DNA from: Lysobacterales bacterium
Lineage (GTDB): Bacteria; Pseudomonadota; Gammaproteobacteria; Xanthomonadales; Xanthomonadaceae
Direction of reading: 5' to 3'
NCBI GenBank assembly: GCA_020442465.1
Contig: JAGRJY010000160.1
Span: 62,001 to 126,000, forward strand
Length of the DNA: 64,000 nucleotides
The notes beneath the pieces are model-generated. The model was not told the DNA's origin, made no database searches, and saw only the letters and a program-made list of their open reading frames with translations. Of this stretch, positions 1 through 64,000 are shown one piece after another (positions within the stretch are counted from its first letter, which is position 1; each line of letters starts with the position of its first letter). A program made the position numbers and the translations under genes.

Positions 1-2
1 CA

Positions 3-527
3 TTCGATGGCTTCGAAACCGCGGTGCGCGCGGTGCTCGGCCAGCAGGTCAGCGTGGCGGCTGCGCGCACGCTCGCCGGGCGGCTGGTCGATCGGTTCGC
101 CGACGATGCGCGAGACCACGGACAGGCAACGCGAGCGTTCCCTCCGGCCGAATGGTTGGCGGGTGCCGACCTGCGCGACTTCGGCATGCCCCAGTCACGC
201 TGCGATACGCTGCAGCGACTGGCGGTGGCGGCAGTCGCGGGCGACATCGATCTGGAGGGCAGGATGGACAAGCGCGAGCTTGTGCCGGCGCTCCGCGCGC
301 TCAAGGGTATCGGCCCGTGGACGGCGGAGTACATCGCCATGCGATGCACCCACGATCCGGACTGCTTTCCGGCTGAAGACCTGGTGCTGCGGCGCGAAAT
401 GGGCGGCGACGTCGCGTTGTCCGCGGCGCAGGCGCGCACGCACGCAGAGCGATGGCGGCCTTGGCGATCGTATGCGGTGATCCGACTCTGGCAGCGCGCT
501 GCCCGGCGTCTGCGGACTCGGTCATGA
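3..527 (+). CDS. alkA: DNA-3-methyladenine glycosylase II, C-terminal fragment (5' end outside window)
   Basis: The reading frame is open from base 3 and its start lies to the left of the window. The visible 174 residues match the catalytic core of AlkA-type base-excision glycosylases, which remove alkylated bases such as 3-methyladenine. The helix-hairpin-helix motif [15 protein letters not shown] is present, followed by PAEDL, whose Asp is at the expected position of the catalytic aspartate. The conserved [11 protein letters not shown] helix is near the visible start. The stop overlaps the start of the next gene (ATGA), so it is translationally coupled to an alkyltransferase. In relatives this domain is often the C-terminal part of a larger Ada-AraC-AlkA protein; that cannot be judged here. 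Confidence 0.9.
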
Positions 528-1033
528 CCTGGCAGCCTCTGGCGGGGGGCGAGTACTGGCATGAGGTGCTCGAATCTCCGCTGGGCCCCTTGGTGCTGGT
601 GGCGACGCGGGACGGTCTGGACGCCATCCGGTTCGCCCGCAACGGACAGCCCGACTTGCCGGCAGACAGCATGCACGCACCGGGACGGCTGGCCGGGTAC
701 GTCCAGCAGCTGCAGGAGTATTTCGCCGGGACGCGCGAGGCGTTCGAGCTGCCGCTGGCGCCGCGGGGCACAGCATTCCAACTTCTGGCCTGGCGTGCGT
801 TGGGGTCGATTCCGTTCGGCGAGACGCGCAGCTACGCCGATCAGGCCAGGGCCATCGGCCGTCCCAAGGCTGTGCGAGCGGTCGGGGCGGCCAACGGGGC
901 CAACCCGATCCCGATCGTGATTCCCTGCCACCGCGTGATTGGAAGTGACGGTAGCCTTACCGGATTCGGTGGTGGTCTGGACGCCAAGCGATGGTTGTTG
1001 GGTTTCGAAAGCCGGCAGCGCAGCCTGCTCTAG
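524..1033 (+). CDS. ogt: Methylated-DNA--protein-cysteine methyltransferase (Ogt type)
   Basis: This 169-residue suicide protein should transfer methyl groups from O6-methylguanine or O4-methylthymine in DNA to its own cysteine. The active-site motif PCHRV places the acceptor at Cys135. The preceding helix [11 protein letters not shown] carries the arginine finger used for base flipping, and the C-terminal [13 protein letters not shown] segment is typical of the family. The chosen ATG overlaps the AlkA stop by four bases (ATGA). A longer frame exists upstream but would overlap alkA by 76 bases. Together with alkA it forms a two-gene direct/excision repair unit, possibly controlled by an Ada-like protein off the window. 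Confidence 0.93.
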
Positions 1034-1093
1034 CAGGACGATTCGCTGCGGGGAGGCAGTCGGTGTTCGGCTTTGGAGTGCGGGAACGGTCCG

Positions 1094-2098
1094 TCAGTGG
1101 TCGCGCGCCACGGCGTGCCGGGCGAGTCCACGCAGCGCGGCGGTCCAGGCGTTGTCGGGCAGGGCGTCCAGGGCGCGCTCCGCACGCGCTGCATAGCCCT
1201 GTGCGGCCTGCCGGGCGTACTCGATGCCACCACAGGCGCGAATGGCCGTCAGCACCTCGGCGAATGCGTCGGACTCGCCTTGTTCGATGATCTCGCGAAG
1301 GCGTGCGCCGACTTGGTCCGGGCTGTGCTCGAGCGCGTGGATCAACGGCAGGGTGGCCTTGCCCTCGGCCAGATCGTCGCCCAGGTTCTTGCCCAGTGTG
1401 GCGGCGTCGGAGGTGTAATCCAGCACGTCATCGGCAATCTGGAAGGCATAGCCGAGCTGCATGCCGTAGTCGCGAAGGGCCAGGCGAACCGGTTCGCTGC
1501 TGCCCGCCAGCACCGCGGCCAGCTCGGTGGCGGCAGCGAACAGCACCGCCGTCTTGCGTTCGATCACGCGCAGATAGGACGCCTCATCGGTGTCCGGATT
1601 GTGCACGTGGAGCAGCTGCAGCACCTCGCCCTCGGCGATGGCGTTGGTGGTGTCGGCGAGGATGCGCATCACCGCCATGGTGTCGAGCTCGACCATCAGC
1701 TGGAAACTGCGCGAATAGAGGAAGTCACCGACCAGTACGCTCGGTGCGTTGCCCCACAGCGCGTTCGCCGTCTTGCGTCCGCGGCGAAGGTTGGACTCGT
1801 CGACCACGTCATCATGAAGCAGGGTCGCCGTGTGGATGAACTCGACCACGGCGGCGAGCTGGTGGTGGGATTGGCCGCGGTAGTCGAGCGCGCGGGCCGC
1901 CAGGATCAGCAGCATCGGGCGCAGGCGCTTGCCGCCGGCGGCGATGATGTGTTCGGCCACCTGGTTGATCAGCAGCACGTCCGACGCCAGGCGGCGTCGG
2001 ATCAGGGCATCCACGGCCTGCATGTCCGCGGACGCCAGGGCCTGGATGTCGTTCAGCGCGAGGGCGCTTTCGGGTGCGGGAGCGACGCTGTCATGCAT
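1094..2098 (-). CDS. ispB: Octaprenyl (polyprenyl) diphosphate synthase
   Basis: This is a trans-isoprenyl diphosphate synthase of 334 residues that elongates farnesyl diphosphate with isopentenyl diphosphate to make the ubiquinone side chain. The first aspartate-rich motif is DDVVD (residues 96-100) and the second is DDVLD (223-227). GGKRLRP near residue 56 binds isopentenyl diphosphate. Ala91, five residues before the first motif, is small, as expected for long-chain products. Length and N-terminus match E. coli IspB. No Shine-Dalgarno sequence is visible; a perfect TATAAT lies about 10 bases upstream of the ATG, suggesting a leaderless transcript. It is divergent from ssb. Confidence 0.94.
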   Translation of the reverse strand: MHDSVAPAPESALALNDIQALASADMQAVDALIRRRLASDVLLINQVAEHIIAAGGKRLRPMLLILAARALDYRGQSHHQLAAVVEFIHTATLLHDDVVDESNLRRGRKTANALWGNAPSVLVGDFLYSRSFQLMVELDTMAVMRILADTTNAIAEGEVLQLLHVHNPDTDEASYLRVIERKTAVLFAAATELAAVLAGSSEPVRLALRDYGMQLGYAFQIADDVLDYTSDAATLGKNLGDDLAEGKATLPLIHALEHSPDQVGARLREIIEQGESDAFAEVLTAIRACGGIEYARQAAQGYAARAERALDALPDNAWTAALRGLARHAVARDH

Positions 2099-2108
2099 AG
2101 GGCGCGGG

Positions 2109-2114
2109 ATTATA
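2109..2114 (-). promoter_or_regulatory. -10 box (TATAAT) of ispB, nearly leaderless
   Basis: On the minus strand a perfect TATAAT sits 10 bases before the ispB ATG. No convincing -35 hexamer is seen at 16-18 bp. Transcription would begin within a few bases of the start codon, which fits the absence of a ribosome binding site. Confidence 0.5.
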
Positions 2115-2198
2115 CGTGCACTGTGCAGCCGAATCAGAAAATTCCCAGCTCATTTTGCGGCGCATTCCGGTGCCGGCCGGGTTGTCGGCGTCGGCCGC

Positions 2199-2204
2199 TA
2201 TACT
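2199..2204 (+). promoter_or_regulatory. Possible -10 box (TATACT) for ssb
   Basis: TATACT differs from the consensus at one position and lies about 50 bases before the ssb ATG in the divergent ispB-ssb spacer. A -35 element at normal spacing is not obvious, so the call is weak. Confidence 0.35.
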
Positions 2205-2253
2205 AGGATGCTTTCCGTCGACCTTTCCGGTCGGATCCCAAGGAACCGAATAC

Positions 2254-2757
2254 ATGGCACGCGGCATCAACAAGGTCATCCTCGTCGGCAATCTCGGCGC
2301 CGATCCCGAAACCCGCTATACCGCCTCTGGCGGCGCGATCACCTCGATCCGTATTGCGACTTCCGAAGCCTGGAAGGACAAGCAGACCGGTGAGCAGCAG
2401 GAGCGCACCGAATGGCACCGGGTGAAATTCTTCGGCCGCCTCGCCGAAATTGCCGGGGAGTACCTGCGCAAGGGCAGTCAGGTGTATGTCGAGGGCAGTC
2501 TGCGCACCGACAAGTACACCGACAAGGAAGGCATCGAGCGCTATACGACGGACATCGTCGCCAACGAGATGCAGATGCTCGGTGGTCGCGGTGACGGCGG
2601 TGGCGGCCAGGGCATGCGCCAGGATCGCGGTGGCGACCGCGGTGGCGATCGTGGACGACCGTCAGGTGGCGGAGCTCGTGGCATGTCCGGCGGCGGGCGC
2701 GGGCCGGCCAACGCGCCGTCCGGGCAGGACATGGACGACGACGAAATCCCGTTCTAG
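2254..2757 (+). CDS. ssb: Single-stranded DNA-binding protein
   Basis: This is a 167-residue tetrameric SSB that coats single-stranded DNA in replication, repair and recombination. The OB fold spans about residues 1-110 and begins [15 protein letters not shown], the standard SSB N-terminus. A Gly/Arg-rich disordered linker (about 112-155) follows. The last residues MDDDEIPF form the acidic tip that recruits PriA, RecQ, DNA polymerase III chi and other partners. The ATG at 2254 was chosen because it gives the canonical N-terminus and follows an AGGAA sequence; the frame stays open 46 codons further upstream without family support. Confidence 0.96.
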
Positions 2758-2844
2758 ACGGTGCCTTCTCGCGGCAAGCAGCCTGGGGAACCCTGTCCTG
2801 ATACTCGCCCGGTGATTTCAAGGCGTACGAAGTCGGTCTGAAGC

Positions 2845-4272
2845 ATGCTGATTCCTTTGATTCTCTCCGGCGGTGCCGGAACCCGCCTGTGGCCGGTCTC
2901 GCGGCACAGCTATCCCAAACCGTTCATGCGGGTATCCGGACAGGCCAGCCTGCTCGGACGTACCGTGCGTCGCGCGGTGGAATGTGCCGATGGCGCCGAG
3001 GTGATCACCGTCACTGCCGAAGCGCAGCACTTCCTGACCTTGGACGAGTACGCCCGAACCTTGCCGAAGGCCTCGATCGAGCACAGGTTCCTGCTCGAGC
3101 CGGTAGGTCGCAACACCGCGCCAGCCATTCTTCTCGCTGCCCTGGACGTTCAGGCGCGACACGGGGACAAGGCAAAACTGCTCGTGCTGCCGGCAGATCA
3201 CCTGATCGAGAACATGCAGGGCTTCGCCGGTGATGTGCGCCGGGCCGTTGAGTTGGCAGACATGGGTTTTCTGGTCACGTTTGGTATTCGGCCGACCCAT
3301 CCCGAGACCGGATTCGGCTACATCCATGCCGGCGCCGTGGTGGACCCGGATGGTGCTGGCCGCCTGATCGAGGCCTTCGTCGAGAAACCCGACCGGCAGA
3401 CGGCCGAGCAGTATCTGGCCAGCGGCGAGTATTTCTGGAACGCCGGCATGTTCTGCTTCCCGGTCGGAACACTGCTTGAAGTGGCTGCGCGGACGTGTCC
3501 GGACGTGCTCGACGCGGCCCGGCGGTGTTACCAGTCGGCGACGGTGGAGCCGCTCCGAGTGACCTTCGACCGCGAGTGCTTTGCGTCGCAACCCGATATC
3601 TCCATCGACTATGCGGTCATGGAACGCGCCGATCGCCGGGCTGTTGTGCCGGCGAATTTCGACTGGAGCGATATCGGCTCGTGGAAGGCGATCAGCGAGC
3701 TGGGTGACGCCGATCCGGCCGGCAACCGGACGCATGGACACGCCATTCTGGTCGACGCTAACCACTGCTACGTCGAGGCCGGCTCACGTACGGTGGCGGT
3801 GGTGGGGCTCGATGACGTTATCGTCGTCGATGCCGGCGACGCCGTGCTGGTTTCCAGTCGCGAGCACAGTCAGTCGGTGAAGCAGGTGGTGACGCAGCTG
3901 CGGGCGGATGACCACTCGGCGGCCATCCACCACCTGACGGTGCACCGCCCCTGGGGTAGCTATACGGTTCTCGAAGACGGCGATGACTGCAAGGTCAAGC
4001 GGCTCACGGTCAAGCCGGGGGGTGTGCTGTCCCTGCAGAAGCATTTCCGCCGCAGTGAGCACTGGACCGTGGTCTCGGGGACGGCCAAAGTCCGGGTGGG
4101 TGCGCAGGAGTTCCTGCTCGAGCGCAATCAGAGCACGTATATCCCTGTCGATACCCTGCACCGGCTCGAAAATCCGACCGAGCACGACCTGCACCTGATC
4201 GAGGTGCAGTGCGGTGACTATTTCGGCGAGGACGACATTGTCCGCCTGGAGGACAAGTACGGGCGCAGTTAG
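2845..4272 (+). CDS. manC: Mannose-1-phosphate guanylyltransferase / mannose-6-phosphate isomerase
   Basis: This bifunctional type II enzyme of 475 residues makes GDP-mannose for polysaccharides and interconverts fructose-6-P and mannose-6-P. The N-terminal nucleotidyltransferase domain carries GGAGTRLWPVSR (nucleotide binding, from about residue 9) and the FVEKPD motif. The C-terminal cupin domain, about residues 360-470, begins with RPWGSYTVLEDG and contains the metal-binding region around LENPTEHDLHLIEVQCG. Length equals AlgA/XanB/ManC proteins. It lies upstream of a WecA-like transferase on the same strand, separated by 284 bases, so both may serve exopolysaccharide or LPS synthesis. Whether the isomerase half is active is not visible. 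Confidence 0.94.
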   Translation: MLIPLILSGGAGTRLWPVSRHSYPKPFMRVSGQASLLGRTVRRAVECADGAEVITVTAEAQHFLTLDEYARTLPKASIEHRFLLEPVGRNTAPAILLAALDVQARHGDKAKLLVLPADHLIENMQGFAGDVRRAVELADMGFLVTFGIRPTHPETGFGYIHAGAVVDPDGAGRLIEAFVEKPDRQTAEQYLASGEYFWNAGMFCFPVGTLLEVAARTCPDVLDAARRCYQSATVEPLRVTFDRECFASQPDISIDYAVMERADRRAVVPANFDWSDIGSWKAISELGDADPAGNRTHGHAILVDANHCYVEAGSRTVAVVGLDDVIVVDAGDAVLVSSREHSQSVKQVVTQLRADDHSAAIHHLTVHRPWGSYTVLEDGDDCKVKRLTVKPGGVLSLQKHFRRSEHWTVVSGTAKVRVGAQEFLLERNQSTYIPVDTLHRLENPTEHDLHLIEVQCGDYFGEDDIVRLEDKYGRS

Positions 4273-4490
4273 CCCGGTTGCCCACGCATGGGGCGCTGGG
4301 TACCAGCGCACGTGTCCGGTACCTGTGTGCGGAGGAGGCCAGGAATTCGCCTGCGGTGAGATGCGGCGACACCGAGCCCCACGACAGTTCGATCCACCTG
4401 CCATGGGCGGCGGATACGGGGCAGGCGACACCCGCGGCGCAGATCCGCGCCAACACATGCGATTTGACTGACGAGCGGCCTGGATGGCTG

Positions 4491-4517
4491 CTGACACACA
4501 GCGCGTTTTAGTATGAT
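4491..4517 (+). promoter_or_regulatory. Possible promoter of the WecA-like gene
   Basis: CTGACA (4491-4496) and TATGAT (4512-4517) are each one or two bases from the -35 and -10 consensus. The 15-bp spacing is short. The pair lies about 40 bases before the predicted GTG start. Confidence 0.35.
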
Positions 4518-4556
4518 GGGCGGCGAAGCGGCCGGTTCGGGGAAAGATTGCATCAC

Positions 4557-5696
4557 GTGCTCGACAAGTTGGCGCTGGTACCCGCGCTGATCTGGCTGCC
4601 GATCGCAGTGGCCGCCTTGCTCATCTGGCTTTCGGAGCCGCTGGCTCGGCGCTGCGGCCTCGTTGACCATCCCAAGGGGCGCAAGCAGCACGAAGCAGTG
4701 ACTCCGGTCTCAGGCGGAATCGGCGTGTTCTTCGCCATTCTGGTCGGGTTCCTGCTGCTGGATTCGCTGCCCAGAGCGAGCATCGCGTTTCTATGCGCGG
4801 CTGCCTTGCTGATGGTGCTCGGCATCCTGGATGACCTGCGTGACCTCCGCTGGTGGTGGCGAATCGGCATGCAAATCGCTGCTGCATTGATCCTCGTGTA
4901 CTTCGGACGCGTGGAGGTGCAGCACGTCGGTCCGCTGCTGGGTGTCAAGAACACAGGTCTGGGATGGCTTTCGCTGCCCATGACCGTGGTGGCCACGGTC
5001 GGACTGATCAATGCCGTCAACATGATCGACGGTGAAGATGGCCTGGCCGGCAGTCTGGTCGTGTCGATCATGGCCATGATTGCTGCCGCCGCGTTCTATT
5101 CCGGCAATGCCGCTGTGGCCAATCGCGCCATCATCGTCGGCGGCGCGGTCATCGGCTTCCTGCTGTTCAACCTGCGTTTCCCGGGCCGCCTCCGCGCCCG
5201 CGTCTTCCTGGGTAACGGCGGCAGCGCGGTGCTTGGTCTGGCAATTGCCTACTTCAGTTTCCGGTTGACGCAGAACGCCAAACATCCGGTGAGCCCTGTG
5301 CTCGCGCTCTGGATCGCGGTGGTGCCCGTCGCTGACTGTCTGGTGTTGATCGCGCGCCGGCTCAAGATGGGGCGATCCCCGTTCGCTGCCGACCGCGAAC
5401 ATGTGCATCACCTGATGCGCGAAGCAGGATTTGGTCCGACCCGCATCGCGGTGTCGCTGTCTGCGTTCTCCTGTGTGGCCGGGTTGATCGTCGCGCAGTG
5501 CATGCGTTGGGACGTGCCCAATCCCCTGCTGCTGGTGGCATTCCTGCTCCTGATGCTGGGCTGGTACCTGCTGACCTCGAAGCGCGTGCGTGTGGTGCGC
5601 CTGTTCCGCTGGCTGAGACACCTCGGACGCGCAGGCCCCGCTGAACTCGGCACGCTGGTCGCCGAGCCGCCGCGTATCGTCGACGAGCGTAGCTGA
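4557..5696 (+). CDS. Undecaprenyl-phosphate GlcNAc/hexose-1-phosphate transferase (WecA/MraY family)
   Basis: This integral membrane enzyme of 379 residues has about ten hydrophobic segments. It transfers a sugar-1-phosphate from a UDP-sugar to undecaprenyl phosphate, the first step in O-antigen, enterobacterial common antigen or exopolysaccharide synthesis. Family motifs are present: LGILDDLRDL (the DD pair), NAVNMIDGEDGLAGS (matching the WecA NxxNxxDGxDGLA signature) and HHLMREAGF near the C-terminus. A GTG at 4557 is preferred because GGGGAAAG lies about 10 bases upstream; a TTG at 4548 is only one base from that site. MraY itself is less likely, since no peptidoglycan genes surround it. 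The exact sugar donor is unknown. Confidence 0.85.
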   Translation: MLDKLALVPALIWLPIAVAALLIWLSEPLARRCGLVDHPKGRKQHEAVTPVSGGIGVFFAILVGFLLLDSLPRASIAFLCAAALLMVLGILDDLRDLRWWWRIGMQIAAALILVYFGRVEVQHVGPLLGVKNTGLGWLSLPMTVVATVGLINAVNMIDGEDGLAGSLVVSIMAMIAAAAFYSGNAAVANRAIIVGGAVIGFLLFNLRFPGRLRARVFLGNGGSAVLGLAIAYFSFRLTQNAKHPVSPVLALWIAVVPVADCLVLIARRLKMGRSPFAADREHVHHLMREAGFGPTRIAVSLSAFSCVAGLIVAQCMRWDVPNPLLLVAFLLLMLGWYLLTSKRVRVVRLFRWLRHLGRAGPAELGTLVAEPPRIVDERS

Positions 5697-5751
5697 CACC
5701 GCCCGAAATCGTGCGTGACCTTCCCCGCAGGCGAGAGGCCCGTTGCGGTGG

Positions 5752-5780
5752 TTGACCCAGCTCCCCGCGATCCGGATAAT
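5752..5780 (+). promoter_or_regulatory. Promoter of tRNA-Val
   Basis: TTGACC (5752-5757) and GATAAT (5775-5780) are separated by 17 bp, close to the sigma-70 optimum. The GC-rich stretch between the -10 box and the tRNA resembles the discriminator of stringently controlled stable-RNA promoters. The tRNA begins 13 bases after the -10 box. Confidence 0.75.
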
Positions 5781-5793
5781 CCGCGGGCTTCGT

Positions 5794-5868
5794 GGGCGGT
5801 TAGCTCAGCGGTAGAGCACTGCCTTCACACGGCAGGGGTCACAAGTTCGATCCTTGTACCGCCCACCA
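5794..5868 (+). tRNA. tRNA-Val (anticodon CAC)
   Basis: The cloverleaf is complete. The acceptor stem is GGGCGGT/ACCGCCC, the D-arm region TTAGCTCAGCGGTAGAGC, the anticodon stem CTGCC/GGCAG with loop TTCACAC, and the T-arm loop contains GTTCGATCC. The discriminator A is followed by an encoded CCA (5866-5868). The CAC anticodon reads GUG codons, which are frequent in this GC-rich genome. Confidence 0.97.
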
Positions 5869-5883
5869 ACTCCTGTGCATGCC

Positions 5884-5918
5884 AAAGGGGCTCGACGTGT
5901 CGGGCCCCTTTGTTTTTC
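5884..5918 (+). terminator. Rho-independent terminator after tRNA-Val
   Basis: AAAGGGGC (5884-5891) pairs with GCCCCTTT (5904-5911), with further pairing in the TCGAC/GTCG segment, and is followed by GTTTTT. It starts 15 bases after the tRNA CCA end. The rest of 5919-6187 holds no gene that I can support. Confidence 0.85.
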
Positions 5919-6187
5919 CGTGCCGCCAGCTCCGGCATCGAGTGAACCCGTTGACGGGTTCCTGTGCAGGTCCGGGGCGTATGACCGCTTCGCCGGGTGC
6001 CGCGAGGTCGCCGCCTGCGTTGAGGCGACCCCGGACCGTTGTCGCCAGGACCCGGATTTGAAACATGCCGTGGACTGCTGGGGCTTCGGCCTGCTGGAGC
6101 GCACGTTCGGTATTCGCTGCGGTGAAGAGGCCACCAGGCAAATTGACCCGCTGCCGGCGATTCGGCAAAGATGCAGCGCTGATCCAC

Positions 6188-6838
6188 ATGGCTTTCCTCA
6201 TGTCTGCGCTGCCCGCCACTGGCTCCCGCCTCGACTCCACCCCGAACAGCTATTTCGGACTGTTGGATCTCCATCGTCATGAAGCGCTGATGGTCGAGCT
6301 GGATCGGGCCGTGACCGCACTCGATTACGACCGCGCGCGATGCAATCTGTCCCGGTTCAATCCGGACCTGACCCGCGAGGCTGCGAGCGCGCGGGTGAGC
6401 GAGTCCGTACTTCGGGTGTACCAGGCGGAGGAGCCAGGTCGCGCCGTGGCGGGCGTCGACGTCAACATCATGCACTTCAGCACGATGATCTTCAGCGAAC
6501 TTGCGCGGCAGATGGCGCGCGCGCTTGAGGAGGAGATTCGTCCAACTTCGCCGGCGAGGTTCTACCAGAGCGGCCGCTTCTGGTACCCCGATGCGGGGTA
6601 CATGGGCTGGCACCACAACGGTAACCAGCCCGGGTTCAGGATCTACTGCAATCATGCGCGCGAACATGAGCGGTCTTTCTTCCGCTACCTCGATCCTGCA
6701 ACGGATGAGGTCGTCACGCATTGGGACCAGCAGGGCTGGAACTTCCGCATTTTCCGCACCGATGCGGCGCCGCTTTGGCACTGTGTCTACTCCGAGACTG
6801 ACCGCCTGAGCCTGGGATTCAAGCTGGCCTTCAAGTAG
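6188..6838 (+). CDS. 2OG-Fe(II) oxygenase-fold protein (phage-like)
   Basis: This protein of about 216 residues resembles a group of 2-oxoglutarate/Fe(II) oxygenase-like proteins seen in phages and marine bacteria. The C-terminal half carries GWHHNGNQPG (residues 140-149), SFFRYLDP, GWNFRIFR, LWHCVYS (distal His198) and RLSLGF (Arg206). The last pair fits the H-x7-R arrangement of 2OG enzymes. The first metal motif reads H-H-N, so the usual acidic ligand (HxD/E) is not evident. The start is uncertain: ATG 6188, ATG 6200 or a frame open to 6065; no good ribosome binding site is seen. It lies just after a tRNA gene. Substrate unknown. A long antisense frame covers the locus but has no recognisable family. 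Confidence 0.65.
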   Translation: MAFLMSALPATGSRLDSTPNSYFGLLDLHRHEALMVELDRAVTALDYDRARCNLSRFNPDLTREAASARVSESVLRVYQAEEPGRAVAGVDVNIMHFSTMIFSELARQMARALEEEIRPTSPARFYQSGRFWYPDAGYMGWHHNGNQPGFRIYCNHAREHERSFFRYLDPATDEVVTHWDQQGWNFRIFRTDAAPLWHCVYSETDRLSLGFKLAFK

Positions 6839-7023
6839 GGCTCGGTTTCGGCTCCCGGCCCCCGGGGGCGCCGCTGTGGCTGCCGCCTGATTGCTGTCCG
6901 GACGAGTCCCCGGCGATGCCGGGAAGCGTCATTGTCCGGGCCCTGAGCGCGCCGGCTGCCCTGTGCCGGCCCACCAGCCTGCGATAGAATTGCACGTTTT
7001 ATTCCTTCCCGGCGATTCCCCCC

Positions 7024-8187
7024 ATGGCACTTTCTCCCACCGATCTCTTCGATATTCGCTCCATGCTTTCCGAAGAGGAATGCATGATCCAGGACAGCGT
7101 CGCGCGCTTCACCGACGAAAAGGTGCTGCCGATCATCGGCGAATGCTTCGACGAAGGTCGCTTCCCGCACGACCTGGTGTCGGAGATCGCCGCCATGGGT
7201 CTGCTTGGTTCGTCGATCCCGGAAGAGTACGGCTGCGCCGGTCTCAACGCCGTCTCCTACGGCCTGATCTGCCAGGAGCTCGAGCGCGGCGATTCGGGCA
7301 TCCGCAGCTTCGTCTCCGTACAAAGCTCGCTGTGCATGTACCCCATCTATGCCTACGGCAGCGAAGAGCAGCGACGCGAGTGGCTGCCGCGCATGGCCCG
7401 GGGCGAGGTGATCGGTTGCTTCGGCCTGACCGAGCCCCACGGTGGCTCGGACCCGGCCAACATGAAAACCCATGCGCGCCGCGACGGCGGCGACTGGGTG
7501 ATCAACGGCGCGAAGATGTGGATCACCAACGGTAATCTCGCCCAGATCGCGATCGTCTGGGCGCAGACCGAGGATGGTATCCAGGGCTTCATCGTGCCGA
7601 CTGACACGCCAGGATTCGCGGCGCAGGAAGTCAAGCACAAGATGAGCCTGCGCGCGTCGGTGACCTCGGGCCTGTTCTTCGACAACGTGCGCATTCCGGA
7701 CGCCTACCGCCTGCCCAACGTGCGCGGGCTCAAGGGGCCGTTGGGCTGCCTCAACCAGGCTCGCTACGGCATCACCTGGGGCCCGATCGGCGCCGCCCAG
7801 GCTTGCCTGACCGAGGTGCTGAACTATTCCAAGGACCGCGTGCTGTTCAACCGTCCGATTGCTGCCACCCAAGCCGTGCAGATCAAGATGGCGGAGATGG
7901 CGCGTCGCATCACCCTGGCTCAGCTGCTGTCGCTCCAGCTCGGTCGCCTCAAGGACGCCGGCACGCTGCAGCCGACTCAGGTCTCGCTGGCCAAGTGGAA
8001 CAACGTACGCATGGCGCTCGACATCGCCCGCGAAGCGCGCGACATCCTGGGTGGTGCCGGCATCACCACCGAGTACTGCCCGATCCGTCACGCCTTGAAC
8101 CTCGAGTCGGTGATCACCTACGAGGGAACCGAGACAGTGCATCAGCTCGTCGTGGGTCGCGAACTGACCGGCATCAACGCGTTCTGA
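7024..8187 (+). CDS. gcdH: Glutaryl-CoA dehydrogenase
   Basis: This FAD-dependent acyl-CoA dehydrogenase of 387 residues probably oxidises and decarboxylates glutaryl-CoA to crotonyl-CoA in lysine/tryptophan catabolism. FAD and substrate motifs include CFGLTEPHGGSDP and KMWITNG. The C-terminal YEGTETVHQLVVGRELTGI places the catalytic Glu in the YEG motif in the GCDH-like context (human GCDH ends similarly with GRAITGI). It is more GCDH-like than the second acyl-CoA dehydrogenase at 48543. A TAGAAT at 6985 is a possible -10 box. Electrons would go to electron-transfer flavoprotein, whose genes are not in the window. A GNAT gene starts 4 bases after its stop. Confidence 0.9.
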   Translation: MALSPTDLFDIRSMLSEEECMIQDSVARFTDEKVLPIIGECFDEGRFPHDLVSEIAAMGLLGSSIPEEYGCAGLNAVSYGLICQELERGDSGIRSFVSVQSSLCMYPIYAYGSEEQRREWLPRMARGEVIGCFGLTEPHGGSDPANMKTHARRDGGDWVINGAKMWITNGNLAQIAIVWAQTEDGIQGFIVPTDTPGFAAQEVKHKMSLRASVTSGLFFDNVRIPDAYRLPNVRGLKGPLGCLNQARYGITWGPIGAAQACLTEVLNYSKDRVLFNRPIAATQAVQIKMAEMARRITLAQLLSLQLGRLKDAGTLQPTQVSLAKWNNVRMALDIAREARDILGGAGITTEYCPIRHALNLESVITYEGTETVHQLVVGRELTGINAF

Positions 8188-8191
8188 TCCC

Positions 8192-8770
8192 GTGCAGGCG
8201 CCCGGACCCACGCTGGAAACCGCGCGCCTGTTGCTGCGGCCGCCGCGCCGCGAAGACTTCGACGGCTTCGTTGCGCTGATGTCCGATCCCGAGGCAGCGC
8301 GACACATCGGTGGCGTGATGCCGGCCGCGGCCGTGTGGCGCGGAATGATGTCGATGGCGGGTGCCTGGGCGCTCGAGGGCTATGCCATGTTCTCGGTGAT
8401 CGAGAAGTCGACCGGTCGATGGATCGGGCGCCTCGGTCCCTGGTCGCCCTACGGCTGGCCGGGTACCGAAGTCGGCTGGGCTCTGCTGACCGAAGCCCAG
8501 GGCAAGGGCTATGCCTTCGAGGGCTCGTGCGCGGCGATTGACTGGGCCTTCGACGTGCTCGGCTGGAACGATGTGATTCACACTATCGCCCCCGAGAATG
8601 TCGCATCCCGTCGTCTGGCGGAGCGACTCGGTTCGACCATGCATGGTCCCGGCCAACTGCCGCCGCCCTTCGAGGCGATCCGCGTGGACGTCTGGGGGCA
8701 GTCGCGGGCGCAATGGCAGGCCCGGCGCGACTCGGTGGCGGTCGCGCCTTCCGCTGCGACCTCAGCCTAG
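8192..8770 (+). CDS. GNAT family N-acetyltransferase (RimJ/RimL-like)
   Basis: This protein of 192 residues has the RimJ/RimL branch layout. It opens with ETARLLLRPPRREDFDGFVALMSDPEAARH-type sequence (residues about 7-35), has the IGRLGPW beta strand, and a GWALLTEAQGKGYAFEG acetyl-CoA pyrophosphate loop (Q/R-x-x-G-x-G/A replaced by AQGKGYA). NVASRRLAERLG near residue 135 is the usual alpha-4 region. The start is GTG, four bases after the gcdH stop, so the genes are probably cotranscribed. The acceptor (ribosomal protein N-terminus, amino acid or small molecule) cannot be inferred. Confidence 0.85.
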   Translation: MQAPGPTLETARLLLRPPRREDFDGFVALMSDPEAARHIGGVMPAAAVWRGMMSMAGAWALEGYAMFSVIEKSTGRWIGRLGPWSPYGWPGTEVGWALLTEAQGKGYAFEGSCAAIDWAFDVLGWNDVIHTIAPENVASRRLAERLGSTMHGPGQLPPPFEAIRVDVWGQSRAQWQARRDSVAVAPSAATSA

Positions 8771-8782
8771 CAGGGCCGGCAG

Positions 8783-9382
8783 ATGATTACCGTCTACGGC
8801 ATGCATGCGTCGGGCAACTGCTACAAGGTTCGCCTGCTGCTGGAAATGCTCGGTCGACACTACGAGTGGGTCGAGGTCGATGTGCTCGGCGGTGCCACGC
8901 GCACGGATGAGTTCCTGGCGCGCAATCCGCTGGGCAAGGTGCCGGTCATCGAGTTGTCGGACGGACGCTGCCTGCCCGAGTCCAATGCCATCCTCTGCTT
9001 TCTGGCCGAGGGCTCGCACCTCTGGTCGGTTGAAGCATTTGATCGCGCCCAGGCGTTGCGCTGGATGTTCTTCGAGCAATACAGCCACGAGCCGTACATC
9101 GCGGTCGCCCGGTTCATCAAGCGGTTTCTGCCGGCAGGACACGCGCGAACCGCCGAGCTGCCCCAGCTGCATGCGCGCGGCATGATGGCGCTGTCGGTCA
9201 TGGAACGCCATCTTGCCGCTCAGGACTTCTTCTGCCGCGAGTTCGGTGTCGCCGACATTGCGTTGTACGCCTATACCCATCGCGCCGACGAGGGTGGATT
9301 CGATCTCGGTCCGTATCCGGCGATCCGCAGCTGGCTTGCGCGGGTCGAGGATCAGCCGGGCTACGTCGAACAGCAGACTTGA
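8783..9382 (+). CDS. Glutathione S-transferase family protein
   Basis: This 199-residue protein has an N-terminal thioredoxin-like domain (about 1-78) with ASGNCYKVRLLL, where Ser or Cys may activate glutathione, then NPLGKVPVIEL with the cis-Pro, and LPESNAILCFLAEG, the glutathione gamma-Glu site. An all-helical C-terminal domain (about 85-199) follows, with the DIALYAYTHRA segment and its N-capping Asp. It follows the GNAT gene by 12 bases in the same direction. It may act in detoxification or as a GSH-dependent lyase/isomerase; substrate unknown. Confidence 0.87.
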   Translation: MITVYGMHASGNCYKVRLLLEMLGRHYEWVEVDVLGGATRTDEFLARNPLGKVPVIELSDGRCLPESNAILCFLAEGSHLWSVEAFDRAQALRWMFFEQYSHEPYIAVARFIKRFLPAGHARTAELPQLHARGMMALSVMERHLAAQDFFCREFGVADIALYAYTHRADEGGFDLGPYPAIRSWLARVEDQPGYVEQQT

Positions 9383-9445
9383 GTCCGGCCGCCGCGGCGG
9401 TTTCGCCCACGACCTTCCTACCTATCAGCATTTCTGGATCGCACC

Positions 9446-11728
9446 ATGGCTGCCGTTCGACCCTCCCATCCCATTCCGGCCCGCATGAAGGGGCTCAATC
9501 GCGCCGAGATCTGCGACGTCAACTTTTCGGAGTTCGTGAAGCACTGGTCCGGTAAAGCGGACGCACGACCGGCGGCCGATGAGGCCATCCTGCCGGGCAG
9601 CCAGTGCAGCGCGGAGGACTTCAGGGCACTGTTCGAGTCGCAGCTGATTTCGCGTCACCTCGACCTGATGGCGCGCGTGCTGCGGGTGCAGAACAAGGTG
9701 TTCTACACCATCGGTTCCAGCGGTCACGAAGGCAACGCGATGGTCGCGCGTCTGGCCCGGCACACCGATCCCGCCTTTCTGCACTATCGCTCCGGCGGCT
9801 TCATGGCCGAGCGCTTCCGCAAGCTGCCGGGCATGGATCCGATCATGGACTCGGCACTCAGCTTTGCCGCCAGCGCCGAAGACCCGGCATCCGGTGGTCG
9901 GCACAAGGTGTGGGGCAGCAAGCCGCTGTGGGTGTTGCCGCAGACCTCGACCATCGCCTCGCACCTGCCAAAGGCCCTGGGTACCGCGCTGGCGATCGAG
10001 CAGGCGCGCCGCATCGGCCATCAGCTGCCGATTCCCGAAGACAGCATTGCGATCTGCTCGTTCGGCGATGCATCCAGCAACCATGCCACCGCACAGACCG
10101 CATTCAATGCGGCGGGCTGGACTTCGTATCAGAAGCTCCCGGCGCCGGTGCTGTTCGTCTGCGAAGACAACGGCATCGGCATCTCTGTGAAGACGCCCGG
10201 GGGCTGGATCGCGCGCAACTTCGCCGAACGTCGCGATCTCGACTACTTCTATGCGGACGGTCTCGATCTGGCTCAGGGCTACGGTCAGGTGGCCGCGGCG
10301 GTGGCGCACTGCCGTCGAACCCGCCGGCCGACCTTCCTGCACCTGCGCACCACGCGAATCATGGGCCACGCCGGCACCGACTTCGAGATCGAGTGGCGTT
10401 CGATTGAAGAGCTCGTCCACGTTGAAGCCACCGATCCGCTGTTGCGCTCAGCGGCGATCGCGCTCGAATCGGGGTTGATGAGCCGGCAGCAGGTGCTGGA
10501 TCTGTACGAAGCGACGCGCAGCAAGTGCTTCGCGGCGGCCGAGGAGGCCGATCGACGGCCCAAGATCGAGACACTCGAACACGTCATGCGTCCGCTCGCG
10601 CCGTACACGCCGGAGAAGGTCAGCGCGGAAGCCGCGCGCGCCGATTTTGCCGAGCGGCGCCTGGAAGTATTCGGCAGCGAGGCGAAGCTGCCCGAGAACC
10701 AGCCGCCCAAGCATCTGGCGATCCAGATCGGCCAAGCGCTGCACGATCTGTTCTGCAAGTATCCCGAGGCGCTGCTGTTCGGTGAGGACGTGGCCCAGAA
10801 GGGTGGCGTCTACACCGTCACCAAAGGGCTGTTCAAGGCGTTCTCCGGTCGTCGCGTGTTCAACACGCTGCTCGACGAGACGGTCATTCTTGGTCTCGCA
10901 CAGGGCTACGCCAACCTGGGCATGCTGCCGTTCCCCGAGATCCAGTACCTGGCGTACTTCCACAACGCCTGCGACCAGATTCGCGGTGAAGCCTGTTCGC
11001 TGCAGTTCTTCAGCAACGACCAGTACCGCAATCCCATGGTGATGCGCATCGCCTCGCTCGGCTACCAGCGCGGATTCGGCGGCCATTTCCACAATGACAA
11101 CTCGATCACTGCCTTGCGCGACATTCCGGGCCTCGTGGTCGGCTGCCCCTCGCGCGGCGACGATGCGGCGACGATGCTGCGCACGCTGGCGGCCTTGGCG
11201 AAGGTGGACGGCCGCGTATGCGCGTTCCTCGAGCCGATCGCCCTGTACATGACCAAGGACCTCTACGAAGCCGGCGATGGCGGCTGGTTGACGTCGTATC
11301 CCGCGCCGGAACAGGCCATGCCGCTGGGCGAGGGCAGGGTGTACGCGTCGTCGGAGGGGGACGGAACGGATGTGGTGATTTTCACCTTCGGCAACGGCGT
11401 GCCGATGAGTCTTCGCGCCATGCGCCAGCTGGAGCAGGAACTCGGGTGGAGTGGGCGTGTGGTCGACCTTCGGTGGCTGGCGCCCTTGAACGAGCGCTTC
11501 ATTGCCGAGCAGGCCAGGGATGCGCGACGGGTGATCGTGGTCGACGAAGGTCGTCGCTCCGCCGGGGTCGGCGAGGGCGTCATCACCGCCGTGCAGGAGG
11601 CAGGACTCGGCGACAAGCCGCTCCGCCGCGTGGTGGGATCAGACACCTACACGCCCCTGGCAGGCGCCGCTTTCCTTGTTCTGCCATCGGATGCGGATAT
11701 CGTTGCCGCCGCCAGGGAGCTTGCCTGA
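9446..11728 (+). CDS. Branched-chain 2-oxoacid dehydrogenase E1, fused alpha-beta subunits
   Basis: This thiamine-diphosphate enzyme of 760 residues fuses the alpha (about 35-400) and beta (about 410-760) chains of a 2-oxoisovalerate dehydrogenase E1. The alpha half has SSGHEGNAMVARL, LHYRSGG and the ThDP/Mg motif GDASSNHATAQTAFN. The beta half begins LAIQIGQALHDLF and has LLFGEDVAQKGGVYTVTKGL and RVFNTLLDE, typical of BCKDH beta. It decarboxylates branched-chain 2-oxoacids and acylates an E2 that is not encoded nearby, so E2 must be supplied elsewhere. The ATG at 9446 gives a 14-residue tail before a second Met (9485); either could be used. It lies downstream of gcdH, compatible with an amino-acid catabolic group. 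Confidence 0.9.
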   Translation: MAAVRPSHPIPARMKGLNRAEICDVNFSEFVKHWSGKADARPAADEAILPGSQCSAEDFRALFESQLISRHLDLMARVLRVQNKVFYTIGSSGHEGNAMVARLARHTDPAFLHYRSGGFMAERFRKLPGMDPIMDSALSFAASAEDPASGGRHKVWGSKPLWVLPQTSTIASHLPKALGTALAIEQARRIGHQLPIPEDSIAICSFGDASSNHATAQTAFNAAGWTSYQKLPAPVLFVCEDNGIGISVKTPGGWIARNFAERRDLDYFYADGLDLAQGYGQVAAAVAHCRRTRRPTFLHLRTTRIMGHAGTDFEIEWRSIEELVHVEATDPLLRSAAIALESGLMSRQQVLDLYEATRSKCFAAAEEADRRPKIETLEHVMRPLAPYTPEKVSAEAARADFAERRLEVFGSEAKLPENQPPKHLAIQIGQALHDLFCKYPEALLFGEDVAQKGGVYTVTKGLFKAFSGRRVFNTLLDETVILGLAQGYANLGMLPFPEIQYLAYFHNACDQIRGEACSLQFFSNDQYRNPMVMRIASLGYQRGFGGHFHNDNSITALRDIPGLVVGCPSRGDDAATMLRTLAALAKVDGRVCAFLEPIALYMTKDLYEAGDGGWLTSYPAPEQAMPLGEGRVYASSEGDGTDVVIFTFGNGVPMSLRAMRQLEQELGWSGRVVDLRWLAPLNERFIAEQARDARRVIVVDEGRRSAGVGEGVITAVQEAGLGDKPLRRVVGSDTYTPLAGAAFLVLPSDADIVAAARELA

Positions 11729-11737
11729 AGGTCCATG

Positions 11738-11766
11738 GTGACGGAATCGTTCGCTTCCCCTATCAT
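11738..11766 (+). promoter_or_regulatory. Promoter of cyclase-FHA gene, leaderless
   Basis: GTGACG (11738-11743) and TATCAT (11761-11766) are separated by 17 bp. The -10 box ends only eight bases before the ATG at 11775, so transcription should begin at or next to the start codon. No Shine-Dalgarno sequence is present between them. Confidence 0.5.
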
Positions 11767-11774
11767 CCGAGCCT

Positions 11775-12674
11775 ATGAGTCAGCCGACCCAGCTCACCAC
11801 GCTTTTTGCCGACGTTTCGGGTAGCACCAAGCTCTTCGAGACGCGCGGCGACGTCGAAGCACGCCGAATCGTGGCCGCCGTGCTCGGTGCGCTGTCCGAG
11901 GTGGTGACCCGCCACGGCGGTCGGGTCATCAAGACCATCGGCGATGAAATCATGTGCACCTTCCCGGGTGCCATGCAGGGCGTGCTCGCTGCCTGCGACA
12001 TGCAGAAGCGGGTCATGCACGACATGAATTTCGTGCGCGACAACATCGGTATCCGGATCGGCCTGCACCATGGCGATGCGCTCATCGAAGACGGTGACGT
12101 GTTCGGCGATTCGGTGAACACCGCGGCGCGAATGGCCTCCCTGGCCAAGCGCGAACAGATCGTCACCACTGCCTCGACGCTGAAGGGCCTGACCAACGCC
12201 GGCAACATCCGCTCGCGCTCGCTGGGACGGGCCCGGGTGAGCGGCAAGCTGCTGCCGATCGAAATCGTCGACATCATCTGGCAGGAAGACACCAGCAACG
12301 TCACCACGGTGCAGCGTGCCATCCGGATCGACGATGGCGGCACCACGAATGTCAAGTTGACTCTTAGGTTTCGTGGCCAAGTTGTTGAATTGAATGAGAA
12401 TTCGCAGCCGTACTCAATGGGGCGCGACGCCACCAACACGCTGGTGGTGGAAACCGAGTGGGTCAGCCGCAACCACGCGATGATCGAGTTCAAGAAGGGC
12501 TATTTCATCGTCTCCGACCGCAGCACCAACGGTACCTACGTGAAACTCGGCGACGACGACGAACTGCGCCTGCACCGCGACGAGATCCACCTGCGCAAGT
12601 CGGGCACCATCAGCCTCGGCCAGGCGGTCGCGCAGAATCAGGCCGACGTTCTCTACTTCCAGTGCAGCTACTGA
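11775..12674 (+). CDS. Class III adenylate/guanylate cyclase-FHA domain protein
   Basis: This soluble protein of 299 residues has an N-terminal class III cyclase domain (about 6-180) and a C-terminal FHA domain (about 205-290). Metal-binding aspartates are in LFADVSGST (Asp13) and TIGDEIM (Asp57). DSVNTAARM carries the Asn/Arg transition-state pair, so the cyclase looks catalytic. The FHA part has SMGRDATN, VSRNHAMIEF and STNGTYV, containing the Gly-Arg, Ser-x-x-His and Asn-Gly residues for phosphothreonine binding. cAMP versus cGMP cannot be decided safely. The junction between domains (about 12349-12420) uses AT-richer, rarer codons than the rest. A kinase partner is not encoded nearby. Confidence 0.9.
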   Translation: MSQPTQLTTLFADVSGSTKLFETRGDVEARRIVAAVLGALSEVVTRHGGRVIKTIGDEIMCTFPGAMQGVLAACDMQKRVMHDMNFVRDNIGIRIGLHHGDALIEDGDVFGDSVNTAARMASLAKREQIVTTASTLKGLTNAGNIRSRSLGRARVSGKLLPIEIVDIIWQEDTSNVTTVQRAIRIDDGGTTNVKLTLRFRGQVVELNENSQPYSMGRDATNTLVVETEWVSRNHAMIEFKKGYFIVSDRSTNGTYVKLGDDDELRLHRDEIHLRKSGTISLGQAVAQNQADVLYFQCSY

Positions 12675-12815
12675 CCGGCTGAGCACTCCGCTTCGACCTC
12701 GCTGCGTCGAAGAATCGACTCCATTCGTCTGTTGATCCGATCGGCTCGGGCCCTGCGGTGCGCTGTTGGGGCATGATGCTGGAACGCCGGCGCGCCAGGG
12801 CATCGGGGAGACGAC

Positions 12816-13901
12816 ATGTTGAGACGTTGGATTGGTCTGGGTTTGCTGTGTGCCGCAGTTTGGCTGAGTCCGGCTGGTGCGGCGAAATCGCTGCTCGGCC
12901 AGGACGACGTGCTCTGGCAGGGTGATGCCGCGCTGACACGTGATGCGGACGCGTGGTCCCTGGAACTGCAGGACCTGATTGCGGCAGGCCAGGGCGACCT
13001 GCTTCCCGCGTTGCTCGATGCCGAACCCGATGTGGCGCGGCGACAGCTCGCGGCAGCGAGTCTGCTGCGTGCTCTGGCTGCGGCGCCAAGTCAGCCGTCC
13101 TCCACGGACTCCTTGCTCGAGTGGGCTGCTCGACAGCCGATCTCGCTATGGTCTCAGCACGAGGAAACGTCTTCGCCGTGGTTCATGCCGGCAGTGGATC
13201 TTGCCGGCCTGGCGTCGGGGGCACGAATCCTGTGGCATCAGCAGCAGGAAAGGGACGCATGGCGCGCAAGCATGGACGAACAGTCTCTCGCGGCACTCGA
13301 TGCCATTCGTCGGGCCGACGCGCAGGGACAGCAGCGCGCCGGCGAGGCGCTGGCCGCCTTGCCCGCCGAAACGCGTGATCGCGTCATCGCGCTGGCTCTG
13401 GCTGATGCCTCAAACTTGCGGCCGGAATGGTGGGAGGAAGTGGTGCAGGTTGCGCCCAGTCCGGCGTCGATCGCCCAACTTTGGCAAAGCGGTGCGTCGA
13501 TGCACCGCGTGGTGGCGATTCGCGCCGCCGGTGCGCTGGATGACTGGGCCGCAGCGCAGTCGCTGCTTGAACGATTCGAATCCGACGCCGAGCTTGCCTC
13601 GGCGGCTACCATGGCCCTGGTCGTCCGCAGCGCACGCGAGCCGATCAGCGATGCGCGACGCGACGCCTTGCTGATGCCCAGGCTGGCGGACCCGAAGCGT
13701 GCCTTCTCGGTGGCGTCGGCTTTGACGCGCGTGGACCCCGAAGTCCGAATCGGCACTGCGCAGCGACTGTGGTCGAAGCACAGGGCGCCCGAAAGCGCGT
13801 CGTCGGTACGCAGCGCGCTGCAGGCCGCGCTCGAGCTCTCCGGTAGCGATCAGGATCGTGATGCACTGCGCAGCCTGCGCCATGAGGAGACGACGCGATG
13901 A
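12816..13901 (+). CDS. Exported alpha-helical repeat (HEAT-like) protein
   Basis: This protein of 361 residues has no family that I recognise. Residues 1-23 form a Sec signal peptide with AGA before the likely cleavage site. The mature part is rich in Ala, Leu, Arg and Asp and consists of paired amphipathic helices (for example IRAAGALDDWAAAQSLLERF and similar blocks at about 230-340), suggesting HEAT/ARM-like repeats. Its stop overlaps the start of the carboxypeptidase gene (ATGA), so the two are translationally coupled. A scaffold, chaperone or inhibitor role for that enzyme is possible, but only by context. No catalytic motif is visible. Confidence 0.75.
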   Translation: MLRRWIGLGLLCAAVWLSPAGAAKSLLGQDDVLWQGDAALTRDADAWSLELQDLIAAGQGDLLPALLDAEPDVARRQLAAASLLRALAAAPSQPSSTDSLLEWAARQPISLWSQHEETSSPWFMPAVDLAGLASGARILWHQQQERDAWRASMDEQSLAALDAIRRADAQGQQRAGEALAALPAETRDRVIALALADASNLRPEWWEEVVQVAPSPASIAQLWQSGASMHRVVAIRAAGALDDWAAAQSLLERFESDAELASAATMALVVRSAREPISDARRDALLMPRLADPKRAFSVASALTRVDPEVRIGTAQRLWSKHRAPESASSVRSALQAALELSGSDQDRDALRSLRHEETTR

Positions 13902-16900
13902 ACACGTCGATACGTCTCCGCGCGCTGTGCGCGCTGTTCACCCTGCCGGCACTGCTCTGCAGCATGCCGTCGGCAGCACAGCAGGCAGTCCTGCAGACCT
14001 ATACCAACAACCAGTCCGGCGCGAACCGCATTCCGTTGGGTTTTCCGGTGCCGATGCCGGTGGCGTCGCTGACGGCGGTCGACGGATTCCGCGATCACGC
14101 CTCGCTGGCCATGCGACTGGCCGAGCTGGACGCGCAAAGCGAAGATCTGCGCGGCTACGAGGTCGGGCAAACGCGCAACGGGCGAACGATTCGAGCCTAC
14201 GTCGTGTCCGACCCGGATACCAGCGATGTGGAAGGTCGTGCCGAGGCGGCCTTCTTCATCAACGCGGCGACGCACGCACGCGAGTGGGCGGCGCCGGAGG
14301 TGTCGACCTATCTGGTCGAGCGCATGGTGGCTGGCGCACAGGACGACGGTCTCGTTCGCTATCTGCTCGACAACACGCGCCTGGTCATCATTCCCGTGCA
14401 CAACATCGATGGCCTGCTGCAGACGCAGCGCTATTCGGATCAGGTGCTGATCGGCCAGGATCCGCGTTTCCCCGACGTGTGGCCGCGTGACGGTCGGATG
14501 CGACGCAAGAACATGCCGGGCGTCGACGAGGTGCTGACCACCCTCGGCGATCATCTGGTCGGCGTTGATCTCAATCGCAATCATCCGCCGTTCTGGGGCA
14601 CCACCACTCAGGGCGGTGAGCTCACCGATCCGAGCGATCTCACGTTTCGCGGTGCCAGCACCCATTCTGAACCCGAGAACCAGGCATTGCTCGCCGCGGC
14701 CCAACTCGGCCCGGTGTCGCGCATGCGCATGGGCGTGGACTTGCACACGTATTCGCAGGTGTTCTTCTCGTCGAACACCAGCCGCAGTCTCCTCAACAGC
14801 GCACAGAATCGTCTGCTGACCAGTCTCTCCGCACACCACTTCAACGTGCCCACCGGGAGCGGAGCGCCGAACGGCAAGAACTATCAAGACAGGCAGGACC
14901 CGCCGAACGTGGGCATCGGTACCGCCGCCGAGTACTTTGCCTACCAGTGGCTGGTGCCCGCCTGGACACTCGAACTCGAACCGCAGAATGGCGCCCAGGA
15001 GTACGGCGGGCTCACCGTGTCGCACAGCGGTTTCATCCTGCCCGAGAGCCAGATCCGCCGCGTGCGCGAAGCCTGGGCCGAGTCCTTCCTGGTCGGGTTC
15101 TACCTGATGTCGGGTGCGCCGCATTTGTCGCTGCTGAGGATTCTCGACGCCGACACCGGCGATGTGCTGGCGTCGCAGCACTGGGTCTACGACCCGTCGC
15201 AACAGCGGCGCGTACTGCAGCGTGACACGCCAGGATTGCTTTACCCGGGACGGCGCGTGCGCATCGAACTCGGCTTCAACAAGCCGATGCGCTATCGCGA
15301 TGCCGAAGGTGTACTGCGACCCCTGCCGGGACACGACCACATCGCGATCGCGCCCGTGGTGCGTCTGATCGAGCAGGCGGGCGAGCGCACGATCGATACC
15401 AGCGGCGGCTACTGGGGCGACCGCGACACGATGCTGCGTTATCGCGACGACACGTTTGTCTTCGAGCACACCATCGACTCGACCGAGCCGCTGCGCTTCG
15501 CGGTGCAGGCGTTCGACATGGTCGGCCTGCAGATCGATGCGAGTCCGCTGACGCCGGTCGACTGGCTCGGCGGTCAGTGGGTCAGCTGGGAGGACAGCTC
15601 CTTCGCCGACAGCCAGACCGGTGGCGTGGACCGGACCACGCAGCCGCAGGCCGTGGTGAACCTCGGAGACGGTAGCGACCTGCATCTGCTCAGCGACGTC
15701 CCGGACGTCGTCGGCGAGGGCGATGGAGTTCGCCTGGTGTGGCGACGCGACGGCACGCAGCTGGGGGTGCCGGTAGAGCTGCAGGCGAGTTTCGAGGGCG
15801 GGCGCACGGCGAGTCTGATCTGGAATGCCGGAGAAAGCGGCGACAAGACCTTGCTGGTGCAGGCGCCGGAGGATGTGGCAGTTCAGGGCCAGCGTCAGGT
15901 CGCCCTCACCGTGCAGGCAGCCGCGGCGCCGGGCCCGCTGCTCGAATCGACCGTGCAGATACTGGACAACGACCGGGCGGGTCGGAGCGTGGTGCGCGTG
16001 GTCGACGACCTCAGTGCCGGACTCGCGCTGCATGCATCGTCCACGGCGATGGAACGGGATGTGGTGCTCGACGGCGGGCGCGACTACGCCGTGCCGGAAA
16101 GTCAGCTTACGGTCTGCTTGCCGTTTGCGATCGAAGCACCGGTCAGGCTGTACGGCAACCGGTCCAGCCTGTCTCCATCGTCCGCCAGCTGCTTTGGTCC
16201 GCAGGTGGGTGGTGCAGGCACGGCCTCCCTGATGGACTTGATCGTGCACGGTCGCGCGCAGGATGGATCGCGCTACAGCGGCATCCAGTCCATGGGCCCG
16301 GACCTGGTGCTGTCTCGCGTCGAGCTCGATGGTGCCATCGCGCCGTCGGTGGAGTCCGACGCAACGGCCGCGCTGTCCCGGGTGTCGATCACCGACGGTC
16401 AAGAACATCCGGACCTTGTGCGGTCCCAGGTGACCGTCGGGCACCTGGATGCCGAGGCGCTGTCCATCACGGGCTCGAGCCGCTATGACTCGCAGCTGCG
16501 CGTGAGCCTCGACGGGTCTGAACTACGCTATGCCACCCTGTATCGGAATGCTGAACACATCATTCCGGTGGGCTTCTCTGCCGGATCTCTGGGCGTTCGA
16601 GGATCCGTCCTCCATGAAGTCGATGACTTGCTGGACCTCGGCAGCCCACCGGCTGGTCCGGTGTGCTCCGGCATCGTCGACCTCGGCGCGAACTGGTACA
16701 CCGAAGACGGCGATGCAAACTGTCCGCTGACTGACAACGGACCGCTCGACCTCGGCGCCCGCCAATCGCCCTATGGCTACTTCCTGCCTAACGCCAGCCT
16801 GGTCGATCAGGGCGGCAGCGACTGCGGACCGGTCGACTTGCGTGGTGCTCCACGCCCGCAGACCCGCACCGTCGGCGCTGAACCCCTCTGCGACATCGGT

Positions 16901-17671
16901 GCGGTGGAGGATGGCGTGAATCCCTGGCGCGGCCTGTGGATTCCCGATCGGCCCGGTCACGGCATCGACATGCAGACGGCGGGCAATGTGCTGTTCCTGC
17001 TCTGGTACACCTACGCCGACGATGGCTCGCCGGTGGCCTACCAGGCGGCGGCGCCGCTGGCCGGCCCGGCTTGGAGTGCCGAATTGTTGCTGGCCTCGCG
17101 CCAACCGCAGACCGGCGTGATCAGCAATGCGCGCGTGGGCACCGTGCGCCTCGACTTCGCCAGCGATTCTCAGGCGACGTTGACCTGGCGTTTCGATGCG
17201 CGCGGCAGCGAAGGCAGCGAAGGCATTCGCGCCTATGCGTTCGCCGTTGGTGAGCCGCGCGTCGAGACCACAGGCACCTGGTACCCGCCGGCTGATTCCG
17301 GTTACGGCGCCAGCCTGACCCGTCGCGGGGAGGTGACCGCGATGGCGCTCTACTACTACGACGCGACGGGCAAGCAGCGCTGGGCGCTGGGTGCAACCGA
17401 TGCTGCCGATGTCATCGACATCGAGCTTTCGAGCTTCACCGGGTTCTGTCCGGACTGCGATGCCGAGGCGATGCCGGTCCAGTCGCAGCTGGTCGGCACA
17501 GCGAGAGTGCATTTCCTGACTCCGCAACGGGCCAGCGTCGATACCGACCTGACCTATCCGGGCGTCGAGGGTGGCGCCTGGCTGCGCAGCGGTGCGGCGT
17601 TCGTGCCGCTGAATGATCCCGTGGACAACCGGGCGATCGAGGCGCTGTTGAGCCCGCAGACCGGGCGCTGA
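13898..17671 (+). CDS. Secreted M14 zinc carboxypeptidase with large C-terminal extension
   Basis: This protein of 1257 residues begins with a signal peptide (about 1-28, ending PSAAQQ). The peptidase M14 domain (about 60-400) has all expected residues: zinc ligands His126 and Glu129 in THAREW, His283 in DLHTYS, the substrate-binding NR pair at 226-227 in GVDLNRN, and the general base Glu359 in WTLELEP. It should remove C-terminal residues from peptides outside the cytoplasm. After about residue 410 come beta-rich domains, then a region ending CDIGAVEDG that resembles the choice-of-anchor Q type. A final module starting RGLWIPDRPGHGID is seen in secreted proteins of Xanthomonadales-like bacteria. 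The family usually has about 400-600 residues, so the extension is unusual. Confidence 0.88.
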   Translation: MNTSIRLRALCALFTLPALLCSMPSAAQQAVLQTYTNNQSGANRIPLGFPVPMPVASLTAVDGFRDHASLAMRLAELDAQSEDLRGYEVGQTRNGRTIRAYVVSDPDTSDVEGRAEAAFFINAATHAREWAAPEVSTYLVERMVAGAQDDGLVRYLLDNTRLVIIPVHNIDGLLQTQRYSDQVLIGQDPRFPDVWPRDGRMRRKNMPGVDEVLTTLGDHLVGVDLNRNHPPFWGTTTQGGELTDPSDLTFRGASTHSEPENQALLAAAQLGPVSRMRMGVDLHTYSQVFFSSNTSRSLLNSAQNRLLTSLSAHHFNVPTGSGAPNGKNYQDRQDPPNVGIGTAAEYFAYQWLVPAWTLELEPQNGAQEYGGLTVSHSGFILPESQIRRVREAWAESFLVGFYLMSGAPHLSLLRILDADTGDVLASQHWVYDPSQQRRVLQRDTPGLLYPGRRVRIELGFNKPMRYRDAEGVLRPLPGHDHIAIAPVVRLIEQAGERTIDTSGGYWGDRDTMLRYRDDTFVFEHTIDSTEPLRFAVQAFDMVGLQIDASPLTPVDWLGGQWVSWEDSSFADSQTGGVDRTTQPQAVVNLGDGSDLHLLSDVPDVVGEGDGVRLVWRRDGTQLGVPVELQASFEGGRTASLIWNAGESGDKTLLVQAPEDVAVQGQRQVALTVQAAAAPGPLLESTVQILDNDRAGRSVVRVVDDLSAGLALHASSTAMERDVVLDGGRDYAVPESQLTVCLPFAIEAPVRLYGNRSSLSPSSASCFGPQVGGAGTASLMDLIVHGRAQDGSRYSGIQSMGPDLVLSRVELDGAIAPSVESDATAALSRVSITDGQEHPDLVRSQVTVGHLDAEALSITGSSRYDSQLRVSLDGSELRYATLYRNAEHIIPVGFSAGSLGVRGSVLHEVDDLLDLGSPPAGPVCSGIVDLGANWYTEDGDANCPLTDNGPLDLGARQSPYGYFLPNASLVDQGGSDCGPVDLRGAPRPQTRTVGAEPLCDIGAVEDGVNPWRGLWIPDRPGHGIDMQTAGNVLFLLWYTYADDGSPVAYQAAAPLAGPAWSAELLLASRQPQTGVISNARVGTVRLDFASDSQATLTWRFDARGSEGSEGIRAYAFAVGEPRVETTGTWYPPADSGYGASLTRRGEVTAMALYYYDATGKQRWALGATDAADVIDIELSSFTGFCPDCDAEAMPVQSQLVGTARVHFLTPQRASVDTDLTYPGVEGGAWLRSGAAFVPLNDPVDNRAIEALLSPQTGR

Positions 17672-17948
17672 GCTGCAGGCTGGGCACATTCTCTTCCGCC
17701 CAAGCTCGTGCCCGCTGGTCAGGGTGGGAGCGGATGCGTTCCCGACCTCGAGTTGGGAGCATCAGGTTGATCGGGTCCTCGAACTCCTGGCGTGATCGGA
17801 TCGGGGGCAGGGCCTGGGTGAAGCCGCGCTTCCCGAGTCTCGGTTGAAGGGCATTCACTCCCGACTCGGCTGCGTCGGGATGCGAGCGCGCATCACGGCG
17901 TCGGCGGCGGGGCGGTAGCGCCCGCATGCATCGATTCGCCCTGCAGCA
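17672..17948. other. Intergenic stretch without a supportable gene
   Basis: Between the carboxypeptidase stop and the terminator near pilH I see no frame with coding character, no promoter pair at good spacing and no repeat. Confidence 0.5.
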
Positions 17949-17981
17949 AAGAAGAACCCGCGACGTGCGCGGGTCCTTCTT
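17949..17981. terminator. Bidirectional terminator between carboxypeptidase and pilH genes
   Basis: A 14-bp stem (17949-17962 with 17968-17981, one A-C mismatch) has a 5-base loop. The outer AAGAAG/CTTCTT arm gives T-rich flanks on both strands. It lies 45 bases past the stop of the minus-strand response regulator and about 280 bases past the plus-strand carboxypeptidase. Confidence 0.7.
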
Positions 17982-18025
17982 ACGTTATTGCCTGCGGTCT
18001 TGGTGATCGACAGCGCGGCGCGCGC

Positions 18026-18391
18026 TCAGCCCGGCAGCAGCTCGTTGACCAGCTTGATCAGGGCAGCTTCGTTGACCGGCTTGGTCAGGTAGGCCTTGGC
18101 ACCCTGGCGCATGCCCCAGACCTTGTCGGTCTCCTGATCCTTGGTGGTGACCAGGATGACGGGGATATGCGCCGTGGTCGGCTCCTTGGAGATCGAGCGC
18201 GTGGCCTGGAATCCATTGAGATTGGGCATCACGACGTCCATCAGGATCAGGTCGGGAATCTCGCGCTTGGCGACTTCGACACCCTGCGCGCCATCCTCGG
18301 CGGTGAGAATTTCGTGGCCGAGCTTCTCGACGATCCGGCGCATGCCCATGAGCTGCGAGGGAGAGTCGTCGACGATCAGAACACGTGCCAT
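18026..18391 (-). CDS. pilH: CheY-like response regulator (PilH type)
   Basis: This stand-alone receiver domain of 121 residues has acidic pocket Asp8/Asp9 (VDDSPSQL), phosphoacceptor Asp52 (LMDVVMPNLNG), the conserved Thr in LVTTKDQ and the Lys in YLTKPVNE. There is no output domain. The sequence pattern (MARVLIVDDSPSQL, then GFQATRSI, VWGMRQGAKAYLTKPV) is that of PilH of the Pil-Chp system, which tunes type IV pilus retraction and twitching as a phosphate sink. The usual partner pilG and the chp genes are not in the window, so the assignment rests on the receiver sequence. A terminator follows the stop. Confidence 0.82.
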   Translation of the reverse strand: MARVLIVDDSPSQLMGMRRIVEKLGHEILTAEDGAQGVEVAKREIPDLILMDVVMPNLNGFQATRSISKEPTTAHIPVILVTTKDQETDKVWGMRQGAKAYLTKPVNEAALIKLVNELLPG

Positions 18392-18506
18392 GAATGTTGC
18401 CTCATTGCCTGGTGCGCAGCGCGCGGATGTCCAGATGATAGCGGGTCGAGTCCGGTGCTAACAGTGCGGCGGCCGGGAACGCTTTCGCCCTGCCGCAAAT
18501 GATTGT

Positions 18507-19511
18507 TCAGGAAGAGAAAGTGACCAAGGTGCGGCCGAATGATCCGCCTTCGAGCATGGTGGGGAAATGTGCGCCCAGTGCGTCCAGCCCGATCTCCGCG
18601 GTGCAGATGCTGTCGAGGTGGGCGGGTTTCCAGGGGCCGGCCAGGCGCTTCCAGACCGCATCGCGGGTGTGCCGTGCCGTGCCGGCCGAAGCGATGCCGA
18701 GTAGCGATACGCCACGAATGATGAACGGCATTACCGTGGTAGCAAGAGTGTGACCGCCGGCCAATCCGCAGCTGGCGATGTTGCCGTAGGGCTGGATGAC
18801 CCGACTCAGGCCACTCAGCATCTCGTCGCCGACGTTGTCGATGGCGCCGGCCCACATCGCCTTCTCGAGCGGGTTCTGACCCCAGTACAGATCCTTGCGT
18901 GACACGACCTGTTTGGCGCCGATGGCGATCAGGGTGTCGAGCTTGTCGAATTTGCCGGTGATGGCATGGGCCTCGTAACCGGCGCGGGTGAGGATGTCGA
19001 TGGCGAGCATGCCGACACCGCCGGTCGCCCCGGTGACGACGATCGGTCCCATCTCCGGAGCCTGCTCGTTCTGCTCCATCCGGTACAGCGCCAGGGCGGC
19101 AGTGAAGCCCGCCGTGCCCAGGATCATGGATTCGCGAAGGCTCAGGCCGGAGGGCAGGGGAATCGTCCACTTCGATTCCAGGCGCGCGTATTCGCTGTAG
19201 CCGCCGTCGCGCGTCTCGGAGAGACCGCAGCCGGTGCACAGCACGGCATCGCCTTCCTTGAACGCCGGATCAGTCGACGCGACCACGTGTCCCGCCACGT
19301 CGATGCCGCCGTTCAACGGATAGCGGCGGAGAATGCGTCCCTTGCCGGTACCCGCCAAGGCGTCCTTGTAGTTGACCGACGAGAAGGCGGTCTTGATGAC
19401 CACTTCGCCCGGGGACAGATCATCGAGCTTGATCGACTCGATGCCTGCCCGATAGTCGTCACGGCCGGAGGAGTGGATGCGGAAAGCGCGGAAGGTGTCG
19501 GGGGTGGGCAT
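18507..19511 (-). CDS. acuI: NADPH:quinone oxidoreductase / acrylyl-CoA reductase family (YhdH/AcuI)
   Basis: This medium-chain dehydrogenase/reductase of 334 residues lacks the zinc ligands of alcohol dehydrogenases. It has a GroES-like N-terminal half and a Rossmann NADPH domain with VVTGATGGVGMLAIDIL (about 150-166). SSVNYKDALAGTGKG and YPLNGGIDVAGHV are typical of the YhdH/AcuI subfamily, which reduces acryloyl-CoA to propionyl-CoA. The start at 19511 (MPTPDTFRAF) was chosen because the 27 codons upstream in the longer frame have no family support. The gene stands alone on the minus strand, and its physiological substrate here is not shown by context. Confidence 0.88.
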   Translation of the reverse strand: MPTPDTFRAFRIHSSGRDDYRAGIESIKLDDLSPGEVVIKTAFSSVNYKDALAGTGKGRILRRYPLNGGIDVAGHVVASTDPAFKEGDAVLCTGCGLSETRDGGYSEYARLESKWTIPLPSGLSLRESMILGTAGFTAALALYRMEQNEQAPEMGPIVVTGATGGVGMLAIDILTRAGYEAHAITGKFDKLDTLIAIGAKQVVSRKDLYWGQNPLEKAMWAGAIDNVGDEMLSGLSRVIQPYGNIASCGLAGGHTLATTVMPFIIRGVSLLGIASAGTARHTRDAVWKRLAGPWKPAHLDSICTAEIGLDALGAHFPTMLEGGSFGRTLVTFSS

Positions 19512-19588
19512 GCTGAGGCCTTCAGGTTTGGTCTTGCTCGTTCTGCCGAGCGCGTCATCGCTCAACGGACCTGACGATCGGAGCGCGC

Positions 19589-19888
19589 TCAAACGATATC
19601 AGGGTACAAGTCTCGCCATTCGGGGTTGGTTGACTCAACCAACTCAAGTTTCCATACCCGCTTCCAACTCTTGATGGCCTTCTCGCGAGTGATCGCAGAA
19701 TTCATCGTGTCATGTAGCTCGTACCAGACCAACGTGTGCACGTGGTAGCGCCTTGTGAATCCCTCCACAAGATCTTGCCTGTGCTGCCACACACGCTGGA
19801 CGAGGTCCGAGGTTACGCCCGTGTACAGCGTTTTCCTTTCGCCGCTGGCAAGGATGTAAACGGCAGGCTGGAGAATTCTCGGCAACAC
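19589..19888 (-). CDS. GIY-YIG nuclease family protein
   Basis: This 99-residue single-domain protein has AVYILASGERKTLYTGVTSD, a version of the GIY-YIG core (here VYI and YTG), then the conserved Arg in LVQRVWQHR and a Glu in ITREKAIKSWKR. It belongs to the small YhbQ/UPF0213-like group. The gene sits next to a pair of inverted CGTCATTCC-type repeats (19897-19985) that start nine bases upstream of its start codon. AT content and codon use are a little higher in A/T than in neighbours, compatible with transfer. Its biological role is not known. Confidence 0.85.
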   Translation of the reverse strand: MLPRILQPAVYILASGERKTLYTGVTSDLVQRVWQHRQDLVEGFTRRYHVHTLVWYELHDTMNSAITREKAIKSWKRVWKLELVESTNPEWRDLYPDIV

Positions 19889-19896
19889 ATCCTACT

Positions 19897-19985
19897 CGTC
19901 ATTCCGGCGAAAGCCGGAATCCATCTTCATCTTGAGGCTCGTTCAGCGAACAGCAAAATGGATCCAGGCCTTAGCCGGGATGACG
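19897..19985. repeat. Inverted pair of REP/MITE-like palindromic repeats
   Basis: The left arm 19897-19924 begins CGTCATTCCGGCGAAAGCCG. The right arm 19958-19985 ends CTTAGCCGGGATGACG. The right arm's reverse complement matches the left at most of 28 positions. Each arm is itself partly palindromic (CCGGC..GCCGG). A 33-base spacer separates them. This is a bacterial intergenic mosaic-type element common in proteobacteria. It sits between a GIY-YIG gene and the end of lpdA and may also help end the lpdA transcript. Confidence 0.85.
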
Positions 19986-20066
19986 GCGTCTGAGCTTGAT
20001 TGGACCTCGAGGCAAGCCGATTGGACTCGCACCCAGGGCGTCGGACGGCGAGCCGCTAGCCCAGCC

Positions 20067-21509
<1,443 letters not shown>

Positions 21510-22700
21510 TTACAGGCCGAGCAGCATCTTGTGCGGGTTCTCCAGCTGGTTCTTGATGTCGACCAGGAACAGGACGGCATCCTTACCGTCGATGATCCGG
21601 TGGTCGTAAGACAGCGCGATGTACATCATCGGTGCGGCCACGACCTGGCCGTTCTCGACGATCGCGCGATCCTTGATCGCGTGCATGCCGAGGATGGCCG
21701 ACTGCGGCGGATTGACGATCGGCGTCGACATGAGTGAGCCGAAGGTGCCGCCGTTGGTGATGGTGAAGGTGCCGCCCTGCAGGTCTTCAAGCTTGAGGCC
21801 ACCCTTGCGCGCCGCGTCGGCGTAGTCGGCGATGGCGCGCTCCACGTCGGCGAAGCTCATCTGCTCGACGTTGCGCAGCACCGGCGTCACCAGGCCCTTG
21901 TCGGTGGCGACGGCGATCGAGATATCGGCATAGCCGTGGTAGATAACATCGCTGCCGTCGACCGAGGCGTTGACGATCGGATGACGCTGCAGCGCGTTTG
22001 CGGCGGCCTTGGCGAAGAAGCTCATGAAGCCCAGGCGCACGCCGTGGGTCTTCTCGAACTGCTCCTGCATCGCCTTGCGCATCTTCATGACCTGGCCGAG
22101 ATTGACCTCGTTGAACGAAGTCAGCATCGCGATCGAGTTCTTCGACTGCATCATGCGTTCGGCAATGCGGGTGCGCATGCGGGTCATCGCCACGCGCTCT
22201 TCCGGACGCGCGCCAGCGGCCAGAGCCGGTGCAGCAGCCTTCGGTGCCGCCGGTGCGCTCATGCTGTTGACCAGATCTTCCTTGGTGACGCGACCACCGC
22301 GGCCGGTGCCTTCGACCTGCGACGGATCGAGCCCGTGCTGCTCGGCGACGCGACGCCCGGCCGGAGACAGGTCGGCGGTGTTACCCGACTTCGCCGGGGC
22401 AGATGCCGGCGCGGACTTCTCAGCGGCTTTGGGCGCCTCGGCTTTGGCCGGAGCGGCCGCCGCGCCTTCCTTGATGATCGCAATCACCTGCTGACTGGTC
22501 ACCGTGTCGCCGGTCTCGGCGCTGATCGACTCGAGCACGCCGTCGACCGGGGAGGGCACTTCGAGCACCACCTTGTCGGTTTCCAGGTCGAGCAGATTCT
22601 CGTCACGCGAGACGGCTTCGCCCACCTTCTTGTGCCAGGCGGCGATGACGGCGTCCGATACCGATTCGGGCAGGACGGGAACCTTGACTTCGATGCTCAT
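21510..22700 (-). CDS. sucB: Dihydrolipoyllysine succinyltransferase, 2-oxoglutarate dehydrogenase E2
   Basis: This core subunit of 396 residues has one lipoyl domain (about 1-77; lipoyl Lys43 in [10 protein letters not shown]), an Ala/Pro-rich linker, a peripheral subunit-binding domain (about 103-140, with [19 protein letters not shown]), a second flexible linker and a catalytic acyltransferase domain (about 165-396). [13 protein letters not shown] contains the catalytic His and Asp of the HxxxDG motif. It transfers succinyl groups to CoA in the TCA cycle. It lies between sucA (44 bases) and lpdA (12 bases). Confidence 0.96.
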
Positions 22701-22744
22701 GGACGGTGGTCCTCGGTGTTAAGCGTGATGACTGAGAGGGGAGA

Positions 22745-25582
22745 TTATTCGGCGGTGTCGTCGCGGTTGATCGGCGCGCTGAGCGCATCGTCGACCAGCT
22801 TGGCCTGCTCTTTCACATGCGTCGCGAAGTGGCCGCAGGCCGGTGCCGGCGAGCGCAGGCGACCGGCATAGCTCAGGGCTTGCTTGCCGGCGAGGCAGAA
22901 GCGCAGATGGTGCTGGATCTGGTACCAGGCGCCCTGGTTCTGCGGCTCTTCCTGACACCAGACAACTTCCTTGGCGCTGGAAAGACGCTTGAGCTCGGCG
23001 GCGAGGTCAGGGCGCGGGAACGGGAACAGTTGCTCGACGCGCACGATGGCAACGTCCGTGAGCTCACGCTTCTCGGCTTCCTCGAGCAAGTCGTAGTAGA
23101 CCTTGCCTGCGCAGATCACGACGCGCTTGACCTTCTTGGGCTCGGCGATTCGCGTGTCGGGAATGATGCGCTGGAATTCACCCGCGGCCAGGTCGTCCAT
23201 GCTCGACACCGACAGCTTGTGGCGCAGCATCGACTTCGGCGTCATCACGATCAGCGGCTTGCGCGTCGCGCGTTTCATCTGCCGGCGCAGCATGTGGAAC
23301 ATCTGCGCCGGGGTGGTCGGGGTGCAGACCTGGATGTTGTTCAGCGCGCAAAGCTGCAGGAAGCGTTCGAGGCGCGCCGAACTGTGCTCGGGGCCCTGGC
23401 CCTCATAGCCGTGCGGCAGGAACAGCACCAGTCCGCACAGCCGGCCCCACTTGGCCTCTCCCGAGGAGATGAACTGGTCGATCACCACCTGGGCACCGTT
23501 GGCGAAGTCGCCGAACTGGCCTTCCCAGATGTTCAGCGTGGTCGGGTCGGCGGTGGCGTAGCCGTACTCGAATGCCATCACCGCTTCTTCGCTGAGCAGC
23601 GAGTCGATGATCACCGCATGGGTAGTGTTCGCGACCAGGCCCTTCAGCGGCATATGCGACTCGCCGGTCACCTGATCGTGAATGACAGCGTGGCGGTGGA
23701 AGAAGGTGCCGCGGCCGGCGTCCTGGCCCACAAGGCGCAACTTGTAGTTCTCGCGCAGCAGCGTGGCGTACGCAAGGTTCTCGGCGAAGCCCCAATCCAT
23801 CGGGATCTCGTCGGCCAGCATCTTCTGCCGATCTTCGTAGATCTTGGCCACGCGCGCCTGCGGCTTCACGCCCTCGGGCAGGGTGTTGATCTGCTGCGCC
23901 AGCTTGACCAACGATTCCTTCTGGACCTTGGTGTCGGTCGGGGAGTCGAGGTTGCCGCCGAGGTACGGGTGCCAGTCGACGGCGAATTCATCGACCACGC
24001 CGGAGACGAGTTCGACGACACCATCACCCTTGTCCATCTGGTCGCGGTAGCTGTCCATCATCGATTTCGAATCGTCGGCGCTGACGATTCCGGCAGCGGC
24101 CAGACGTTCGGCGTAGATCTCGCGCGTGGTCTTGCGCTTGCGGATGTTCTGGTACATCAGCGGCTGCGTGGCTGCCGGTTCGTCGGCCTCGTTGTGGCCA
24201 TGGCGGCGGTAGCAGACGATGTCGATGACCACGTCTTTCTTGAACGCCTGGCGGAAGTCGAGCGCCAGCTGGGCGCAGAACACCACCGCCTCGGGATCGT
24301 CGCCATTCACATGCAGGATCGGCGCGCCGACCATCTTGGCCACGTCGGTGCAGTACAGCGTGGAACGCGCGTCGTCCGGTCGGGAGGTAGTGAAGCCGAC
24401 CTGGTTGTTGACCACGATGTGGATCGTGCCGCCGACCGCGAAGCCGCGCGCCTGCGACATCTGCAGCAGCTCCATCACCACGCCCTGGCCGGCAAAGGCC
24501 GCATCGCCGTGGATCAGCACCGGAATGACCAGGCCGTGCTCCTTGTCGCTGCGGCGGGTCTGACGCGCCTTGACCGAGCCGGCGATCACCGGGTCGACAA
24601 TTTCCAGGTGTGACGGATTGAAGCCCAGCGCAAGATGCATGGGGCCGCCGGGTGTCGCGACGTCGGCCGAGAAGCCCATGTGGTACTTCACGTCACCGGA
24701 ATGCGCCGGGTCGGCCGGTCCTTCGTGACGCCCTTCGAACTCTTCGAACAGCATCTTCGCCGGCTTGCCCAGGGTGTTGATCAGCATGTTGATGCGGCCG
24801 CGATGGGCCATGCCGATGACCATCTCGCGCACCCCGCGGGTGCCCGAACGCCTGACCAGTTCGTCCATCAGCGGAATCAGGCTGTCGCCGCCTTCCAGCG
24901 AGAAGCGCTTCTGGCCCACGTACTTGGTGTGCAGGTAGCGCTCGAGGCCCTCGGCCGCGGTCAGTTTTTCCAGCGCTCGACGCTTGGCGGCGGCGTCGAG
25001 CGGGTAGGCACCGCCGGCGCGCTCGAGGCGCTCGTACATCCATCGTCGCTGTTCGGCGATGGAGATGTGCATGAACTCGGCACCGATCGGGCCGCAGTAG
25101 GTCGCGTTGAGATGGGCGATCAGGTCCCGCAGGCGCATGCGCTCGGGCCCGCCGAAGGTGCCGGTGCTGAACTCGGAGTTCAGATCGGCATCGGACAGGC
25201 CGTGAAAAGCCAGCCCCAGGTCGGGTGTCGGCAGCTTGGGCGCCATGCCCAGCGGGTCGAGGTCGGCGTGCAAATGGCCGCGCGAGCGGTAGGCCGTGAC
25301 CAGCTTGAGGACGCCGCCCTGCTTGCGGGCGGCCTCGTTGTCCGGCGCCTGGACCACGATGGCGGAGCGGCGCTGTTTGGCGGCGGCCGCCACGGCTTCC
25401 ATGATGGGTCCATGCGGCACATCGCCCGCGGCGCGGCCGCCGAGCTGCTCGAAGTAGTTCTTCCACGCTCCGTTGACGCTGGTCGGGTCGACCAGGTAGC
25501 GCTCGTAAAGCTCTTCGACGAAGGAGGCGTTGCCGCCGGAGATGTGCGATGACTCGAGAAACTGCTTGATCAGGCTGTTCAC
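22745..25582 (-). CDS. sucA: 2-oxoglutarate dehydrogenase E1
   Basis: This thiamine-diphosphate enzyme of 945 residues decarboxylates 2-oxoglutarate in the TCA cycle. The N-terminal E2-binding segment is followed by the ThDP domain with GMAHRGRINML, HGDAAFAGQGVVMELLQMS and NNQVGFTT. The C-terminal domain has LPHGYEGQGPEHSSARLERF and WCQEEPQNQGAW. Length and motifs match SucA/OdhA throughout. The start is GTG with AAGGCG upstream. A perfect TATAAT on the minus strand 60 bases upstream is a probable -10 box. It is the first gene of sucA-sucB-lpdA. Confidence 0.97.
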   Translation of the reverse strand: MNSLIKQFLESSHISGGNASFVEELYERYLVDPTSVNGAWKNYFEQLGGRAAGDVPHGPIMEAVAAAAKQRRSAIVVQAPDNEAARKQGGVLKLVTAYRSRGHLHADLDPLGMAPKLPTPDLGLAFHGLSDADLNSEFSTGTFGGPERMRLRDLIAHLNATYCGPIGAEFMHISIAEQRRWMYERLERAGGAYPLDAAAKRRALEKLTAAEGLERYLHTKYVGQKRFSLEGGDSLIPLMDELVRRSGTRGVREMVIGMAHRGRINMLINTLGKPAKMLFEEFEGRHEGPADPAHSGDVKYHMGFSADVATPGGPMHLALGFNPSHLEIVDPVIAGSVKARQTRRSDKEHGLVIPVLIHGDAAFAGQGVVMELLQMSQARGFAVGGTIHIVVNNQVGFTTSRPDDARSTLYCTDVAKMVGAPILHVNGDDPEAVVFCAQLALDFRQAFKKDVVIDIVCYRRHGHNEADEPAATQPLMYQNIRKRKTTREIYAERLAAAGIVSADDSKSMMDSYRDQMDKGDGVVELVSGVVDEFAVDWHPYLGGNLDSPTDTKVQKESLVKLAQQINTLPEGVKPQARVAKIYEDRQKMLADEIPMDWGFAENLAYATLLRENYKLRLVGQDAGRGTFFHRHAVIHDQVTGESHMPLKGLVANTTHAVIIDSLLSEEAVMAFEYGYATADPTTLNIWEGQFGDFANGAQVVIDQFISSGEAKWGRLCGLVLFLPHGYEGQGPEHSSARLERFLQLCALNNIQVCTPTTPAQMFHMLRRQMKRATRKPLIVMTPKSMLRHKLSVSSMDDLAAGEFQRIIPDTRIAEPKKVKRVVICAGKVYYDLLEEAEKRELTDVAIVRVEQLFPFPRPDLAAELKRLSSAKEVVWCQEEPQNQGAWYQIQHHLRFCLAGKQALSYAGRLRSPAPACGHFATHVKEQAKLVDDALSAPINRDDTAE

Positions 25583-25641
25583 GATGCGCCTTGCCCGGGT
25601 GCGATGGCCGGGATGAAAGGAGAGTTCGGGGCGAGCCCGCG

Positions 25642-25647
25642 ATTATA
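25642..25647 (-). promoter_or_regulatory. -10 box (TATAAT) of the sucA-sucB-lpdA operon
   Basis: A perfect TATAAT on the minus strand precedes the sucA GTG by about 60 bases. A clear -35 hexamer is not seen at 17 bp, so activator dependence is possible. The rest of 25583-25877 holds nothing else that I can support. Confidence 0.5.
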
Positions 25648-25877
25648 GCGGCTGCGACCGGTCAGAACGGAACCCGCCAAGCATCATGCTTTGGTCGCGG
25701 TTTCAGCGAGGATTCGGTTTCGCCATGGGCCTCATGCCGACAACCGGGATCCGCACGAGTGCGCCGGCCCGATGGACGAGCCCACGCTGGCCCGATTGCC
25801 CGGGGCGCGGTGTGATGGGCTCACTCCCCGTTTCGCGTTGCCCGGAGGCCAGCGGGCGGCCCGGGCGAGGGTCGCGT

Positions 25878-26840
25878 CTACAGGCCCTGCGCCCGCAGCT
25901 CGGACGCCTCGCGGGAGTGGTCCCAGGCATGCCGAAAGTGTTCCATCCACTGTCGGTGCGTGCCGGGGGCATACATGCGCGCCTCGCCGTCATAGCGGCT
26001 GGCGATCGGCCGCGCCAGCCAGCTGCCCTGATCGTTGAGCAGGAAAGCGCCGGCAAACTGCAGCTCGGTTTCTTCCTCGGGCTGGCGGATCTGGATGACG
26101 CTGGGCAAGCGCTGGGCCAGCGCCAGCAGAAGCGGGCTGCTGCGCAGCGCCGTGTCGACATCCTGGACCAGAATCTGGATCTCGGCGCCGCGACCGGAGG
26201 TGGCCACCCGTCGAATGGCCGCTGACATGGCATCGCCGCGAATCCATGCTCCGTCCATGTCGCGGGAGTAGATCCAAAGGCGATGGCGTGCCCGGTCGAA
26301 CAGCTGCATGGCGGCCGAACGGCAATCCTCCATCGAACGCAGCTCGATTTCCTCGGACTCCACCCGTGGCGGTGCAGGGCGCTCCGTGGCCGTGGCGCTG
26401 GGTGGCAAGGCGAGCGTCATCAGCTGATGCTGGATGCCGGCCTCGATGAAGATCTCACCTTCGCTGACGAAACCATGGGCCAGATAGAACGGCACGGCGG
26501 TGATCTGCGCATGCAGCCGCACGTGGTGCATGCCTGCCTGACGGGCGGCGTCGATCAGCATGTGCAATAGCGCGCCGCCGACGCCGCGTTGTCGCCATCC
26601 GCTCTGCACGGCCATGCGGCCGATGCGGCCATCGGCGGTGAGCCTTCCCGTTCCAATCGGCCTGCGTTCCAGGTCGCGCGCCAAGACCAGCACGCTCTTG
26701 CGATCGGCCTCATCCCACAGCATGTCGGCGGGCACGTTCTGCTCGACCTGGAAGACTTCGATGCGCAGACGATCGATGGCGTCGTGGTCAAGCTGGAAAT
26801 CGGCACGTTCGACGAAGAAATCGGCTGGGATAGCGTTCAT
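25878..26840 (-). CDS. GNAT acetyltransferase fused to a PLD-like C-terminal domain
   Basis: This protein of 320 residues joins two parts. Residues about 1-145 form a GNAT domain close to ElaA/YjdJ-like acetyltransferases, with RIGRMAVQSGWRQRGVGGALL (acetyl-CoA loop QRGVGG) and HVRLHAQITAVPFYLAHGF. Residues about 165-320 resemble a domain attached to such GNATs that is distantly phospholipase-D-like (RARHRLWIYSRDMDGAW, IQILVQDVDTALRSSP, FLLNDQGSWLARP). HKD catalytic motifs are not visible, so the second half may bind rather than cut. It lies 12 bases downstream of roxA and is likely the last gene of a purB-roxA-GNAT transcript. Substrate unknown. Confidence 0.8.
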   Translation of the reverse strand: MNAIPADFFVERADFQLDHDAIDRLRIEVFQVEQNVPADMLWDEADRKSVLVLARDLERRPIGTGRLTADGRIGRMAVQSGWRQRGVGGALLHMLIDAARQAGMHHVRLHAQITAVPFYLAHGFVSEGEIFIEAGIQHQLMTLALPPSATATERPAPPRVESEEIELRSMEDCRSAAMQLFDRARHRLWIYSRDMDGAWIRGDAMSAAIRRVATSGRGAEIQILVQDVDTALRSSPLLLALAQRLPSVIQIRQPEEETELQFAGAFLLNDQGSWLARPIASRYDGEARMYAPGTHRQWMEHFRHAWDHSREASELRAQGL

Positions 26841-26852
26841 GCTCGAGTTCGG

Positions 26853-28028
26853 TCAACTTCGTTGGAAGACGATATGGCCTTCGGCGGCCAATGCAACGAT
26901 CTGATCGCGCGCAGATTCGGAGGCGGCGTCCCAGTCGGATGCGTCGATGCCGTCGCCCTCACAGACCGCGCGCGCCAGCGCGAGGGGCAGGGCATGCGCC
27001 TGGCCCAGCGCGAACACGCGAGCCAACTTGCCATCGCGCAGGTAGACCATCCGGCTCAGCGGATTGCGCACCAGTCGCGTGTTGCTGCGCAGCCTCTGGC
27101 TGATCCGTGCGGCACTCGGCGGTGTCGGCGGTGCCGCGTGTTGGCCGCCGGAGCGGTAGCGACTGAACATGCGCCCGAGCCAGTCGCCCAGCGAGGATTC
27201 ATCCATTTCTGCCAGGGCACGCAGTTGCTTGCGGGCACGCCCAAGGCTGGTCGCGTCGATCTCGGCGGAATGACGGGCCGGCATCAAGTCGGGGTCGGCA
27301 TAGCGTGCGGTGTCGTCGCCGCGTTCGGCGAGGTGGTCGGCAAGGTCGGCCACCATCTCGGCCGTCGACGGCGCGCGCATGCCGACCGAATAGGTCATGC
27401 AGGCGTCCATGGCCTCGCCGAAGTGCGGCACACCGGGGGGCAGGTAGAGCATGTCGCCGGGCTCCACCACCCAGTCGTGGGTCGCGGCGAAGGACTCGAG
27501 GATGCGCAGGTCGGCGTCCGGGAGGAAGGCGCTTGAGGCAGCCGCGTCGGTGGAAATCCGCCAACGCCGACGGCCGAGTCCCTGGATGAGAAAGACGTCG
27601 TACTGGTCGATGTGCGGGCCGACCGAACCACCGGGAGCCGCAAAGCTGACCATGATGTCGTCGATGCGCCAGCTGGGAAGGAAGCCGAAGTCTGCCAGCA
27701 GCGCGCGGACATCGTCGTCCCACTTGTCGACGTCCTGGACCAGCAGGGTCCAGTCTTCGCTCGGCATCGCGGGGAATTGCTGCTCGTCGAAAGGCCCCTG
27801 ACGGAGCGCCCAGCGATCCGCTCCACGGTGGTACTCGACGATGCGTGCCAGCGCGAAGGGCTCGCAGGCCAGTCCAGCGAGATCGCCGGGCTCCAGCGGC
27901 GCCAGGTCGGTCGGATATGCGCCACGAATCAGCAGCGGCTGCTTCTGCCAGTACTCGGCGAGGAACCGCGCCGGCGACATGCCCAGGCGCTGTCTTGCCG
28001 TGGCGTCGACTTCGAAGGCTGCAGCCAT
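26853..28028 (-). CDS. roxA: Ribosomal protein L16 arginine hydroxylase-like JmjC/cupin oxygenase
   Basis: This Fe(II)/2-oxoglutarate oxygenase of 391 residues closely resembles E. coli YcfD/RoxA, which hydroxylates an arginine of ribosomal protein L16. The JmjC fold has the iron ligands His139 and Asp141 in GPHIDQYDVFLIQG and His202 in PPGVPHFGEA. LGRRRWRIS and the C-terminal winged-helix-like region are also typical. The ATG at 28028 is five bases after the purB stop. The frame is open far upstream through the antisense of purB codons, but only this start gives the family N-terminus. It is cotranscribed with purB. Confidence 0.92.
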   Translation of the reverse strand: MAAAFEVDATARQRLGMSPARFLAEYWQKQPLLIRGAYPTDLAPLEPGDLAGLACEPFALARIVEYHRGADRWALRQGPFDEQQFPAMPSEDWTLLVQDVDKWDDDVRALLADFGFLPSWRIDDIMVSFAAPGGSVGPHIDQYDVFLIQGLGRRRWRISTDAAASSAFLPDADLRILESFAATHDWVVEPGDMLYLPPGVPHFGEAMDACMTYSVGMRAPSTAEMVADLADHLAERGDDTARYADPDLMPARHSAEIDATSLGRARKQLRALAEMDESSLGDWLGRMFSRYRSGGQHAAPPTPPSAARISQRLRSNTRLVRNPLSRMVYLRDGKLARVFALGQAHALPLALARAVCEGDGIDASDWDAASESARDQIVALAAEGHIVFQRS

Positions 28029-28033
28029 CGCGA

Positions 28034-31355
<3,322 letters not shown>

Positions 31356-31588
31356 GCCAGCACCCGATAGGCAAGATTCGCACGCATTCTGGCAAAGTCC
31401 GCGGCGACAAGCACGAGCCGGTCAGCACCACTCTGGTGCCGACTGGGGACGTTGCATCGAGGACGATGCATGCGCCCGCGGCGAGTGGCGGGCGCCGGCT
31501 CATGCCGCGGGCGCAGCGGGGCTCAAGGCCGGATCGCCACGTGGACGGCGAGGCGCGGAGCGCTCGTTTCCAGCCCGGCCCAAACGAA

Positions 31589-31610
31589 ACGGGGCGCCGC
31601 AGCGCCCCGT
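31589..31610 (-). terminator. Hairpin terminator after the GntR-ABC-DUF4097 operon
   Basis: ACGGGGCGC (31589-31597) and GCGCCCCGT (31602-31610) form a perfect 9-bp stem with a 4-base loop. On the minus strand it is followed by TTCGTTTGG, moderately T-rich. It lies 48 bases past the stop of the VGSGD-repeat protein gene. The rest of 31356-31657 shows nothing else that I can support. Confidence 0.6.
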
Positions 31611-31657
31611 GATGCCCGTTGCGCTCGCCGCGTCGGGCGAGCCTGCGTGGTCAGCGC

Positions 31658-32470
31658 TCAGCGGTCTTCAGGAAGGTCGACTCGGCCCCCGACGCCGCTG
31701 TGGCTGACGTCGCCGCTGCCGATGCGACGCACGCTCAGATCGCCCTTCACGTCGCGGGTCACCAGATCGCCCGACCCGATCTTGCCCGCGGACACCGAGC
31801 CGTCGACGGTGCGCACCGTGAGGTCGCCGGAGCCGATGCTGTCGATGTGCACATCGCCGCGCACGTTCTCGATTTCGAGGTCGCCCGAGCCGACTTCTGC
31901 GTTGGCGATGTCGCCGGCGCCGCGGATCTGCGCGTCGCCGGAGCCGACCTCCACCTCGACGCTGCCTGCAACGTTTTCGACTTCTGCGTCACCGGAGCCC
32001 ACGTCGAGCTTCAGGCTGCGCGCATCGCGCACCTTGAGGTCGCCCGAGCCCACGTCCGCCATCACCGCTTCGATGCCGACCACGTCGGCTTCGCCCGATC
32101 CCACCTGAAGATCGAGTGGAAGTCCTGCCGGCAGGGTGGCGTCGATGTCGAGGTAGCCGTAGGTGGTGGCGAAGAAGATGCCGCTCCATTCGGCCTTCGA
32201 TTCGGCGCGGATCACCAGGGTCGACCCATTGCGCGACTGCACGAGCTGGATCTTGTCGAGCTGGTCGGCGTGCGAACTGCAGGCCTTGGCGCGCACCGAA
32301 GGGGACGCCCCGGCATGCAGGCGCAGTGTCGAACCGCCGAGGTCGAATTCAACCCGCTCGATGCCGGTCAGGTCGAGGTCAAGAGGGCGGGGCTCCGAGT
32401 TGGCGCATTCGGAAGCGGAGGCTGCGCCGCCGCTGAGCGCGATCAGTACAGCAACAAGCAAACGGTTCAT
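31658..32470 (-). CDS. Exported VGSGD-repeat beta-helix protein (DUF4097/GIN-like)
   Basis: This protein of 270 residues has a signal peptide (about 1-20, ending SASEC) and two Cys in the mature N-terminus (22, 64). The second half has eight copies of a [VI]GSG[DE] motif beginning at residues 123, 140, 157, 175, 193, 212, 231 and 250, with spacing rising from 17 to 19 residues. This fits a right-handed beta-helix of the DUF4097/GIN class. The start at 32470 follows GGAGCGAG. It is the last gene of the GntR-ABC operon, suggesting an envelope protein linked to the exporter. Biochemical role unknown. Confidence 0.85.
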   Translation of the reverse strand: MNRLLVAVLIALSGGAASASECANSEPRPLDLDLTGIERVEFDLGGSTLRLHAGASPSVRAKACSSHADQLDKIQLVQSRNGSTLVIRAESKAEWSGIFFATTYGYLDIDATLPAGLPLDLQVGSGEADVVGIEAVMADVGSGDLKVRDARSLKLDVGSGDAEVENVAGSVEVEVGSGDAQIRGAGDIANAEVGSGDLEIENVRGDVHIDSIGSGDLTVRTVDGSVSAGKIGSGDLVTRDVKGDLSVRRIGSGDVSHSGVGGRVDLPEDR

Positions 32471-32508
32471 GGTGTGTTCTCGCTCCAGTCGTCGAAAGGG
32501 TCGGGACA

Positions 32509-33474
32509 TCAGGCTTCGTCGCGCCAGCGGCGCAGGCGGGTGGCGGCAACCAGCATGGCCGCGCCGGCGACGGCACCCACCCACAGTTCGGCGCTGCCCA
32601 GGGCGCTATAGAAGTTGCCCAAGGTGGCCAGGTTCAGCATGTCATCAGGAGTGCGAATACCGTTCTCGAACGAGATCGAGGCATGCTTCAGCCATCCGCC
32701 GGGAAAAGTGCCACCCAGCATGCGTCCTACGACGTGCTCCCAGAACCAGACGTTGGGGCGCTCGATGGCTTGCATCAGGTCGAAGAACGTGACCAGGATG
32801 CCGGCGCCCAGCGGCACGCCGAGCGCCCAGAGGAAAGGCTTGGCTCTGGCCCAAGAGGAGCAGAGCATCAACCAGCCCACGGTCGGAAGCGCCCAAATTG
32901 CGTACAGGGGCAATGTGGTGAGAGCGAGCATGGTCATGCGTACCGGATGCGCATGCCAGAAGACCAATCCGAAGAGGTTCTGTCCATGGAAAGCGGCAAA
33001 CATGCACAGCACCAGCAGAAGTCCCATGGCGGTCACTATGCCGGCAACCAAACCTATCGCGGGTGCCACCACCGTGGCGCTCAGAACCTTGCTGATGCCG
33101 GTATCGCGATCAGACAAGGGAAGTGACTTCCAGAACAGGATGCTTCGGTCCTTGCGCTCGTCGAAGAACGCGCCGAGGCTGTAGAAGAACACCACAATTG
33201 CAGTCACGAACATGGACATCGCCACGATCGTGAGGATGAGTGTGTCGACTCCAACTGCGGCCGCCTGCATGGCGGACGGGTCAACCGACTTCAGCAGCGA
33301 GTCGAGCCTGACCAGGCCAATCTGGATGTGGGATCGGTCAGCAGCAGCCTGAGCGATGGCCAGAAGCAGCATGAACAGCACGAGAAACACGCCACCCGCC
33401 ACCACCGGCGCCCAGAAGAAGCCGCCGCGGTTTTCCCAGAATTCGCGGCGCAACAGCCACTGCATCGTTTTCAT
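32509..33474 (-). CDS. ABC-2 type transporter permease
   Basis: This membrane protein of 321 residues has about six hydrophobic segments (around residues 18-42, 100-125, 150-175, 195-215, 225-250 and 290-312). It begins MKTMQWLLRREFWENRGG, a typical amphipathic ABC-2 N-terminus, and a loop around FFDERKDRSILFWKSLPLSD is characteristic of ABC-2 permeases. The start overlaps the stop of the ATPase gene by four bases, so the two subunits are coupled. The transported substrate is unknown; YtrA-type operons are usually linked to cell-envelope stress or peptide/antibiotic export. Confidence 0.87.
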   Translation of the reverse strand: MKTMQWLLRREFWENRGGFFWAPVVAGGVFLVLFMLLLAIAQAAADRSHIQIGLVRLDSLLKSVDPSAMQAAAVGVDTLILTIVAMSMFVTAIVVFFYSLGAFFDERKDRSILFWKSLPLSDRDTGISKVLSATVVAPAIGLVAGIVTAMGLLLVLCMFAAFHGQNLFGLVFWHAHPVRMTMLALTTLPLYAIWALPTVGWLMLCSSWARAKPFLWALGVPLGAGILVTFFDLMQAIERPNVWFWEHVVGRMLGGTFPGGWLKHASISFENGIRTPDDMLNLATLGNFYSALGSAELWVGAVAGAAMLVAATRLRRWRDEA

Positions 33475-34328
33475 GCGTAGGTTCCTTTCATCGTCGCCAC
33501 GAACAGGTCGGACACGCTCGGCGTGCGGGTTTCACCGAGCTTGCCCAGCTCGGCGCGACTCACGCTGTCGAACAGGAAGATCGACTTGCCGAACACCTGA
33601 CGTTCATCCAGCGGCTTCAGCGCCCGCGCCGTGTCGGCGCGATCGTTCGGCACCATGACTTCGCAGAAGCGCTCGGCCATGGCGTCCATGGTGGTATCCA
33701 GGGAGATCTTGCCGTCCTTGATGAACAGCAGGTCGGTGAGGATGTGTTCGACCTCCTCGACCTGATGGGTAGTGATCAGGATGGTCTTCTCCTCGTCGAA
33801 ATAGTCGTTCAGCAGGTTCTGGTAGAACTGCTTGCGATAGAGGATGTCGAGACCGAGTGTCGGCTCGTCGAGCACCAGCAGCTTGGCGTCGATGGCCATG
33901 ACCAGGGCGAGGTGCAACTGCACGATCATGCCCTTGGACATCTCCTTGACCTTCATCGCCGGATTGAGCTTGGTGTGCTTGAGCAGGTCTTCGCACTTGC
34001 GCCGGCTGAACTTGGGGTGGATGCCTTCGACGAAATCGACCGCCTCCCTGACCCGAATCCACTTCGGCAGCACGGCGACGTCGGCGATGAAGCACACGTC
34101 CTTCATCAGCTCGTCGCGTTCGGTACGCGGATCGCGGCCCAGCACCCGCAGTTCGCCCTCGAAGGGCGACAGACCGAGAATGGCTTTCAGGGCCGTGGTC
34201 TTGCCGGCGCCGTTCGGGCCAATCAGGCCGACGATGCGGCCGGCGGCGATGTGGAAATCCGCGCCATCGAGCGCCGGCTTGCCGCCGTAGCTGCGACGCA
34301 GTCCCTTCGATTCGATTACCGTGCTCAT
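33471..34328 (-). CDS. ABC transporter ATP-binding protein
   Basis: This protein of 285 residues has Walker A GPNGAGKTT (residues 37-45), Walker B LLVLDEPTLGLD and the H-loop ILITTHQVEEVEH. The signature motif is degenerate: MSKGMIVQLHLAL instead of LSGGQ. That form is common in YtrB/CcmA-like ATPases next to GntR regulators. The C-terminal 60 residues form an extra domain. The ATG at 34328 overlaps the GntR stop by four bases; a longer frame upstream would run through the regulator gene. It energises the permease encoded next. Confidence 0.92.
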   Translation of the reverse strand: MSTVIESKGLRRSYGGKPALDGADFHIAAGRIVGLIGPNGAGKTTALKAILGLSPFEGELRVLGRDPRTERDELMKDVCFIADVAVLPKWIRVREAVDFVEGIHPKFSRRKCEDLLKHTKLNPAMKVKEMSKGMIVQLHLALVMAIDAKLLVLDEPTLGLDILYRKQFYQNLLNDYFDEEKTILITTHQVEEVEHILTDLLFIKDGKISLDTTMDAMAERFCEVMVPNDRADTARALKPLDERQVFGKSIFLFDSVSRAELGKLGETRTPSVSDLFVATMKGTYA

Positions 34329-34699
34329 GCTCGACCAGCCCCCACAGGTTGTGCGTTGCGCAGCAGTTCTTCCACACGCAGGCCCAGACGTTCGATGCGC
34401 ACCAGCATGGCGGGCCATTCATCGCGCAGGAATCGTTCTCGCTCGCTGGCGAGCAGCTTTTCGGGTGCTCCGTCGGTCACGTACATGCCAAGTCCTCTGC
34501 GTTTTTCCACAAGGGCTTCGTCAGCCAGTTCCTGGTAGGCCCTGGAGACGGTAATCGGGTTGAGTTGATAGTCGGCGGCCACCTGACGCACCGAGGGCAA
34601 AGCGTCGCCGGGCTTGAGCTCGCCGTCGAGCATCATCGCCACGACACGCTCCTTGAGCTGCAGGTAGATCGGGGTGTTGTCACTCCATTGCACACTCAT
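34325..34699 (-). CDS. GntR family transcriptional regulator (YtrA subfamily)
   Basis: This short regulator of 124 residues has an N-terminal winged helix (about 10-75) with TPIYLQLKERVV, LPSVRQVAADYQLNPITVSRAYQELADE and a wing ending RRGLGMYV. Only about 45 residues follow, too few for a ligand domain, which is the mark of the YtrA subfamily. Such regulators repress their own ABC operon. A 28-bp near-perfect palindrome upstream of the first gene (35062-35089) is a strong operator candidate. The stop overlaps the ATPase start. Confidence 0.93.
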   Translation of the reverse strand: MSVQWSDNTPIYLQLKERVVAMMLDGELKPGDALPSVRQVAADYQLNPITVSRAYQELADEALVEKRRGLGMYVTDGAPEKLLASERERFLRDEWPAMLVRIERLGLRVEELLRNAQPVGAGRA

Positions 34700-34702
34700 G
34701 CT

Positions 34703-35032
34703 TCAGATCTCCCGCGGGCGCGCAGGCCGGGATGCGAACGAGTAGAACGGCATGCGCAGGTCACGGGACGGGGCCGTGCGTGCCGGTTGCGCAGCCTGGG
34801 CATGAGCCTTGGCGGTTTGCGCTTCTCGGACCACCTCATCGATCACCACCGCTGTCAGCTTGGCGCCGATCAGCAGGGCGAGCTGGGTCTGGGTGTCCAG
34901 TTCCAGACGCTGTGCCGTTGCCAGCATCGGCTCGGCGGTGGGCTGGTTGCGCTCGCCCAGGCCGGTGACGGCCAGTACCGCCATGGTCGAGATCGCCATC
35001 GCCATCATCGAATTCTTCAGTCGCTGCCACAT
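34703..35032 (-). CDS. Small hypothetical membrane-anchored protein, first gene of the GntR-ABC operon
   Basis: This 109-residue protein has one hydrophobic segment (about 8-25: SMMAMAISTMAVLAVTGLG) that could be an uncleaved anchor or signal, then an Ala/Gln-rich helical stretch (AKLTAVVIDEVVREAQTAKAHAQ) and a basic Pro/Arg tail. No family is recognised. A good Shine-Dalgarno GAGGA lies seven bases before the ATG. The stop is three bases before the GntR start, and the probable GntR operator lies just upstream, supporting a real gene. A role as a small subunit or regulator of the exporter is conjecture. Confidence 0.65.
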   Translation of the reverse strand: MWQRLKNSMMAMAISTMAVLAVTGLGERNQPTAEPMLATAQRLELDTQTQLALLIGAKLTAVVIDEVVREAQTAKAHAQAAQPARTAPSRDLRMPFYSFASRPARPREI

Positions 35033-35061
35033 ACATCCTCCCGGTCCGGTGAGGTATCGCG

Positions 35062-35089
35062 TTGGTGTTGTAGCGAACTATAACACCAA
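35062..35089. promoter_or_regulatory. Probable GntR/YtrA operator palindrome
   Basis: Two 12-base arms, TTGGTGTTGTAG and CTATAACACCAA, are separated by CGAA and match except at one position. The element lies 30-57 bases before the first gene of the GntR-ABC operon. Its size and symmetry fit the operators of YtrA-type GntR repressors. Confidence 0.75.
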
Positions 35090-35198
35090 TTCGACTGCAC
35101 GCAATAGCCCGGGGTTGCGCAGTGCGCGTCGATTCAGGTTCACGGCACCGACACCTCATTGTCCGTACCATGCGGAATCTCTCGTGGGGCGCCTCGTC

Positions 35199-35759
35199 AT
35201 GCGTAACCTTCTGTTTGTATTGCTTCTCTTGGCATCCGCTCCGGCGTGGTCCGAGTGCGCCGAAGCGCTGGACTTCAGCTACCGCCCACTCGCGGGCAAG
35301 CAACCGGTGCACCTGTGCGAGCAGTACCAGGGGAAGGTTCTGCTGGTGGTGAATACCGCCAGCAAGTGCGGCTACACCCCGCAGTACGAGGGGTTGGAGG
35401 CGTTGCATGCCCGTCTGAGTGACCGGGGATTCGCCGTGCTGGGGTTCCCGTCCAACGACTTCATGGGGCAGGAACCCGGCACCGAGGCCGAAATCAAGGA
35501 ATTCTGCACGCTCACCTATGGCGTGAAGTTTCCGATGTTCGAGAAGGTCAGCGTGCGCGGCAATGACGCCACCCAGATCTATGCGTACCTGGCGAAGCAG
35601 ACCGGGCAGAAGCCAGGCTGGAACTTCCACAAGTACCTGATTGATCGCGATGGCAAGGTTGTCGGCAGCTACGGCAGCAAGACCACGCCTGAAGACGCGG
35701 CATTGCTGGCGAAGATTGATGCGCTGCTGAGTGCGGCGCCGGAAGAGCAGGCTGACTGA
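35199..35759 (+). CDS. Exported glutathione/thioredoxin peroxidase (GPx family)
   Basis: This protein of 186 residues has a signal peptide (about 1-18, ending APAWSEC) and a GPx domain. The catalytic set is Cys57 in NTASKCGYTPQ (Cys, not Sec), Gln91 in NDFMGQEPG and Trp141 in PGWNFHKYL. A second Cys in KEFCTLTYG (103) matches the resolving cysteine of thioredoxin-dependent GPx enzymes. It should reduce hydroperoxides in the periplasm. The ATG at 35199 follows TGGGGCG. It is divergent from the GntR-ABC operon, with the palindrome in the shared spacer, so co-regulation is conceivable. Confidence 0.9.
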   Translation: MRNLLFVLLLLASAPAWSECAEALDFSYRPLAGKQPVHLCEQYQGKVLLVVNTASKCGYTPQYEGLEALHARLSDRGFAVLGFPSNDFMGQEPGTEAEIKEFCTLTYGVKFPMFEKVSVRGNDATQIYAYLAKQTGQKPGWNFHKYLIDRDGKVVGSYGSKTTPEDAALLAKIDALLSAAPEEQAD

Positions 35760-35819
35760 GCAGCCGGTAAGCGCGGCCCGAACTGCCGGGCCGCTGCCGA
35801 CGTCTACCGAGCGCTGTCC

Positions 35820-36320
35820 TCAGAGGCGCCGCTTGAGCGCGCGGATCAGGCTGCCCAGCAACGGCACGTGCTCGTACAGTCCGTCTGCCGCGTTCCAGTA
35901 GTCCTGGTGGTAGACGACCAGCCCATCGGCATTGAATCGCAGATGGCTGAGGCCGATCGACCAGGTGTCGACGCCGCGGCGAAGTTTCTTGAACCGGATC
36001 ATCATCCGCCAACGCAGCAGATGCTCGTCATGCGCAGTGCGGGTGATTTCCTCGATCTCCACCCGGCAGTTCTCCACTGCTGCAGCGCTCTCGGCCAGGT
36101 AGTGACCAAGCGTGTCGCGCCCTTTGATGGTTTTCAGGGTGTCGTTGAACCACACGTCCTCGGCGTAGGTTTCGGGCAGCAGACGCTCGACGCGATCGAC
36201 GGCGAAACTGGAGAAGAAGCGGGTAAACCGCTCGAGTGCCCGGGATTCCGCGTCGCTGTGGGCGGGTGGTGGAGCCGGGTGGGCGGCGCGGGCGCGGGTC
36301 AGCGCATCCAGATTCAGCAT
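35820..36320 (-). CDS. NTF2-like (SnoaL-type) protein
   Basis: This protein of 166 residues has an NTF2-like alpha+beta cone fold: a helix with ERFTRFFSSFAVDRVERLLPETYAEDVWFNDT-type sequence (about 29-60), then TIKGRDTLGHYLAESA and a strand series ending VVYHQDYWNAADGLYEHVP. SnoaL-like families include polyketide cyclases, isomerases and non-enzymatic binders; no catalytic residue can be singled out. The start at 36320 was chosen because upstream codons lack family character. It is convergent with the GPx gene, and no partner is evident. Confidence 0.75.
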   Translation of the reverse strand: MLNLDALTRARAAHPAPPPAHSDAESRALERFTRFFSSFAVDRVERLLPETYAEDVWFNDTLKTIKGRDTLGHYLAESAAAVENCRVEIEEITRTAHDEHLLRWRMMIRFKKLRRGVDTWSIGLSHLRFNADGLVVYHQDYWNAADGLYEHVPLLGSLIRALKRRL

Positions 36321-36583
36321 GGGTACTCCCGAGGGTCGGGCGGCTCGGGGTTCCGGTGCGGGCCGGCTCCACGGTGCTGCCCAGGTGGCGAGAGGCAAGC
36401 ATAGGCCGGCCGACGTGACTGCGCTGTGTGGTGGTATCGGGGAACTCTTTGCCCGGACTGCTGTCGCAACCGCGGGCGTTTGCGCCGTGTCAGGGGCGCG
36501 CGCACAATACGCCGCCCTTTGTCCGCCTGCAGCGCAGGCGCAGCGCCGTTCCAACTCTATTCGTTGTCATTCCGGAGAAATCG

Positions 36584-37291
36584 ATGAAGTTTCAGATGCG
36601 TCCGACTCTGCTCGCCCTTGCCACGACGGCTGTCCTGTTCGGTGCCGCCACGGCCTCGGCGTCCGACAAGCTCGAGACCGAGAAGGACAAGATCAGCTAT
36701 GTCATCGGCATGCAGATCGCCAATTCGCTGACCGGCATCAAGGATGAAGTCGATCTCGAGATCATCCAGCGCGCCATGAAGGATGGTCTGAATGGCGCAG
36801 AGCCGCTGCTCAAGCCGGAAGAGGCGATGGCTGTGCAGCAGGCCTTCCAGCAGAAGATGCAGGCCAAGCAGGCTGCGAAGCTGCAGGAGCAGGCGGCCAA
36901 GAACAAGGCTGAAGGCGAAGCTTTCCTGGCCAAGAACAAGACCGCAGCCGGTGTGAAGAGCACCGAGTCGGGCCTGCAGTACCAGGTCGTCACCGAAGGC
37001 ACCGGCCCAAAGCCGGCTGCGACGGACACGGTCAAGGTGCACTACACCGGCACCTTGCTTGACGGCACCAAGTTCGACAGCTCGGTGGATCGCGGTCAGC
37101 CGGCGCAGTTCGCGCTGAATGCGGTGATCCCGGGCTGGACCGAAGCCCTGCAGCTGATGCCGGTGGGCTCGAAGTACACCCTGTGGATCCCGTCGGAGCT
37201 GGGCTACGGCGACCGCGGTACGCCGGGTCCGATCGGTCCGAACGCGACGCTGAAGTTCGACGTCGAACTGCTCGAAATCGTCAAGCAGTAA
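36584..37291 (+). CDS. FKBP-type peptidyl-prolyl cis-trans isomerase (Mip/FkpA type), periplasmic
   Basis: This protein of 235 residues has a signal peptide (about 1-26, ending TASAS), an N-terminal dimerisation domain (about 28-70 with KISYVIGMQIANSL), a long helix (about 75-125) and a C-terminal FKBP domain (about 125-235) with VKVHYTGTLLDGTKFDSS, VIPGWTEALQLM and PSELGYGDRG. This is the layout of Mip, FkpA and FklB, which assist folding of periplasmic and outer membrane proteins. The ATG at 36584 is preceded by GGAG. A strong terminator follows the stop. Confidence 0.93.
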   Translation: MKFQMRPTLLALATTAVLFGAATASASDKLETEKDKISYVIGMQIANSLTGIKDEVDLEIIQRAMKDGLNGAEPLLKPEEAMAVQQAFQQKMQAKQAAKLQEQAAKNKAEGEAFLAKNKTAAGVKSTESGLQYQVVTEGTGPKPAATDTVKVHYTGTLLDGTKFDSSVDRGQPAQFALNAVIPGWTEALQLMPVGSKYTLWIPSELGYGDRGTPGPIGPNATLKFDVELLEIVKQ

Positions 37292-37308
37292 GTCAGGGTT
37301 GGAACGTA

Positions 37309-37342
37309 CTACGGCCGGCGCTCGCCGGCCGTAGTCGTTTTT
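37309..37342 (+). terminator. Rho-independent terminator after the FKBP gene
   Basis: CTACGGCCGGCG (37309-37320) and its perfect complement (37323-37334) form a 12-bp stem with a 2-base centre, followed by TCGTTTTT. It starts 17 bases after the FKBP stop. Confidence 0.85.
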
Positions 37343-37467
37343 GCAGCGGCCAGGAGGCGACCAGCGCGGCCGCCCTTCGCGCTGCGTCCACGCGGCTGCG
37401 TCGTCCCGGCAGGCGCCCGAATGGCTGGCGCGCCCGTCGTGTTCAATCACTTTTCGCTTGCGCTGGC

Positions 37468-37473
37468 TACAAT
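37468..37473 (+). promoter_or_regulatory. Possible -10 box (TACAAT) of ugd
   Basis: TACAAT lies 29 bases before the ugd ATG. A TTCAAT 20 bp upstream is a weak -35 candidate. Confidence 0.35.
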
Positions 37474-37502
37474 GCCGCGCTTTCCGTGGGAATTCTCGAC
37501 CG

Positions 37503-38855
37503 ATGAATGTGACGATCTTTGGCACCGGCTACGTGGGATTGGTGACCGGCACCTGCCTGGCTGAAGTGGGCAACCACGTCCTGTGCGTCGACATCGACGA
37601 AGCCAAGGTCGAGGGTCTCAAGCGCGGCGTGATCCCGATCTACGAGCCCGGTCTCGAGCCGATGGTGAAGGCCAATCATGCGGCTCGGCGCCTCGATTTC
37701 ACGACGGACGCCGAGCGCGCGGTACGCCATGCGGATCTGATCTTCATTGCGGTAGGCACGCCGCCGGACGAAGACGGCAGCGCCGATCTGTCGCATGTGC
37801 TGGCAGTGGCGTCGACGATCGGTAAGTATCTGGAACGCTATGCGGTGGTGGTCGACAAGTCGACGGTGCCGGTCGGTACCGCCGATCGCGTGCAGGAGGC
37901 CATCGCCGCTGGCTTGAAGTCGCGCGGCTCGGAAGTCAGCTTCGACGTCGCCAGCAATCCCGAGTTCCTCAAGGAAGGTGATGCGGTCAAGGACTGCATG
38001 CGCCCCGATCGGATCGTCGTCGGCTCGGACAGCGAGAAGGCGATTGACCGTCTGCGAACCCTGTACGCGCCGTTCAATCGCAACCACGAACGTCTGGTGG
38101 TGATGGACGTGCGCTCGGCAGAACTGACCAAGTACGCTGCCAACGCGATGCTGGCCACCAAGATCAGCTTCATGAACGAAATGGCGAACATCGCCGAGCG
38201 GGTGGGCGCCGACATCGAGATGGTGCGTCACGGCATCGGCTCCGATCCGCGCATCGGCTACTCGTTCATCTATCCCGGTGCAGGCTACGGCGGATCCTGT
38301 TTCCCCAAGGACGTGCAGGCGCTTGAGCGCACGGCCAAGCAGCATGGCTACACCGCGCGCATTCTCGAGGCGGTCGAAGCGGTCAACCACACGCAGAAGT
38401 ACCATCTCTTCGAACTGATGCAGCGGCACTACCCGGACGGAATCGCCGGCAAGGTCGTCGCGCTGTGGGGCTTGTCCTTCAAGCCCAACACCGACGATAT
38501 GCGCGAAGCGCCCAGCCGCTACCTGATGGAGCAGCTTTGGAACGCCGGGGCCACCGTGCGTGCCTTTGATCCTGAGGCGGCGGAAGAAACCCGCCGCATC
38601 TACGGGCAGCGTGCGGACCTGCTGCTGTGCAACTCCGATGAGGAAGCGCTGGACGGCGCCGACGCCCTCGCCGTGATCACCGAGTGGAAGACCTTCTGGA
38701 GCCCCGACTTCGCCGCGTTGGCCGGTCGGCTTCGCGACAAGGTCGTGTTCGACGGCCGCAACATCTATGACCCGGCGGATGTCGAAGCGGCAGGCCTTGC
38801 CTACTACGGCATCGGTCGCGGCCGCTCGGTACAGGCACCGAAACGACCCGCATGA
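37503..38855 (+). CDS. ugd: UDP-glucose 6-dehydrogenase
   Basis: This enzyme of 450 residues oxidises UDP-glucose twice with NAD to UDP-glucuronate for exopolysaccharide or lipid A modification. The Rossmann motif [10 protein letters not shown] starts at residue 7. The catalytic Cys266 is in [10 protein letters not shown], with Lys210 in [12 protein letters not shown] and Glu in [10 protein letters not shown]. The ATG at 37503 gives the canonical N-terminus; the frame is open 54 codons upstream through the FKBP terminator, which argues against a longer protein. Its stop overlaps the slyX start (ATGA). Confidence 0.95.
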
Positions 38856-39067
38856 GCGGCGACATCGAAGCGCGCCTGGTCGATCTGGAAACCCGGCTGG
38901 TGTTCCAGGAGCGCGCGCTGGCCGAGATGAGCGATGCCGTCGCCGCGGCGCGCATGGAACAGGCGCGCAGCCAGCATCTCCTGCAGCAGGCATTGACCGA
39001 TCTGCGCCAGCTGCGCACGATGCTGCACGAAGACCCGGCGAGCGAACCGCCGCCGCCGCACTACTGA
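38852..39067 (+). CDS. slyX: SlyX family protein
   Basis: This is a 71-residue coiled-coil protein. SlyX proteins have an N-terminal heptad segment ([21 protein letters not shown]) and a C-terminal tail ending in a PPHY-like motif; here the end is PPPPHY. The function is unknown in all hosts. It is translationally coupled to ugd (four-base overlap), with a DUF2058 gene 24 bases downstream. Confidence 0.9.
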
Positions 39068-39091
39068 CGCATCCACTTCGCAAGACGATTC

Positions 39092-39769
39092 ATGACGCAG
39101 TCTCTCCGTGACCAGTTGCTCGGCCTGGGCTTCAAGCCCGCGCCCAAACCCGAAGTTCGTCGCGAGGCCCCGTCCCCAGCCAAGCGCGGCGCCAAGCCGG
39201 CCTCGCGCGGTGAAGGCGGGTCGGGTGAAAGGCCGGGGCGAGGAGATCGATCGGGCAAGCCCGGTCCAGGCGGCCGGGAAGGCGGGCGAGGGCAGCCAAA
39301 CTCTGCACGCCATGCCAAACCTGGCGGCGGCGCCGGCAAGCGAGGCGAGATTGATCTCGCCAAGGCCTATGCGATACGCGCGCAGAAGGAAAAGGAAGAA
39401 CGCATCGCAGCCGAGGCCGCCAAGCAGGAAGCGGCGAGGCTGAAACGCGAGGCCCGAGCGAAGCTGCATGCGCTGCTGGAAGGCAAGGCGCTGAATCGCG
39501 AGGACGCCGACATCGCCCGCCACTTCGAATACGGCGGCAAGATCAAGCGCATCTACGTCACCGAAGAGCAACTCAAGCAACTCAATGCGGGGCAACTCGG
39601 TGTGGTGCAGGACAACGGTCGCTACCTGCTGGTAGACGCCGAGATGCTCGCCCAGGCCGAAGCCGTCTTCGCGGCAGGCGTGGCGCTGAAGATCGACCCG
39701 AACGCGCCACCTTCGGACGATCCCTACGCCGACCCCCAATACCAGGTGCCCGACGATCTGGTCTGGTAG
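39092..39769 (+). CDS. DUF2058 family protein (YaiL-like)
   Basis: This protein of 225 residues has the family opening MTQSLRDQLLGLGF, then a basic Gly/Pro/Arg-rich disordered region (about 20-85). A helix follows (about 90-120, with KEKEERIAAEAAKQEAARLKRE-type heptads), then a globular C-terminal domain with IARHFEYGGKIKRIYVTEEQ and VQDNGRYLLVD. DUF2058 proteins are suspected nucleic acid-binding factors, a view supported here only by the basic region. It is third in the ugd-slyX-DUF2058 group. Confidence 0.85.
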   Translation: MTQSLRDQLLGLGFKPAPKPEVRREAPSPAKRGAKPASRGEGGSGERPGRGDRSGKPGPGGREGGRGQPNSARHAKPGGGAGKRGEIDLAKAYAIRAQKEKEERIAAEAAKQEAARLKREARAKLHALLEGKALNREDADIARHFEYGGKIKRIYVTEEQLKQLNAGQLGVVQDNGRYLLVDAEMLAQAEAVFAAGVALKIDPNAPPSDDPYADPQYQVPDDLVW

Positions 39770-39867
39770 ACCGGGCATCCGAAGCGGTCGTCAAAATGTG
39801 CGCAAACCACTTGTTACGGCGGCAGGGTCGCGGGCAGGATGGGCGGGTTCCGGCTTGGAGGGGAGCC

Positions 39868-40980
39868 ATGCGACACCTTTTCTTCGTACTGTGCCTGCTA
39901 TCGCTTCCGGCTGTCGCCGACGTGCCGCCGCGGTTTCCTGCCGGTGCGATCTGGCACCAGCGCATCGACTCGGCGCCCTTGCATCCCAGTTCCGCGAGCA
40001 TGATCGCCACGCTGGACGGCCTCAACGGATGGGGCCCGGTCGCTGGGGTGAGTCACCGCATGCATATCGATTTCTCGATCCATGTTCGACGCATGGACGC
40101 GATGGAGTCGGCGCCGATGCTGCCGGTGGTGGAACCAGCCCCCTTCGACTACTTTCTGCCCGACTGCGAGGCGCTGGGCACGACCATGCCGGTGCCGAAC
40201 GACGCTGCATTCGAAGGAGAGACCGGCCAGACTTGCGATCGGGAGAACGCAGACTGCCATCTGATCGTCGAGCGCGGCGGCCTGCTGTACGAGCTCTACA
40301 ACGGCACACGCAGCAGCAATGAGCTGGTCGCACTGTGTCTGGCGATCTGGGATCTCAACGTCATCTACCCCGCGGAAGGCCGCGGCGACCACTGCACCAG
40401 CGCCGACGCCGCCGGCTTCCCGATGGCGCCGCTGATGCCGAGCCCCGATGGCGTGCAGGCGGCGATCGACGCCGGCAGCGACAGCGACCTCGGGCATGCG
40501 ATCCGCTTCGTCCTGCCCAACGCGCGCATGGCCAGCGACAGCGGGTTGGCCGGCGCGGTGAACGGGCGGCTCTACGTGCGTCCTGCCACCCACGCGGGCG
40601 GCCCCAGCGGTCCGGTGGGTTCGGTGCCCTACGGCGTGCGCATGCGGCTGCGCGCCGATTTTCCGATGGCCGGCTACAACGCCGCGGCCCAGGTCATTCT
40701 GCGCACCATGCAGCGCTACGGCATCGTGCTGTCCGACGGCGGCAACATTGCCCTGACCTTTGCCAGCGACCGGCACAACGCAACGACTTGGTCCGCCCTC
40801 GGCATCACCCCGCAGGTCTTCTGGAATGGCAGCGCCGGCAACCGCACACCGGTTCGCGTCACCGACTTTGCGGTGGTCGATACCGGCGCACGCATCGCCG
40901 AGACCTACGATTGCGTGCGTACCGATATCGAGCCGGGTGCAGCTCTGTTCCGCGATGGGTTCGAAGCTGCGGCACCTTGA
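39868..40980 (+). CDS. Secreted hypothetical protein ending in a DGFE-type C-terminal motif
   Basis: This protein of 370 residues has a signal peptide (about 1-17, ending PAVAD) and no catalytic family that I recognise. The mature part is beta-rich with scattered Cys (for example DCEALGTTM, TCDRENADCH, DHCTSADAAG) that may pair as disulphides. It ends LFRDGFEAAAP, close to the [IL]F.DGFE motif at the C-terminus of many secreted proteins in Xanthomonadales-like bacteria. A strong ribosome binding site (GGAGGGGAG) precedes the ATG at 39868; the longer upstream frame is unlikely. It is probably exported. Function unknown. Confidence 0.75.
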   Translation: MRHLFFVLCLLSLPAVADVPPRFPAGAIWHQRIDSAPLHPSSASMIATLDGLNGWGPVAGVSHRMHIDFSIHVRRMDAMESAPMLPVVEPAPFDYFLPDCEALGTTMPVPNDAAFEGETGQTCDRENADCHLIVERGGLLYELYNGTRSSNELVALCLAIWDLNVIYPAEGRGDHCTSADAAGFPMAPLMPSPDGVQAAIDAGSDSDLGHAIRFVLPNARMASDSGLAGAVNGRLYVRPATHAGGPSGPVGSVPYGVRMRLRADFPMAGYNAAAQVILRTMQRYGIVLSDGGNIALTFASDRHNATTWSALGITPQVFWNGSAGNRTPVRVTDFAVVDTGARIAETYDCVRTDIEPGAALFRDGFEAAAP

Positions 40981-41230
40981 GGCGACCGCTGCAAAAGCGA
41001 GGGGTCGCCTGGTTGCGCTGAGGTGATCTGCGCTTCGAACCATGCCGATCTTGGGCCCGAGCGTTGCGGAATCGGGTCGACGACCGCGCCGGACGCTTTC
41101 ACCCTTGATGCCGAACAGGGAAGCGCAAGCCTTCCCGGGCTCTCGTCGTCGGGTCGCCGCCACTCGGTCGCTCATCGCCGGCCCGCCGCCCTCGCCGTGG
41201 CGCGGGGCGAAGGCACCGACCAGAATCGCC

Positions 41231-41749
41231 CTAGAGCTTTCTGCCCAGCTGTTTTTCCACCTGACGCTTCTCCCACTCCGGGCTGAATATCCGGGTCACG
41301 GGAAAAGTGAACGCGGCTTGCAGCGCAAAGGCGAACAACCAGGGAAACAGCACGTACAGGAACCAGAACACATCCGGGCTGATCCACAGATTGAACGCGA
41401 TCAAGGCGGGCATGACGATCAGGAAGATGCCGGCATGCATGTAGAACCCCTTCACGTGCTCCACATGCTGAATGGCCTGCTCCTCCTCGCGGGTAATCCA
41501 CCGCTGCGAGAAATCGCTCCTGATGTCGGCAACGGGGCGGTTCTGGGCGTTGTCTGGGCTGGTCATGGTTTGCTCCTGTGGCAAGTCTGAAAGGTCGATT
41601 TCAAACACTGATGCCAGGGCCTTGAGGGTTTCCATGCTGGGTGTCTGACCCTTCTCGAGTCGCTGGACGGTGCGCACGCTCAGGCCGGTCATTTCGGCAA
41701 GCTGTTCTTGCGACCAACACTTCTGCAATCGGAATTTTTTCACCCACAT
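41231..41749 (-). CDS. XRE-type helix-turn-helix regulator with a 2TM domain
   Basis: This protein of 172 residues has an N-terminal HTH_3 domain (about 8-55, QKCWSQEQLAEMTGLSVRTV and RLEKG), a linker and a 2TM domain (about 95-150, with HAGIFLIVMPALIAFNLWIS and FPWLFAFALQAAF). A membrane-tethered DNA-binding protein is expected. The ATG at 41749 (MWVKKFRLQKCWSQ) is preferred: GAGG lies nine bases upstream, and homologues start in the same way; an ATG five codons earlier has no such site. No partner gene is adjacent. Confidence 0.87.
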   Translation of the reverse strand: MWVKKFRLQKCWSQEQLAEMTGLSVRTVQRLEKGQTPSMETLKALASVFEIDLSDLPQEQTMTSPDNAQNRPVADIRSDFSQRWITREEEQAIQHVEHVKGFYMHAGIFLIVMPALIAFNLWISPDVFWFLYVLFPWLFAFALQAAFTFPVTRIFSPEWEKRQVEKQLGRKL

Positions 41750-42046
41750 GGATCTGAACCTCATTGGTCACGGGCACTGCGTTTGCGTGTTCGATGTTCC
41801 CCTCCGACCTCCGAACACACCACGACATCGACCCGACATTTTCCGGACAACCTTTTCAAATCATAAGGATACGCCTCTTGTCCGGCGGGCTGCCGCGATC
41901 CCGATGACGTCGGCACCCGACATCTTTCGTGGCGAGCAGGGCGCTCGGAGGCAAGACAGATGTCCTGATCACCGACCCGCGAGAGGCTCCATTCCGGCGT
42001 TGGAGGCTTCCAGTGTGGCCAGCTTCAGCTGGAGAAGCCCGCAGAT

Positions 42047-43288
42047 TCAGCGCCGGGGCGCGAGCCATTCGACCAACCAGGTCGCCACCTCGCCGCGACT
42101 GAGCAGGTCCCAATGATTGGCTGCAGTCAGCAGGCGCTTGTGCGCAGCGGGCAGCGCCAGATCCCGATCGGGTTCGGAGTGCTCGCCCCAGGCGCTGGCC
42201 ACGCTGACCAGGCCATCTCCAGGGAGGGAATGCATCGGCGATACGGCATGCGTGTTGGACGTGTGCGGATGCACACCGTCGTCACTGCGCGCGTCGGCAC
42301 GGGTGGCCGCCACCGCGTACACCGGCACACCCTTCGGCAACGGCACCTGTTCGGTCGCGCCGTCCGCTCGCAGATGCCCATGGCGCAGATCGGTGATGCC
42401 TGCGCTGCGCGCTTTGCCCAGGCGAGCGAACGGCGCGGCGTAGGGGCTGAGATCGAGCAGCGTGTCGATCCAGTGACCACCCCGCTCCAGCGCCGCGCCC
42501 AGGTGGGGCGTGCCCAGGCAGACCAACCCGGTGAGGTGGGTGCGCCAGGCCAGGGACTGCTGCTCCGCCACGCTGATGGCGGCGCGCGCGACCAGCCCGC
42601 CCATGCTGTGGCCCACAACGGCCAGTTCTTCCGCGGACCAGATTTCGTCGAGCCGGGCGAGCAGCTCGGCCAGCAACAAGCCGTTGCGTGCCACTGGCAG
42701 GCCGCTGTTGTAGCGCAACGAGAGCACCGTGTAGCCATGCTGACGGGCCAGATGCAGGCCATGATGATGACCACGGCGATGCCACTGCTGATCGTTCATG
42801 CACAGGCCGTGCACCAGCAGCAACAGGCGTCCGCCGCCAGCGGGCCTGACCTTGGCGACCGCTGCCGGTGTCAGCGGTAGACGTTCGCCGTTGTGATAGA
42901 GGGCCATGTCTGTGGCCAGCGGATTGCCGCTGGCTGCCAGATGGTCCCCGTAGACGCCGTTGAGTGCCGCCAACACGGCATGGCGCCGGGCCGAGTCGGC
43001 GGCCTGTCCGGGCATCAGGCGTTCCACCGTGGAAAGCCCGAGGCCCACGCCGCCCGAGATGGCGCGCGCGACGCCGCGGATGCTGCCGTACACCAGTCCG
43101 GTAATTCCACGGGTCGCCGCGGTATCGGGGGCACCCAACGGGCGGGCACGACGGCTGATCGTGCCGTGCAGCTGCTCGACTACCGAGGTCACGCCCAAGG
43201 TGGCGTCCACGCCCAGCTGGGCGAGTCCGCGCAGGTCGGACATCTGGAAGGAAGTCTGCTTCTTGCTCGTCATCGGCGTGGCCATCAT
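42047..43288 (-). CDS. Alpha/beta hydrolase, lipase/esterase-like
   Basis: This protein of about 413 residues has an alpha/beta hydrolase domain from about residue 130. LLLLVHGLCMNDQQWH carries the oxyanion-hole region, VVGHSMGGLVAR the nucleophile Ser (GxSxG) and GTPHLGAALERGG a PGAP1/lipase-like segment. A late His in AANHWDLLSRG may complete the triad. The first 120 residues hold a Gly/Ala-rich segment (RGVARAISGGVGLGLSTVERL). The ATG-ATG pair at 43288/43285 is preceded by GGAAAG at seven bases; a GTG at 43336 is less likely. No signal peptide is obvious, so it may be cytoplasmic. Substrate unknown. Confidence 0.82.
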   Translation of the reverse strand: MMATPMTSKKQTSFQMSDLRGLAQLGVDATLGVTSVVEQLHGTISRRARPLGAPDTAATRGITGLVYGSIRGVARAISGGVGLGLSTVERLMPGQAADSARRHAVLAALNGVYGDHLAASGNPLATDMALYHNGERLPLTPAAVAKVRPAGGGRLLLLVHGLCMNDQQWHRRGHHHGLHLARQHGYTVLSLRYNSGLPVARNGLLLAELLARLDEIWSAEELAVVGHSMGGLVARAAISVAEQQSLAWRTHLTGLVCLGTPHLGAALERGGHWIDTLLDLSPYAAPFARLGKARSAGITDLRHGHLRADGATEQVPLPKGVPVYAVAATRADARSDDGVHPHTSNTHAVSPMHSLPGDGLVSVASAWGEHSEPDRDLALPAAHKRLLTAANHWDLLSRGEVATWLVEWLAPRR

Positions 43289-43599
43289 CCGATCCTGTTG
43301 CTTTCCGATCATGCTGCAGCAGGGTGGAGCAGTCACTCCAATTCATCGATCCGGCCACCGCCGGTCAGGCAAGGGGCTGACCGCCACCGGTCGAGGCACG
43401 GCCTGGTCGTTGTCGATCGGGCTCCGCTGTGACTGGGTCCGCCGGCGCGGCGCGTTGTGGCACCACGGTCCTCGACACGAAGCGGCGTCGCTGTCTTGGA
43501 CCAGCGGCCGCCGTGGATCGCATGTCGCAACGCTGCGTATCGAATGCGGTGCGGACGAGGCCTTGCCGTTGCGCCACGGCGCGGCCTGCGGCGTGACCG
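43289..43599. other. Intergenic stretch between the hydrolase and metH genes
   Basis: This 311-base stretch is upstream of the minus-strand hydrolase and downstream of metH. I see no coding frame of convincing character, no repeat and no clear terminator. Confidence 0.45.
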
Positions 43600-47400
<3,801 letters not shown>

Positions 47401-47436
47401 GGGGTGCGTGCGTTCGACTCTTCGTCGGCGCTGCCG

Positions 47437-48366
47437 CTATGGGCGGCGCGCAATCATCGACAGGACTTCGAAATGCGGCGGGCGGCGCTCGCGGGTGAAC
47501 GGGGCGCAGCGAATCACCTGCAGCCCGGCCTTTTCCGCCAGCTTGCGCAGCTCGCGCGGAGTAAAGCCCAGGTTGGCGTGCCCGTAGGGGGACACCGCGG
47601 CACGGTGCTCGTGCTTGACCAGCGTGGTCGCCAGCACGCGACCACCCGGACGCAACACCCGGGCTGCCTCCTGCACGGCCACCGCCGGTCGCTCGGCGTA
47701 GGTCAGCGCGTTCATCAGCAGCACGAGGTCGAAGCTGTCGTCGGGCAGGTCCAGCGCGTGCATGTCCTGCACGGCGATCTCGACGTTCTTGAGCGTCGAC
47801 AGCCGTTCGGCGGCCGCATGTGCCACCTTGGCGCTGGCATCGACGCACAGATAGCGGCGTGACTGCGGTGCAAGCAGTTCGGCCAGGGCGCCGTCACCCG
47901 ACGCCACATCGAGCACGTCGCCCGGCTCAAGCAGCTGCAGGGCGGCGCGCGCCAGGGCCTCCCACGTGCGTCCGGGCGAGTAGTGGCGCTCCATGTCACC
48001 GGCGACACTGTCGGCCCAGTTCTCATCGGACGCGCGCTGCGCGAGCACTGACGGCAGTCGTTCGGCGTCCTGGCGCAGCAGGGCGTCGTCGGCACCTTCC
48101 GAGAGCGAGCGCCACAAGGCACGTTGCGCGGGATTCAGCCCCTCGGCGTCGAACCGGTAGTAGGCAGATACGCCGGATCGCCGGTCGCGCACCAGTCCGG
48201 CCTCACGCAGGCGCGCCAGATGGGTGGAGACGCGCGGCTGGGCCAACTGGGTGATTTCCGACAGCTCGGCGACCGTCAGTTCCTCGCGGTCGAGCAGGGC
48301 GAGCAGGCGAACCCGGGTGGCATCGGCGAGCACGCGCAGGCAGTTCGACCAGTCGTTCAGGTCCAA
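47437..48366 (-). CDS. ArsR-type regulator fused to a SAM-dependent methyltransferase domain
   Basis: This protein of 309 residues has an ArsR winged helix (about 1-90: LADATRVRLLALLDREELTVAEL then QPRVSTHLARLREAGLV) and a class I methyltransferase-like domain (about 140-300) with VLDVASGDGALAELL, the SAM/SAH-binding loop, and LVLLMNALTYAERP. Metal-binding cysteines of classical ArsR are absent. Regulators of this type linked to metH and SAH genes are known as SahR-like, sensing S-adenosylhomocysteine. Here metH follows on the same transcript, which supports that reading. The start is TTG, with AAGGG upstream. An inverted repeat overlaps the start region. Confidence 0.88.
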   Translation of the reverse strand: MDLNDWSNCLRVLADATRVRLLALLDREELTVAELSEITQLAQPRVSTHLARLREAGLVRDRRSGVSAYYRFDAEGLNPAQRALWRSLSEGADDALLRQDAERLPSVLAQRASDENWADSVAGDMERHYSPGRTWEALARAALQLLEPGDVLDVASGDGALAELLAPQSRRYLCVDASAKVAHAAAERLSTLKNVEIAVQDMHALDLPDDSFDLVLLMNALTYAERPAVAVQEAARVLRPGGRVLATTLVKHEHRAAVSPYGHANLGFTPRELRKLAEKAGLQVIRCAPFTRERRPPHFEVLSMIARRP

Positions 48367-48367
48367 A

Positions 48368-48403
48368 GCTTATATCCCTTCATCGCGATCCAGAGATATT
48401 AGC
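48368..48403. promoter_or_regulatory. Inverted repeat at the start of the ArsR-metH operon (possible operator)
   Basis: GCTTATATC (48368-48376) and GATATTAGC (48395-48403) form arms that match at eight of nine positions, around 18 bases that contain the palindrome TCGCGA. The element directly abuts the TTG start and includes the ribosome binding site. Position and symmetry suggest autoregulation by the ArsR-type protein. Confidence 0.5.
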
Positions 48404-48542
48404 AGAATCGAGCGGCGATCAGGTGCCGATCGGGCGTCTTCACCCGCCTCAGGCAGGCAAAGCCAGTACCATAGCGGTATGCGTTCGGGCCGCTCGGCCC
48501 AACCCAATCGCATCCCCCTGATCTTGCACACGAGAGGTTGCC

Positions 48543-49703
<1,161 letters not shown>

Positions 49704-50083
49704 GCCTCGCTCGCTCCGGGCAGCGGTTCGGCGTCGTGCGAACGCGCCGTGCCGCAGCACGACGACGTACGGCAATCTGCCATTTCAGTCCGGTCGGGCG
49801 AGCCCGCATTGGCTCCACGCGTGCGGTGCTCCGATCGGCACGACCGGCGTCCGTCAGGCCAAGTCCATGGGTCCGCCTCGGCGGGTGCGGGTTCCTCGTC
49901 CGGGTGGCTTGCCAACGCGGCGTCAGGGCGAGGTGCGCCGTCGCGAATGCTCGGAGTGCACCTGCGTTCTCCCGGTCCTTCGCCGTTGCCGATCTGCCCA
50001 GCTAGCGTTCCCCGAGCAGCGAGCCGGGAACCCTGGGCCTGCTGCCGGCATCGAAACGGGGCAGACGGGGTGTGGGAGCGAGG
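49704..50083. other. GC-rich intergenic stretch without a supportable gene
   Basis: An inverted repeat CGTCGTGC/GCACGACG (49732-49739 and 49757-49764) has a 17-base loop and no T-tract; it may be a weak terminator for the acyl-CoA dehydrogenase. I see nothing else. Confidence 0.4.
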
Positions 50084-52087
50084 ATGAACAAGTCGTTGCG
50101 CGGCCCCCTTCGCTACTGGGGCATGGGGATGACCATGCTGATGGCGTCGTGCTCCAGCTGCATGGCCGTGGGTCTCTGGGACCCCGGCCTGCGCAACGGC
50201 GGCTGGCGCAGCGACTTCGACGACCCTTTGCTGGGCAGCACGGCCAGGCCGCTGGTCTACGCAGAAACCTGTGCCTACCCCGGCATCCGGTTCGCACTGT
50301 GCCCGACGTCGTTCCGCCCCTTGCCGGGCGTCACGGCGCCGCCCGACCGTTTCAGCGCGACGAACTGGCAGGACCACGTCACCGATGCGCTCGGGCGGTT
50401 CTGGGTGGTCGGAGCCAACACCGAGCCGGCCCTGCACGAGCCGTGCAACAGTGGCCCACCGAACCAGAGTGAGCCAGTCGGACTGCCCAATCAAACAGTG
50501 TACGGCCTGGCGGTCGAGCCGGAGGGAATGGGTGTGCGGCCCGCCCGCGCCGTGCTTCGCATTGCCCTCGACCTTCGCCACCGCCCGGCCCAACTGGCCC
50601 TCCGTCCCGACTGCGAACCCTTCGACTTCATTCCTTACCTCGGCTTCGGCGCGCAAGTCGATCGCGGCGCCGGGGAGCCAGAGCTGGCGCGTATTGGCGG
50701 ACAGCTGCCCGAGATGGTGTGGAAGTTCAGCGCGCGGCTCGAATCCAGTGACGCGGAGTCTTTCTCGGCATCCGAGGGTCCGCCTGCCCAGCCGAAGGGG
50801 CAACATGCCGGCGTGTGGGTCGAGGCCCAATGGGCGGGACACCGCCGATGGGTCTGGATCGAACTGTTCAATGCCTACGACCACACCGAAGAGACCTATT
50901 TCTCGCCGTGGAACTGGGCGATACCCGAGTCGTTCCATTTCCCGGGCGCCGAGATCGTCGTCACATCGGGCGAGGCCTTGGCCGCGCGTTGTCCCGGCTT
51001 CGCCGGGGCGCTGCCCTCGACGGCGCCCGACGCCTGGATGCACGGCGACTGGATGTCGGTGCGAATTCCGCTTGACAGCCTGTTCCGCTGTGTGGGCGCG
51101 CTGTATTCCACGGACTATCCAGGCGACGATTCGGTCGCCGTGACGGGGATGCATTTCTGGGTCGAAGTGGGCGTGCGCGATATCGACGGGATTTCCGGCC
51201 TCACGTCCGGCGACTACGCCAGCCATCTGAACATGGCGTTTGCCGACGTCGATCTGGTTCCCGATGGTTGGCCCGTACTGGACGACGCGGCGAGCCTGGT
51301 CGACGTCCTCTATGCCGATCTGCTGCATCGGTCGCCGAACGCCAGTGAGCGAACCGCAGCGCTCGAGGCAGCGACGCGATACGGCGGTGCCGCCTTGGCC
51401 GCGCAGCTGCTCGATCATCCCGAGTCGGTCCACTCCTCGGGCGTCGCAGCCCGGCTCCAGCTGATCGGCTGGGGTCGCGCGGATGACTTCGAGCAGTTCC
51501 GGCGGCATGCCCGTGGACTGTCGGAATCGGCACTGGCGCGCCACTACGCCGATCAGGTCGCCCGTGATCCCCGCTTCCGCGACCGTTGGGGGAGCGTCAT
51601 GGACGCGGCCACCGTGCTGGCGATGTTCCGCGATGCGTGTCCGCTGGAGGACGAGGCGGCGCAGCACGCACAGGAACGTCTCGCCCTCGCGTGGTCAGGA
51701 CGAGTCGCGCGTGGCCTGGCCACTGCTGGTGACTTGCTTTGGGCTGTCGTGCAGCATTCCTTCGACAGGCCGCGCGCCGACGTGCGCGTGGTGCAGGCCT
51801 ACGCCGGGCTCGCGAAGCGCATGCCGACGAGTGCGGAGCTCAGCTTCCACCTCGGCAGCGAAGCGCGATCTGCGGCGCTGGTGGAGGACTTGTACTGGTC
51901 GCCGGCGTTCCGGCAACGCTTTCTTCCCGACCTGTCTGATGCGGGCCCCGCGGCTCAGGCGCCCTCGGGCGAGTCTTGGTCGAATGGCGTGTCGTCTGGT
52001 CAAGTCCCAGCGCCGATGGATGCGACGTCGGCGAGCGATTCGCCTGGTCCTGCTTCGGTCGATGCATCCACGCAGAGCTTTCGCTGA
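50084..52087 (+). CDS. Predicted lipoprotein with a DUF4214-like C-terminal part
   Basis: This protein of about 667 residues begins with a charged, hydrophobic N-terminus and MASC, a near-consensus lipobox, so a lipoprotein is plausible. Residues about 30-380 are beta-rich and unassigned. Residues about 400-470 read like a DUF4214 repeat (DVLYADLLHRSPNASERTA, GAALAAQLLDHPESVHSSG), followed by a related helical stretch. DUF4214 is common in secreted, often calcium-associated proteins. A GTG four codons upstream (50072) is an alternative start. The C-terminal 40 residues are Ser/Pro-rich. Function unknown. Confidence 0.6.
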   Translation: MNKSLRGPLRYWGMGMTMLMASCSSCMAVGLWDPGLRNGGWRSDFDDPLLGSTARPLVYAETCAYPGIRFALCPTSFRPLPGVTAPPDRFSATNWQDHVTDALGRFWVVGANTEPALHEPCNSGPPNQSEPVGLPNQTVYGLAVEPEGMGVRPARAVLRIALDLRHRPAQLALRPDCEPFDFIPYLGFGAQVDRGAGEPELARIGGQLPEMVWKFSARLESSDAESFSASEGPPAQPKGQHAGVWVEAQWAGHRRWVWIELFNAYDHTEETYFSPWNWAIPESFHFPGAEIVVTSGEALAARCPGFAGALPSTAPDAWMHGDWMSVRIPLDSLFRCVGALYSTDYPGDDSVAVTGMHFWVEVGVRDIDGISGLTSGDYASHLNMAFADVDLVPDGWPVLDDAASLVDVLYADLLHRSPNASERTAALEAATRYGGAALAAQLLDHPESVHSSGVAARLQLIGWGRADDFEQFRRHARGLSESALARHYADQVARDPRFRDRWGSVMDAATVLAMFRDACPLEDEAAQHAQERLALAWSGRVARGLATAGDLLWAVVQHSFDRPRADVRVVQAYAGLAKRMPTSAELSFHLGSEARSAALVEDLYWSPAFRQRFLPDLSDAGPAAQAPSGESWSNGVSSGQVPAPMDATSASDSPGPASVDASTQSFR

Positions 52088-52281
52088 AACGTTCGTTTGA
52101 AACCGGCGCCGGCCACTCGTCGGGCAGCGACGAGCGAGCGCAAGCCCAGCCATGCCGACACGCAGCGAGGCCGTCTCCGTTCGCTTAGCGCGACTTGAAC
52201 CAAGGCAGTGCATACGTATGGCTGTTGCACCGGGCGGGCGCTAGACTGCGCGCTTTCAAAGCACCCCACAGCCAACCGCTC

Positions 52282-55200
52282 ATGACTGTCGACGTCACCG
52301 CTACCGGTTCCGCCCTCGAACCCGTCTTTCACGCGCTCAAACAGCGCCTTCCTGCGCCGCGCCATCGCGACGCACTGGCACTGGCGGAGACCTTCTGCTG
52401 GCGTGTCAGCGAAGAGGATTTCGTGCGCCGTTCGGCGGAGGAGTGGGCGGCGCTGCTCGCCGATTTGCTCGAGCAACTGCGCGAGCGACGTGGCGATACG
52501 CCGAAGATCCGTATCTTCAATCCTGCGGCCGCGGAGAACGGCTGGGAGTCGACCCACACCGTCATCCAGATCATCAACGACGACATGCCGTTCCTGGTCG
52601 ACTCGGTGTCGATGGCGTTGGCGCAGAACGAAGTCGTGGCGCACGTGATGATCCATCCGGTGCTCAGCTGCGAGCGTGATCCGGGCGGCCATCTGCTGGC
52701 GCTGTCGGACAAGGGTCAGCCGGAGTCGCTGATTCATGTCGAGATCGATCGCCAGGCCGAGCCCGAAGTGCTGCGGCGCATCGAGTCGTCGATCACGGCC
52801 GCGCTGGTCGACGTACGCGCCTGCGTACGTGACTGGCAGAAGATGCGCGACCGGATGCAGCAGTGCGCCGAAGAGATGGCCACGCGCCACCTGCCGATCA
52901 GCGAAAGCGGCCGCACCGAAGCGCAGGAGTTCCTGCGCTGGGCGGCGGACGATCACTTCACCTTCCTCGGCTACCGCGAATACAAGGTCGAGCTGGAGAA
53001 CGGTGAGCCGATGCTCGCCGCAGTGGAAGGCAGCGGACTGGGGCTGCTCGGTGCGAGCAGTCGCGCCGGCAGTCAGCGCAGCGTGCGCAGCCTCGCCGCA
53101 TCCGAGCTGCCGCAGTCGGGCTCGGCCGAGGCGCTGATCCTGACCAAGACGAACGCGCGATCCACCGTGCATCGCCCGGGCTACATGGACTACGTCGGCA
53201 TCCTGCACTTCAACGAGGCAGGTGAGCCGATCGCGGAGCAGCGCTTCATCGGCCTGTACACCTCCAGCGCCTACCATCGTCGCCCGTGGGACATTCCGCT
53301 GGTGCGTCGCCGGTTCGAGCGGGTCATGGAGCGCGCGCAAGTCCGCGCCAACAGTCACTCGGGCAAGGCCCTGCGGCACATCCTCGAAACATTGCCGCGC
53401 GACGAACTGTTCCAGTCCAGCGAAGACGAGCTGTTCCGCACCGCGATGGGTATCCTCGGCCTGCAGGAGCGTTCGCGGACCAAGCTGTTCCTGCGGCGCG
53501 ATCGCTACGGCCGGTTCTTCTCCTGTCTGGTCTACATTCCGCGCGATCGCCTGAACACCGACGTGCGCAAGCGGATCGAGAATCTGCTGCGCGAGGCGCT
53601 GAACGGCGAGCGTCTGGACACCACCCTGCAGGTCGGCGAGTCGACGCTGGCGCAGATTCATCTGCTCGTTCGCCCGCGTGCCGGCGCCGAGCCCACGGTC
53701 GACGTGCACGAGCTCGAGGAGCAACTGGTCAAGATCGTGCGCAACTGGCACGACGAGTTGCGTGACCTGCTGGTGGGCCGTCATGGCGAAGATCGCGGCA
53801 TCAAGTTGTTCAGCCGCTACGGCCGTGCGTTCCCGATGGCCTACATCGAGCAGAACAGCCCGCGGTCGGCGGCCTTCGACGTCGAGCACGTGTCCGCGCT
53901 TCAGGGCGCCGAAGACCTGCGCCTGAACCTGTATCGCTCGGGCAGCAAGGAAGAACCCCAGCTTCGCTTCAAGCTTTTCCGCTACGCGACCCCGATCGTG
54001 TTGTCGGACGCGCTGCCGATGATGGAGAACATGGGCCTGCGCGTGCTGAGCGAGCATCCGATCGAGATGCACGTCGGCAGTGAGACCCTGTTCATCCAGG
54101 ACTTCGAAGTCACACCGACGCAGCAGGGCGTCGGTCTGGCCGACGAGGACGTGGCGGCGATCCGCGATCCCTTCGAGCGCGCGTTCGAGGAAATCTGGCG
54201 CGGCCATGCCGAGAACGACGGGTTCAACCGGTTGATCCTGGCCGCCAATCTGACCTGGCGCCAGGTCGCGATGATCCGCGGCTACTGCAAGTACTTGCTG
54301 CAGACCGGCGTGCCATTCTCGCAGACCTACATGGAAGAGACGGTCGGTCGCTATCCACTGATGGCTCGCCTGCTGGTCGAACTGTTCGAGGCCAAGTTCC
54401 ATCCGGCCACAGGCGCCGAGAATGCCGGCGAGATCGCCCGCGGCCAGGAGCTGCTGCGTCACCAGATCGAGGTGCTCGCCGGTGCCGATGCGGCGCCTGC
54501 CTGGCTCGGCGCGCTGGTCGACGCGCGCACCCAGGACCGCGCCACGCAGATGCGCTGTGCCGAAGAAGCCCTGCGCGGCGTGCTCGATACGGTCAGCTCG
54601 CTGGACGAGGACCGCATCCTGCGCAGCTTCATCGCGGTGATCAAGGCCACGCTGCGTACCAACTTCTACCAGCGCAGCGGTGGGCGGCACGCGCCCTACA
54701 TCTGCTTCAAGTTCGACCCGGCCAAGGTGCCCGACCTGCCCAAGCCGCGACCCTACCGCGAGATCTTCGTGTTCTCGCCGCGCGTCGAAGGCGTACACCT
54801 GCGCTTCGGCCCGGTTGCGCGCGGCGGCCTACGCTGGTCGGATCGCCGCGAAGACTTCCGCACCGAAGTGCTGGGCCTGGTCAAGGCGCAGATGGTCAAG
54901 AACACGGTCATCGTGCCGGTCGGCGCGAAGGGCGGCTTCTTCGTCAAGCGTCCGCCGGTCGGCGGCGACCGTGATGCCCAGCTTGCCGAAGGCATCGCCT
55001 GCTACCGCATGTTCATCAACGGGCTGCTCGACATCACCGACAATCTGGTCGATGGCGCGGTGGTGCCGCCGGAAGGCGTCGTGCGCCACGATGGCGACGA
55101 CCCGTATCTGGTCGTCGCCGCAGACAAGGGCACGGCCACGTTCTCCGATATCGCCAACTCGATCTCGATCGAGCACGGGTTCTGGATGGGCGATGCCTTC

Positions 55201-57231
55201 GCTTCCGGCGGATCGGTGGGCTATGACCACAAGGGCATGGGCATCACCGCGAAGGGCGCGTGGGAGTCGGTCAAGCGCCATTTCCGCGCGCTGGGACGCG
55301 ATTCTCAGAGTGAGGACTTCACCTGCGCCGGCGTCGGCGACATGTCGGGTGACGTGTTCGGCAACGGCATGCTGTTGTCGAAGCACATCCGCCTGATCGC
55401 GGCGTTCGATCATCGCCACATCTTCATCGACCCCACGCCGGAGTCGGCCCGGTCCTACGTCGAGCGTGAGCGCATGTTCAAGCTGCCGCGTTCATCGTGG
55501 GAGGACTACGACAAGTCGCTGATCTCGACGGGTGGCGGAGTCTGGCCGCGGAGCGCCAAGACCATTCCGGTGTCCGCCGAGGCCCGGCATGCGCTGGGCA
55601 TCGACCCGTCGATCGAGCAGATGTCGCCCAACGAGCTGCTGACTGCCATTCTCAAGGCGCCGGTGGACCTGCTGTGGAACGGCGGCATCGGTACCTACGT
55701 CAAGGCGGCCAGCGAGACCCACGCCGACGTCGGCGATCGCGCCAACAACGCGATCCGCGTCAACGGCGGCGAGCTGCGCTGCCGCGTGGTGGGCGAGGGC
55801 GGCAACCTCGGGCTGACCCAGCGCGGGCGCATCGAGGCGGCGCAGAACGGCGTGCTGCTGAACACCGACTTCATTGACAACTCGGCGGGCGTCGACACCT
55901 CAGACCACGAGGTCAACATCAAGATCCTGCTCAACGACGCGGTGGCGCGCAGCGAGATGAGCGAGGAAGACCGCAACGCCCTGTTGGCGCAGATGACCGA
56001 TGAGGTGGAACAGCTGGTGCTGTTCGACAACTACCGGCAGAACCAGTCGATCTCGGTGATGGAGCGGATGAGCGTGGGCCGGCTTGGCTCCCTGCAGCAT
56101 TTCATCCGCACGCTGGAATCGCAGGGTCTGCTCGATCGCCAGCTGGAGTTCCTGCCCTCCGACGCCGAGTTTTCCGATCGCAAGGCGCGCGGCCTGGGCA
56201 TGACCCGTCCCGAGCTCTCGATCCTGCTCTCCTACGACAAGATCGTGCTGTTCCAGCAGTTGCTCGACTCGGAAGTGCCGGAAGATCCGTTCCTGTCGAA
56301 GGAACTGGCTCGCTACTTCCCGAAGCCATTGCGCGAGCGCTTCAAGGACCATATGGAACGGCACCGGCTGCGCCGCGAGATCATCGCCACCGCGGTCACC
56401 AACACCATCGTCAACCGCATGGGCGCCACCTTCATGATGCGCATGCAGGAAGACACCGGTGAGACGCCGGCCGAGATCGCCAAGGCATTCACCATTGCGC
56501 GCGAAGTGCTCGATGCGCGCTCGGCGTGGGGTGAAATCGATGCGCTCGACGGCGAACTGCCCGAGTCGGCGCAGCTCGAGGCCATCTCCAGCATCTGGTC
56601 GGTGCTGCGTGTGATGACGCGCTGGTTGCTGCAGAAGCCGGGAAGGCTGGGCGAAATCGCCGCCGAAGTCGCACGCTACCTGCCCGGCATGATCGAGATG
56701 CGCGCCATGCTGTCGCGCACCCTGGTCGGCGAGGACAAGGATACCTTTGCCGAAGCACGTGCCTACTGGCTGGATCGCGGAGCGCCGCAGAACCTTTCGG
56801 AGCGACTGTCGCTGCTTCCCTTCCTGAGCCAGGCCCTGGACATCATCGAGGTCGCGCTGCAGCAGAACCGTCCGCTGCTCGAAGTGGCCGGGGTCTACTC
56901 CAAGCTCGGCCATGCGCTGCACACGCGCTGGCTGCTGCAGCGGATCGAAGAGTTGCCGGTCGAGGGGCGTTGGCAGGCCCTGGCCCGCGGTACCTTGCGC
57001 GACGAAATGCAGGCCCAGCAGGCGCTGCTGGTGTCGCAGCTGCTGCGCGCGTCGGGGGACAAGCTCGATCGCGTGGTCGAGACCTGGGTGGCCTCGGACC
57101 TGCCGGCCCTGCGCCACACGATGCTGATGTTCAACGAGATTCGCGGTCAACGGTCGGTCGACTACCCGACCGTGCAGGTCGCCGTGCGTCGTTTGGCCCA
57201 GCTCGCGCTGGAGAACGCTTCCGCGCAGTAG
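52282..57231 (+). CDS. gdhB: NAD-specific glutamate dehydrogenase, large (180 kDa) type
   Basis: This enzyme of 1649 residues belongs to the L-GDH class of NAD-dependent glutamate dehydrogenases that run in the catabolic direction, giving 2-oxoglutarate and ammonium. The N-terminal half (about 1-700) holds ACT-like regulatory repeats. The catalytic half has [28 protein letters not shown]-type sequence (about 840-865), [12 protein letters not shown] and the nucleotide-binding region around [23 protein letters not shown]-type sequence (about 1035). The C-terminal 400 residues are family specific. The ATG at 52282 was preferred over a TTG 29 codons earlier. Its product 2-oxoglutarate feeds the sucA operon. 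Confidence 0.94.
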
Positions 57232-57397
57232 CGGTGGCGTTGGCCGCGCGGGCGTGGCAGCCCGCGCAACCCGGGCAAGGCGTCGCACGGAGCACGCCCG
57301 TGCTGTGGTCGGTCTGCACCACGCCAGTGCAGGCCGGACACGCCGGGGTCATCGCCGCCGTGCTACAAAGAGGACCTGCTTGGCGACAGGGACGACC

Positions 57398-58168
57398 ATG
57401 GGCACACCGTTGCGTTTGGCATTCGTGGCGAGCCGCGCCGACGAGGCGCAGAGCATGCTGGCGTCCTGCCGGGCGCGCTTCGGCGAAGTTCGGCCGGACG
57501 AGTCGGACGTCATCGTCGCGCTGGGCGGCGACGGCTTCATGCTGCAGTCGCTGCATCGGCACATGGCCTTGGGCAAGCCGTTCTACGGCATGAAGGCCGG
57601 CACGGTCGGCTTCCTGATGAACCAGCATCGGCCCGACGACCTGATGGAGCGCATTTCCCGCGCCCAACCCGCGCACCTGAAGCCGCTCGAGATGATCGCC
57701 TTGTCCGAGGCCGGCACGTCGGTCAGCGCGCTGGCGTTCAACGAGGTGTCCTTGCTGCGCCAGAGCAAGCAGGTGGCGAAGGTGCGGGTGGTGCTCAACG
57801 GCGCGGTACGCCTCGACGAATTGATCTGCGACGGCGTGTTGGTGTCGACGCCGGCAGGCAGCACCGCTTACAACCTGTCCGCCCATGGACCGATCCTGCC
57901 GCTCGACAGTTCGGTGCTGGCCCTGACCCCGATCAGCCCGTTCCGTCCGCGTCGCTGGCGTGGCGCGCTGCTGCGTTCGGATACCGAAGTGAAGTTCGAG
58001 GTGCAGGATCACTACAAGCGCCCGGTCAGCGCCACGGCCGATTCGACCGAGGTGCGCGATATCGTCGAAGTACTGATCCGCGAATCGAAGGATCGCTCGG
58101 TAGAACTCCTGTTCGACCCTGAACACAATCTGGAAGAGCGCATCATCAGTGAGCAATTCGCCAGCTGA
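57398..58168 (+). CDS. nadK: NAD kinase
   Basis: This protein of 256 residues phosphorylates NAD to NADP. The GGDG motif is at 43-46 (ALGGDGFML), with AFNEVSLLR and [14 protein letters not shown] in the second domain. It is shorter than E. coli NadK (292), mainly at the N-terminus, a size seen in Xanthomonas-like NAD kinases. The ATG at 57398 follows GGGACGA. Its last 20 bases overlap the next gene, so expression is coupled to a nucleotidase. It follows the NAD-dependent GDH gene by 166 bases. Confidence 0.92.
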
Positions 58169-59063
58169 TTTGCTGCCGCCCGGCGACGATGCGTTTGTCG
58201 TCGCCATCTCGTCGCGTGCGCTGTTCGACCTCGAGGCCTCGCACGCGCTGTTCGAGCGCGAGGGGCTGGAGGCCTACGAGGCCTTCCAGCGCGCCAACGA
58301 AGACAGCGTGCTCGGGCCCGGCATCGCGTTTCCGCTGGTGCACAAGCTGCTGCAGATGAATCGCGATGCGCGGCCGGGTGTGCCGCGCGTCGAGGTGATC
58401 CTGCTGTCGCGCAACTCCTCCGACACCGGGCTGCGCATCTTCAATTCGATCGAGCACCACGGCCTCGGCATCATCCGCGCGGCGTTCACCAACGGGGCGC
58501 CGCCGTTTCCCTACATCCGCCCCTTCGGCGCCTCGCTGTTCCTGTCCGCGCACAGCGAGGATGTACTGCAGGCGATCAACGCCGGTGTGGCGGCGGCGAC
58601 CATCCTGCCGTCGAAGGCGTCGTCCCGGCACCCCGACCAGCTGCGCATCGCGTTCGACGGTGACGCCGTGCTGTTCGGGCACGAGAGCGAACGCATTTCC
58701 CAGGACGAAGGGCTGGAAGCCTTCGCGCGCAACGAGCGCGAGCGTGCGGCCGACCCGCTCTCGGCGGGCCCGTTCCACGGCGTGCTGCATGCCCTGCATC
58801 GGATCCAGGCGGCGTATCCGGCCGACCAGTCGCCGCTGCGCACGGCGCTGGTCACCGCACGTTCGGCGCCGGCGCACAAGCGGGTCATCCTCACCCTGCG
58901 CCACTGGGGCGTTCGCCTCGACGAGGCCTTGTTCCTGGGCGGGCGGGACAAAGGCCCGTTCCTGCAGGCCTTCGGCGCCGACATCTTCTTCGACGACTCG
59001 CATACCAACGTCGAGTCGGCGCGCCAGCACGTCGCCACCGGGCATGTGCCCTGGCGGGGCTGA
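58149..59063 (+). CDS. 5'-nucleotidase (cytosolic 1A-like family)
   Basis: This protein of 304 residues belongs to the family of cytosolic 5'-nucleotidase I proteins (PF06189), which dephosphorylate AMP and related nucleotides. Typical segments are [17 protein letters not shown] near the start, [36 protein letters not shown] with the key Asp pair, and [15 protein letters not shown] with the distal Asp cluster. The GTG start at 58149 lies inside nadK (20-base overlap), implying translational coupling of NADP synthesis and nucleotide turnover. Confidence 0.88.
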
Positions 59064-59120
59064 CGGGCGGAGACGCGTGCTGTTTCGGCCCACCGGGAGG
59101 TCTCGTTGCCAATCGGTGGC

Positions 59121-59780
59121 TCAGTCGGTGGCTGGGGAGCCGGTCGACGGCGCGTCGATGGGGTAGCGATAGTGTCCGGTGATGGGATAGCGGAACAGGA
59201 TGTCGTCCTCGACCACGCCGGCGCCAATGTTGTGCAGGATCAGCGGTCTGGTGTCGTCTCGAGCGCGGCGGTCGGAGACGATGCCGATGTGCGGCAGGTT
59301 GCCGGGCAGCATCCAGGTGATGAGGTCGCCGGGGCGAAGGTCGCCTTGCCGTTCCGGCGATGGAGCAGGTAGTTCGGCGCGTTGGCGCGCGAGGTACTTT
59401 TGCAGGTTCGGCACGCGCCGGTGATCGATGTTGGCGTCGGGCCGGCTGAGACCCCACAGCGCGGGGTAGGCGGAGAAGTCTCTGCGCATGTCCTCGTGCA
59501 CGCGCTGCTGCAGGTCGATCTGCTGACGTCGATAGGCGCGAATCACCACATCCGTACAGACGCCCCGATCGGCAGGTACGTCGCCGCCCGGATAGTCGAT
59601 ACGCCGGTAGCTGCCGTCGTAGACCACCGCGTGCAAGGTCTGCGCGCGCGCTGCCTCGACGAGTGCGCCGGGCTCGAACGACGCCAGGGCTGGGTGGGCA
59701 CCTAGCAGGCATGCCAGGGCCAGCAGCATCGATGCAGCTCTGGGTGGGGTCGTGCGGTGTCGTGCGGGGCGTGCAGTCAT
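59121..59780 (-). CDS. DUF1287 exported protein (NlpC/P60-like)
   Basis: This protein of 219 residues has an N-terminal signal region (MTARPARHRTTPPRAA then MLLALACLLGAHPALAS). The DUF1287 domain (about 40-205) has GVCTDVVIRAYRRQ with a likely catalytic Cys and NLPHIGIVSDRRA with a His, as in YijF-like proteins of the NlpC/P60 class. The start at 59780 is chosen; ten more codons are open upstream. The gene is downstream of the truncated haemoglobin gene on the same strand (32 bases), possibly the same transcript. Peptidoglycan or amide hydrolysis is only a suggestion. Confidence 0.82.
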   Translation of the reverse strand: MTARPARHRTTPPRAASMLLALACLLGAHPALASFEPGALVEAARAQTLHAVVYDGSYRRIDYPGGDVPADRGVCTDVVIRAYRRQQIDLQQRVHEDMRRDFSAYPALWGLSRPDANIDHRRVPNLQKYLARQRAELPAPSPERQGDLRPGDLITWMLPGNLPHIGIVSDRRARDDTRPLILHNIGAGVVEDDILFRYPITGHYRYPIDAPSTGSPATD

Positions 59781-59812
59781 CAATCGGCGATCGCGTTGGC
59801 GTGCGGGCAAGG

Positions 59813-60250
59813 CTACTGGCGCACGATGTCAGGCTGCATGGGCGCAAGGCGACGCAGCAGACGGTTCTGCGCACCGACGTCGACCGAGCGTTCCTCCATG
59901 ACGTCGATCAGGTCTTCGACCAGGGCGTTGAATTCCGCCTCGCTGATGTTGCGGCCGGCATGCGACTCCTGCATGTCGAGACCTTCGTAGACGCAGGGAC
60001 CGCCGGACTCGAAACAGATCTGTTCGATCAGCCGCTGCCGCAGGTTGATGATGTCGGCATCGGCGAAGTGATGGGCGATGCGCGGGTCGTCGACCATCTT
60101 GTACAGCAGCCCTTCGACGATTGCGGTGATGCCCGCATCACCGCCGAGATCGTGATACAGCGCGTCGCTGCGCGGCGGTGCGGGTTGGTGCGCACAGCCG
60201 CCAGCCAGTGCCGTGGCGAGTGCGAGAGCAGCCATCACTCGCGATGTCAC
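59813..60250 (-). CDS. Group 1 truncated haemoglobin, predicted lipoprotein
   Basis: This 145-residue protein has a short signal ending LAGGC (lipid Cys19), so it should be anchored in the envelope. The haemoglobin domain (about 28-140) has LYHDLGGDAGITAIV, the proximal His97 in MQESHAGRNIS, Tyr50 near the distal pocket and two Cys (79, 86) around ICFESGGPCVYEG. Truncated haemoglobins bind O2, NO or CO. An exported, lipidated form is unusual. The GTG start at 60250 overlaps the stop of the DUF3034 gene (GTGA) and provides a positive N-terminus; an ATG five codons later is an alternative. Confidence 0.82.
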   Translation of the reverse strand: MTSRVMAALALATALAGGCAHQPAPPRSDALYHDLGGDAGITAIVEGLLYKMVDDPRIAHHFADADIINLRQRLIEQICFESGGPCVYEGLDMQESHAGRNISEAEFNALVEDLIDVMEERSVDVGAQNRLLRRLAPMQPDIVRQ

Positions 60251-61119
60251 AGCGACACCTGCAGCGACAGGTACCACCCCGCCTGGCTGTCGAGCGTCGC
60301 GATCGAGCCGAGATCCGCGTAGGCGGCGACCAGTGCCACGTGCTTGTTGGGAAACCACGCCACGAACAGATCCTGCCAGTCGTCCTCGCGGGCAAAACCG
60401 AGATTGTCGGGCTTCTGCCGGAATTCGTAGCCGATCGCCCAGTGACGGTCGAGCAGGACGGCGGCGGTGATCTCGGCCACCAGCGAGCGCCCCGACTTGG
60501 CGTCACCGCCGAAGCCGAGCAACCCGGTCTGGTTGGCTCTGGTCGAGCGCAAGGTGCCGTTCAGCAGCACGTTGCGGCCACCGACACCTCCGAGAAACAG
60601 CTTGCTCGCGGCCAGATAGACATCGACATCGCTGTCGTCCCGGGCACCGACCAGGCTGGGTACGAGGAAGTCGCGTTGCTTCTTGTGCTGCACGCCCAGC
60701 GAGATCTGCGGCCAGTCCGTGTAAATCAGGTCGCCGGTCAGGCGAACCTTGACGCCGACGATGTCCTGCCGGAAGCGGTCGGTGGGCAGGGAGAGTGCCG
60801 ACGCGAGGGTAGGCAGTTCGAACCGCTGCTTCGCGATCGACACTTCGACGCGGTTGTTCCATCCGAACGCGACAGCTGCCGAGTTCAGGCGGTAGTCGTC
60901 GGTGTCGACGACCGTGGCGGATGCGGTCGCGCCCCACTGGTCGCGCTCGCCGTAGCCGGCAATGACCGCCCAGGGGACGACGCCGCCCCCGCCACCGCCT
61001 TCGATCAGCGTCGCCCCGGAGGTGGCGAGAATGCGCCCACCGGTCGGCGACGATTCGGCTACGCTGGCGCCAGCCGACGCAAGAAGGAACACAACGGCAG
61101 CGATCATCTCGATGCGCAT
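60247..61119 (-). CDS. DUF3034 family protein, predicted outer membrane beta protein
   Basis: This protein of 290 residues has a signal peptide (about 1-21, ending ASVAES) and the DUF3034 pattern: GGRILATSGATLIEGGGGGGVVPWAV, a run of beta strands (TASATVVDTDDYRLNSAAVAFG) and LPTDRFRQDIVGVKVRL. It ends in GWYLSLQVSL with a terminal hydrophobic residue, as in barrel proteins. Its function is unknown. Its stop is coupled to the haemoglobin gene, and the GGDEF/EAL gene lies 54 bases upstream. Confidence 0.85.
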   Translation of the reverse strand: MRIEMIAAVVFLLASAGASVAESSPTGGRILATSGATLIEGGGGGGVVPWAVIAGYGERDQWGATASATVVDTDDYRLNSAAVAFGWNNRVEVSIAKQRFELPTLASALSLPTDRFRQDIVGVKVRLTGDLIYTDWPQISLGVQHKKQRDFLVPSLVGARDDSDVDVYLAASKLFLGGVGGRNVLLNGTLRSTRANQTGLLGFGGDAKSGRSLVAEITAAVLLDRHWAIGYEFRQKPDNLGFAREDDWQDLFVAWFPNKHVALVAAYADLGSIATLDSQAGWYLSLQVSL

Positions 61120-61173
61120 GACGGGGATGCTCAGGTCCTGGACGACTCCATCATAGAGGCTGCCGTGTGAAAG

Positions 61174-63561
61174 TCAGGCCGGTCGGGCAGGGCGTTCGCT
61201 GATCCAGCGACTGAATTCTGCCGCGGGCAGGGGGCGTGAGTAGAAGTAGCCCTGCGCGGTTTCGCAGCCCAACGACTCGAGCAGGCGTCGTCCTTCTTCC
61301 GTCTCCACGCCCTCGGCGACCACCTTCAGGCGCAGCGCATGCGCCAGCTCGACGATCGATTGCACAATGCGTTCGTCTTCCGTGCCCGGGAGCAGGTTCA
61401 TGACGAAACTCTTGTCGATCTTGAGTTCATCGACCGGCAGACGCTTGAGCTGCGCCAGCGAAGAATGGCCAGTGCCGAAGTCGTCGATCGAAAAGTGAAG
61501 CCCGCCACGACGCAGCCGGTGCATGGCCTCCAGGGCGTGCTCGAGATTGCGCATCATCGCGCCCTCGGTCACCTCCAGGATGAAGTCGGACGGTGGAACC
61601 CGGTGTCGCTTGAGGGCGTCGAGCACGGTGTCGACGATCTGCGGATCGGCAAGGTCGAGCGGCGACAGGTTCACCGCGACGCCACACACGATGCCCTGCT
61701 GGCGCCATGCCGCGCACTGCGCGGCGGCGCGGTCGAGCACGAAGGCCGTGATGGTGCGGATCAGGCCCGTACGCTCGGCCAAGGGGATGAACTCGTCCGG
61801 CGGGATGCGTCCGATCTCGTGGTGTTGCCAGCGAAGCAGTACCTCGGCGTGGCGCACCTGCCGGGTCGCCAGGTCGACCTTGGGTTGGAAGAACAGTTCG
61901 AATTCATCGCGCTCGATCGCCAGCCGCAGTTCGCCGATCAGGCGCAGCTGGCGAAGCCTCTGTTCGTCGTGTCCCGGCGCATAGCAGCGTTTGACTTCGT
62001 CGTTGTCCTTGGCCTCGTTCAGCGCGATGTCAGCCCTTCGGGCCATCGAGGCGCCGTCGATCGGCGTATCGGGAAACGGTGCAATGCCCATGGTGACGTC
62101 GATCCGGAACGGCGTGCCGTCGACCTCGATCGGCATGCACAGCTCTTCGTGCAGCCGGTCGGCGCGCTGCGTACACACCTCGGGGTCGACGCCGTCGACC
62201 AGCAGCAGGAATTCGTCACCACTCCAGCGCGAGACCACATCGCCCGACCGGACTGCCCGGCTCAGGCGTTCGGAGAGCGTGACGAGCAGTCGATCACCGA
62301 AGGCGTGACCAAACAGATCGTTGATCTGCCGGAGGTGACGGATGTCGATGAGTACGACAGCGCCGGTCGCGGCCTGGTCGTTCTCCGGCGACAGCCTCCG
62401 GTCAAGTTCGAGCAGCGCGCGCTCGCGATTCGGCAGGCCGGTCAGCGCGTCGTGCCCGGCCTGGAACACGATTTGCTGCTCGCGCTGGGCAATGCCGCGC
62501 TGCATCTGGTTGAACGCACGCGACAGCTCGGCCAGTTCGTCGTGGCCGTACACCTCGAGCTCGGTGTTGTAGTCGCCCTCGATGATGCGCGCGGCGGCGT
62601 CAGCCATCTTGCCCAGCGGGCGGGTGACCCGACGACCCGCGTGCCAGGCCGCAGCGAGGGCGAGCAGGGCCGCCAGCACGGAGATTTCGATCAACGTGTT
62701 GCGCAATCCCATGTAGGGAGCCCAGGCCGCCTGCCTTGATGCGACCAGTGCCAGCCAGAGCGGCTTGATGCCCGGCAGGGACAGCCGAAGCAGATTGGTG
62801 GGTCGATCGCTCGCGATCGCCATCGAGACCGAACTCGCCGAATCGGGCAGGTCGCGCAAGTGAGCGCAGTCCTCGGTGCCGAGGATCCATTCTCCCAGCG
62901 CCTCGGTGCGAAGGCGGGTGCTGCAGTCGCGTCCATCAATCAGGGCGGCATCGACCCCGGCCAGGTCATGGAATGCCTCCAGCGACTCGCCGTTTAGGGG
63001 CTGCATCATCGCGGCCCAGGCGATCAGGTCCGGTGCAAAGACCGGCACCATGGCGATCATCTGCACCTGTTCGCCGACCTGCGCCACGCCGACGCTGAAG
63101 CCCTGTTGTGTGGCTTCGGCGCGCAACGCGGACACCAGCTCGGACAGCGCTTCGTCGTCGATGCCGGACTCGACGAGGTTGGCGACCAGCATGGCGCCTT
63201 GGGCATCCAGCGCGATCTGCCCGCTGGCACCAATCCGGTTGCCCGCGTTGGACAGTGCCGACTGCACGGTTGGCACGTCGGCCGTGCTCAGCGCTTGCTT
63301 GAAACCGAAGTCTTCCGCTAGCACCGAGGTTCGATCCATCAGCTGCTGCAGGCGCGTCAGGTGAGTCTCTTTCCAGACCCGCTCGCCGAACGCCAGCTCA
63401 CGGTCGAGCTGACGGTCGACCGCGCGCTGCACCGCGAACTGCACCGCCGCGGCCAGGGCGACGACCGTGCTCAGCACGACCAGCACGAGCAGAAGGATCA
63501 ACCGGGTGCCGAAACGCATGCCGGTTCGCAGGTTGTCGTCCCGATCGTTCGCGTCAGTCAT
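61174..63561 (-). CDS. Membrane GGDEF-EAL protein with a periplasmic dCache-like sensor
   Basis: This protein of 795 residues has membrane helix 1 (about 18-42), a periplasmic region (about 43-282) with a dCACHE_3-like pattern (DFGFKQALSTADVPTVQSAL, SGQIALDAQGAMLV) and two Cys (about 212 and 231), membrane helix 2 (about 286-308), a HAMP, a GGDEF domain (about 365-530) and an EAL domain (about 545-790). The cyclase motif is SGDEF (RWSGDEFLLL), so activity is doubtful. The EAL motif reads EVLLRW and DDFGTGHSS is intact, so phosphodiesterase activity is likely. It overlaps the stop of the upstream cupredoxin-like gene by eight bases. Confidence 0.93.
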   Translation of the reverse strand: MTDANDRDDNLRTGMRFGTRLILLLVLVVLSTVVALAAAVQFAVQRAVDRQLDRELAFGERVWKETHLTRLQQLMDRTSVLAEDFGFKQALSTADVPTVQSALSNAGNRIGASGQIALDAQGAMLVANLVESGIDDEALSELVSALRAEATQQGFSVGVAQVGEQVQMIAMVPVFAPDLIAWAAMMQPLNGESLEAFHDLAGVDAALIDGRDCSTRLRTEALGEWILGTEDCAHLRDLPDSASSVSMAIASDRPTNLLRLSLPGIKPLWLALVASRQAAWAPYMGLRNTLIEISVLAALLALAAAWHAGRRVTRPLGKMADAAARIIEGDYNTELEVYGHDELAELSRAFNQMQRGIAQREQQIVFQAGHDALTGLPNRERALLELDRRLSPENDQAATGAVVLIDIRHLRQINDLFGHAFGDRLLVTLSERLSRAVRSGDVVSRWSGDEFLLLVDGVDPEVCTQRADRLHEELCMPIEVDGTPFRIDVTMGIAPFPDTPIDGASMARRADIALNEAKDNDEVKRCYAPGHDEQRLRQLRLIGELRLAIERDEFELFFQPKVDLATRQVRHAEVLLRWQHHEIGRIPPDEFIPLAERTGLIRTITAFVLDRAAAQCAAWRQQGIVCGVAVNLSPLDLADPQIVDTVLDALKRHRVPPSDFILEVTEGAMMRNLEHALEAMHRLRRGGLHFSIDDFGTGHSSLAQLKRLPVDELKIDKSFVMNLLPGTEDERIVQSIVELAHALRLKVVAEGVETEEGRRLLESLGCETAQGYFYSRPLPAAEFSRWISERPARPA

Positions 63562-64000
63562 GCTTGAGGTTCCGGAAGCGCTCCTGCAGGGCGCGCATGC
63601 GCTCGTCGCCGCGGGGTGGCGGTGGCGGACGGAGCTCGACGTCGAAGCTCCGGTGTTCGGTGCTGTCCTCCGCGCTCAGAATCAGGTGTTCGGGCGCCAC
63701 GCTGCCGGACAGTCGTTCGTGCCAGACGCGCAATGCGTACTCGCCGGCCGGAAGCTCGACGCGGGCCAGCCCGTTCGTGTCGGACTCGGCGAAGTAGCGC
63801 GTGTCGAGGACGACGATGTAGCCCGTCATCCAGTCGTGGATATTGCAGCCCAGCGTCACCACGCCGGGGCTGTCGAACACGATCGGCTCGGGTGGCGTGC
63901 CGCTGTACAACGGGAGCTCGAATCGCTTGGCCGCAGAGAAGGAATACACCTGATGCCGGGTCACGTCGCTGTTCGGAAAGCGCACCCGTGACCCCACCGG
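63554..64000 (-). CDS. Cupredoxin-like protein (annotated in relatives as methylamine utilization protein), 5' end outside window
   Basis: Only the C-terminal 148 residues are visible; the frame runs off the right edge. The domain has LGCNIHDWMTGYIV, where Cys, His and Met are spaced as C-x2-H-x2-M, the type 1 copper ligand pattern. RVELPAGEYALRVWHERL and a basic tail follow. Similar proteins are labelled methylamine utilization protein, though no mau genes are here. It is probably a periplasmic copper or carbohydrate-binding-like protein. The stop overlaps the GGDEF-EAL start, so it is coupled to it. Confidence 0.75.
   Translation of the reverse strand, partial: PVGSRVRFPNSDVTRHQVYSFSAAKRFELPLYSGTPPEPIVFDSPGVVTLGCNIHDWMTGYIVVLDTRYFAESDTNGLARVELPAGEYALRVWHERLSGSVAPEHLILSAEDSTEHRSFDVELRPPPPPRGDERMRALQERFRNLKHD

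Follow-up and report, generated by a model that had tools for sequence, protein, structure and literature searches.

In the LuxPQ system, LuxQ works through a periplasmic partner, LuxP. One-component c-di-GMP receptors with periplasmic partners are also a known kind, and HmsCD is named in a 2022 census of c-di-GMP sensing, in which neither copper nor truncated globins were mentioned. In Pseudomonas aeruginosa, the GGDEF-EAL receptors PA2072/IsmP and PA0847 are membrane c-di-GMP proteins with a CHASE4 sensor of two subdomains in the periplasm. CHASE4 c-di-GMP sensors of this species were reported to bind iron, haem or copper, and the available portions of the two reports contain no mention of cupredoxin, barrel or globin partners for these receptors (PMC10904736, PMC13277305).

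Several solved protein families are also relevant to the locus described here. Amicyanin (MauC) and pseudoazurin carry type-1 copper ligands, and amicyanin has in addition a short C-x2-H-x2-M loop. FapF, KdgM and NanC are outer-membrane channels with a 12-stranded β-barrel. In HbN of Mycobacterium tuberculosis, O2 binding and NO dioxygenation have been linked to Tyr B10 and Gln E11. The four genes described here, which encode relatives of these proteins by sequence or by predicted fold, look like one undescribed signalling system. No published description or function of the four-gene set was found in the literature searched, which covered few subscription papers.

Gene organization of the locus

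The window, which is the whole stretch of 64,000 nucleotides that was analysed, contained four minus-strand genes for a cupredoxin, a GGDEF-EAL receptor, a DUF3034 protein and a truncated haemoglobin (Table 1). The stop codon of the cupredoxin gene (63554–63556) and the ATG of the GGDEF-EAL gene at 63561 formed an 8-base overlap, and the end of the GGDEF-EAL gene (61174) was separated from the DUF3034 start (61119) by 54 bases. The TGA stop codon of the DUF3034 gene (60247–60249) and the GTG start codon of the globin gene (60248–60250) shared the sequence GTGA. Pfam matched dCache_3, HAMP, GGDEF and EAL in the receptor, DUF3034 (E 3.5e-114) and Bac_globin (E 1e-11). The four genes and their spacings had been given in a preliminary description of this DNA, and both were borne out by the coordinates and the Pfam matches.

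The cupredoxin gene was cut by the end of the window. The full gene encodes about 225 residues, and its likely GTG start is located 231 bases beyond the window (contig C92:126231, about 64231 in window numbering). An HD-GYP response-regulator gene, located 174 bases before the cupredoxin gene in the same direction, and mfd were named on this side by sequence inspection. Directly downstream of the globin gene, a gene for a DUF1287 exported protein (59121–59780, minus strand) had no match seen in the other loci compared. Both the HD-GYP/mfd side and the DUF1287 neighbour lie outside the conserved unit.

Table 1. Positions of the four genes and of the modelled receptor segment in the window
Feature	Position	Strand	Remarks
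Cupredoxin, C-terminal 148 residues, exported, amicyanin-like	63554..64000	-	Loop CNIHDWM and upstream His ligand
Membrane receptor: TM, periplasmic dCache_3/CHASE4-like double sensor, TM, HAMP, GGDEF (SGDEF), EAL (EVL)	61174..63561	-	
Receptor sensor and HAMP part, residues 20–345	62527..63504	-	Model, pLDDT 94
DUF3034 protein, predicted 12-stranded outer-membrane β-barrel, signal peptide	60247..61119	-	
Group 1 truncated haemoglobin, exported, probable lipoprotein (LAGGC), invariant Cys pair, apolar distal pocket, proximal His kept	59813..60250	-	

Conservation of the gene set

Of 369 genomes surveyed in the class, 18 carried DUF3034. It was also present in 18 of 40 close relatives and, across the phylum, in 39 of 398 genomes, and was absent from all 14 control genomes. 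A single-sequence scan of genome contigs recovered only three relatives, and the surroundings of 73 DUF3034 loci were read with profiles built in this analysis. The globin gene was located near DUF3034 at 67 of these loci, the cupredoxin gene (within 6 kb) at 51, the receptor gene at 47 and all four genes together at 45, all of these counts being lower bounds with some contigs short. At least one locus with all four genes was found in 18 of 34 families, likewise a lower bound, where two loci from another collection were each taken as a family of their own. The median gap was −1 bp between cupredoxin and receptor, 10 bp between receptor and DUF3034 and 6 bp between DUF3034 and globin, compared with 47 bp for same-strand neighbours overall in these loci. 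The cupredoxin–receptor gap was 30 bp or less in 37 of 43 cases. Since the gene set recurred in unrelated genomes with flanking genes that varied from locus to locus, it represents more than a chance grouping.

The cupredoxin–receptor pair was divergent from the DUF3034–globin pair in six genomes outside the class, and DUF3034 was divergent from the other three genes at one locus inside the class (L037). A single fixed operon order was therefore rejected, and the survival of the set through rearrangement argues for a functional link beyond operon inertia. The preliminary description had named a lack of conserved gene order in other genomes as evidence against the module; the survey found conservation, with rearranged orders. 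DUF3034–globin pairs with no cupredoxin or receptor nearby were found at many loci, some of them on short contigs, which suggests that this pair can work alone. The evolutionary distances of all gene pairs correlated about equally in a mirror-tree comparison (r 0.71–0.84), and co-evolution was thus dropped as a pointer to the cupredoxin–receptor pair.

At L144 and L145, a GGDEF-EAL receptor gene stood on either side of one cupredoxin gene. The two receptors belong to one family, and this local duplication could have led to a split of the cupredoxin inputs.

Copper site of the cupredoxin

The four type-1 copper ligands, His, Cys, His and Met, were kept in all 71 cupredoxins, with the amicyanin-type loop C-x2-H-x2-M. 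The loop sequence CNIHDxM was found in each of the 50 copies linked to a GGDEF-EAL receptor and in none of the nine kinase-linked copies, in which the Asp residue never occurred. Pfam assigned the full window cupredoxin to no family, and Copper-bind was matched by 5 of 19 relatives. The alignment profile matched the type 1 copper domain (E 8.5e-8), amicyanin (E 5.7e-5) and other blue copper proteins, and the identity of the window cupredoxin comes from these profile matches together with the ligands. Although the ligands are shared with amicyanin and pseudoazurin, most relatives have an extra C-terminal CarboxypepD_reg-like part, and the cupredoxin of the module adjoins signalling genes. Methylamine metabolism was an idea from the amicyanin homology only, and no mau genes were noticed beside the module, in passing rather than by a dedicated search.

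The cupredoxin–receptor core and its outputs

An alignment search with the cupredoxin gave matches in 92 of the 369 class genomes, far more than DUF3034, although other cupredoxins may account for the weaker hits. Twenty of the stronger loci not beside DUF3034 were read. A receptor with the same kind of sensor, usually followed by HAMP, was encoded by the adjacent gene or one nearby at 17 of these loci, and at the other three no receptor was found beside the cupredoxin. The outputs of the 17 receptors were GGDEF-EAL (6), Ser/Thr kinase (6), class III cyclase (4) and histidine kinase (1), and kinase outputs were also found at two DUF3034 loci (L036 and L056). Because the pair occurs without DUF3034 and with different outputs, it is concluded that the cupredoxin and the receptor form the core with an exchangeable output, and that the barrel and the globin form a second unit, which joins in many lineages. 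This core, with its other outputs and its independence of globin and DUF3034, had been missed in the preliminary description.

Other porin-like barrels, of the Porin_O_P and Porin_5 types, adjoined several cupredoxins or cupredoxin–receptor pairs without DUF3034. The genome of the window itself encoded two more amicyanin-like cupredoxins, at L097 (G000:C32:15000-30000) and L098 (G000:C120:94500-109327). After one of them came genes for a dCache_3-HAMP-Ser/Thr kinase receptor and a barrel-like protein, and after the other a gene for a Porin_O_P-type protein. At L042:5952-9515 (minus strand), the run of DUF3034, globin and cupredoxin genes was followed by genes for an RskA_C anti-sigma factor and an ECF-type sigma factor, which may represent a fifth type of output. 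A cupredoxin relative at L111:1869-6900 (minus strand) was located by an MMPL transporter, a small exported protein and a barrel-like protein with no receptor, and represents a different cupredoxin cluster.

Periplasmic sensor and cytoplasmic output of the receptor

The sensor flanked by transmembrane helices, HAMP, GGDEF and EAL of the window receptor all scored above the curated cut-offs. The sensor matched dCache_3 (PF14827) with 40 bits against a cut-off of 25.7, as did 54 of 59 relatives, and 23 of the 59 matched CHASE4 (PF05228), to which the window sensor had no match at E 0.01. The best structural match of the sensor model was to the LuxQ periplasmic domains (Z 15.3, r.m.s.d. 3.6, 191 residues), alongside single PAS-like CitA domains, and the PA2072 CHASE4 domain was next (Z 13.6, r.m.s.d. 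3.6, 177 residues). Judged from the model, the fold class is firm, whereas the nearest family is not, since the ranks of the structural matches were close. The solved dCache domains that matched the model were mostly receptors for small organic ligands, and no evident conserved metal-binding cluster was seen in the sensor alignment.

The predicted sensor shares its fold with the periplasmic domain of LuxQ. In contrast to LuxPQ, the partner in the module would be a cupredoxin instead of a sugar-binding-type protein, and the output is a GGDEF-EAL, kinase or cyclase domain. PA2072/IsmP and PA0847 likewise have a periplasmic sensor of related fold; unlike these proteins, the window receptor has a sensor that is dCache_3 by Pfam and is followed by HAMP rather than PAS, and its gene is coupled to those of the cupredoxin, the barrel and the globin.

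In 21 aligned proteins, the EAL catalytic motifs (ExL, NLS, ExTE, DDFGTG, KID and EGVE) were kept in nearly every column, the EAL motif itself reading EVL in the window and EAL in most others. The GGDEF motif read SGDEF in the window and was decayed in several relatives. As the EAL motifs were kept while GGDEF was often decayed, the GGDEF-EAL output is probably a c-di-GMP phosphodiesterase, and GGDEF as the main activity was set aside. The window receptor, which keeps SGDEF, might carry out both activities.

Predicted outer-membrane barrel and exported haemoglobin

The DUF3034 protein belongs to a family of unknown function and models as a 12-stranded outer-membrane barrel. The 12 strands closed into a barrel in the model (pLDDT 87), a signal peptide was present, and many relatives end in F, in keeping with an OMP-like C-terminal strand. 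The model matched solved 12-stranded barrels with Z values of 17.7 to 19.4, including KdgM, NanC and FapF (Z 19.4, r.m.s.d. 3.1, 221 residues), although the identity with these channels was about 10%.

The closest solved family of the haemoglobin was HbN (E about 1e-25). Among 67 globin sequences, the proximal His F8 and two Cys residues (HbN positions 63 and 70) were present in all and the CD1 Phe in 66. Position B10 was Leu, Val, Ile or Met in 64 sequences and Tyr in none, and positions E7 and E11 were always apolar. The proximal His and the CD1 Phe are thus common to HbN and the module globin, whereas the module globin is exported, contains Cys-x6-Cys, replaces Tyr B10 by Leu, Val, Ile or Met and has Leu, Phe or Ile at E11. 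Every copy had an N-terminal hydrophobic stretch, and a simple pattern detected a lipobox in 41 of 67; the window globin is a probable lipoprotein. As read from the alignment, the globins form a subfamily of exported group 1 proteins in which two cysteines, probably joined in a disulfide, are invariant and the distal pocket is apolar. No globin fused to an output enzyme, as in a globin-coupled sensor, was present in the module loci listed, where the globin was a separate exported protein.

Stable O2 binding was lost and auto-oxidation became rapid when the distal tyrosine of a globin-coupled sensor was mutated (PMC12805357). By analogy with this mutant, the module globin, which has no Tyr B10, is unlikely to hold O2 stably, and its apolar pocket would suit NO or CO.

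Lone exported truncated globins with the same Cys-x6-Cys and without DUF3034 were found at L209 and L211–L218, of which L214 belongs to the genome of the window (C120:45844-46254), and the exported two-cysteine globin is thus a wider family. At L217:7357-9165 (plus strand), a sigma-54-type AAA activator with an apparent C-terminal truncated globin fusion was located by an exported globin gene and RND-type efflux genes.

Nature of the signal

The preliminary description had joined the exported haemoglobin, the copper protein and the c-di-GMP enzyme with periplasmic input into one module that senses O2, NO or redox state. The module is supported by its conservation, and the sensing of these cues is a proposal. 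Copper nitrite reductase above the cut-off was no more frequent with the module (4 of 41 genomes) than without it (7 of 39). This comparison, which covered that enzyme alone and used hand-picked comparison genomes instead of phylogeny-matched ones, gave no support for an NO link. FNR/DNR-type sites upstream of the cupredoxin gene were not found beyond the level of shuffled sequences. For DUF3034 the upstream count was 13 of 67 at two mismatches, where shuffles averaged 6.3, a signal too weak to use. The apolar globin pocket also speaks against stable O2 binding.

Proposed mechanism and alternative explanations

An envelope signalling module, in which the cupredoxin is read by the receptor and a barrel–globin unit shapes the input, was judged to have an even chance of being correct. 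The exported amicyanin-type cupredoxin would be the dedicated periplasmic partner of the dCache_3/CHASE4-like membrane receptor, whose periplasmic domain would respond to the cupredoxin, either to its copper or redox state or to its copper cargo, in the way that LuxQ reads LuxP. HAMP would relay the signal to the cytoplasmic GGDEF-EAL part, whose most likely activity is that of a c-di-GMP phosphodiesterase. At the outer membrane, the DUF3034 barrel and the exported globin may work as one unit that lets in or converts a small molecule and so shapes the input, and this unit would partly set the cupredoxin's copper or redox state. The apolar haem pocket would point to a role in NO, CO or haem-redox chemistry, not in O2 storage. 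We infer direct contact between cupredoxin and receptor from the gene neighbourhood and the fold analogy only, and contact between barrel and globin, the globin disulfide, the direction of the c-di-GMP response and the nature of the signal should be read in the same conditional sense.

The receptor could instead bind a metal or haem itself, with the cupredoxin and the globin as carriers or buffers and DUF3034 as the outer-membrane route. This is the main rival because CHASE4 domains, to which the sensor fold is related through PA2072, are reported to bind iron, haem and copper. The module also contains one copper and one haem protein, but the Pfam result for CHASE4 in the window sensor and the lack of an evident metal-binding cluster in the alignment make direct sensing somewhat unlikely. 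The set could also serve protective chemistry in the envelope, where NO, peroxide or reactive copper close to the outer membrane would be removed or converted by the cupredoxin and the globin acting as a small redox couple, and a merely co-expressed receptor would change behaviour when that chemistry is needed. The export of both proteins, their kept metal-site residues and the frequent DUF3034–globin pairs without a receptor are consistent with such a role. It was considered unlikely, as the cupredoxin pairs with the receptor family far from globin and DUF3034 and with four kinds of output, and the globin pocket has neither the Tyr B10 nor the Gln E11 of HbN.

Import of a dCache_3 ligand by DUF3034 and the other porin-like barrels, with modification of the ligand by the cupredoxin and the globin, would agree with the Porin_O_P and Porin_5 barrels beside cupredoxins and with the small organic ligands of most matching dCache structures. 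No recurring catabolic or transport genes were found beside the module, however, and the flanks differ between loci, so that this reading was regarded as distinctly unlikely. A signalling role is favoured by the cupredoxin–receptor pairing without globin and DUF3034 and with four outputs.

Implications

It is a realistic possibility that the cupredoxin-gated receptor forms a separate class. A fuller proposal, which is tentative and falls short of an even chance, is an undescribed class in which one blue-copper protein and one receptor domain serve c-di-GMP, cyclic-nucleotide, Ser/Thr-kinase and histidine-kinase outputs. In many lineages this pair would be joined by a barrel in the outer membrane and an exported haemoglobin with a disulfide bond, which would detect NO or CO in its apolar pocket. 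With the module, a DUF barrel, an exported haemoglobin and a cupredoxin known by homology only, until now unconnected, would be tied to one receptor family. The input to a conserved receptor class with c-di-GMP, cyclic-nucleotide and kinase outputs becomes testable. For the question of what haem proteins do outside the cytoplasm, the exported group 1 globin, with its invariant Cys pair and a distal side that lacks polar residues, offers an unusual case to study.
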